Below, in pieces: positions 1 through 38,025 of a stretch of DNA of 38,025 nucleotides. The DNA is from Mariniblastus sp. (lineage in GTDB: Bacteria; Planctomycetota; Planctomycetia; Pirellulales; Pirellulaceae). The translations under genes were made by a program, and so were the position numbers. The notes under the pieces are model-generated. The model ran no database searches. It worked only from the letters and a program-made list of their open reading frames with translations, and was not told where the DNA came from. The DNA lies in assembly GCA_011523945.1 (NCBI GenBank), contig WTFU01000153.1, forward strand, positions 1 through 38,025. Reading direction: 5' to 3'. Every line of letters starts with the position of its first letter. Within the stretch, counting starts at the first letter, position 1.

Positions 1-508
1 CATCCAAAGACCGATGCATAGCAAGTAGCTGATTTAGAGAATTCGCACAATAACCATTCAGTTCAAGAAAAGTCTATCAAAGTCTTGCTGCCGGTTGGCG
101 GCGGAGGTGGGGAAGGCTTTCTCTATCTTAGACAACCGTTTTAAAAAGTCTAATCCTCGATTGGCGAATCTGTTTAACACGGAACGGTGTGCCTGGTTAT
201 TGGCACAAAAAAGAGGGTCTCCTTCCTAATTTTGAAGATTGTGTAAAATCAGGTTCTTTCTCGCTATTGAGCAAAATTCGTCCATTTTCGGCTATCTTGC
301 CATTCCAAACGGAATTGGGGTTTGATTCGGGGCGACTGGCTTAGAGTCTCCGCTCGGTCGCCTGTTGTCACAATATCGCTCCCCAGCGAGGGTGTCAGAC
401 TGGAGCGGTGGTGCTTGGTTTCTGCAGTTTCACTGTAACTAACCAAGTAACATACAGGGCCCGAGATTGCGGTTTGCGAGGCGGGGCTCAGTTTCTTTTA
501 ATTCTAGA
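1..508. other. Gene-free left edge
   Basis: No convincing coding region is visible in these 508 bases. Reading frames are short, have unlikely compositions and lack ribosome binding sites. No tRNA fold or strong terminator follows the minus-strand gene that ends at 509. The stretch may hold the upstream control region of a gene beyond the left edge, but nothing in it can be named. Confidence 0.5.
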
Positions 509-994
509 CTAGTCGCCGCTGGCAACACTTACTGAATTTTGAGCCGCCAATTTTGCACGAAGTTGAATAATCTCTTTTTGCTGAGCCTCGACGAAGGTCG
601 CTGCTCCGTTAAATTCGTCGGCCATGTCAGACCAAAAGTCGTCGTTTCTGAATTGGCAGTTTTGTACCTCGCCATCTCCTAATTTTCGCAAGTGAGATTT
701 AAGACGGACAATGGGGCCAACAAAACGGTTGCTAAAGCGAATGGTATCGAGCATGAAGGCGGGGAACATCGATAGCATGACGACTCCAATTATGACGAAC
801 TCGCCAGTTTCTTGCTTCAGACGCTGAAAAATGCTGAGACCTGGATCCCCAAGCAATGTTTGTAGCACGATCACGGCAAATGCTGCGACCATAAAAAAGA
901 TTGCCCAGTGAAGGCAAATTCGTTTGAGAAGTGCTCCTTGAACTTGAGCATCGATATAGTTTTGTTTTCGTTTTGCGGGTGCGGGGTTCGACAT
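509..994 (-). CDS. Small two-helix membrane protein with HAMP-like region
   Basis: Protein of about 161 residues from the ATG at 994; a frame-extended start at 1051 adds 19 residues with no visible support. Two hydrophobic helices are seen: one around IFFMVAAFAVIVLQTLL and one around GVVMLSMFPAFMLDTI. After the second comes a segment with HAMP character (FVGPIVRLKSHLRKLGDGE, then DFWSDMADEFNGAATFVEAQ), ending in a short coiled stretch. HAMP linkers normally pass signals from membrane sensors to a kinase or methyl-accepting domain, but no output domain follows here. By inference it could be a partner subunit of a chemotaxis or sensory complex. The gene stands alone, with no operon partner visible. 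Start and membrane calls are by eye. Confidence 0.7.
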   Translation of the reverse strand: MSNPAPAKRKQNYIDAQVQGALLKRICLHWAIFFMVAAFAVIVLQTLLGDPGLSIFQRLKQETGEFVIIGVVMLSMFPAFMLDTIRFSNRFVGPIVRLKSHLRKLGDGEVQNCQFRNDDFWSDMADEFNGAATFVEAQQKEIIQLRAKLAAQNSVSVASGD

Positions 995-1449
995 GCCTAA
1001 CTTGCTTGTGGGTCTATTAATTTTTGAGTTGATGTAACTGGCGGCCACCAAAACCTACTTCATAAATCACTTCTAAGATGCCGAGTTTTTTCGAATAATT
1101 TTCGATCTTTTTTGGTGGGGAAAGAAATGAAAATGGTCAGCTCCCTTGCCTTGGCAATTTGGGGCATGCTTCCGCCGTTAGCAGGCTTTCGAGAAAGGCA
1201 GTAGGTGTTTGACGGGGTACCCCTAAGCAATTTTTTTTTATTAATCGATACAGTTCCCCAACCTTGGGCTATGCTCTCGCAAAAGAGCGTGTCTCGATAC
1301 CCAAATTTAGGGTAAGGGCGTTGGGTTATGCTTAATCTAGCGAGTTAATCGTGCGGTCGAGGCAGGTTTAAGATATGCTGACTTTCGCACCGAATAATCT
1401 CAATACGGCGTTTTTTCACTAAATCTGAACGTAGCCATCGGGCTTTGGC
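995..1449. other. Intergenic region with small hairpins
   Basis: A divergent region between the HAMP-like gene and the gene at 1450. It contains the 10-bp palindrome GGGGTACCCC at 1214-1223, a T run at about 1231-1240, a hairpin with arms GCTCT (1273-1277) and AGAGC (1284-1288), and another with arms TACCC (1298-1302) and GGGTA (1310-1314). No coding frame or recognised RNA family is seen. It probably holds the promoters of both neighbours. Confidence 0.4.
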
Positions 1450-1956
1450 ATGAGTCTCAAATTCGGAATTTATCTGGTCGAGCAGCGAGTCATCTCGCCC
1501 GAGCAATTCTGTGGATTGGTGAAGATCCAGCAAGAATCAACAATGTCGCTACCAACCATCAGCTTGCGAAAGAATCTCTTGACGATCAAGCAAGTCGCCC
1601 AAGTGCTGAACGAGTTGGAGCAAGATTCCGAGAAAACATTTATTCAGTCAGCCATGGAACTGGATTTTTTAAACCGGGGGGAAGCTGATCAGATTTTGCA
1701 GTTTCAGCAGGAGAGTTGCCCGCCGCTGCGAAAGTTGATCGTCAAGTGTGGGCTCCTATCTCAACGACAGTGTTCAATCTTATTCTTGTATTTTGAACGT
1801 CATGGGAGTAAGGCTACTCTGCCGGCACCAGCAGCCAAGCCAATCAATATTCGCACTGAATCTCATGCAAATAGCAGTGTACCTGCCCCTCGAGGGACAT
1901 TGAGAGAGCCCAATTTCTCGAAGTCGAATCGATCTGCTGCCGAGTATGTCATCTAA
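1450..1956 (+). CDS. Hypothetical protein resembling secretion ATPase N-terminal (MshEN/GspE-N) repeats
   Basis: 168-residue soluble protein. Residues about 5-30 (FGIYLVEQRVISPEQFCGLV) and 85-110 (PPLRKLIVKCGLLSQRQCSI) share a pattern of a helix ending in Gly-hydrophobic-hydrophobic-Ser, then a Gln-rich helix. This resembles the GspE/MshE N-terminal fold found at the start of type II/IV secretion ATPases and as free-standing modules. The middle (FIQSAMELDFLNRGEADQIL) looks like a further copy. The tail from about residue 125 is Pro/Ser rich and probably disordered. No ATPase domain follows. MshE-type N domains bind c-di-GMP in some proteins, but I do not see enough motif here to claim it. No clear ribosome binding site precedes the ATG. 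Confidence 0.6.
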   Translation: MSLKFGIYLVEQRVISPEQFCGLVKIQQESTMSLPTISLRKNLLTIKQVAQVLNELEQDSEKTFIQSAMELDFLNRGEADQILQFQQESCPPLRKLIVKCGLLSQRQCSILFLYFERHGSKATLPAPAAKPINIRTESHANSSVPAPRGTLREPNFSKSNRSAAEYVI

Positions 1957-2061
1957 TGTCGATTCTGCGATCGACTCTAATTCGGTTAAGATTGGCGTCT
2001 GGTATTGGGGTATTGAGTAATCGACTTGAATTTTTGCTTTGAGGTTTCGGTTTAGCGCATG

Positions 2062-2087
2062 AAAAAAGCCAAGGAGCAAGCCTTGGC
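2062..2087 (-). terminator. Rho-independent terminator of rpsU
   Basis: Read on the minus strand, the stem GCCAAGG / CCTTGGC (2081-2087 and 2068-2074) closes a 6-base loop and is followed by six T residues (A run at 2062-2067 on the plus strand). It lies 30 bases past the rpsU stop, so it terminates that gene. Confidence 0.85.
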
Positions 2088-2116
2088 CTTAATCGTTTAA
2101 TTCTTGTTGAGCAGAA

Positions 2117-2314
2117 TTAGCGCTTCGCCAGCATGCGGTTCCGCTTGGATCGTCTTTCGGCACGCAAACGCGCACGACGATTGGTCTCACTGGGTTTTTC
2201 GTAATACTCTCGTCGACGCATTTCCTTCTTAATTCCACTACGTTCGACTAGTTTTCTGAATCTTCGGACCGCTTCCTGAATGGATTCTTTGTCACGTACC
2301 AGCAGCTTTACCAT
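2117..2314 (-). CDS. rpsU: 30S ribosomal protein S21
   Basis: 65-residue, very basic protein with the S21 pattern: [20 protein letters not shown] at the N-terminus, then a region beginning [20 protein letters not shown] and an Arg-rich tail. S21 joins the small subunit late in assembly and helps initiation on mRNA leaders. Length is normal for the family. The ATG at 2314 follows GGAGAAAAA, a good ribosome binding site. The gene is transcribed alone and ends at the terminator at 2062-2087. Confidence 0.95.
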
Positions 2315-2764
2315 TTTTTCTCCAAACCAACCATCAAATTCACCGTCATCCTTTTATAATTTATGGAAATCGCCGGTAACCGCCGGCTACCCACAATGCG
2401 CTAATCGGCCATTTCTCGCGGAAATGTCTCGCAAACTCCCGAGTTTACCGGCATTTTTGAACATCTGTCTATAGCCAATTCGATAAACAGGGATTTTTTC
2501 CAATAAATTGACTAAATTTAATCAGAATGCGTCTGCTTGGTCCCGTGATTTTTCGAATGTTGCTGCTGTTGATACTATTTGCCTAGTCGTTACTACCAGA
2601 CTGTCACGTCAAAAACGCGGCCACCGAATCGCTTCTTCCGATGATTTCAGTAACACAGACGAGCATGCCACGCTTATCTGAATCGGGATTTGAGAATTTC
2701 CTTTTGGAAGCTGCCAATGCCTTCTGGAGGTTCCACCCCTGCTATTACCGGATGGAAGTGAGCG
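2315..2764. other. Divergent intergenic region upstream of rpsU
   Basis: 450 bases between rpsU (minus) and the acidic protein gene at 2765 (plus). It should hold promoters for both. An AT-rich stretch at 2351-2364 (TTTATAATTTAT) could serve as a minus-strand -10 for rpsU, but no matching -35 is clear. A GC-rich repeat (CGCCGGTAACCGCCGGC) lies at about 2371-2387. No coding frame or known RNA is visible. Confidence 0.35.
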
Positions 2765-3067
2765 ATGTCAGACGAGACGGTTGAATTCAATTTTCATTGC
2801 CCCGAGAACGTTGATGTCGCCGAGGGTTCGGCCGTAGATGGTAGTGTCGAAATCGTTGAAGAAGAACGTCCGGAACTCACAGGCTACGAGCTGGTTGCCG
2901 ATATGATGCGTCGACAGGACGACGTGATCAATGAGTTGGACCAGTTGAATCAACGTATCGAAGCGGCCATTCAGGAAATTACAGACGCTCGAAAACTCGA
3001 TGATGAATCAGTCGAAGAGTTTCAGGAAGAAATGGATGAGGACTTGCAACTAAGAACAGCTGCTTAG
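2765..3067 (+). CDS. Small acidic coiled-coil protein, hypothetical
   Basis: 100-residue, strongly acidic protein. The first 40 residues are Glu/Val rich. From about residue 45 a helix with heptad character runs through MMRRQDDVINELDQLNQRIE and ends in acidic repeats (EEFQEEMDEDLQL). There is no signal peptide or membrane helix. I do not recognise the family. The composition suggests a small dimerising cytoplasmic protein. The ATG at 2765 is the only reasonable start. The gene converges on the UbiB gene. Confidence 0.65.
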   Translation: MSDETVEFNFHCPENVDVAEGSAVDGSVEIVEEERPELTGYELVADMMRRQDDVINELDQLNQRIEAAIQEITDARKLDDESVEEFQEEMDEDLQLRTAA

Positions 3068-3141
3068 TTAGACATTCGCTTCGTTCAAAAATCACCAGTT
3101 TCCGAACTAACGATGGTTTGATTTCCATTTTGATCAATCTG

Positions 3142-3178
3142 TTGTCACGCCGTCAATTAATTCAGTGAAACGTGACAA
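3142..3178. terminator. Possible bidirectional hairpin between convergent genes
   Basis: Arms TTGTCACG (3142-3149) and CGTGACAA (3171-3178) form an 8-bp stem with a 21-base loop in the 115-base gap between the convergent acidic-protein and UbiB genes. Neither side has a strong T tract, so terminator function is only suggested by position. Confidence 0.25.
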
Positions 3179-3182
3179 ACGA

Positions 3183-4931
3183 TTATTCAGTTTGATCCAG
3201 GTTACCAGATTTTCTGATAGCCCATGTTAGTCGAAAGCCCATCATGATGCTTGCGAAACATCCTGCGAGCCCCAGAATCGAAAGGTCGTGTGAACCCATC
3301 GGTCCTACTTCAGGGAAAAGTAGAGGCGGAACTTTGTAGCTCAGCATTAAAGATGAACCCAGGAACAAAGCACTTGTCATCAATCCCATAACGAGGCGGT
3401 TCGCGGTCGGTCCAAGTCTCCGGTGGTCGAGTTTGACATCAAACTGGCCTGACTGCACTTGTTCCAGAATGTTGGTGATTCGTTTCGGTAGCTGGTCAAC
3501 AAGTTGTTCTACTTCCATGTAAAACCGTCTCATTTTTTTTGCCTGACGGGTCGGCGATAGACGTTTTAACAACAGCAATCGCTGAAACGGCTTCATGATC
3601 TCCATCAGGCTGAAATCCGGGTTGAGTTGCCGGCCGGTGCCTTCCAGTGAGACGAGTACTTTAATCAGCAATGAAACTTCGCCGGGAAGCGTGATTTCAA
3701 ATCGTCTGACCAAAGACATAAAGTCGTTTAGCGCGCCGCTCATATCGAATTGTGCCAAAATTTGAGTTGAATATTGACCAACAAAATCGGCGACTTCGTT
3801 TGAAAACGCGGACTCGTTTAACTTACCGGGGCAACGTCCAATGCGTTTGATAAGCGTTGAAAGCATCGACACGTCTTGATTGACGATGGCAACAAGCATC
3901 GCTTCGATGTCTTCTCTGAGTTGTTCACTAATCCTTCCCACCATCCCGAAATCTAACAGACCGATCGTTCCATCATCCTGAATAATGATGTTGCCGGGGT
4001 GAGGGTCGGCATGAAAGAACCCGTGATGAAAGATCATCTTGAGGTATAAATTGGCTCCTGTTTGTGCAACAGCGCTGGGGTCGACGCCGGCGGGACAGTT
4101 GTCATTGATTTTTCGAATGCTGGTTCCGGAGATATGTTGCATCGTGATCATACGTGCAGAGCAGAGCGCGGAAATTGGTTCAGGAATCACGACCGTTTCG
4201 TCTTTTTCAAAAAGCGATCGAAACTGAATGAGATTTCGCTCTTCCCGTCCAAAATCAAGCTCCCGCTTCATCGTGCGGGACATTTCTTCAACTACAGCGA
4301 TGGGCTGGTAGTTTTTGAAATCATCAATTTTTTCAGCAAGTTGAGCCAGTCCGGAAAGAATGTCGAGATCCGTTTCAACGACTCGGTCGATGCCGTCGTG
4401 GCGGACTTTAACCACAACGTCGAGCGGTTCCCGGCGGTTTGCTTCTTGCTCCTGCTGGGTGGAGGCAAACGAAAATCGCTGCGGGTCGAGTTTTGCCCGG
4501 TGAACCTGTCCAATAGAAGCGGAGGCGATGGGTTCTTCTTCAAATTCAATAAAGATATCTTCTAATGGAACCCCCTGTTCATTTTCAATGATCCGTTTTG
4601 TGGTTTCGAATGGGTCTTTGGGGGCGTTGGATTGCAGTTTTTCAAGTTCAAGTGCAAGGTCTAAACCAATTAAATCCGGACGCGTGCTGAGCAGTTGTCC
4701 AAACTTGATAAATGTTGGCCCCAGTTCAGTGAGTGTCATTCGAATGCGAGCATTGTGCGTTAGCTTAGATTGGGCAGCGCCATCCTGAGTTTTTAAGCGA
4801 TCGGTGAGGAAATCGATGTGAAAACGGCTCAGCCAGTCTGCTAAGCCATATTTACTCATGACCGAAACAATTTCGGTCCAGCGGCGAACATTGCGGTAAA
4901 GTTGCGGCACCGAAGTTATCTTGCGTTTCAT
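3183..4931 (-). CDS. ABC1/AarF/UbiB-family kinase-like protein
   Basis: 582 residues from the ATG at 4931; a TTG at 5006 would give 607. Numbering from 5006, the UbiB family landmarks are all present: the KxGQ signature FIKFGQLLSTRPD (99-111), the Ala-rich loop ASASIGQVHRA (161-171), a VVVKV strand with the likely catalytic Lys at 200, the ELDFGREERN segment, HADPHPGN (332-339) as catalytic loop and DFG (352-354). Two membrane helices lie at the C-terminus (about 545-563 and 572-592), as in bacterial UbiB. The family consists of atypical ATPases or kinases linked to ubiquinone biosynthesis and isoprenoid lipid handling. No quinone biosynthesis gene is adjacent, so the substrate is unknown. 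Confidence 0.92.
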   Translation of the reverse strand: MKRKITSVPQLYRNVRRWTEIVSVMSKYGLADWLSRFHIDFLTDRLKTQDGAAQSKLTHNARIRMTLTELGPTFIKFGQLLSTRPDLIGLDLALELEKLQSNAPKDPFETTKRIIENEQGVPLEDIFIEFEEEPIASASIGQVHRAKLDPQRFSFASTQQEQEANRREPLDVVVKVRHDGIDRVVETDLDILSGLAQLAEKIDDFKNYQPIAVVEEMSRTMKRELDFGREERNLIQFRSLFEKDETVVIPEPISALCSARMITMQHISGTSIRKINDNCPAGVDPSAVAQTGANLYLKMIFHHGFFHADPHPGNIIIQDDGTIGLLDFGMVGRISEQLREDIEAMLVAIVNQDVSMLSTLIKRIGRCPGKLNESAFSNEVADFVGQYSTQILAQFDMSGALNDFMSLVRRFEITLPGEVSLLIKVLVSLEGTGRQLNPDFSLMEIMKPFQRLLLLKRLSPTRQAKKMRRFYMEVEQLVDQLPKRITNILEQVQSGQFDVKLDHRRLGPTANRLVMGLMTSALFLGSSLMLSYKVPPLLFPEVGPMGSHDLSILGLAGCFASIMMGFRLTWAIRKSGNLDQTE

Positions 4932-5197
4932 AATTGACCGGTGCGAAGAAAGCTGGTTATTCAAGTTTGATTTTGTGGCGAGTCGCACAAACGAGTGCTT
5001 GTTCAAATTAAGTTAGATTCTCTTGCGAAGCAAACGCCAATACGAAATTCAATCTAATTTCTGATAGACTGTGGATGGCTTGTGTATCTCGGAGCGACTG
5101 GGCGTCGAGAGTTGGCCAGGTTAGGAAGTCCGTGCAATTCCTAAATGCTGGAGTTTTGTCGAGGGCAATTGATTTAGTTTTAACAGGTGAGGACTCA

Positions 5198-6499
5198 ATG
5201 AATTCGTTAGGTCGCCGAGGTTTGTTGTTAGTATTGGTGGTTGGGTTTTTTGCGGCATCAGTTATTCGAGCTGACGACTGGAATCAATGGCGCGGAAATG
5301 ATTTGCGGAGTGTTAGTAACGGAGCAGCGGTTCCCATTGAGTTTGATAAAGAGAATCAGATGCTCTGGCGATTTCCAATGCCGGGGACTGCCGGTTCAAG
5401 TCCTATTGTTTGTGGTGATCGGGTTTTTGCAACAAGCGTCGATGAAGATGAGTTGGTCTTAATTTGCGTGGGAATGGACGGCAAACTGAGGTGGAAACGT
5501 GTTCTCGAAGGGGAGGATATTAAAAGTCGTGATGGTGCGAATGCAGCCAGTCCGTCGCCGAGCACCGATGGAGAGCATGTTTGGACCATGATGGGAAACG
5601 GTATGCTGCAATGTTTTACCGTCGAAGGTGAGCCAGTTTGGACAAAAGATCTCCAGAAGGAATACGGAAAGTTCAATATTCAGTTTGGTATGTCAATGAC
5701 GCCAGTTTTGGACAACGGTAATTTATATTTAGCTCTAATGCACGGAGACATGCGTGATACAAAAACGACCTCGGTTGGCCAGGTTATCGCACTGGATGCA
5801 AAAACGGGAAATGAGATCTGGGTACACCTAAGGAAAACAGATGCCGTTTCTGAAAATACGCACTCCTACGCTTCGCCGACGATTTATCGAGATGGCAAAT
5901 ACGAGTACCTGATTACTCACGGGGCCGACTATGTAATCGGACATTCGCTAAAGGATGGTTCTGAGATTTGGCGATGCGGCGGAGTCAATCCAAAAGGCGA
6001 GGGCTATAATAATTATTTGCGATTCGTTGCATCGCCGAGTTGTGCAGACGGAATCATTGTCGCTCCCACAGCGAAGGGCAGAGCTGTGTTGGGTCTGCGT
6101 GTGCCGCTCCAAGGAGATGTAACGGGAGAGCGAAAAGCTTTCCATTGGAAAATGCCAAAAGGAACGCCGGACGTGTCGACCCCCGTTATTTATGAAGGTT
6201 TGGTTTACTTGGCAGGTGAAAAAGGCGATTTTTCTTGCGTCGATGCACTCTCTGGCGAGCGGTATTATCGTGAGCGTCTGTCAGCTGACAAACAGCGGGC
6301 GACACCGGTTGCAGTGAATGGAAAAATATATCTCGCGGGGCGGCGGGGAACCGTCTTTGTGATTAAAGCGGGAAAAGAGCTGGAAGTTCTTGCCCGAAAT
6401 AAACTGGGGGAGGAAATCACATCGTCGCCAGCAATCTCAAATGGGAAGATATTTATTCGAACTTTCGATGCTCTTTACGCTTTTGGTGCTAAGCAATGA
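5198..6499 (+). CDS. Exported PQQ-binding-like beta-propeller protein
   Basis: 433 residues from the ATG at 5198, which follows AGGTGAGGA. A start at 5075 would place 41 residues before the signal peptide and is unlikely. A signal peptide (RRGLLLVLVVGFFAASVIRA) is followed by DDWNQWRG, the usual opening of planctomycete PQQ-propeller proteins. The body has repeated blades with G-x-x-Y/V-A and W motifs, such as GSSPIVCGDRVFATS, TPVLDNGNLYLALMHG, SPTIYRDGKYEYLI and TPVAVNGKIYLAG. Such propellers are BamB/quinoprotein-like, but the cofactor ligands of true dehydrogenases are not evident. A non-enzymatic or scaffold role in the periplasm is most likely. The isoaspartyl peptidase gene follows on the same strand. 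Confidence 0.88.
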   Translation: MNSLGRRGLLLVLVVGFFAASVIRADDWNQWRGNDLRSVSNGAAVPIEFDKENQMLWRFPMPGTAGSSPIVCGDRVFATSVDEDELVLICVGMDGKLRWKRVLEGEDIKSRDGANAASPSPSTDGEHVWTMMGNGMLQCFTVEGEPVWTKDLQKEYGKFNIQFGMSMTPVLDNGNLYLALMHGDMRDTKTTSVGQVIALDAKTGNEIWVHLRKTDAVSENTHSYASPTIYRDGKYEYLITHGADYVIGHSLKDGSEIWRCGGVNPKGEGYNNYLRFVASPSCADGIIVAPTAKGRAVLGLRVPLQGDVTGERKAFHWKMPKGTPDVSTPVIYEGLVYLAGEKGDFSCVDALSGERYYRERLSADKQRATPVAVNGKIYLAGRRGTVFVIKAGKELEVLARNKLGEEITSSPAISNGKIFIRTFDALYAFGAKQ

Positions 6500-6586
6500 A
6501 GGCGAAGGTAAATTCGATCGTTAAATAAAGTTGATTTTCGGATGCTTGTCTAAATGCGATGTGAAACAAAAAATCTGGAGTTAGTG

Positions 6587-7651
6587 ATGAGCAATAATTA
6601 TTATGGGATACTGTTTTTTTTCCTTTTCATCAGCGTTCCCACTTGCCTGTGGGGACAGTTGACCGAAGAAAAAGGGGAGTCCCACGAGAGCCACAAGTTT
6701 GCGATTGTAATTCACGGGGGAGCGGGCTCTTCGGCAGCTAACGCAACTCCGCTTCAAGTGGAGCGAAGAAAAGCTTCTTTAACAAAAGCACTGGACCAAG
6801 GCATTGCTGTATTGTCATCCGGCGGTACGTCACTGGATGCGGTAGAGTCCGTTTTAAAAATTCTGGAGGATGATCCTCAGTTCAATGCGGGGAAAGGCGC
6901 TGTGTTCAATGCTGCGGGTGGCCACGAATTAGACGCCTCGATTATGGATGGGAAGACAAAGGCCTGTGGTGCTGTCGCTGGCGTCAAGACAGTAAAGAAT
7001 CCAATTGCATTAGCAAGGTTGGTAATGACCGAGACGCGGCATGTTCTTTTAGCTGGAGCTGGAGCTGAAGAATTTGCTAAGCAGCAAAAGGTCGAATTTG
7101 TCGCGCCTGAATATTTTGATACCTCGGGAGCAAAAAAGTCTTGGGAGCGTTACAAGCTACGGATGAAGTCGCGAACCTTAGGTCTAAACAGCGACGTGGA
7201 AGGGGAGTTCGAATCTAGCTGGAAAATGGGAACGGTTGGTTGCGTTGCACTCGACGGAGAAGGGAACATTGCTGCGGGTACTACCACAGGTGGAATGACC
7301 TATAAAAAGTTCGGGAGAATTGGAGACAGTCCGATAGTCGGAGCTGGAACCTATGCTGACAACGCCACCTGCGGAGTGTCTGCGACTGGCATCGGTGAGC
7401 AGTATATACGCAATGCGGTGGCCTACGATGTTTCAGCGCAAATGAAATACAAGGGCGCGACCTTGCAGGAAGCCGTCGATGACAATTTGCGGCGACGTCT
7501 TAATAAAAACGACGGCGGCCTCATTGCAGTTGATAAAGATGGAAATATTGCTATGGGCTTTAATACCGCGGGAATGGCCCGTGCCGCTGCCGATTCGCAA
7601 GGGCGTTACGAAGTGATTTGGGGGGATTCCACAGGTCAAGCGCGAAAGTAA
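6587..7651 (+). CDS. Exported isoaspartyl peptidase / L-asparaginase (Ntn hydrolase)
   Basis: 354 residues from the ATG at 6587, preceded by CTGGAG. An N-terminal hydrophobic leader (about residues 6-22, [16 protein letters not shown]) indicates export. The mature part begins IVIHGGAG (40-47), the family hallmark. The conserved Gly-rich segment [10 protein letters not shown] is at 99-108 and [10 protein letters not shown] at 138-147. The autocleavage site is MGTVG, with Thr216 as the predicted new N-terminal nucleophile, followed by AAGTTTGG (229-236). Family members cleave themselves at this Thr and then hydrolyse isoaspartyl dipeptides or asparagine. A periplasmic location fits peptide salvage or repair. 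The gene lies 87 bases after the PQQ-propeller gene and may share its transcript. Confidence 0.92.
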
Positions 7652-7678
7652 GATGATTTACGGTTTTGCGGCATTGGG

Positions 7679-8572
7679 TTAATTTCCAATCGCTCCTTGG
7701 CCGCTCGTAATGTTTAATTGGGTTTGCCTTGAGCCGCGAAGTTTCTCAAGTAAGTTAGACGTTTCTTGATGTCCTTGAAGTGATGCGTGAAGCACTAATA
7801 CTCTCGAAGGCTGGTAGTAGTGAATCGAAGCATTGCCTCCATTTCGGCGCCACGAATTCGGATGAATTACCGTTGTGATTAAATCGACCAAGTCCTGACC
7901 GTGGTCCCAGGGAGGGGCGAGTTGACCTCCGATCAAAGTAAAGATTCGCTCTGGCCCCCCGCTAACACAATTGAGTGATTCATAGCTGGAGACCGCAGAA
8001 TTCCACATTGAACTTTCAAGCTCGGCCTCATCAGCGGGGTTCGCCAGTAAGCCAAAGCCGTTTTGGGAATCGTCTACTTTGCTTGTTGGCTGATCGGGGT
8101 CCCCGTTATCGACGAGCCGCAACTGGGAATGCGGCTTCGTCGCTTCTGAAGAGGCGAGTGGTTCACTTTCTCGATTGATTGGCGTTTTCTTTTTCTGTCG
8201 AGCGAGACGTTTCAAGCTGTTTTCAAAATCAGTTGAGTAGGAGGTGAGACGCTTGGCGATCACGACACGCATGCCCTGAAGCAGAGGGCTTTCGATAAAT
8301 TTAGGAGAAACAGCAATTTCACGATGAAGTTGGCAAAGATTATAAACGGCAATGCGCTCGGTTTGAGGGTCTGGTGATTTTGAGAGTTTCATAAAGACCT
8401 TCAAATCCTTACGAATATCACTTATTTTGCGAACCGAGTTCGTTTCGTTATCTAGGTCTTGGGCGAACAACTTGGGCGAACCGAGGGAGATTAAGGCTGC
8501 CCCGACAAACAGAGAATTCGCCATCAAGCGAAGCGAAAACGACTGCTGTTTACTGAAAGGAGTAAAATTCAT
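7679..8572 (-). CDS. Exported protein with STN-like C-terminal domain
   Basis: 297 residues from the ATG at 8572, which has GGAGAGG just upstream. An alternative start at 8635 has no support. A leader (SLRLMANSLFVGAALISLGS, cleaved near LFAQ) marks it as exported. The middle is charged and probably disordered. The C-terminus (LVDLITTVIHPNSWRRNGG, then SRVLVLHASLQGHQETSNLL) has the pattern of the short STN/secretin-N-like domain that recurs in planctomycete secreted proteins: a helix, then a V-x-P-x-W-x-x-x-GG loop and a strand followed by H-x-x-x-x-x-LL. Function is unknown. It ends 27 bases from the convergent asparaginase gene. Confidence 0.75.
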   Translation of the reverse strand: MNFTPFSKQQSFSLRLMANSLFVGAALISLGSPKLFAQDLDNETNSVRKISDIRKDLKVFMKLSKSPDPQTERIAVYNLCQLHREIAVSPKFIESPLLQGMRVVIAKRLTSYSTDFENSLKRLARQKKKTPINRESEPLASSEATKPHSQLRLVDNGDPDQPTSKVDDSQNGFGLLANPADEAELESSMWNSAVSSYESLNCVSGGPERIFTLIGGQLAPPWDHGQDLVDLITTVIHPNSWRRNGGNASIHYYQPSRVLVLHASLQGHQETSNLLEKLRGSRQTQLNITSGQGAIGN

Positions 8573-8683
8573 AGAAGCCTCTCCATAGTTTCCAAACCGG
8601 AAATGGAGTTTATACGAGAAGGCTGGCATGATCAAATTACGAATTGTTTGTCGTGACTATTCCGCAACACATTCGCTAGACAG

Positions 8684-9430
8684 TTAAGATTGGGGCTCGC
8701 TCAAGATTGGATCCCGCTCAATCGGCCTATTGCGCTCAAATTTACTTAGCTGATAGCCAATGCCCCAATCCTGTGTAACCGATCCCGCCATCAAAAAAGC
8801 AATCGCGGCTCCCCAACAGACATCACTTGGCCAATGGGACATCGAGGTGATTCTCTGAATTGAGGCTAGGAACGCGAGTGAGAAAAACAGGAAGCGACCG
8901 CGTGGAAAAAGCCATGTCAAGCCAATTGCGAGTCCCCAAGCCGTCGCTGTGTGAGCCGATGGAAAAGACTGGATTGCGTAAGTGGGAAAATTAATACGTT
9001 CGTCCGACAAAAACCCGAGCCATGTGGCGTCGACCGAATCGGGGAATTTCGGATTTCCATCTGCTTGAAGATAGGTGAGTGGGCGCCGTCGAGCGATGAG
9101 CAATTTTAACAAATGAACGCTGATTGCAGGCCAAAGCGCACAAATAACAACCCGGAGAATCGATCGACGGTGAGCCGCAGCGAGAATCCAAATTGCAATC
9201 GCTACAAGGAAGACTCCGAAACCGTGCGCAAATATTTCGGAAAGGCTGATGACACGAGTTAGGTCACCCGGAATGGAATCTTCGAATTGATGCCCGTAAA
9301 ACGAAAAGTCGTAGGGTTGTAGAATGAATCCAAGAACGGTCAGCCACAGAGCGTGAAGCCAAATTCGATTGGCCGGTGCACGAACAGCTTCTGGTCGTGC
9401 ATTGCAATTCTGTGTTTGTGCGCTGGTCAT
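8684..9430 (-). CDS. PAP2-family membrane phosphatase
   Basis: About 248 residues from the ATG at 9430. A TTG at 9487 that overlaps the upstream stop codon would add 19 residues and could be translationally coupled. All three phosphatase motifs are present: KLLIARRRP (K-x6-RP), SFPSAHTA (PSxH) and RITSMSHWPSDV (R-x5-H-x3-D). Several membrane helices surround them. PAP2 enzymes dephosphorylate lipid phosphates such as phosphatidic acid, phosphatidylglycerophosphate or undecaprenyl pyrophosphate, with catalysis usually facing the periplasm. It sits immediately downstream of the UPF0104-type membrane protein gene, which suggests a shared lipid-related role. The exact substrate cannot be read from sequence. 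Confidence 0.9.
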   Translation of the reverse strand: MTSAQTQNCNARPEAVRAPANRIWLHALWLTVLGFILQPYDFSFYGHQFEDSIPGDLTRVISLSEIFAHGFGVFLVAIAIWILAAAHRRSILRVVICALWPAISVHLLKLLIARRRPLTYLQADGNPKFPDSVDATWLGFLSDERINFPTYAIQSFPSAHTATAWGLAIGLTWLFPRGRFLFFSLAFLASIQRITSMSHWPSDVCWGAAIAFLMAGSVTQDWGIGYQLSKFERNRPIERDPILSEPQS

Positions 9431-9479
9431 CGTTTTATAATTACCCAAAACCCCAAATGAACCAAGGTCAGTTTGGTAT

Positions 9480-10505
9480 TTAGGCAAGCGAGTCGTCAGT
9501 CTGGTATGGGTAAGCTTCGTTGACTTTTTTTCGATTCAGAAACCAAAATATAGCTCCGAGTGCGGAGATACAAAGGAGAGAGAATCGAAAGGCGAAGCCT
9601 ACGATTACGCCGGTTTCACATGAGAAAGCTTCGTAAAGAAATTTAAGTGCTAATTCCATTCCGCCCAGACCGCCTGGAAGTGGCGCGGCATTGGCGACCA
9701 TGCAAATGGGTTCAATCAGTAAGTGATCGCGAAACGGTGGAGCAGAATTGGTCAGCCCGATTGCTAGGAAAAAGATAGAGATTACAAAACAGAGATTGAT
9801 GATAAGACTCAGGCCAACGGCAGATAGAACCGCTTTCGGCTGACTTCGGTAGGTCAGCACGACATCGGATAGTTTTTCTAATAAGTTACCGACGCGAGGC
9901 AAACCAAGGAGCCATTTAAATGTTTTCGTTTTTGCCAATTGGGGGGCAAGGATTACGCTAAATACGCCAACCAAACACACTGAGGTTACTCCTAAAACGA
10001 CTTGGCAAGCGTATTTGAGTGTTTGGAGTTTCCCCGGATGCGCAGTGGCAATATCCTCGAAGTCAAGCAAAAGGAAGGCGACTGATGCAAATGAAAACAT
10101 TGTGATTAGACCAACAATGCGATCTGCGACTACCGAGCAGATCGCTTCGGGCATACGGTCTTTGGTCTGTCGCGTGACGTAAAAAGCTCGAAGAGTATCG
10201 CTCCCGATTATACCGAAGGCAAATAAACCGAAGAACGAACCAATGAAGCCAATGCGAATGGCATCAAAATAGGTGAACGATATCCCCAGTGCACGTACCA
10301 TTACTCGCCATCTCAAAAACGAAATAAGATTGGCGAGAATGCAGCTGACGAAACCGACCCCCACCCAACCCCAATGTTTGGGTTGCGAGAGGAATTTCTC
10401 AAATTGGTCGTCCCTCTGGGCGGTAGAGAATAGATACCAAAGGATGCTGATCGAAAGTGAGAACTTGATAACCGATATTAGATTGCGTTTGATACTGTCG
10501 TTCAC
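9480..10505 (-). CDS. LPG-synthase transmembrane-domain (UPF0104) family membrane protein
   Basis: About 341 residues from a GTG at 10505; a TTG at 10511 is equally possible and no ribosome binding site decides. There are about eight hydrophobic helices. Family signatures include FLRWRVMVRALG (around residues 65-76), FGIIGSDTLRAFY, VVADRIVGL, and AAPLPGGLGGMELAL near the C-terminus, matching the P-x-P-x-G-G-L-G-x-x-E pattern of this family. Members are the transmembrane half of MprF (a lipid flippase) or stand-alone proteins near lipid and glycan genes. The lysyl transferase domain of MprF is absent. The 3' end overlaps the TTG-start region of the PAP2 gene, so the two are likely co-transcribed. 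Confidence 0.88.
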   Translation of the reverse strand: MNDSIKRNLISVIKFSLSISILWYLFSTAQRDDQFEKFLSQPKHWGWVGVGFVSCILANLISFLRWRVMVRALGISFTYFDAIRIGFIGSFFGLFAFGIIGSDTLRAFYVTRQTKDRMPEAICSVVADRIVGLITMFSFASVAFLLLDFEDIATAHPGKLQTLKYACQVVLGVTSVCLVGVFSVILAPQLAKTKTFKWLLGLPRVGNLLEKLSDVVLTYRSQPKAVLSAVGLSLIINLCFVISIFFLAIGLTNSAPPFRDHLLIEPICMVANAAPLPGGLGGMELALKFLYEAFSCETGVIVGFAFRFSLLCISALGAIFWFLNRKKVNEAYPYQTDDSLA

Positions 10506-10624
10506 TGCCAATCAACGCTTAAAAAAACGAAATGAATTTAGTGTTGTCACTGCCAACTATCTGTTTTTTGAAATGGCGGGATTTTCAATGCTCTTTAAAT
10601 GAATGTCTTAGACTAATTGGTGGG

Positions 10625-11797
10625 TTAATCAAATAGCACAACGGAAGCTGTAAAGCCATGCAGAAAATTATTGTTTCCGACAGGGCCGACTTCACCCGCA
10701 GCAAAAAAACCAGCCAGTGGCATTGACGCCATTGATTGGATACAAGCGGCATCATGGTTGGGGTCTTCGAATAAATTCAAGCCGCGACCGTTGCACGTAA
10801 ATAACAAAGCTGCTTTAGGTTGTCCTTGATTGGCCTGTTTCTGTAATAGTTGGTTAAGCTCAGCGGAGGCCGATTCGTGATCTCTAATGTGAAATTGAAT
10901 TGTCTGGCCTGGCCGCACATAGTCTCCAATGGAAATCGCGCCGAGTTCTTCATCGACCCCGACAATATTGCGAATTAAAAAGTCGCCGTATTTAAAAGAG
11001 TCTTGATACTCATTGATTACCCGTCCGATTTGAAGACCACTCTGAAAGATGCGTTGTTCTCTCGTCGGAAGTGTTTGAAATAACTCCGACAGGACTTCGA
11101 TTGCCGGTCTCCCACCAATTTGTTGGAGGACGTTTCGTTCGGCTTGTGTGATTACCATTGGTTTGCCAATCGGCCGACATCCCTGAGACACAAGGGTGCG
11201 AACGGCTGTGTTAGCAAGTCTTACCCCCACCCAACCGGAATCGAACGATTGATCGTTTAGCAGTAGGCGCGAGACTCTCGAAGCCTGAGATCCACTTGCA
11301 ATTCCGCCGATGATGGGAAGACCGGGGCGATCTTCATTGAATTGTTCAAGAAGATAATCAACCGGAAACTCAAAAGGTTCGTTCAGTCCAATTAAGCAAC
11401 TGTCCTCAGGCCAATCGGCGGAGATTTCATCTGGCCAGCCGGTGATGGCCGATTCGCTACCTGATCTTGTAAATTTAAGATGGAGAGGCGTGATGTCTGA
11501 TTCAGGCAAACAGGCTGCCCAGAGGGAGATTGATTTTTCATTTTCAAGTTCGAGTCCACCGCTAATGGTTGCTTCACAACTGCAGCCGACGACATTCTTG
11601 GCGCCGGACAATTCTTTAAGCGCTGGCATTACCTGATCAAAATCACTTGGACTGTATCCAGCCACAAAAGTAAACAGAAGATCAATATTCTGGTCGAAAG
11701 TGTTGCTTAATTGAGCTGCAGCCTTTTCAAGTGCAACAGAAAGATCACTGCCAATCGAGTGAGCCTGAGCGAATTGGGATGCTAAATCGTTACTCAT
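10625..11797 (-). CDS. Stand-alone FIST domain protein
   Basis: 390 residues. The N-terminal half matches FIST_N: LLFTFVAGYSPSDF, then VVGCSCEATISGG and GLPIIGGIASG. The C-terminal half matches FIST_C: IGRVINEY, GDFLIRNIVGVDEELGAISI, ALLFTCNGRGLNLFED and a G-x-x-A-A-G-E-V-G-P end at LAGFFAAGEVGPVG. FIST domains are predicted small-ligand sensors, often fused to signalling outputs or coupled to chemotaxis and two-component proteins. Here no output domain is fused and no kinase or cyclase is adjacent. No signal peptide is present, so it should be cytoplasmic. The ATG at 11797 has only a weak ribosome binding site. Confidence 0.9.
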   Translation of the reverse strand: MSNDLASQFAQAHSIGSDLSVALEKAAAQLSNTFDQNIDLLFTFVAGYSPSDFDQVMPALKELSGAKNVVGCSCEATISGGLELENEKSISLWAACLPESDITPLHLKFTRSGSESAITGWPDEISADWPEDSCLIGLNEPFEFPVDYLLEQFNEDRPGLPIIGGIASGSQASRVSRLLLNDQSFDSGWVGVRLANTAVRTLVSQGCRPIGKPMVITQAERNVLQQIGGRPAIEVLSELFQTLPTREQRIFQSGLQIGRVINEYQDSFKYGDFLIRNIVGVDEELGAISIGDYVRPGQTIQFHIRDHESASAELNQLLQKQANQGQPKAALLFTCNGRGLNLFEDPNHDAACIQSMASMPLAGFFAAGEVGPVGNNNFLHGFTASVVLFD

Positions 11798-11924
11798 CGG
11801 ATTGCTTGAGCCTGCTCAAAGTAAAATTAAACGGAGGAGGGGCAACACAAGGAGATATGGCAAGCCCTTTGTCAGTGAAAAGTTGGAATTCTCGTTACCG
11901 GCGGTCAATCAGGATTTCTATGTT

Positions 11925-12848
11925 TTATCTTTGTTTTGCGAATTTCGATTGAGCCCGCGACGCCAGAATAGTCTGTTTTAACATTGACTGTAAAGAAGGG
12001 TCTTTGGTGAGACGCAGTGCTTTTCCGTAGATGACTCTCGCTTTGGCATGAAGATTTTCTTTTTCGAGAGTTTTCGCTTCCAGGATCAGCGCGTTGACTT
12101 CTCGGGTTAGCTCGCGGTTTTGCTTCGCGCGTTGTGCTTTAATTTCAGTAACGCTGAGGTCTCCAGTCATCGCGGAGCTGTTTTTATCACTGTAAGTAAC
12201 AGGGCCAGATGGAGTATAGATTCCTTCCCGCCGAGAGGGTCGCAAATCAAGTTGACCGCTGTTCAACGCGCGAGTCACGCCGTTATCAAGTCCACCCGAT
12301 TGAAGGCTGCCGACGGGGTAGGGGGTGAATGGCGATCCTTGATAGCCCCCGACAATGGGAACCATGCCGGTAACAAACGGCCTTGTCTGGCCATTGAATA
12401 GGTTTCCACCAAATCCATTTTGAACAGTCAGGCTAGGGGCGACTGACGATAAGGTACGCGTGCTTCCTTTGGCCATATTGATTCCGAAAGAAAATCCTCC
12501 GTTAGGGCCTCTTCTTCCAAAGTCTAGTCGTGCTCCTGAGTTGGGTGAGTATCCACCAAAGATTGGGTACGCCTGATTGCCTCCATATTGGAAGCCAAGC
12601 CAAGGGGTAAGATTTCCGTGTGGACCTAGGCCCTGGACTCGAGAGCCTGGGCCGTTTCCGCCGGGGATTCCAAATCCAAAATTAATACCGGTGTGCGAGT
12701 AACTGCGATCGCTGTATCTGGTCACCGGATTAGAGATGTTTATGTTTTGTGCGTCAGTTCGTTGGGGCGTTAAGGTCGAGAGTGCAAGCACCAATCCAAC
12801 CAGAAGCGAGGTTAGCCGCATGCAGTCAAGTTGTAATGACGCAAACAT
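11925..12848 (-). CDS. Exported Gly/Asn-rich protein with C-terminal helical region
   Basis: 307 residues from the ATG at 12848, with GGAG ten bases upstream; an internal ATG at 12821 would give a cleaner signal peptide but has no ribosome binding site. A leader (MRLTSLLVGLVLALSTLTPQ) is followed by a Gly, Asn, Pro and aromatic rich region with repeated F-G-F/G-I and GGY motifs (for example INFGFGIPGG and FSFGINMAKG). The last 80 residues are helical and charged (KAQRAKQNRELTREVNALIL, then HAKARVIYGKALRLTKD), the second part resembling a TPR helix pair. I do not recognise a named family. It is probably a surface or periplasmic structural protein. It is followed by 76 bases on the minus strand before the FIST gene's far end region. 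Confidence 0.7.
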   Translation of the reverse strand: MFASLQLDCMRLTSLLVGLVLALSTLTPQRTDAQNINISNPVTRYSDRSYSHTGINFGFGIPGGNGPGSRVQGLGPHGNLTPWLGFQYGGNQAYPIFGGYSPNSGARLDFGRRGPNGGFSFGINMAKGSTRTLSSVAPSLTVQNGFGGNLFNGQTRPFVTGMVPIVGGYQGSPFTPYPVGSLQSGGLDNGVTRALNSGQLDLRPSRREGIYTPSGPVTYSDKNSSAMTGDLSVTEIKAQRAKQNRELTREVNALILEAKTLEKENLHAKARVIYGKALRLTKDPSLQSMLKQTILASRAQSKFAKQR

Positions 12849-13125
12849 AGTTCGCTTACTCCGATAAAACTAGGGTTTCCTGAGTCAAACGCGGACGCTT
12901 GCAGTTTAAAGCAAACTCAAGCGTCGAGCAAACTAAGCGATGCGTTATTCGAACTGTTTTGCCAATGGGAGCCCCTAAAATGCTCTTGAGAATTAAACTC
13001 GAGTTTTGGTACATCTGGTTTGTCGTTGCAAGCTGAAAGCGGCGGAAGGTCTTGGTTTTGCCCATGCAGCTATTCGAGTTCAGCTTAAGTTTCAAGCGAA
13101 AATTCGCGTTAACAAAGGAACCTAA

Positions 13126-13488
13126 ATGGATCTGGCACAACTTGCGGAGTACGCGAATCTAGCCCTGACCTGGATTGGTTTTGGCACGGTTGTCGGTTTG
13201 GTTGCAAAGGCGTTGATGCCTGGGCGTGACCCCGGAGGGGCGATCGCAACCGTATTGATGGGAATTGGAGGAACGCTAATCGGCTGTGCAATCCTCCAGT
13301 ACTTTTCCACAGCGGTTGAGCTAGTAAAGCCTATCAGCGTTGAGGGATTTACCGTTGGTATTGCCGGCGCGTTTGTTCTGTTGGTGTTTTACAAGGTGCT
13401 TGGTGGCCATTGGTTTGTGGAGGGCGAGCAAATTACCCGGCGGGCGAGGCGTCGGCGGCAGCGATATCGACGCGTCTACGACGATTAG
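13126..13488 (+). CDS. GlsB/YeaQ/YmgE-family small membrane protein
   Basis: 120 residues from an ATG preceded by AAAGGAAC. Three hydrophobic helices are seen: WIGFGTVVGLVAKALMPG, a Gly-rich one (IATVLMGIGGTLIGCAIL) and VGIAGAFVLLVFYKVLGG. The first two with the intervening PGRDPGG loop are the hallmark of the YeaQ/YmgE (transglycosylase-associated, GlsB) family of short stress-related membrane proteins of unknown biochemical role. Unusually, about 20 strongly basic residues follow (RRARRRRQRYRR), which are not part of the usual short family architecture and may contact lipid head groups or nucleic acid on the cytoplasmic side. It is transcribed toward the M50 protease gene. Confidence 0.85.
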   Translation: MDLAQLAEYANLALTWIGFGTVVGLVAKALMPGRDPGGAIATVLMGIGGTLIGCAILQYFSTAVELVKPISVEGFTVGIAGAFVLLVFYKVLGGHWFVEGEQITRRARRRRQRYRRVYDD

Positions 13489-13588
13489 CGGAAAAAGCAA
13501 AGGAAATAAGAAGTAGAAGCGAGACTGCTTTCATGTGTGCCAATGAGCGGGCGACGATTACGACGGTTTTTGCAACGGTGATTTAATG

Positions 13589-14653
13589 TTAGACGCCTTG
13601 CTGTCGACGGCGCCGTATTCTCTCACTCACTCGATCTAAGATTAACTTCTCCTCTTCGTGGAGACTCGCGATGCCTCCATCGTGAAGTTTCTCCAGAATC
13701 TGGTCCGCTCTCTCGTCTTCCTCTTGTTCTCTCTTAAATTCATCTTCCCGCCGCGCTTCTTGCTTTTCAGATAGCCATTGCGAATAGGCTGAATCGTCCT
13801 CGTAAGCTGGAAATGCGAAAAATGATTCGATCGAATTCTGGTCCTCATGCCTTTTTGCTGTTGGCGATAACGGTTTGGCGGTGTTCTTAAGAAGGCCTAG
13901 CTGCATCGCAGCATTCGATGAAAATAGAAGCGTGATTCCTGTCATTAAAAACAGCAACCAAGTCGGTTGGACTGGTCCCGTCTGAATGTCGCGAAAGAAC
14001 CAGGCGAATCCAATAAAGGCGAAGGCCACTGCGTTACCAATAAGCCGGATCGCCGATTCCATCCTGAACTTCGATGCATCTGGATTGAGCGATGAAATCC
14101 ATGCACGAACAACTTCGACGCCGTCGAACGGGTGGCACGGTAGAACGTTAAAGAAAGCAATTTGGAAATTAACCCAAATTACAATCTCAGTTAGTGATAT
14201 TTGCCATTCAGCAGGAGTGAAACGATGGGGAGCAAGCGGATTGATTAAGTTCCAAATGTTTGATTGATCCGACTGAATCAGAAGGGTGGTTCCGAACAGG
14301 AAAATCACAAAATTTGCGAACGGACCGGCAAGTGCGACAATTGCCTTTGCATGGGGTTGCGTCGGTGCGGAGATCTCGTCATTTCCGCCCCAGGGAAATA
14401 ACGAAATTGAATCGATACGGCCACCCAGATTGTTTGCCGCAAAAATGTGCGCCGTTTCATGGAGCAATAGGCTGACGAGGAGAACTAAAGTCGTAACGAT
14501 TGCCGTTCCGGCAAAAAAGCTGCCGGAGCCGGTGCTGTAATTCCATTCAGTGCCGAAGAGAGCCACAACGAATAGAATCAAAAGCATATGAATTCGAACC
14601 GGTACACCAAGCCATCTTCCGGCTCCCATGCTCCACGTATGTAGATTCGACAT
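13589..14653 (-). CDS. M50/site-2-protease-family membrane metalloprotease
   Basis: 354 residues from the ATG at 14653, preceded by GGTGGAG; a start at 14683 adds 10 residues without support. Zinc motif HETAH is at 65-69 within a membrane helix, and the second motif NVLPCHPFDG (169-178) supplies the third ligand Asp177. Five to six membrane helices are visible. The family cleaves substrates within the membrane, for example anti-sigma factors. No PDZ or CBS domain is present. Instead the C-terminus is cytoplasmic and highly charged and ends with ILEKLHDGGIASLHEEEK plus an Arg-rich end (about 316-354), similar to the tail seen on many planctomycete and Bacteroidetes rhomboids. The substrate is unknown, and no sigma or anti-sigma gene is adjacent. 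Confidence 0.9.
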   Translation of the reverse strand: MSNLHTWSMGAGRWLGVPVRIHMLLILFVVALFGTEWNYSTGSGSFFAGTAIVTTLVLLVSLLLHETAHIFAANNLGGRIDSISLFPWGGNDEISAPTQPHAKAIVALAGPFANFVIFLFGTTLLIQSDQSNIWNLINPLAPHRFTPAEWQISLTEIVIWVNFQIAFFNVLPCHPFDGVEVVRAWISSLNPDASKFRMESAIRLIGNAVAFAFIGFAWFFRDIQTGPVQPTWLLFLMTGITLLFSSNAAMQLGLLKNTAKPLSPTAKRHEDQNSIESFFAFPAYEDDSAYSQWLSEKQEARREDEFKREQEEDERADQILEKLHDGGIASLHEEEKLILDRVSERIRRRRQQGV

Positions 14654-14877
14654 CCTTTGCTCCACCAAACGTTCGACCGGCAACGCGTCTGGTCACGTAA
14701 TGACTTGCGTCTCCATCTTCTCCAGTTTTCCGATAACCGATTTTATCTTGAACGATTACCGCAATCAATCATCTGTGACTAATAAATGTTAGGTAAAAAG
14801 CTGTTTCACCAATTCAACGCCGAGCAAATATTGCGAGTTTGGTCAGCCCGCTAGGTCTTTCGCTTGGAGTTGGGTGG

Positions 14878-15993
14878 TTAGAGTTGCGGTCGCTTGTATA
14901 GCTCATTTTCGATGTTCTTGAGCGAATTGCTGCCGTGGAAGCTGCGGTCGTAGTGCCAATCGAGGGAGTCTGGTATATGCCTGCGGTCAAGTGGCCAATT
15001 TTGAAATGGCTGACGACCGAGTGCCTGGGCCAATTTTTCTGAATTCAATGTGACGTTCCCGGCTCGCGGTGGGATTGGCCCCGCATCAATGCGAGGGCAG
15101 CCGAAAAGATGGTCGGGATTGTAGCCGCCAATTCGATTTACGATTTGCGCGATTTGATAGAGGGAAAGCCGAACCGGACCTCCTGCATGGAATAGCCCTT
15201 CCAGCCTTAGTGCCAGTGCTTCTTCGATGGTTTCATTCAGGCATTCGACATAGGTCGGAGTTCGTATTTCGTCGTAATAGAGAGTGGCGGGTTTGCTTTT
15301 TGCAAAACGGGATTGAATCCAGTCAATCGCCCCAGCGTGTCCGTTAAAGCTAATCCCCATCGGAAGGGAAATTCGCAGGACGCACGATTGTGGTCTTTGG
15401 GACTCGATCAGTTTTTCTGCAGCTACCATCGTTCGACCATAAACCGTCACGGGATCAGTAGGGTCAGTTTCCAGGTGGTTCCCATTGCCTTTTCCAGAAA
15501 AAACGAGATCGATAGATAAATGAAGTAGTTGGATGTCGGTTCCGTCAATCGCTTTTAACAAGCTGCGAATTCCGTGAACGTTTACCCTCTCGGCCATGGC
15601 AGGGTCCAGTTCGCAGGCTTTAAGGGCACAACTTCCACCGCAGTTAAGAATGGTCCTTATTTGATATTTGTCGATTACATTTTGAAAAGCCTTTTCGTCC
15701 TCGATGTTGCAGGCGATTATTTGGTCACCGCAAAGAGGCCAGTTGTTGACTGTCCGCAAACCGATGACTTGGTCTCCGAATTTCTTACGGAAATAATGAA
15801 AAGCATTGAATCCGGAGACGCCTGCAATGCCAGTGATAAGCAGTGGGAGTTGATCCTCACTCAATGGGCGATGGAGTGCGGTCGAGGGAGCAAGGCTGTC
15901 GTTAAAGACAATCGGATAGGTTGTGTCCGGTGTAGTCACAGTGATCGCTGGATGAGTTTTTCTAGAGGACTTATTGACAGATGATTGTGGCAC
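14878..15993 (-). CDS. RmlD-like SDR-family protein lacking the catalytic lysine
   Basis: 371 residues from a GTG at 15993; the exact start is uncertain. The first 50 residues are an unusual extension. A Rossmann core follows: TGIAGVSGFN (54-63), ILNCGGSCALKACE, LHLSIDLVFSG (the usual L-S-T-D-x-V-F-D/S-G) and VYGRTMVAAEK (184-194). Family members use Y-x3-K; here the position of the Lys is Met189. The C-terminal half retains the RmlD substrate-binding pattern (TPTYVECLNETIEEAL, GLFHAGGP, LSLYQIAQIV). RmlD reduces dTDP-4-keto-rhamnose, while relatives such as the eukaryotic MAT regulatory subunit bind nucleotide without that reaction. No other rhamnose genes are adjacent, so dTDP-rhamnose synthesis should not be assumed. 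It is divergent from trpF. Confidence 0.8.
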   Translation of the reverse strand: MPQSSVNKSSRKTHPAITVTTPDTTYPIVFNDSLAPSTALHRPLSEDQLPLLITGIAGVSGFNAFHYFRKKFGDQVIGLRTVNNWPLCGDQIIACNIEDEKAFQNVIDKYQIRTILNCGGSCALKACELDPAMAERVNVHGIRSLLKAIDGTDIQLLHLSIDLVFSGKGNGNHLETDPTDPVTVYGRTMVAAEKLIESQRPQSCVLRISLPMGISFNGHAGAIDWIQSRFAKSKPATLYYDEIRTPTYVECLNETIEEALALRLEGLFHAGGPVRLSLYQIAQIVNRIGGYNPDHLFGCPRIDAGPIPPRAGNVTLNSEKLAQALGRQPFQNWPLDRRHIPDSLDWHYDRSFHGSNSLKNIENELYKRPQL

Positions 15994-16130
15994 CTGATTA
16001 TTGATTCAGGACAATTTTGGACGCAAGTGGTGCTCGTCTTATAGTTTGGCCGGGAAAAACGCTATGATGAACGGGAACTTGAAAACGATTAGTTAATTAA
16101 AGAATTAGGCGCGTTCAACGGGAAACCGAA

Positions 16131-16904
16131 TTGAAAATTAACGATTGTCCTCCCATGCTACCATTTCAAATTAAAATTTGCGGCCTTACCAACGTGGACG
16201 ATACGCGATGGGCATGTCAATGCGGTGCAGATGCAATTGGACTTAATTTCTACAACAAGAGTAAGCGGTTTGTTGATTCTGACCAAGCGTCGGCGATTGC
16301 CCTAGAGATAGATCGCTTCAACCAGCAACTGGAGGAGCAAGAAACGGTTCAAAACGTTCGCGTGTTGAAGGTTGGGGTCTTTGTGGAAATGCCAGTGGCT
16401 GATCTTTTGGAAATTTCGAAACGCCACAGTTTGGACGGTATTCAACTGCACGGGGATGAGGCTCCAGAAGTTGTTGAGGCAATTCGTTCAGGTTTATCAA
16501 AAAACGGTCAAACTTGTTTTCTGATTCGTGCCATTCGCAGCCTTCCCAAGGAGCTTGGAGCTGCAAGCAATTCAGAGCAGGAATCAGCCAGACTGTCTGC
16601 GGAAATTACGAGTTGGAACGCGGCGGGGATCGATTTTGTATTGTTGGACGCGGCGATGCCCGGAGAATATGGCGGAACGGGCAAAGTGATCGACATTGCT
16701 AATATTTCAAATCTAACGTCTGAGATTCCATTGGTCTTGGCTGGTGGACTTACCCCGTCCAATGTTGCTGAGGCGATTCTTGAATCCGGTTTGTCCGCGG
16801 TAGACGTTGCGAGCGGCGTAGAGTCGGCACCGGGGTTAAAGGATAGAGGAAAAGTAAAAGAATTCGTCCAACTTGCCATGAAAGCATTTCAAAGAATCGG
16901 GTAG
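16131..16904 (+). CDS. trpF: Phosphoribosylanthranilate isomerase
   Basis: 257 residues from a TTG at 16131, or 249 from the ATG at 16155; no ribosome binding site decides. Catalyses the Amadori rearrangement of phosphoribosylanthranilate in tryptophan synthesis. The start KICGLT (15-20) includes the catalytic Cys17, and LLDA (171-174) holds the catalytic Asp173. Phosphate-binding loops are GGTGK (181-185), LAGGLTPSN (203-211) and DVASGVE (225-231); IQLHGDE is at 104-110. Length is slightly above the usual 200-230 because of inserts at about 62-78 and 140-165. No other trp gene is in the window, so trpF is separate from the pathway's other genes here. The divergent neighbour is the RmlD-like gene. 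Confidence 0.93.
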   Translation: MKINDCPPMLPFQIKICGLTNVDDTRWACQCGADAIGLNFYNKSKRFVDSDQASAIALEIDRFNQQLEEQETVQNVRVLKVGVFVEMPVADLLEISKRHSLDGIQLHGDEAPEVVEAIRSGLSKNGQTCFLIRAIRSLPKELGAASNSEQESARLSAEITSWNAAGIDFVLLDAAMPGEYGGTGKVIDIANISNLTSEIPLVLAGGLTPSNVAEAILESGLSAVDVASGVESAPGLKDRGKVKEFVQLAMKAFQRIG

Positions 16905-16978
16905 GCTGTTCGGGCGGGAAAAAAACAAAAATTACGCCTATTTTTTCTGAAAACGGGGATCTGGTTTAATTTCACGCG

Positions 16979-17006
16979 TTGTCGTAGGACCGTTGTCCTA
17001 TATGAT
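16979..17006 (+). promoter_or_regulatory. Putative ahcY promoter with palindrome filling the spacer
   Basis: A -35-like TTGTCG (16979-16984) and a -10-like TATGAT (17001-17006) are separated by exactly 16 bases. These are TAGGAC-CGTT-GTCCTA, a perfect 6-bp inverted repeat. An operator in the spacer would let a repressor or activator control ahcY. Promoter matches are 4/6 and 5/6 to the sigma-70 consensus. The assignment is by eye. Confidence 0.5.
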
Positions 17007-17022
17007 GGTCTGCGGTTAAAAA

Positions 17023-17107
17023 TGGTCGGGCGAGGATGCCCGGTCGACTTGGTCAGGCAATTTTTTGATTCTGCCTGACTTCTTTTTAGTTGCTTCGACA
17101 CTCGAAG
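17023..17107 (+). promoter_or_regulatory. Structured 5' leader of ahcY
   Basis: Three consecutive hairpins lie between the promoter and the ahcY start: a 9-bp stem with G-U pairs (17023-17031 with 17038-17046, core CGGGC/GCCCG), an 8-bp perfect stem GTCAGGCA/TGCCTGAC (17052-17059 with 17072-17079) followed by a T-rich run (TTCTTTTT), and a 6-bp stem CTTCGA/TCGAAG (17093-17098 with 17102-17107). The second looks like an intrinsic terminator placed before the gene. It may end the trpF transcript, or act as an attenuator of ahcY. I do not see the SAH riboswitch core sequence. Confidence 0.5.
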
Positions 17108-17138
17108 TAGCGTGACCCTTAGAATTTGAGAAGCACAA

Positions 17139-18644
17139 ATGAGCACTACCGTGTCTGAACAGTATGTTTTTACGCCCGATCACAAGAATGGTATCGACTA
17201 CAAAGTCGCTGACCTTTCTCTTGCAGAGTGGGGGCGGAAGGAAATCGATCTTGCAGAACAGGAAATGCCGGGTTTGATGGCATTGCGAGAAGAGTTTAAA
17301 GGCCAAAAACCACTCGCAGGCCAGCGAATCATGGGTTCATTGCACATGACAGTTCAAACCGCTGTTTTGGCCGAGACATTGGTCGAATTGGGTGCAGATG
17401 TCCGCTGGGTTTCGTGCAACATTTTCTCGACGCAAGATCATGCTGCTGCGGCAACCGTGGTTGGTAAGGACGGAACTGTTGATGAGCCGGCTGGAATTCC
17501 GGTTTTTGCTTGGAAAAATGAAAGTTTGGAAGAGTACTGGGCCTGCACTGAGAAAGCGCTTGATTTCGGTAACGGACTTGGCCCGACTCAAATTGTGGAC
17601 GATGGCGGCGACGCCACGATGTTGATCCACAAAGGTGTTGAGTGCGAAAAGGCTGGCGAAGTTCCAGGACCAGAAACGACAAATAACACTGAATTTAAAG
17701 AAGTTTTAAAGACGCTCGCATGGTGTCTCGAGCAAAACCCACAACGCTGGACAAAAGCAGCAGAGGGGTGTCACGGCGTTTCGGAAGAAACAACGACCGG
17801 CGTTCATCGACTTGTGGAAATGGCAAAAGAGGGATCACTTCTCTTCCCTGCCATCAACGTGAATGACTCATGCACCAAGAGCAAGTTCGACAACCTGTAT
17901 GGTTGTCGTCATTCGTTGATCGACGGTCTGAACCGTGCAACCGATGTCATGATGTCGGGCAAAGTGGCGGTTGTTTGCGGATACGGTGATGTTGGAAAAG
18001 GCTGTGTCCAGTCGCTCGCTGGGCAAGGCTGCCGCGTGATTGTTACTGAAATTGACCCAATCTGTGCACTGCAGGCGGCAATGGAAGGCTACGAAGTTGT
18101 AACAATCGAGGATACGCTTGATTATGCAGATATATACATCACGACAACGGGTAACTTTAACATCATCACTGCCGAACACATGGCGAAGATGAAGGACAAA
18201 GCCATCGTCGGGAACATTGGGCATTTTGATAACGAAATCGAGATGACTGAGTTGGAGGCAATGACGACGAAAACCAACATCAAGCCGCAGTACGACATGT
18301 ACACGTTTGAAGACGGCCACAGCGTCCTTGTGTTGGCTGAAGGTCGGCTGTTGAATTTAGGTTGTGCTACAGGCCATCCTAGCTTCGTAATGTCTGCTTC
18401 GTTTACAAATCAGACCATCGCTCAAATCGATCTTGCATTGAATGCTCAATCCAAGCCAACGCTTTCAGGTGAAACTTACGAGGGTGGAAATGTTTACATT
18501 CTTCCGAAGATTCTGGACGAAAAAGTTGCTCGGCTGCACCTTGATCAACTCGGTGTTAAACTGACAACGTTGACGAAAGAGCAAGCTGATTACATCAACG
18601 TCCCGGTTGATGGTCCGTTTAAGCCAGAGCATTATCGCTATTAA
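17139..18644 (+). CDS. ahcY: Adenosylhomocysteinase
   Basis: 501 residues. Reversibly hydrolyses S-adenosylhomocysteine to adenosine and homocysteine, closing the methylation cycle; cytoplasmic NAD-dependent tetramer. Landmarks: [12 protein letters not shown] near residue 66, [12 protein letters not shown] at about 92, [12 protein letters not shown], the insert carrying [16 protein letters not shown] that marks the longer bacterial form, [13 protein letters not shown], the NAD loop [10 protein letters not shown] at about 281, [12 protein letters not shown], and the C-terminal EHYRY. The ATG at 17139 follows TTGAGAAG, a moderate ribosome binding site. It is expressed from its own control region and ends at the terminator at 18678. 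Codon use looks like that of a well-expressed gene. Confidence 0.98.
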
Positions 18645-18677
18645 TCTGAATTTTTGCGATCAAGCGAAAATAGTATG

Positions 18678-18711
18678 AAACGCCGCTGAGAAATCAGCGG
18701 CGTTTTTTTTT
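18678..18711 (+). terminator. Rho-independent terminator of ahcY
   Basis: Perfect 10-bp GC-rich stem, CGCCGCTGA / TCAGCGGCG flanked by A-T pairs, with a GAAA tetraloop (18690-18693) and nine T residues from about 18703. It lies 34 bases after the ahcY stop. Confidence 0.95.
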
Positions 18712-18887
18712 GCGCTGGTTTTAGAATCTAAACGAGGATTCGCATTTAATCGCAACAAAGTTAATAGAAAAAAAGGGAGTGTGTTTGGTTTGCGCGGTAG
18801 AATTCAACTCCTAACACACCACTGCAAATCTCTCGTTTAAAGCAAAACAGGGACCGTGGTTCGCATTTTTTATGAATTAGGAAACTT

Positions 18888-19553
18888 ATGAAGGTTCTGT
18901 TGTCGAATCCACGGTTTGTAGTTTTTGCTTTCGTTGGTTGCCTAATCTCTTTCGCGTCGGAACCGAACGATCTTCGCGGAGAGGATGGCTTGGTGATCGC
19001 GGATATAAGACACACGGCGGTGCAATTGGAGCGATCCGCCGAAGCTTTGAAAAATGAGCTCCGGGCAAGTTTCAAAGGCTCCCGGAAATATGGAAAGCTT
19101 CTCTCGGTTGCGACAAAAATAAAGTCCCGATCAGCTGGTTTGATTCGGAGAGTCGACCGTAACTCCGGCTTTCAGGTTCCACCGCGTGATGTCGAGAAAA
19201 TCAAGAATCTTGCCATTGAGCTGGCTGCCGAATACGATGCCGCGATTGAGTATTCTCAAACGGGGAAGGGGCGTCCTGTTCAAGGTTCGACAGCTATGGC
19301 GGCGGATCAAATTTCAATTCTGATTTCTCTTTCTGAACAACTGCAGTTCTCCTCCCTAACCTTCTCAGGTGTAGCGCCGAATGTTTTTTCCGAAGGTCCG
19401 GTTGGTCAAGAGTTAATATTGGATTCCCGCTTGGAGTCGGTAGTTGATGAAGCACCGGGCCGCCCAGTTTCCAGTTTGGATGAAAGTGGACAGACAGAAT
19501 CTGAATCAAAGATTTTGTTGGAGCCGCCTATGCAAAGCGTTTGGGAAAAGTGA
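18888..19553 (+). CDS. Exported helical protein, hypothetical
   Basis: 221 residues, ATG preceded by AGGA. A signal peptide (PRFVVFAFVGCLISFASE) is followed by a mainly helical charged region with basic and acidic heptads (LVIADIRHTAVQLERSAEAL, then IKSRSAGLIRRVDRNSGF) and a Ser/Glu-rich tail from about residue 180. No family is recognised. Likely periplasmic. It lies between ahcY's terminator and the DUF1015 gene, with no evidence of co-transcription with either. Confidence 0.65.
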   Translation: MKVLLSNPRFVVFAFVGCLISFASEPNDLRGEDGLVIADIRHTAVQLERSAEALKNELRASFKGSRKYGKLLSVATKIKSRSAGLIRRVDRNSGFQVPPRDVEKIKNLAIELAAEYDAAIEYSQTGKGRPVQGSTAMAADQISILISLSEQLQFSSLTFSGVAPNVFSEGPVGQELILDSRLESVVDEAPGRPVSSLDESGQTESESKILLEPPMQSVWEK

Positions 19554-19656
19554 GGATCTTGAGTTGGTTAGTTTGGGTTTGAGCTTTGCTTAACGAACTA
19601 ATTCAATTGTAATTTTCTGTGGAAATGGAATTTTCCTAATAATTCATTTCTTTTCA

Positions 19657-19668
19657 CACCGATCGGTG
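19657..19668. promoter_or_regulatory. 12-bp perfect palindrome upstream of DUF1015 gene
   Basis: CACCGATCGGTG is a perfect palindrome 105 bases before the DUF1015 gene. Length and symmetry fit a small repressor operator, such as a TetR-type site, but no regulator gene is nearby. Confidence 0.3.
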
Positions 19669-19773
19669 CTAGCACTTTATTTGTGGCTTGGCGCTTTTCG
19701 TGGTCAAGTAAGCAAGATTCAAAACCGCGAGGGTTTTTTACTCAGCGCAAAATGGATATTGGGAGGATAAGTG

Positions 19774-21117
19774 ATGGCTGACATTCAAGCGTTTCGCGGT
19801 CTGAGATTTGATTTGAGCAAAGTCGGTTCTTTGTCGGAGGTAGTCGCGCCACCTTATGATGTGATTGGTGTTAAGGCCCGTGACGCGCTGTACGGTAAAA
19901 ATGAATTTAATGTGGTGCGGCTAATTCTCAATCGAGGGGATAGTCTTCTACCTGAGCAGACCGTTTATGAACGTGCTGCGGAACATTTGAAGAATTGGAA
20001 AACTGACGGAGTATTGAAATCTGATGGTGTCGGTGCGATTTACGTCTACCATCAAACCTTCGATGTGGATGGAATTGAGTACACACGTAGGGGATTTATT
20101 TCGCGAGTTCGAATCGAGCCATTTGGAGAGGGGAGCATCTATCCGCACGAAAAAACCCATTCCAAGGCCAAAGAGGATCGCTATCGGTTGATGGAAGCGT
20201 GCAATTGCAATTTGAGCCCAATTTTCGGAATTTATTCGAATCAAGAAGGCAGCCCTCAGGCGATCCTGGATCTTGCGATTGAAGACAGAACGCCGCTTAC
20301 TGCAATCGACGATGAGGGGGTTCGTCACGAATTGTGGTTGGTGACTGACGCCAACGCGATTGCTGCGGCGGCGCAGCTGATGGGGCCGACTGCAATCTAT
20401 ATAGCTGATGGCCACCATCGTTATGAGACGGCGACATCAATTCGAGACTCGAAGCGGCAGCGTGAGGCATTAGAGCCGGACCATCCAGTTGATTATACGA
20501 TGATCATGTGCGTCAGTATGGATGATCCAGGGCTGGTCGTTTTACCCACGCATCGTCTGTTTCGAGGCGTTGCCCCCATTTCCTCGGCAGATCTGATTGA
20601 CAAGCTTAGCGGTGCGTTTGATTGCGAAATTATCGGCACCGGTTTGGCTCTTGCCCGTGATTGCTGGGAGGGAGTTCAGGTCGAGGGCGAACAATCCACG
20701 ATGGCGTTCTATTGCCGAAAAGACGACACTTGGGTGCTAGCACGCGTTCGTCTTGAGGGTGTTGAGCTGATGGAGGCCCTGGCAGGGGGCAAGAGTGAGT
20801 GTTGGCAGGGGCTGGGCGTAGCGATTTTGCATCAATTGGTGCTTGGGCATTTGTTGGGATACGCCGACCTGCCCTCGCCACGGTATGTTCATGGAATTGA
20901 GGAGGTCGTCGAGCTCTTGAGTTCGGGTGACGGAAGTGATCGGGATGCAACGGGTCAGCAGGGAACGGGTGAGTTTTTCGAGCTAGCCTGCTTGGTCATG
21001 CCAGCAACCGTAACCGACGTAAAGTCGATCAGTGAATCGGGGGAGAGGATGCCAGCAAAGAGTACCTACTTCTATCCCAAATTGCTTAGTGGGTTGGTCA
21101 TCAATCAACTCGATTGA
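19774..21117 (+). CDS. DUF1015 family protein
   Basis: 447 residues from the ATG at 19774, behind GGGAGGA; a GTG immediately before it (19771) is less likely. Matches the DUF1015 pattern: IQAFRGLRFD at the start, VAPPYDVI (about 25-32), a Y-x-Y-x-Q-x-F segment (IYVYHQTFDVDG), EKTHSKAKEDR, IYIADGHHRYETA (about 208-220) and MIMCVSMDDPGLVVLPTHR. The family is widespread in bacteria and archaea and its biochemical function is not established. The conserved GHHRYE motif suggests a metal or phosphate centre (inference). Cytoplasmic. It lies just upstream of the parABS locus on the same strand, but more than 550 bases separate them. Confidence 0.9.
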   Translation: MADIQAFRGLRFDLSKVGSLSEVVAPPYDVIGVKARDALYGKNEFNVVRLILNRGDSLLPEQTVYERAAEHLKNWKTDGVLKSDGVGAIYVYHQTFDVDGIEYTRRGFISRVRIEPFGEGSIYPHEKTHSKAKEDRYRLMEACNCNLSPIFGIYSNQEGSPQAILDLAIEDRTPLTAIDDEGVRHELWLVTDANAIAAAAQLMGPTAIYIADGHHRYETATSIRDSKRQREALEPDHPVDYTMIMCVSMDDPGLVVLPTHRLFRGVAPISSADLIDKLSGAFDCEIIGTGLALARDCWEGVQVEGEQSTMAFYCRKDDTWVLARVRLEGVELMEALAGGKSECWQGLGVAILHQLVLGHLLGYADLPSPRYVHGIEEVVELLSSGDGSDRDATGQQGTGEFFELACLVMPATVTDVKSISESGERMPAKSTYFYPKLLSGLVINQLD

Positions 21118-21224
21118 ATTTGCTTCTTGTGGCTTTTGGGGGGCGTTTTCATTTAACCCTCCGGTCGCCAACCAGGATGGGTTCAAAGTCGATGGATTCT
21201 GTTAGTTCAGGTGGAATAGGCAGA

Positions 21225-21240
21225 GGTTTCACGTGAAACG
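21225..21240. promoter_or_regulatory. parS: parS site 1
   Basis: The core GTTTCACGTGAAAC (21226-21239) is a perfect palindrome identical to the 14-base core of the bacterial parS consensus TGTTTCACGTGAAACA. The outer bases are G and G. It lies about 460 bases upstream of parA. Confidence 0.93.
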
Positions 21241-21286
21241 GTTCGGGATGTTTTGGCTATTCTGTAAAATGAACCGGTTTGGGCCG

Positions 21287-21302
21287 GGTTTCACGTGAAA
21301 CA
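21287..21302. promoter_or_regulatory. parS: parS site 2
   Basis: A second perfect GTTTCACGTGAAAC core (21288-21301), followed by A as in the consensus. Its centre is 62 bases from that of site 1, close to six DNA turns, so both sites face the same side of the helix. Confidence 0.93.
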
Positions 21303-21696
21303 AAGTGTGCTGTTTACAGAGAATAGCGAATTTCAGGCAGGGAATGTAAACCGCACGCTGGTTGTTGTGGGAAAACCTGTCTCTTTTGAATGACTGTTGG
21401 TCATCTTTTTCGCTTTTTATTCATAAGTTCTCTTCTGATCGTTACCGGCAGCTCCACGATCGTGCTTCCGGAGAGGCAGCTTTCACAACCAAGATCCCAG
21501 GCTTGAGCAGCCAGCCAGTGAGTTCGTGCTGGGAAAGTTTGTAGAGGCTGCTTGTGCCAGCATTCTTAGCGGGCAGTCGAATTGCGGTGAATGAATGCAG
21601 GTGGCCTGCCGTAATTTGATTGGCATTTCACCGTTTCGCTGATGGTGGTATTTTTTCAGCTCTGGCGAATTGATCCACAAATCCAGAGGTCGTGCA

Positions 21697-22443
21697 GTGG
21701 CGAGAACGTTGTGTGTAGCTAATCAGAAAGGAGGCGTCGGCAAAACGACGACTTCGATCAATTTGGCTGCAAGTCTCGCTTTCGCTGGGAAAAAGACTTT
21801 GCTTGTCGATATGGATCCGCAATGCAATTCGACCTCCGGTATCGGGTTTAAGCCAGTCGAGCGTCATCCGTTGGTGGTGGACGAACCGATTCGCAATAGC
21901 ATCATTTCGACCAAAATTAATGGACTTAGCTTATTGCCTGGGGCGAGATCCTTTCGGGATGTTAATGTGCTAGCAGGTGGTGGTGCGGATGAAGCGCAAA
22001 TTCTCGTGGATCATCTGGAAGTAGGTACCTCGCATTATGATTTTGTTTTGATTGATTGTCCGCCTTCGGTTGGGCATTTGACTCAAACGGCACTGGCGGC
22101 ATCAAGCGAAGTGTTTATGCCAATTCAGTGTGAATATTTTGCGATGGAAGGTCTAACTCAGATGATCGAAGTCATTCGGGGAGTCATGCAAACGTGTCCG
22201 GGAAAACTGAGTTTTGGCGGTATTTTGTTGACGATGTATGACCCTTCGCTGGAGTTGACGGCGGAAGTCGAGTCGGAGGTGCGAGAGTTTTTTGGTGAAG
22301 TTGTTTTCGATACCGTAGTTCCAAGGGACCCAATGGTGACCGAGGCTCCAAGTCACGGTTTGTGCGTGCTTGAGTACGCGCCTCGTTCGAGAGGAACTAG
22401 GGCTTATATAGAATTATGCATGGAGGTTTTGGAGCGTGACTAG
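21697..22443 (+). CDS. parA: Chromosome partitioning ATPase ParA
   Basis: 248 residues from the GTG at 21697, which has AGAGG seven bases upstream; a TTG at 21670 is less likely. The deviant Walker A KGGVGKTT (11-18) includes the signature Lys11 and Lys16, followed by INLAASLA and LLVDMDPQCNSTSG. FVLIDCPPSVGHLT is the Walker B region. Length and lack of an N-terminal helix-turn-helix match chromosomal Soj/type Ib ParA. ATP-bound dimers bind DNA nonspecifically and move ParB-parS complexes. The end overlaps parB by 8 bases, so the two are translationally coupled, and parS sites lie upstream. Confidence 0.95.
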   Translation: MARTLCVANQKGGVGKTTTSINLAASLAFAGKKTLLVDMDPQCNSTSGIGFKPVERHPLVVDEPIRNSIISTKINGLSLLPGARSFRDVNVLAGGGADEAQILVDHLEVGTSHYDFVLIDCPPSVGHLTQTALAASSEVFMPIQCEYFAMEGLTQMIEVIRGVMQTCPGKLSFGGILLTMYDPSLELTAEVESEVREFFGEVVFDTVVPRDPMVTEAPSHGLCVLEYAPRSRGTRAYIELCMEVLERD

Positions 22444-23413
22444 GAAAAAAAGATTAGGCCGGGGGTTGGAGAACCTTCTAAATACAACACGGGACACCGA
22501 GCCACTGGAGACGATTTCGATCAGCCAGGCGTTTGTTCAGCCAGGGGCTCAGGTTCCTCCGCCCGTGGTTGAAGAGGAGAAGCCGGATGAGGATATCGTC
22601 CATTTGAATGTCTACGAGATCGAGGATAACCCATTTCAGCCACGCCGAGTTTTTGGCGAGACGGAAATTGCCTCGCTTGCGGAAAGTCTAAAAGAGCACG
22701 ATATTTTGCAACCCATTTTGGTTAGGGTTGTTGACGGCCGGTATCAGTTAATCAGTGGTGAAAGACGTCTTCGGGCGGCGATTAAAGCGAACTGGCAAAC
22801 GATTCCTGCGCGGTTAAGGGAAGCAGACGACCGATTGGTTTCTGAGCTTGCCATTGTTGAGAATTTGCAGCGAAAAGACCTGAATCCGATTGAAAAAGCA
22901 CTTTCGTTTCGGCGTTACATTGACGAGCATTTTTGCACTCAGGAGGATCTGGCCAATCGATTGAAAATCGATCGCTCTACCATTGCGAACTTGATGCGAT
23001 TGCTTGAGCTGCCTCAACGAATTCAGGCGTCACTCCAGGAGGGAAAAGTCTCTGCCGGGCACGCTCGAGCTCTTTTACCGCTAGGCGATGAAGGAGCTCA
23101 GTTAGAGTTTTGCGGAAAGATCATCGCGGAAGGCCTAAGCGTTCGAGATACGGAGCGGTTAGTCGCTAATAAAATCTCAGAAGAGGATTACCCGGATAGT
23201 AATCGGACGGCTCGACGAATGCGGAACCGCGACCTTCAGGTTGAATCGCTTCAGCAAGAACTAAAGGCCGCTTTGGGAACGAAGGTGTTGATCAAGCAAG
23301 GGGCTAAAGAGCGCGGGAAGATAATCATCCATTATACGAGTTTTAAGGAATTTGAAAGGTTGAAATCGGCAATTGAAGGCGAGGGAGCGTCTGCTAATCA
23401 GCGAGCAGCGTAG
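22436..23413 (+). CDS. parB: Chromosome partitioning protein ParB
   Basis: 325 residues, GTG start overlapping the parA end. The N-terminus KKRLGRGLENLL is the usual ParA-interacting segment. The ParB/Srx core follows: NPFQPRRVF (65-73), LAESLKEHDILQPILV, ISGERRLRAA (106-115, the Arg-rich CTP-binding motif) and ENLQRKDLNPIEKA (142-155). The helix-turn-helix lies around 168-190 (TQEDLANRLKIDRSTIANLM). The C-terminal region (TKVLIKQGAKERGKIIIHY) is the dimerisation domain. ParB loads at parS, switches with CTP and slides as a clamp. The two sites it should bind lie upstream of parA. Confidence 0.96.
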   Translation: MTRKKRLGRGLENLLNTTRDTEPLETISISQAFVQPGAQVPPPVVEEEKPDEDIVHLNVYEIEDNPFQPRRVFGETEIASLAESLKEHDILQPILVRVVDGRYQLISGERRLRAAIKANWQTIPARLREADDRLVSELAIVENLQRKDLNPIEKALSFRRYIDEHFCTQEDLANRLKIDRSTIANLMRLLELPQRIQASLQEGKVSAGHARALLPLGDEGAQLEFCGKIIAEGLSVRDTERLVANKISEEDYPDSNRTARRMRNRDLQVESLQQELKAALGTKVLIKQGAKERGKIIIHYTSFKEFERLKSAIEGEGASANQRAA

Positions 23414-23443
23414 GGGGGCACGCTTCCCAACCCCGATTGCAGC

Positions 23444-23449
23444 TATAAT
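23444..23449 (+). promoter_or_regulatory. Consensus-like -10 hexamer upstream of tRNA-Pro
   Basis: A perfect TATAAT lies between parB and the tRNA, without a clear -35. It could start a precursor transcript for the tRNA about 120 bases downstream. Confidence 0.3.
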
Positions 23450-23489
23450 GTGAACAAATACTTTGGAAAACCCTGTTTTTGGACGCAAG

Positions 23490-23512
23490 AACCGGATTGC
23501 AAGAATCGGGTT
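23490..23512 (+). terminator. Weak hairpin after parB
   Basis: AACCGGATT and AATCGGGTT pair in eight of nine positions around a 5-base loop, followed by a short T-containing run (TTTGATCT). It may end the parAB transcript, but the T tract is poor. Confidence 0.3.
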
Positions 23513-23575
23513 TGATCTGTAAAGTTTATGCCTGTGAGACACGAGCAGGCTGAGAAATCAATGTTCGCGTTCTTT

Positions 23576-23650
23576 CGGGGTGTAGCGCAGTCTGGCTAGC
23601 GCACCTGGTTTGGGACCAGGGGGTCGAAGGTTCGAATCCTTTCACCCCGA
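23576..23650 (+). tRNA. tRNA-Pro (anticodon UGG)
   Basis: 75 bases fold as a cloverleaf: acceptor CGGGGTG/CACCCCG with discriminator A, D arm GCGC...GCGC, anticodon stem CCTGG/CCAGG with loop TTTGGGA (anticodon TGG), and T arm GAAGG-TTCGAAT-CCTTT. The 3' CCA is not encoded and must be added after transcription. No integrase or attachment repeat is seen next to it. Confidence 0.97.
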
Positions 23651-23753
23651 CTTTCGAGTCTTTGTTCACGGATTTTAGAATCCAGGGGACATGGGTTCTC
23701 GGTCGTCGTACCGAAAATGTCCGTTGTTTTAAGAAAAGGCCGTGTTGATTCGA

Positions 23754-24281
23754 ATGAGTGCACCACTCTATTTCGACGATATTCAGGTTGATTCTGTGTG
23801 GGTTAGCCCGCGTCGGACGATCACTGAGGCGGATGTCATTCAGTTCGCTACGATGACGGGTGATTTCAACCCGCTTCATGTCGATTACGACTTTGCTTCG
23901 AAGAGCCACTACCGTCAGCCGATCGCTCACGGTTTGCTCGGTTTGTCATGGGTTGCCGGCCTTGGGAGTCATTTTCCGCTCGTGAATACGTTGGCGTTTA
24001 CGGCTGTTCGAAATTGGGAATTTTCCCGCCCGCTCTTTTTTGGCGATACCGTTTTCGTTGAGACAAAATGTCTTGAGAAAACTTCGGCTGGTAGGCGTGC
24101 GGGCAAGGTTGTTTGGCAGCGCAAGTTGCTTAATCAAACGAACCAGGTCGTACAGCAAGGGATCTTTGAAACTCTGGTTTCGGTAAATCCCGCTCAAACT
24201 TCTGTACCAAGAACCCATCTTCGTTCTGATATTCATCATACGGATGTGACGGTAAGTCGCGATTCGGTCTCAAACGACTAA
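23754..24281 (+). CDS. MaoC-like (hot-dog fold) dehydratase
   Basis: 175 residues from the ATG at 23754; in-frame GTG (23742) and TTG (23745) with AAAGG nearby are alternatives. The hydratase motif appears as MTGDFNPLHVDYDFA, with Asp and His in the family's catalytic D-x5-H spacing, and IAHGLLGLSWVAGL follows. FGDTVFVETKCLEK and a C-terminal strand (GIFETLVSV) complete a hot-dog fold. Family members hydrate enoyl-CoA thioesters; other clades are thioesterase- or PHA-related. There is no neighbouring fatty-acid gene. Substrate is not predictable. Confidence 0.88.
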   Translation: MSAPLYFDDIQVDSVWVSPRRTITEADVIQFATMTGDFNPLHVDYDFASKSHYRQPIAHGLLGLSWVAGLGSHFPLVNTLAFTAVRNWEFSRPLFFGDTVFVETKCLEKTSAGRRAGKVVWQRKLLNQTNQVVQQGIFETLVSVNPAQTSVPRTHLRSDIHHTDVTVSRDSVSND

Positions 24282-24660
24282 GAGTGCTATTGGTCGTCGA
24301 GTTTCTTTTTTCGAGTTCGTTTACATTCGTCATCGAGCTTTGAATTGACCCTGGAATGTTTACAGCGTGTAGCGCTGCTCACTTGTTATTGAATTCACTT
24401 CGACTCAGATTCAACCAGCAGCCATACGTGTCATCCGTTCAATGGTTTTTCAAATGTTTACCTGTCAAATAGGTTTTGGGGGCCGTCCGAACGATTGTTT
24501 CATGGAAATGCTTGGCCCTTCTAGCGGTAGGCAATTGTCTTTTGCTTCTTTTGTTGGGCTGGCCAACAGCATGAGTGCTAGCTGTCAGTTTAATCGCGAT
24601 AATCGCTACAAACTGTCTCAAGACCGATTGTTTTAGCCGTCGATCAAATGATAGGTCTAG
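24282..24660. other. Intergenic region before the EPS-type module
   Basis: 379 bases with no convincing coding frame or RNA. TTGACC around 24346 could be a -35 with a poor -10. It presumably includes the promoter of the Wzz-like gene, but I cannot place it. Confidence 0.35.
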
Positions 24661-24696
24661 TTGCCGCGTAACGGATGTTATTGCGCTTTGAATTCA

Positions 24697-25974
24697 ATGA
24701 AGTTGTTCATGCAAATAAACACTAAAAACAAGTCTCCGATGAAAACCGCTGAGTTAATAAAACGCGGAAATGCATTTATCGTGACCTCGATGTGTACCTT
24801 GTTGATTTGTGTTTTGGCATGGCCTTTGAGCGTCAGTAATTTTCGTTCGATGGCATCGGTTCGGGTGATCACTAATCAGTCCGAAGATGTTAAGGCGGGA
24901 TTGGAATCGCGTGTTGCGGGCATCATTGAGTCGGAAACCTCGGATGTGCAGTTGGAAGATTTGCTATCCAGAGTATCACGATCGGAAAGCTTAAGGTCGG
25001 CGGCTCTGGAATCGAGGAACTTTGCGCTAATTCGAGAGCGTCTGAAATGTGCGGTGCGTGAAAATGAGTTGGGCTATGATTTAGAATTGTGCATTGAAGG
25101 AGATGGCACAGGTGATGAATTGCAGTTCGTTAACTTGTTAGCGCAACAGTTTTCTGAAAAATTGCAAGAGTCATCGACGCCCCAGGATGAGTCAAAGACT
25201 CAACTCTCAACGATTATGTCGATTCGTAAAAAGCAAGACGAGCGAATTGAGATGGCACAATGGATGATTGGCCAGGCCGAGGAAAGAATTGCTAACGCAA
25301 AGACTGAACTAAGCTTAGGTCACACGGGTTTGGAGCAAATGGCATCTAACGCAGAGGCATCCGATAAATCCACAGGGACCTTTAAGTTAGCTTCGAGTCG
25401 AAAGAAATCAACATCCATTTCAAAAACAGAAGAGCTAATTGGTGAAATCGACTTGGCTTCCATTAAAGATTTGATCAGTGAAATGAAACAAGAAGCGGAC
25501 TCTGAGGCTCGGCTCATTCATGAGATGGTAACGGAATCCGTTACCAATTCTGTTCAGCATCAAATGATGGTTGCTGATCCAGCTCAGGGAGTCACTCGTC
25601 CTTTGAATGTGGCACCGACGATGAAGACGTTAAGCTTTCTCGGGTTGCTATCGCTTAGTCTCGGGGCGGTGGTTGCTGTGCGAATTGACCCATTTGCAGC
25701 GCGAGGGTTTGAAAATGCGCGCTCAATTGAAAAGCGTCTTGAGGTTCCGATAATCGCGCAAATCCGTTGGCAAGTCAGAAACTTTAATTCGGAAGAGAAG
25801 CTGCCCAGATTGCCTTGGGCAAACCGGGTCTCGATGATCTGCGGTTTAGCCTTGCTGGGGGTTGGAGTGGTGGTTGCCGGTTTCGTTTTAATCAACCCAG
25901 CGGTGAGAGCAGCATTTTACGAAGACCCATTGGTGGGGTGTTCCATGATTGTCAGGATATTTGTCGGATTTTAA
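24697..25974 (+). CDS. Wzz-like chain-length/BY-kinase adaptor protein
   Basis: About 425 residues from the ATG at 24697. Other possible starts are TTG 24661 (behind AGGT) and ATG 24739 (MKTAELIKRGN). It has Wzz topology: a membrane helix (FIVTSMCTLLICVLAWPLSV), a long periplasmic helical region with coiled stretches (SIRKKQDERIEMAQWMIGQA), then a second helix (LSFLGLLSLSLGAVVAVRI). Next comes a cytoplasmic linker (FENARSIEKRLEVPIIAQIR) typical of the joint between a Wzz domain and a BY-kinase. A third helix (ICGLALLGVGVVVAGFVLI) closes the protein. The P-rich motif of classical Wzz before helix 2 is weak. It probably regulates polysaccharide chain length or export with the kinase-like protein two genes downstream. 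Confidence 0.75.
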   Translation: MKLFMQINTKNKSPMKTAELIKRGNAFIVTSMCTLLICVLAWPLSVSNFRSMASVRVITNQSEDVKAGLESRVAGIIESETSDVQLEDLLSRVSRSESLRSAALESRNFALIRERLKCAVRENELGYDLELCIEGDGTGDELQFVNLLAQQFSEKLQESSTPQDESKTQLSTIMSIRKKQDERIEMAQWMIGQAEERIANAKTELSLGHTGLEQMASNAEASDKSTGTFKLASSRKKSTSISKTEELIGEIDLASIKDLISEMKQEADSEARLIHEMVTESVTNSVQHQMMVADPAQGVTRPLNVAPTMKTLSFLGLLSLSLGAVVAVRIDPFAARGFENARSIEKRLEVPIIAQIRWQVRNFNSEEKLPRLPWANRVSMICGLALLGVGVVVAGFVLINPAVRAAFYEDPLVGCSMIVRIFVGF

Positions 25975-26019
25975 TCCGCTGATCAACGACTTAGGTATAT
26001 AAATCCACAGGATTTTGTG

Positions 26020-28329
26020 ATGTACGAACAAGTATTCAATTTTAACGCCCGCCCCTTCACCGCTGCTCCGTACGTCAAACACTACTTTGCCGGCGAAGCC
26101 ATCCAAAATGCGTTGGAGCAAACCCGTCTGAACGTGGATCGGGGCGCCGGACCGGTGGTTATTGTCGGTGCGACCGGCACGGGGAAAACTCTTCTGCTTG
26201 CAATTTTGGAAGCGAGTTACTGTGAGCAGGTTAAGGTGGTAAACCTCGCATGTGCTCGATTACAGGAGCGAAAGGATCTACTTCAAAGTATTCTCCATCG
26301 CTTAAACCTTCCTTTTCAGGGGATGTCGGAAACCGAGTTGCGGTTCGCCCTGATGGATTATTTAGAACCCAATCCAAATTGTGTAAACGGGATCGTTCTT
26401 TTGGTGGATGACGCTCACGGTTTGTCTGCTAGTCTGCTGGATGAATTAGGATTGATTACGAATTTTGTTTCCGAGGGGCAACCGAGGGTGCGCTTAGTGC
26501 TGGCCGGTAGCCACCGGTTAGAGGAAAATTTAAACGAAGCTAAGCTTGAATCTTTGAATCAGAGAATCGCAGCTCGTTGTTATTTGGAGAATATGTCGCG
26601 AGGCGAAGCCTCTAGGTATGTTGTGGAACATATCGCGCGTGTTGGAGGGGATGGCGAGGAGCTGTTCCCTGAGGAGGCTTGTCGAGCCATCCACGAAGTA
26701 ACAGATGGGTATCCTCGATTAATTAATCAAGTAGCCGATCATGCGCTTATGTTGGCAGCGACACGCGGCATGTCTGCAATTACCGAGGATTGTATTCGAG
26801 AAGCGTGGGCAGATGTGCAGAGTATTCCAGCTACGTTTCAACCGGAATTGCCGGCTCAGAAAGAGGCCGGGGAATTGAGTGGCGATGATAATTGGAGCGT
26901 CCTCGAATTCGGCCAACTTGAGGATACTGAGAGCGAAGATTCTGGCATGGCGATTTTTGCTGATGAAACCGATTCAGCGGCAATTCAGTATCCTTCCATG
27001 GAAAGTTCCAAGACGGCAATTGAAAGAACCGGAGTAGATTCCATTTCGGAAGACGCGGAACCTAGTGAAGGAGACTTGCTACCCTTGGAAGGTGATTTCA
27101 TGGGGGCAACGGACGATGCTCGAGTAAAGCAACTGGAGCTCGAGCAGGCTCAGATTCTGGAGCAGGTCGAGCGCGAACGTATGGAGATTTATGAGGTACA
27201 GGAGACGGTAACGGCCTCTGGTACCGAACGTGGAATCGCAAATACGAGCCAAGAGCTAATCGGTAACAATGACTTGGAAGCGATGGAAATAGAAATTGCG
27301 TCCCCAGATCCTGCCGGAGTGAGCCAAATTCAAGAAGTGGTTGATCCATTTCAAGAAAAGTTTGCTGAAGAGGAGGTGCTGGACGACTATTTCGCTCCGA
27401 TGGTAGCTCAGCAAAATCAAGCATCATTAAGTATCCGATCAGTTGATTTGACGGATTTGACTCCGCAGGATTTGCCAGAAGTTAATCCGGAGGTTCCGGG
27501 AAATTCACAGGATTCGGTCCTTGATCCACAGAAAGGTTGGGAGGTAGATGCCGAGCAGGAAGTTGAGGTTTACCAGCGAGAGCCTGCGGAAACGAAGTAT
27601 TATCAACCGAACCGCGATAGTAGCTCAGTGCCGCATCAAGAGCAGCAGTCGACGGGAGAGCAAGTTGGCTTACCGGAAGTTCCGAGTGGATATGAGTTTA
27701 CGATGGGAACGGATTGGGTAGCAACCAATGCAAACCGAAGTGTAGAAGAGTCGGCTCCCGAAGCAGAAGTAAACCCTGAGCCAAATGAGGTAAGTAACAA
27801 GGGTTTTCATGTCCATGGGGATGATGTTGTATCGAAAGATATCCGGAAACAAGCTGAAGAAATCTTGGGGCGGCTCAGTGCGACGGAATCTCCTCTAAGC
27901 GATCAGGGGTCCAGTGATTCGCTTTGTTCGATTGAATCTTCGACCTTGCCAACTGAGAGTACGATATCTTCTGCCTGCGAATCCGATTCCAGTTATCCAA
28001 GTGCCGCGTTGGATGAATCGCAGCAAATATTGAATGAAATTCTCGAGCAAAGAAACGCGCTTGCTCAACAGGGAGAGTTAGGGGCCTCTATGCCAACTCT
28101 GGAAGAGTCAGGGGGAGGGAGTCAATTTCAAGCCACTGACATGGATCAAGGGAATGAGAAACCAATCATCGTGGTTAATCAACCTGAGGATGCGGTTGAA
28201 GAGAAACCACCAGCGGTTGATCCGCCTGTCCCGCCAACAACGCCTCCGTCGACTGGCCGAGCAGCAAGAATGGACTATCAGAAACTATTCGAACAACTGC
28301 GAGATATTTCAAATTCTCAAAATAGCTGA
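26020..28329 (+). CDS. ExeA/XrtA-associated-type AAA ATPase with long acidic tail
   Basis: 769 residues from the ATG at 26020, AGGA seven bases upstream. The N-terminus YEQVFNFNARPF is the usual opening of this family. Walker A is GATGTGKT (about 50-57), Walker B IVLLVDDAH (125-133), and the AAA lid ends with GYPRLINQVADHAL (230-243). This part matches the ExeA/GspA-like ATPases next to Wzz and tyrosine autokinase genes in exosortase-linked EPS loci. About 500 further residues are acidic, Ser/Glu/Pro-rich and largely disordered, ending in DYQKLFEQLRDI, possibly a docking helix. The usual peptidoglycan-binding domain is absent. It is co-oriented and 45 bases after the Wzz-like gene. Confidence 0.85.
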   Translation: MYEQVFNFNARPFTAAPYVKHYFAGEAIQNALEQTRLNVDRGAGPVVIVGATGTGKTLLLAILEASYCEQVKVVNLACARLQERKDLLQSILHRLNLPFQGMSETELRFALMDYLEPNPNCVNGIVLLVDDAHGLSASLLDELGLITNFVSEGQPRVRLVLAGSHRLEENLNEAKLESLNQRIAARCYLENMSRGEASRYVVEHIARVGGDGEELFPEEACRAIHEVTDGYPRLINQVADHALMLAATRGMSAITEDCIREAWADVQSIPATFQPELPAQKEAGELSGDDNWSVLEFGQLEDTESEDSGMAIFADETDSAAIQYPSMESSKTAIERTGVDSISEDAEPSEGDLLPLEGDFMGATDDARVKQLELEQAQILEQVERERMEIYEVQETVTASGTERGIANTSQELIGNNDLEAMEIEIASPDPAGVSQIQEVVDPFQEKFAEEEVLDDYFAPMVAQQNQASLSIRSVDLTDLTPQDLPEVNPEVPGNSQDSVLDPQKGWEVDAEQEVEVYQREPAETKYYQPNRDSSSVPHQEQQSTGEQVGLPEVPSGYEFTMGTDWVATNANRSVEESAPEAEVNPEPNEVSNKGFHVHGDDVVSKDIRKQAEEILGRLSATESPLSDQGSSDSLCSIESSTLPTESTISSACESDSSYPSAALDESQQILNEILEQRNALAQQGELGASMPTLEESGGGSQFQATDMDQGNEKPIIVVNQPEDAVEEKPPAVDPPVPPTTPPSTGRAARMDYQKLFEQLRDISNSQNS

Positions 28330-28365
28330 ATCTAATCCTGGCCCTTTCTTTTTTAAATTACTGTA

Positions 28366-29484
28366 ATGAAACCGTACTTTCGCTCGACCGCCGTTGACTC
28401 TGCCGTGACCACTGGGTTAAAGTGGTTGATTGCATCGGAAGGCTATGAAAAAAATGCTTCCCCTGACATGACTACCTCGCGCTCGTATAACGCGTTTGCC
28501 CACCAAGTTCGGTCTGAGAATGAGTTACCGTTTAAACAACGAACTGAGGATGGCACAATTTGTGTCTTAATTCCTGATCTGGCGCCGCAAACGCGAACGG
28601 CATCTAGTAGAGACGAGAATCGAAGCGCAAAAAATCAAGATTTGAATTGTGAAAGAGAATCCTTTCAGCATCTTGAAGCGACACTAGCTGAGGTAGGGCA
28701 GAGGCCCGCAGTATCAGAGTCTCCCAGTGAGAGTGGAGAGGGTTTTGCCTTCTTGCCACTTGAAATGACTTTAAAAGCGCCTGTGATTTCACTCGCCGAG
28801 GCACCGCAAGGTGATCTTAGCGAGCCTCCTAATGAGTGGCGGAAATTAAGTGACGGGAAGACGCGCGATCGGAAGGCAGGTGAAGAATCTGTTAAAAAGA
28901 CAAGTAAAGAGCAGGCGATTGAAAAGATTGCCCGGTCGATTATCGAACGCTATCCCGTTGGTAATCCGGGGTTAGTGATTTTCACCGGTCCGGAAGTGAA
29001 CGCGCTGATTGACGAAACTTGTGCTCGTGTTGCGACTTCTTTGTCCGAACGAAAAAATGGTCGTACGCTGTTAATAGATGCAGACAATCGAGGCCAAGCG
29101 TTAACAATTGCCAGCGGTGTCGCGGGGCAACCAGGGATTTCCGATGTCGTCGCCAATGGCGTCGATTGGAAGAGTACCGTCTTTGGCGGTTCGGCAACAC
29201 GATTGGATTTTATGGGGGCAGGTGCTCGGCAAGAGTTAGGAGAGCATTCCAAGCCCATCCTAAGGCAATTGGTGGTTGGTCTTAAAAAAGAGTATCAATT
29301 CATCTGCGTATCCGCTGGTACGTCGAACGAGTTATCAACTCAGTTCTGGAATGACGTTGGCGATGGTACCTTTTTATTAGTCAGCTTAAGAAATAGCAAT
29401 CAAACGCGAGCCAAGGCAGCGGTTTCTGAATTGCGAGTCTCGGGTGGCCGCCTGTTAGGGTGTATTGTCACGGATGTTGATTGA
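28366..29484 (+). CDS. BY-kinase/CpsD-like protein with degenerate Walker A
   Basis: 372 residues. The first 180 are low-complexity with short conserved-looking blocks (TICVLIPDLAP). From residue about 186 a bacterial tyrosine kinase/MinD-like fold is recognisable: LVIFTGPE (203-210), TLLIDADNRGQAL (234-246, the Walker A' strand), QPGISDVVANGVDW, LDFMGAGA and LRVSGGRLLGCIV. The Walker A loop, normally GEGKST, is replaced by EVNALIDETC (210-219) with no Gly-Lys-Ser/Thr. Walker B (FICVSAG) also lacks its Asp. There is no clear C-terminal Tyr cluster. It is therefore a probable pseudokinase, perhaps a regulatory partner of the Wzz-like protein. It follows the ATPase gene by 36 bases. Confidence 0.8.
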   Translation: MKPYFRSTAVDSAVTTGLKWLIASEGYEKNASPDMTTSRSYNAFAHQVRSENELPFKQRTEDGTICVLIPDLAPQTRTASSRDENRSAKNQDLNCERESFQHLEATLAEVGQRPAVSESPSESGEGFAFLPLEMTLKAPVISLAEAPQGDLSEPPNEWRKLSDGKTRDRKAGEESVKKTSKEQAIEKIARSIIERYPVGNPGLVIFTGPEVNALIDETCARVATSLSERKNGRTLLIDADNRGQALTIASGVAGQPGISDVVANGVDWKSTVFGGSATRLDFMGAGARQELGEHSKPILRQLVVGLKKEYQFICVSAGTSNELSTQFWNDVGDGTFLLVSLRNSNQTRAKAAVSELRVSGGRLLGCIVTDVD

Positions 29485-29520
29485 CGCTAGTTGACCGCAC
29501 TTTTTATTTGAGGTCCTTTT

Positions 29521-30543
29521 ATGGGGCGAGTTTTAGTTACCGGTGGAGCGGGCTACATTGGCAGTCACACTTGCCTTGAATTGCTAAACGCAGGATTTGA
29601 AATCACCGTTGTTGATAATCTAAGCAACTCGACTCAAGAATCGTTGCAGCGAGTAAGTACCCTCACGGGTAAAGAAATCGCTTTTTTTAAAGTTGACCTT
29701 CTTGATGCCGAAGCGCTGGATACTGTCTTTTCTCGAAGTGACTTTGGAACAGTGATTCATTTTGCGGCGTTAAAAGCGGTTGGTGAAAGCGTGGCCCAGC
29801 CGCTTCAGTATTATCAAAATAACGTGACGGGAACTGTCAATCTTTGCCAGGCAATGCAGAGGCATGGTGTCACGAATTTAGTTTTCAGTTCCAGTGCGAC
29901 GGTCTATGGAATTCCAAAGTCGCTGCCGTTGACTGAACAATCGGAAACGCTGATTCACGAAGTTACGAACCCCTATGGTCGTACAAAATTGATGGTTGAG
30001 TTTGTGCTCAAAGATTGGCAAAGAGCTTTTCCAGCAATGAATGTCGCCTTACTGCGTTACTTCAACCCCGTTGGTGCGCATGTTTCGGGACGGATTGGAG
30101 AGGATCCAAATGGGATTCCTAATAATCTCCTTCCTTATGTTTCACAGGTCGCAGTCGGCAGACTTGAGAAACTGGGTGTCTTTGGTGATGACTACGAAAC
30201 GGCAGATGGTACAGGCGTTCGAGATTATATCCATGTGGTAGATTTGGCAGTTGGACACGTGCTCGCGGTGAAAAAGTTAAGTGAAAATCCTGGCGTGGTA
30301 ACTTACAATCTGGGAACAGGAATCGGATACAGCGTTTTCCAAATAATCGCAGCTTTTGAGGAGGCATCTGGGCAGAGGATACCATTTGAAATTTTGCCCC
30401 GGCGAGCTGGAGATGTTGCCGCTTGCTTTGCCGATCCGTCTCTTGCAAAATTGGAATTAGGGTGGTCTGCCAATCGCGGTCTTCAAGAAATGTGTATCGA
30501 TGGTTGGCGTTGGCAATCCAACAATCCTAACGGGTACGCGTAG
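29521..30543 (+). CDS. galE: UDP-glucose 4-epimerase
   Basis: 340 residues; interconverts UDP-glucose and UDP-galactose with bound NAD. The NAD loop is [10 protein letters not shown] (7-16), VDNLSNS follows, [12 protein letters not shown] is at 79-90, FSSSATVYG (122-130) contains the catalytic Ser, and YGRTK (152-156) supplies Tyr152 and Lys156. C-terminal [17 protein letters not shown] and YNLGTG are typical. Length matches E. coli GalE. It starts 36 bases after the kinase-like gene, consistent with a shared transcript that supplies galactose or related sugars for an exopolysaccharide. Confidence 0.96.
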
Positions 30544-30805
30544 AACGAACGCGCGGTACAGGTCGCGACGCGTGAAGCGATCAAATCGGAACGCACTTTT
30601 GTTCTTGTCTTAATTGTCATTGAAAAGTTGAATCGTTCCATATTGAGTCGTTCTATTGGGTGTGGGGTGAGCATTTGTTGCGGTGAAACATGTTCTCGGG
30701 TTGGTTAGGGCTAGAGCAGGTAGGGTAAAATCGGCTAGATTAGGCCTGTCGATTTCTTGGGATGAAGTTGATCTGTTTCATTGTTCTTCGAGGCTTTGAG
30801 AGTAA

Positions 30806-31534
30806 GTGTCGAATTCGAGTTTGCTTGTGGTCGTTGCGACCTATAACGAGATTGATAATTTGCCTCGGTTAGTCCTGCAGATTACGGATCTGTTACCCGA
30901 CGCTGACGTGTTAGTGATTGACGACGCGTCACCGGATGGGACTGGTAATTGGTGTGAGCAGGCGACCGCTCAGTACCCAAGGCTATCTGTGTTGCATCGT
31001 GACTCTAAGCTTGGATTGGGAACGGCAGTGGTTGCCGGTTTCGAATATGCAAAGGAGAAGAACTATGATCTTGTTGCGACTATGGACGCAGATTTGAGTC
31101 ATGATCCAAAGTCGCTCGCTGAGATGTTCGAACTGTCGATGCAGTCGGACTGTGCTGCCATAGGTGTTTTTGTTGGTAGTCGATATGTTGCGGGTGGTGG
31201 TACAGAGGGCTGGCCATTCTTGCGGAGACTCGCTTCTCGAATGGTTAACAAATTCGCCCGGACGATGTTGAAACTAAAAACTTACGACAATAGTGGGGCG
31301 TTTCGGATCTACCGCTCCACCGCGCTCGACAAACTTGATTTAAAGAATCTGAAGAGCACAGACTTCGCCTATCTTGAGGAAATATTGTGGCGGCTTGCCA
31401 AGCAGGATGTCGCCATGATGGAGTATCCCATCCTCTTTCGAAACCGCGAACTCGGCAGGTCAAAAACGAATCCAATTTTGGGGCTGCGGGTATTCTGGCA
31501 GATTCTAATGATGGGAATTGGGATCTGGAAATGA
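30806..31534 (+). CDS. Family 2 glycosyltransferase, polyprenol-phosphate mannosyltransferase-like
   Basis: 242 residues from a GTG at 30806, after TTGAGAG. Resembles DPM1: LLVVVATYNEIDNLPRL at the start, VIDDASPDGTG (about 36-46), LGLGTAVVAGF and MDADLSHDP (the acidic metal/UDP-sugar motif, about 92-100), then VGSRYV. Transfers a sugar from a nucleotide donor to polyprenyl phosphate at the cytoplasmic membrane face. The membrane-anchoring C-terminal helices of some relatives are absent. A 262-base gap separates it from galE, so it may have its own promoter, but it fits the polysaccharide module. Confidence 0.92.
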   Translation: MSNSSLLVVVATYNEIDNLPRLVLQITDLLPDADVLVIDDASPDGTGNWCEQATAQYPRLSVLHRDSKLGLGTAVVAGFEYAKEKNYDLVATMDADLSHDPKSLAEMFELSMQSDCAAIGVFVGSRYVAGGGTEGWPFLRRLASRMVNKFARTMLKLKTYDNSGAFRIYRSTALDKLDLKNLKSTDFAYLEEILWRLAKQDVAMMEYPILFRNRELGRSKTNPILGLRVFWQILMMGIGIWK

Positions 31535-31587
31535 ATCAAGCCATTGTATTTAAGTGAAAAAAATCACCTGTTAATTTGAGTTGAATA

Positions 31588-32022
31588 ATGTTTGTACAGG
31601 AAATATCCCCCTTTCATTTAGCCTTCCCTGTCGATGACCTAGAGGCATCGCGGAGGTTCTACGGCGGTACGCTTGGCTGTCCTGAAGGTCGAAGCAGCGA
31701 ACAATGGATTGACTTTGACCTGTTTGGGCATCAAATTGTGGCTCACCTCAAGCCTCGGGGGGATTCACCAGTCGAATCAATAGAGAATCGGGTGGACGGT
31801 CACGATGTCCCTGTGCCACATTTTGGCGTTGTTCTCAAGTGGGGAGAATGGGAACGGTTAGCTGAACGGCTAAAAAACGAGGGTATCCAATTTGTGATTG
31901 AGCCGTATGTACGGTTTGAAGGGCAGGTGGGTGAACAAGCGACGATGTTTTTTTTAGATCCCTCTGGAAATGCGCTTGAGTTTAAAGCTTTCAAAGATCC
32001 CACTCAAATATTCGCGAAATAA
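31588..32022 (+). CDS. VOC superfamily (glyoxalase/dioxygenase-like) protein
   Basis: 144 residues. It has two beta-alpha-beta-beta-beta units: [20 protein letters not shown] with [15 protein letters not shown], then [18 protein letters not shown] with [15 protein letters not shown]. Probable metal ligands are His10 in the first strand, His around 82 and Glu in NALEFK near the end, as in VOC enzymes. The family covers glyoxalases, ring-cleaving dioxygenases and resistance proteins; the exact reaction cannot be inferred. It follows the glycosyltransferase gene by 53 bases and may be co-transcribed. Confidence 0.88.
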
Positions 32023-32082
32023 GTTCTCGCTTACGGTGGTACTTTCTTTAAGAATTGGGAGCCGGTTGCCAAGGATTGGTGA

Positions 32083-32184
32083 ATGCTCGCAGGGGCGGCC
32101 GTGATCGGTTTGATGCCGTTAACCTTTGTGCGTGTTCGTTTTGCGGATCGCATATTCCAGCGGATTAAGATTCGCTTTCGTTGA
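32083..32184 (+). CDS. Possible 33-residue membrane microprotein
   Basis: ATG 8 bases after AAGG opens a frame of 33 codons: a hydrophobic part (LAGAAVIGLMPLTFV) and a strongly basic end (RVRFADRIFQRIKIRFR). The make-up is that of a small membrane peptide with a positive cytoplasmic tail. It ends inside the putative acs promoter. No family is known to me, and chance remains likely. Confidence 0.25.
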   Translation: MLAGAAVIGLMPLTFVRVRFADRIFQRIKIRFR

Positions 32185-32211
32185 CAGTCGATTTTAACAG
32201 TTCTAAAATCG
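32181..32211 (+). promoter_or_regulatory. Strong sigma-70-type promoter of acs with inverted repeat
   Basis: TTGACA (32181-32186) and TAAAAT (32204-32209) are spaced by 17 bases, six and five matches to consensus. An 8-bp inverted repeat, CGATTTTA (32189-32196) and TAAAATCG (32204-32211), overlaps the spacer and the -10. It may be an operator. Predicted transcription starts near 32216, giving a leader of about 60 bases before the acs ATG. Confidence 0.65.
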
Positions 32212-32274
32212 CGTTTTCAAAACATTTTCAAAAATTGAATTAAACTGGCCTCGGCCAAAGTTTGGAGTTAGCTA

Positions 32275-34236
32275 ATGTCTGAAGAAGCATCCGGTCAAAT
32301 AGACAATGTAATGCACGAAGATCGCATGTTTCCACCTTCATCGGAGTTTTCCGACAAAGCAAAGATTGGCTCGCTGGAAGAATATCAAGCAATTTACGAC
32401 CGCGCTAAAGACGATCCTGAAACGTTTTGGGATGAAATTGGAAAGTCTGAATTACATTGGTTTAAGCCGTACGATACGGTACTGAAGGGGACTGGTACCG
32501 ACGTCGAGTGGTTCGTTGGCGGGCAAACTAACATGTCCTTTAATTGTCTTGACGCGAATCTGGAAGCAGGTCTCGGAGACCGTCCGGCCATTATTTGGGA
32601 AGGTGAACCAGGGGATACCAGAACGCTAACCTATGCTGAGTTGCATCGGGACGTTTGTAAGTTTTCCAATGTTTTAAAGGGCCTGGGCGTTGGAGTGGGG
32701 GATGTTGTTTCGATTTACATGCCTATGACACCTGAAATTGCAATTGCAATGTTGGCATGTGTTCGGATTGGTGCGATACACTCCGTTATTTTTGCCGGCT
32801 TTTCCGCGGAAGCAATTGCCGACCGAAATAATGATGCTAGTGCCAAAGTTCAGTTGACGGCAGATGGATTGTGGCGTCGAGGTAAGTGTATACCGCTGAA
32901 AGAAACTGTTAATAAAGCGCTTGAAAAATCGCCGACGGTAGAGCACTGCATTGTTTTGAAACGGTGCGAGAACGAGGTGGAAATGCACGCGGGGCGCGAC
33001 CATTGGTGGCATGAACTGAATGAGGATGCGTCTGCTGATTGCTCTGCTACGCCGTTGGATAGCGAAACGACTTCATTTATCCTTTACACCAGCGGTTCAA
33101 CGGGTAAGCCTAAAGGGATTCGCCACACGACCGCCGGTTATAATCTTTGGGCAAAGAAGACGTTTGAGTGGGTCTTCGATCATCGGGATGATGATATTTA
33201 CTGGTGTACAGCAGATTGCGGATGGATTACGGGACACTCGTACATCGTTTATGGTCCACTCTCCAACGGGGCGACTTGTTTAATGTACGAAGGAGCTCCG
33301 AACCATCCAGCGGAAGATCGGTTTTGGGAATTGGTTGAGAAGTACAAAGTTACGATTCTTTACACGGCACCCACTGCGATCCGCGCGTTCGTTAAGTGGG
33401 GTGACGAGCAAGTTGAGAAACATGATTTGAGCAGTTTGAGGTTGCTGGGAACCGTAGGCGAGGGGATCAATCCTGACACCTGGATTTGGTATCATGAAAA
33501 AATTGGCGGCGGCAAATGTCCGATCGTTGATACCTGGTGGCAGACGGAAACTGGGGGAATCATGCTCAGTCCGCTTCCCGGCGCGACGTCGACCAAGCCT
33601 GGGAGCTGTACCAAGCCACTGCCGGGAATCGTTCCGGTCATCGTCGATGAGTCGCTCAATCCAGTTGATAAAAACAACGGTGGTATGTTGTGCATTGCAA
33701 AGCCATGGCCTGGTATGTTGCGAGGTATTTGGGGCGATGACGAACGTTTTAAACAACAGTATTGGGAGACCTTCCCGGGGAATTATTTGACCGGAGACAA
33801 TGCTCGTCTCGACGATGATGATTACTACTGGATCATGGGAAGAATCGATGATGTGATCAATGTCTCCGGGCATCGGTTGAGTACGATCGAAGTCGAAAGC
33901 GCACTCGTATCGCATCCAAATGTTGCTGAATGTGCAGCCGTTGGGCGACCTCATGATATTAAAGGTCAGGCGATTGCAGTTTTCGTCACGGTAAAGGACG
34001 CGGTTGCTAGTGATGAACTTCGACAACAATTGAGGCTTCATGTTCGTCAGGAAATTGGTGCTTTAGCGGTGCCGGACGATATTCGATTTACAGAATCGGT
34101 TCCCAAAACAAGAAGTGGGAAAATCATGCGACGTCTGCTCCGCGATATCGCTGCTGGTAAGGAAGCAACTGGCGATACGAGTACGCTTGAGGATTTCAGC
34201 GTGCTCGCAAAACTTCGTGAATCAGACGATCAATAA
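32275..34236 (+). CDS. acs: Acetyl-CoA synthetase
   Basis: 653 residues, ATG after GGAG. Activates acetate to acetyl-CoA through acetyl-AMP. The adenylation loop [12 protein letters not shown] lies at about 271-282. [10 protein letters not shown], the [12 protein letters not shown] segment (acetate and AMP pocket), [20 protein letters not shown] and [13 protein letters not shown] follow. The C-terminal [15 protein letters not shown] holds the catalytic Lys that is reversibly acetylated in other bacteria. Length is typical. It stands alone behind its own promoter, with no phosphotransacetylase or deacetylase gene in the window. Confidence 0.98.
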
Positions 34237-34776
34237 AATTTGATTTCGTGGTTAGTATTCGCTCTGCGATTGTCTTAATTTACGTTGGCGGAGTTAGGGC
34301 TTAGTTGATTTCAGATTTGTTTGCATCATGGAACAAGGTGCGGATGAACTTCTTGAACGCTTGGGAAAATAACGAGAGTGCTGTCACACTATGACTGTCG
34401 CTTGTTAAGATTTAACGGTTGAAATGATTACTCCAATTCGGGATCCCTAAAAAGTGAATTGGGGAATGCGTTTTGAATTAGTATTCGTAAGCAGCCAGCA
34501 GTTGTTCCCCAAGATGGTGTCGTAAAGCCCCTGTTTCTTGCAGCTTGGCAGTTTTTAACACGCAGGAATATAAATTCTCAGTTTCAATGTCGGGCTTCCG
34601 ATAATGAGGGTGGACGACCCGTTGTCCACCGATTCCGTGTTTTTCTGATTTTGTACCGGCAGCAAATAGTTGGGCTGGAAAATCAGCTAAGTGATTAGGT
34701 TTTACCAAACAGCCAAGCAAGTCGTTGCTTGGAAAACACGCGGGTCGATTTGATTCTCATCGAGGAGATTGGATAG
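34237..34776. other. Intergenic region between acs and the WD40 gene
   Basis: 540 bases. No terminator with a T run is seen after acs. A minus-strand frame at 34478-34720 is open but starts with TTG, has no ribosome binding site and no recognisable family. The last bases include GAGGAGATT before the WD40 gene's start. Nothing else is recognised. Confidence 0.4.
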
Positions 34777-35838
34777 ATGATTCCGCGTCGGCAATTTATT
34801 GGATCACTTGCGGCACTGGCGGCAGGTGGAGTGAGTCAGGTTCGAGCAAGTGGTGGATTGAATGCTGAAGCCCGTCCGCTGGATTGGAAATATGAAATAA
34901 TCGAGCCAATGCCAAAAAAAGGGTCTTCGCGGCGCCCCGTCGTTACTGGTGTTAGTCTTCAACCAGGTGGAGATTTGTTGGCAATTGCAGGGGATAATCA
35001 TCTCGTTTCGATTTATGACACAGGAAAACAAAACTTCCCGAAAACGTTGGATGTGCACGAGGATTGGATTCGTGCGGTAACGTTTTCTCCTAATGGGAAA
35101 TTTTTAGCAACTGCCGGTAATGATCATCGACTGTGTTTGTGGAGTACCGGTCAACTGGAGCATCCAGTTTTTTCTAGTGAAAATCCGGCCGCAATCATTG
35201 ATTTAGCGTTTTCACCCAAGGGTGATCAAATTGCCACGGTTGGATTCGAATCCCAGCTGAGAGTTTTTGATGTAGTCAGTGGGAAGCAGCTACTGCGATT
35301 TGAGTGCCCTAGTAGCGACAATCATTCCGTCGCTTTTTCTCCAGACGGAAAGACGATTTCGGTCGGTGGTCGCAGCGGTAACATTCGAAGTTGGGATTTA
35401 GAAGGCGGTAGGCTCGTTTATGATCGAAAGTTGCATCGGCAGCGTGTGAGATCGCTTGAATTCATGCCTGACGGTCGCCTTCTAAGCGTAAGCGATGACC
35501 AGGTTATTAAAGTTACCGATTTAAAAGATTCTGCCCGGTCGACCAATTTTGAAAGAGGGTTCTCAAAACTATTCGCTGCTGCTGTGTTGGGGCCAAACTT
35601 AATTGCAACCGGCGGCAGTAATAACTTAATTGACATCTGGAATGTCGAACCTAAGCCAACTCATTTGGGATCTTTGGGAAAGCACACTGGAACGGTGTCT
35701 TGCCTTGAATACCAAAACTCAAAACTGGTTTCTGGGAGTTTTGACACATTCGTCATTATTTGGAATGTGGATCGACAAAAAAATGGACCGCTACAGCGTC
35801 ACACGCAAAAAAACGGCTGGAATCGAATTTTGAACTGA
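34777..35838 (+). CDS. Exported WD40 beta-propeller protein with Tat-type leader
   Basis: 353 residues, ATG with GGAG nine bases upstream. The leader PRRQFIGSLAALAAGGVSQV carries twin arginines followed by a hydrophobic stretch, as for Tat export. WD40 repeats fill the rest: VTGVSLQPGGDLLAIAGDNH, IRAVTFSPNGKFLATAGNDH, IIDLAFSPKGDQIATVGFES, NHSVAFSPDGKTISVGGRSG, VRSLEFMPDGRLLSVSDDQ, a diverged blade near LIATGGSNNLIDIWN, and SCLEYQNSKLVSGSFDTFVI, enough for a seven-bladed propeller. Such proteins are interaction scaffolds; partner unknown. It precedes the giant surface protein gene by 70 bases and may be co-transcribed. Confidence 0.9.
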   Translation: MIPRRQFIGSLAALAAGGVSQVRASGGLNAEARPLDWKYEIIEPMPKKGSSRRPVVTGVSLQPGGDLLAIAGDNHLVSIYDTGKQNFPKTLDVHEDWIRAVTFSPNGKFLATAGNDHRLCLWSTGQLEHPVFSSENPAAIIDLAFSPKGDQIATVGFESQLRVFDVVSGKQLLRFECPSSDNHSVAFSPDGKTISVGGRSGNIRSWDLEGGRLVYDRKLHRQRVRSLEFMPDGRLLSVSDDQVIKVTDLKDSARSTNFERGFSKLFAAAVLGPNLIATGGSNNLIDIWNVEPKPTHLGSLGKHTGTVSCLEYQNSKLVSGSFDTFVIIWNVDRQKNGPLQRHTQKNGWNRILN

Positions 35839-35895
35839 GTCGATTGCCAACCTTGCTAAATAAATCTAATCAACGCAACAACCAAGCTTTTACAT

Positions 35896-35900
35896 GGAGG
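35896..35900 (+). promoter_or_regulatory. Perfect Shine-Dalgarno for the TTG start at 35909
   Basis: GGAGG ends 8 bases before the TTG at 35909, ideal spacing. It overlaps the rival in-frame ATG at 35894, which itself has no ribosome binding site. This decides the start of the surface protein in favour of TTG. Confidence 0.7.
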
Positions 35901-35908
35901 TAAGAGAA

Positions 35909-38025
35909 TTGGGTCTTATCAAAACTATCGCTGATCGTCTTAAAGGCAAGAATTCAGCAACGGCTAATCTTCCTAGCGGTAAAGATGCACTGCTTCGTCG
36001 TTGTTACTTTGAGGTAATGGAACAGCGGCGTGTGCTGTCTGCTGATCCGGTTGTCGCTGCCGTTACTTATTTCGAAGGTGACGCAGGGCAGGATACTACG
36101 CCTGACCATTTTGAAGTCAGCTTCGAAGGTGGTGCTGAGTCTACTTCGTTGTCACAGTTTACAATTAACGGCGACCAAGATGGAACTTCAAGCCTTTCTG
36201 ACGGTGATATGTTCTTTGACGTGACAGCAGGTTTGCCAGGGACTGGTGGATTTCATGATTTTCAGTTCGATGCCACCAACAGCCAAGGGTTAACCGCTGC
36301 TGATATTCAGTCATTTGAGGTGTCTGCGGACGGACTGCAGTTGACTGTTTCGGTGGACAATTTCAAGGCAGGTGATGTTCTTGCCTTCACTCTGGATGTT
36401 GACGAGGTCGAGAGATTTCGCGTTGATAAAATTGCTTCCGGAGTCGAATTTGAGGGGTCACTGTTTGAAGCAGTGTTTGCGGACGATAATTACACATTTG
36501 AATCCCAAACCGTTGCCATCATAACAACGCTCGAAGACGGGTATGTGCAGCCGCAGCAGTCGGGTGTCTTTTTTGATGAATACGATCACCTGTTCTCTAC
36601 CGGCGGCAACCTGGCGGAACAAACACTCGGTTTGACTGCAGATAATGCAGACGGTAGTTCTGATCGAACGGCCGGTGCAATCGAAGCATTCAATTTGATT
36701 CCCAAGCCAATTTCAATCTCAGGCAATGTCTCTACTGATGCAGAACTGGATTGTGACGGTGGGCATTCTCCGGTAGGAATCGTCGGTGTTGGCTTAACTC
36801 TCGAGCGATTAGACGTAAGTTCGGGGCAGTATGAAATTGTGGCGACTACCGTAACTGATCAACAGGGGAACTATGAATTCTCAGCTGAGCTTCAGTTAGA
36901 GCCGGGAGTGTTTCGAGTCGTTGAGACTCAGCCCGACGGTTACTTAAGTGTTGGTGAGTCAGTTGGCACCGCTGGTGGCGTCGCCAGCACCAACGTGATT
37001 TCTGGTATTGATCTTTCAGTCGGGGGCGTTTCTGGAGTTGGCTATGATTTCACTGAAGTCAAGCCGGCGACCTTGTCAGGAAATGTCTGGTCTGATGACA
37101 ACGACAACGGGATTTTAGATACAGGGGAACCTGGGATTGCGAATGTGCTCATTAAAGTGACACGCGTTGATTCTGGTGTTTCCGGATCGACCGATCCGTT
37201 CTCTGATTTCGGATCAGTCTATGTTAGGACTGATGCTGCCGGCCATTACGAGGTGGATGCCTTGCCGCCGGGAATCTATGAGATTCAGGAGGTCAACGAG
37301 AACAATGGCGCTCAGGATCCTCTTGCAGGGTATCTCGACGGCAAGGACAGTGTTGGCTCAGTAGGAAGTGCTCAAATTGGTGTTCAGTCAAACGACAAAT
37401 TTAGTGAGATACAACTATGTGCGGAAGCAAGCGGTGCGGAGTACAACTTCGGTGAAATACGCCCCGCTGAAATTAGTGGTACGGTTTGGCACGACTCCAA
37501 CGATGATGGAGTAATTCAGTCGAACGAGAACCGCCTTGGAAATGTGGTTGTCCAGTTGTTCGATAAACAAGGCAATGCGTTGTCGGAAACGCGCACTGAC
37601 ATCGAAGGTCACTATCAGTTTGACCGGCTCTACCCGGGTGAGTATCTCGTGCGTGAAATTCAGCCAGTAGGATACACCGATGGTCAAGACTCGATCGGGC
37701 AGATTAACGGAGTTACCAGTGGCGAATACCTAACCGACGATGAGTTTTGTGTGAAACTAGATGCTGGAGATAAAGGGAGAAATTACGATTTCGCCGAATT
37801 GAAAGCTGCTTCGATTTCGGGACAGGTACACGCGGACGCGAATGGTGACTGCACCTTTGATGCCACAGCGGGTGATTTGCCATTGGCAAATGTGAGGTTA
37901 GTTCTGGTTGACAGTAATGGTACCGAAGTCGCTCGAACGGTGACCGATGCTGACGGGAAGTACTCTTTTGAAGATCTCGCGCCCGGGAAGTATTCTGTCC
38001 GGGAGTTCTCTCCGCTGGGTTACCT
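35909..38025 (+). CDS. Giant LEPR-XLL / SdrD-B-like surface protein (partial, 3' end outside window)
   Basis: Open for 705 codons to the edge of the window with no stop. The first 35 residues are basic, then YFEVMEQRRVLSADPV (about 35-50) matches the LEPR-XLL-type motif at the N-terminus of planctomycete extracellular proteins. A beta-rich region (about 50-260) follows, without a recognised domain. Four SdrD/Cna-B-like domains start near residues 268, 389, 522 and 636 (ISGNV, LSGNVW, ISGTVW, ISGQV), each with G-x-Y-x-F/V and a P-G-x-Y-x-V-R/Q-E strand; several also contain acidic Ca-binding-like loops (DDNDNG, DSNDDG). Such domains form rigid stalks of adhesins. C-terminal anchoring parts are outside the window. 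Cell-surface or biofilm role inferred. Confidence 0.88.
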   Translation, partial: MGLIKTIADRLKGKNSATANLPSGKDALLRRCYFEVMEQRRVLSADPVVAAVTYFEGDAGQDTTPDHFEVSFEGGAESTSLSQFTINGDQDGTSSLSDGDMFFDVTAGLPGTGGFHDFQFDATNSQGLTAADIQSFEVSADGLQLTVSVDNFKAGDVLAFTLDVDEVERFRVDKIASGVEFEGSLFEAVFADDNYTFESQTVAIITTLEDGYVQPQQSGVFFDEYDHLFSTGGNLAEQTLGLTADNADGSSDRTAGAIEAFNLIPKPISISGNVSTDAELDCDGGHSPVGIVGVGLTLERLDVSSGQYEIVATTVTDQQGNYEFSAELQLEPGVFRVVETQPDGYLSVGESVGTAGGVASTNVISGIDLSVGGVSGVGYDFTEVKPATLSGNVWSDDNDNGILDTGEPGIANVLIKVTRVDSGVSGSTDPFSDFGSVYVRTDAAGHYEVDALPPGIYEIQEVNENNGAQDPLAGYLDGKDSVGSVGSAQIGVQSNDKFSEIQLCAEASGAEYNFGEIRPAEISGTVWHDSNDDGVIQSNENRLGNVVVQLFDKQGNALSETRTDIEGHYQFDRLYPGEYLVREIQPVGYTDGQDSIGQINGVTSGEYLTDDEFCVKLDAGDKGRNYDFAELKAASISGQVHADANGDCTFDATAGDLPLANVRLVLVDSNGTEVARTVTDADGKYSFEDLAPGKYSVREFSPLGY

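Follow-up and report, generated by a model that had tools for sequence, protein, structure and literature searches.

The locus and its genes

The window, meaning here the whole 38,025-nucleotide stretch of Mariniblastus sp. DNA that was analysed, is contig C164, one of 208 contigs of a 5.4 Mb genome, and it carries the five genes listed in Table 1, namely a Wzz-like protein, an ExeA-like AAA ATPase, a BY-kinase-like protein, galE, and a GT2 glycosyltransferase. This set had been proposed in an earlier sequence-only reading and is confirmed as real. The ORF of the Wzz-like gene begins at 24661, and the start given earlier, 24697, is an in-frame ATG inside it. By their ORF coordinates, the first four genes are co-directional and separated by 42, 36, and 36 bases, and since a promoter and terminator scan found sites no commoner than in shuffled sequence (8 vs. 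8.0; 7 vs. 7.5), the putative operon is read from this spacing. GalE scores 439.1 bits, above its NCBIfam cut-off of 262.3, and the GT2 enzyme has a Pfam match of 97.1 bits; among the 21 window ORFs scanned with profiles, none was named Wzx, Wzy, or an initiating transferase. Upstream of the trio lie ahcY, DUF1015, parA, parB, and maoC (window positions 17139–24281), a gene order of which parts are found again at many Pirellulales loci.

Table 1. Features of the co-polymerase locus in window coordinates.
Feature	Position	Strand	Basis
Wzz-like polysaccharide co-polymerase of PCP-2 type, lacking a kinase domain (437 aa)	24661..25974	+	ORF, alignment, model
ExeA/XrtA-type AAA ATPase, 770 aa: ATPase domain aa 1–269 and 501-aa tail (21% D+E)	26017..28329	+	profile matches
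ATPase Walker A GATGTGKT, intact	26167..26190	+	alignment
ATPase Walker B LLVDDAH, with Asp in place of the Glu of most relatives	26398..26418	+	alignment
Tail motif EFGxL, observed only in long Pirellulales ATPases	26905..26919	+	alignment, pattern count
Tail motif DPFxExF...EEE...VAxQN (strict pattern 21/54)	27343..27417	+	alignment, pattern count
Tail patch EKPIIVV, local form of the relatives' DDRDMIVV patch; fails the strict pattern	28156..28176	+	alignment
C-terminal tail motif RMDYQKLFEQLR	28267..28302	+	alignment, pattern count
372-aa pseudokinase resembling BY kinases: N part (aa 1–175) modelled at low confidence, kinase-fold domain aa 180–372	28366..29484	+	alignment, model
Degenerate P-loop TGPEVNALIDETCARVA replacing GK[ST]	28984..29034	+	alignment
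Retained Walker A' LLIDADNRG	29068..29094	+	alignment
Degenerate Walker B YQFICVSAG, without Asp	29293..29319	+	alignment
UDP-glucose 4-epimerase galE	29521..30543	+	profile matches
GT2 enzyme resembling polyprenyl-phosphate glycosyltransferases (64.3 bits to the PpgS model, under its cut-off of 370)	30806..31534	+	profile matches

The Wzz-like protein and the long-tailed ATPase

The Wzz-like protein has no NCBIfam match, and Pfam gives just a sub-threshold match to an unrelated model. Three hydrophobic stretches, picked by eye, lie at aa 38–56, 323–340, and 392–411, and a 21-member alignment together with the structural model (mean pLDDT 69.6) gives a layout of helix, alpha/beta part, long helices, and helix in the style of a co-polymerase, to which the third of these stretches and a C-terminal tail that is conserved are added. 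All 14 PDB matches of the model at E ≤ 0.001 are chains of Wzc, of WzzE or a full-length co-polymerase, or of KpsE complexes, at a TM score to the query of about 0.2; the model is too loose for a firm fold assignment.

The ATPase matches AAA_22 with 60.7 bits. Its Walker A lysine, K57, is Lys in 89 of the 91 ATPase domains aligned, the other two having a gap and an Ile, and the Walker B Glu is replaced by Asp in 12 of the 91 (window included) and by Gly in one; this Asp may slow hydrolysis in the window's enzyme. Four motifs recur in the tails of the aligned ATPases, a conserved feature that the sequence-only reading did not bring up. By strict pattern, EFGxL occurs in 48 of 54 long Pirellulales ATPases and in 0 of 36 others, the C-terminal pattern [YFL]xxL[FM]xx[LMI][RKE] in 48 of the 54, in 11 of 16 ATPases of family f21, and in 0 of 20 others, the DPFxExF pattern in 21 of the 54, and a D-rich hydrophobic patch in 31 of the 54 and in 1 of the 16 of f21. 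Shuffled tails (1080) matched EFGxL in 0.9% of cases, the C-terminal motif in 0.2%, DPFxExF in 0%, and the D-rich patch in 5.6%, a control that is lenient, as the patterns were written after the sequences had been seen; the D-rich pattern is a weak one because of its 5.6%.

Among Pirellulales loci with a lost kinase, EFGxL is present in all 31 that have a detected Wzz gene and in two of the six where Wzz was not detected; a contig end truncates two of the four that lack the motif. It is present as well in 15 of 17 loci where no kinase was detected, so that the motif does not track the kinase itself. The idea that the tail is a dock for the pseudokinase alone is weakened by the 11 of 16 f21 ATPases that keep the C-terminal motif with no kinase adjacent; since that motif is present at f21 loci without a detected kinase or Wzz, it cannot serve solely a complex of the trio. 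Two f21 loci (L121 and L125) have the ATPase but neither Wzz nor kinase that could be detected, and its neighbours there are genes that look by eye PhoH-like, membrane HD hydrolase-like, and YbeY-like, and the L121 ATPase retains the tail motif YKNLFSRLR. Kinase matches found elsewhere in 21 genomes with kinase-less ATPase loci were mostly large Wzc-like frames (one genome, G108, was wrongly among the 21).

A kinase fold without its catalytic motifs

The 372-aa protein has no Pfam match and a PDB sequence match to VpsO at E 2e-5. The model of its C-terminal domain, with block pLDDT values of 86–97 over aa 181–370, has structural matches in the Wzc kinase domain (3la6, E 6e-13) and in VpsO (6u1q, E 9e-13), the former of which rules out a chance resemblance to BY kinases. 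The sequence-only reading held that this kinase had lost its nucleotide motifs, and this is correct for Walker A and for the Walker B Asp but not for Walker A', whose LLIDAD is kept. Set by eye against the GDGKST of a live Wzc of the same genome, Ile215 and Asp216 occupy the places of Lys and Ser, and among 27 aligned kinase-like proteins, these two columns hold Ile or Val in 20 and Asp or Glu in 23, and none has G[KR][ST] across the columns of the P-loop. The Walker B region reads ICVSAG, as against IIDTPP in live kinases, and the last 60 residues contain no Tyr. In Walker A', Asp238 is invariant and Asp240 is present in at least 90% of 26 aligned proteins, and through the invariant Asp238 the protein may have a nucleotide or metal role. 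In short, the GK[ST] P-loop and Tyr cluster of a canonical BY kinase are missing, and what is found is the picture of a BY pseudokinase: a BY-kinase fold in which Walker A, the Walker B Asp, and the Tyr tail are all absent, adjacent to a 437-aa Wzz-like partner without a kinase domain, the latter with co-polymerase fold matches at a TM score of about 0.2.

Selection on the locus was estimated by the Nei–Gojobori method on genus pairs, with synonymous sites saturated in most of them. The kinase domain gives a dN/dS of 0.072 against its nearest relative (dS 0.32) and 0.034–0.040 in three further pairs where dS is saturated, to be compared with 0.032–0.054 for galE in three pairs, 0.013–0.023 for the ATPase domain, 0.18–0.23 for the ATPase tail, 0.12–0.16 for the Wzz-like protein, and 0.23–0.36 for the N part of the pseudokinase. 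The dead kinase domain is thus under purifying selection in the window's genus, of the same order as galE, and the possibility of a pseudogene is rejected for the genus by these kinase-domain values of 0.03–0.07.

Relatives of the trio

We surveyed 90 ATPase loci from 88 genomes, mostly drafts, by joining two samples: 30 loci reached through the pseudokinase query, a biased sample with a dead kinase in 30 of 30, and 60 loci reached through the ATPase domain and hand-picked across families, two of them being second copies. In the phylum as a whole, the ATPase domain has matches at 1e-20 in 173 of 393 genomes. A kinase neighbour was sought on the same strand from 400 bases inside the ATPase to 1.5 kb downstream, and by this rule the neighbour is kinase-like but P-loop-less at 43 loci and a G[KR][ST] kinase at 7, the latter lying without exception in other classes, and none was detected at 40; the corresponding figures in the ATPase-led sample are 13, 7, and 40. 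Divided by group, the Pirellulales have 37 lost kinases and 19 loci with none (two of these being second ATPase copies), f21 has 16 with none, f23 has 5 lost, f24 has 1 with none, and the other classes have 7 intact, 1 lost, and 4 with none.

All 43 lost-kinase neighbours, which belong to the window's class and to G103, lack Tyr in the tail, while the six strict GK[ST] neighbours have 4–10 tail Tyr and the seventh G[KR][ST] kinase, that of G137, carries Arg in place of Lys and a tail free of Tyr. The earlier reading of a dead kinase is supported in that the P-loop is kept by none of the 27 aligned kinase-like proteins and by none of the 43 full-domain neighbours scored in G103 and the window's class, and the opposite pattern, in which homologues keep intact kinases within a gene order that always includes an exosortase, was not seen in this neighbourhood survey. 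Among the loci counted as having none, L140 has a live kinase on the opposite strand, at L147 (GCTT) and L148 (GRTT) the ATPase is a second copy and the kinase-like genes lie upstream of it, and several Pirellulales loci have a partial domain, detected by profile in L097, L099, L101, and L102 and by eye in L092, L111, and L112. Because a full kinase-like neighbour is found in only 7 of the 26 Pirellulales loci reached by the ATPase alone, the complete trio is not universal even in this order; it is characteristic of the window's genus and of some members of the order, and in the rest of the class the kinase is either reduced or was not detected.

A quickly built ATPase tree of 91 rows, in which 23 of 88 inner branches are starred, unites the 79 rows from the window's class with an SH-aLRT of 99. 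By the neighbour rule, this group includes no live kinase, and the seven live-kinase rows lie outside it; the 71 long ATPases group at 89, unstarred. In family f23, the five kinase-like neighbours, all beside short ATPases, keep a G[AT][ST] P-loop and the Walker B Asp, and their sequences read as an intermediate state of loss.

A sugar epimerase adjoins 25 of the 37 Pirellulales lost-kinase loci and a GT2 gene lies within 6 kb in 16 of 37, as compared with 4 and 6 of the 19 Pirellulales loci without a kinase, and all of these are lower bounds because loci cut by contig ends are included. Outside the Pirellulales, galE/GT2 linkage was seen in 0 of 16 f21 loci, 0 of 5 f23 loci, and 1 of 7 live-kinase loci.

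Relationship to XrtA loci and exosortases

The XrtA/PEP-CTERM-associated trio consists of a chain length determinant (TIGR03007), an ATPase (TIGR03015), and a tyrosine autokinase (TIGR03018). The window has the same three genes in the same order, but it scores far below the cut-offs, with 138.5 bits against 324.5 for TIGR03015, 24.8 against 230.65 for TIGR03018, and no match to TIGR03007, and it differs further in its dead kinase, its added ATPase tail, and its unlinked exosortase. Three live-kinase loci of other classes (L136, L134, and L143) have 321.6, 305.0, and 319.6 bits for TIGR03015, just under the cut-off, and 172.5, 158.1, and 146.8 bits for TIGR03018, below its cut-off and above that of the general family TIGR01007; the Wzz protein of L136 has 135.2 bits for TIGR03007 (cut-off 278.85). 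Since these loci share the gene order and approach the TIGR03015 cut-off, the likeness that the sequence-only reading saw between this trio and XrtA loci is one of homology, and by these sequence comparisons the trio derives from one of the XrtA kind with a live kinase.

The window's contig carries no exosortase, as had been noted for the window. A genome without any exosortase was considered and is wrong, as two of the exosortase U type (NF033780) lie on contigs C197 and C179. An exosortase was found in 63 of 79 surveyed genomes, and six genomes with the ATPase and a dead kinase gave no exosortase match (G007, G015, G022, G045, G291, and G328). On contigs that carry both genes, long-tailed ATPase and exosortase come no closer to each other than about 53 kb in G451 and 55 kb in G433, and the surveyed genomes showed no exosortase near a long-tailed ATPase, a statement limited by short and separate contigs, since most draft genomes have the two genes on different ones. 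In other classes, an exosortase lies within about 6 kb (G103), 18 kb (G137), and 19 kb (G118) of the ATPase, G103 being the only surveyed locus with one so close; a single-sequence search of the fetched stretches turned up no exosortase. Exosortase genes were also seen at most 4 kb from large Wzc-like frames (G078:C39, G068:C235, G066:C1, G433:C4, G451:C1, and G413:C181, among others), so that the exosortase loci of those planctomycetes seem to come with a separate Wzc. Two Wzc proteins of the window's genome are intact, with GDGKST and Tyr-rich tails, and are encoded on other contigs. The same genome also contains, on contig C53 (G000:C53, L088:80-2955), a second bipartite co-polymerase with a P-loop-altered kinase (GDGVTT for GDGKST, no Tyr tail), a separate apparent pseudokinase, after which comes an EPS sugar phosphotransferase.

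Proposed mechanism and its alternatives

In Wzc, a phosphorylation cycle drives the assembly and disassembly of the co-polymerase octamer, and CapA binds CapB. The window's protein shares the kinase-domain fold of Wzc, CapAB, and VpsO and differs from them in lacking Walker A, the Walker B Asp, and the Tyr cluster. We know of no tested role for the XrtA-associated ATPase. Closer parallels are EcpK/EpsV of Myxococcus xanthus and HfsB/HfsA of Caulobacter, which PMC12004946 describes as two-protein complexes of a BY pseudokinase and a PCP-2 protein; the pseudokinase is a BY-kinase fold that stands on its own and lacks Walker A, Walker B, and the Tyr tail, and its partner is a co-polymerase without a kinase domain. 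According to the same paper, a pseudokinase can serve its co-polymerase by binding, and cycles of binding and unbinding are offered there as speculation on how a co-polymerase might cycle without kinase activity. In contrast to these pairs, as described in that paper, the window has a third gene between the two, an AAA ATPase with a long motif-bearing tail whose Walker A is intact where the kinase is dead, and by sequence, this is the new element; moreover, Walker A' is lost in EcpK and kept in the window, and the window's relatives show intermediate states of loss. A literature search of open-licence papers listed no planctomycete version.

The reading we prefer, with a confidence that passes the halfway mark only modestly, is that the locus encodes a bipartite PCP-2 co-polymerase whose kinase subunit is a conserved pseudokinase and whose XrtA-type ATPase has been kept and elaborated, working independently of phosphorylation with ATP used by the ATPase. 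The Wzz-like protein would be located in the inner membrane, its cytoplasmic C-terminus would bind the pseudokinase in the manner of CapA with CapB and of EpsV with EcpK, and the pseudokinase would act as a scaffold. The ATPase, tethered by the motifs of its long tail, would supply a nucleotide-driven assembly cycle, and it is proposed for this task because the pseudokinase is not expected to run a cycle of the Wzc type; galE and the GT2 enzyme would feed sugars to the same surface polysaccharide. A role in polysaccharide control is suggested by homology, by the galE/GT2 neighbours within one order, and by the precedent of EcpK and HfsB. The earlier interpretation as a kinase-independent control system is partly supported, with the homology to the XrtA trio, the dead kinase, and the unlinked exosortase in its favour and the exosortases elsewhere in the genome, the surviving Walker A', and the many relatives without a full kinase neighbour (40 of 60) against it, and our confidence was lowered slightly by the ATPase-led sample, which shows how often that neighbour is missing.

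A bolder possibility for the window's class, less likely than not, is that the AAA ATPase drives the co-polymerase in place of tyrosine phosphorylation. The ATP-using role would then have moved from kinase to ATPase and the ATPase tail would have become the moving part in place of the Tyr tail, so that the kinase was later free to shrink and vanish in some lineages. A competitor, unlikely on balance to about the same degree, is a plain pair of the EcpK/HfsB type, in which pseudokinase and co-polymerase work together and the ATPase is merely co-transcribed for another task, such as remodelling another envelope machine. EcpK and HfsB were indeed described as two-protein complexes in PMC12004946, and all 16 f21 loci have the ATPase without a detectable kinase or Wzz, beside other genes; however, the order Wzz–ATPase–kinase is common to the window and to loci of other classes whose kinase is live, and the perfect occurrence of EFGxL where a lost kinase and Wzz stand together, against its absence from the 36 other ATPases, argues for a connection, although its presence in most kinase-less loci weakens that argument.

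The other explanations have little weight. If the kinase gene were a decaying remnant on its way out, with no kinase-level function left at the locus, then the several Pirellulales relatives with just a partial kinase domain downstream of the ATPase, and the 19 of 56 Pirellulales loci without a full kinase-like neighbour, would be accounted for, but the galE-like purifying selection disfavours this within the window's genus, as does the shared replacement at residues 215 and 216, and we think it improbable. Slightly more improbable still is a kinase-like protein that binds nucleotide through Walker A' and a new DETCARVA motif and signals in some other way, for while the conservation of Asp238 and Asp240 favours it, the P-loop place of Lys and Ser/Thr is filled by Ile/Val and Asp/Glu and the Walker B Asp is gone. 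Least probable of all is a role in chromosome segregation or cell polarity, conceivable because parA and parB are neighbours and BY kinases belong to the ParA/MinD-like fold class: parB lies within 6 kb in 19 of the 37 Pirellulales lost-kinase loci and parA in 18, but ahcY, DUF1015, and maoC are also nearby, which looks like a shared ancestral order, no parAB match was found near the ATPase loci of f23, f21, or other classes, and the Wzz-like model and galE/GT2 point to polysaccharide.

Coming back to the ATPase-using co-polymerase that we prefer, its meaning is related to a question that EcpK and HfsB left open in PMC12004946, namely how a co-polymerase cycles when kinase activity is missing, and this question becomes testable by single-residue mutants, because here a dead kinase adjoins an ATPase with an intact Walker A and the relatives show intermediates. 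If our reading is true, the XrtA-associated ATPase gains a possible job that is independent of the exosortase, and planctomycetes of this kind may run a co-polymerase machine without tyrosine phosphorylation.
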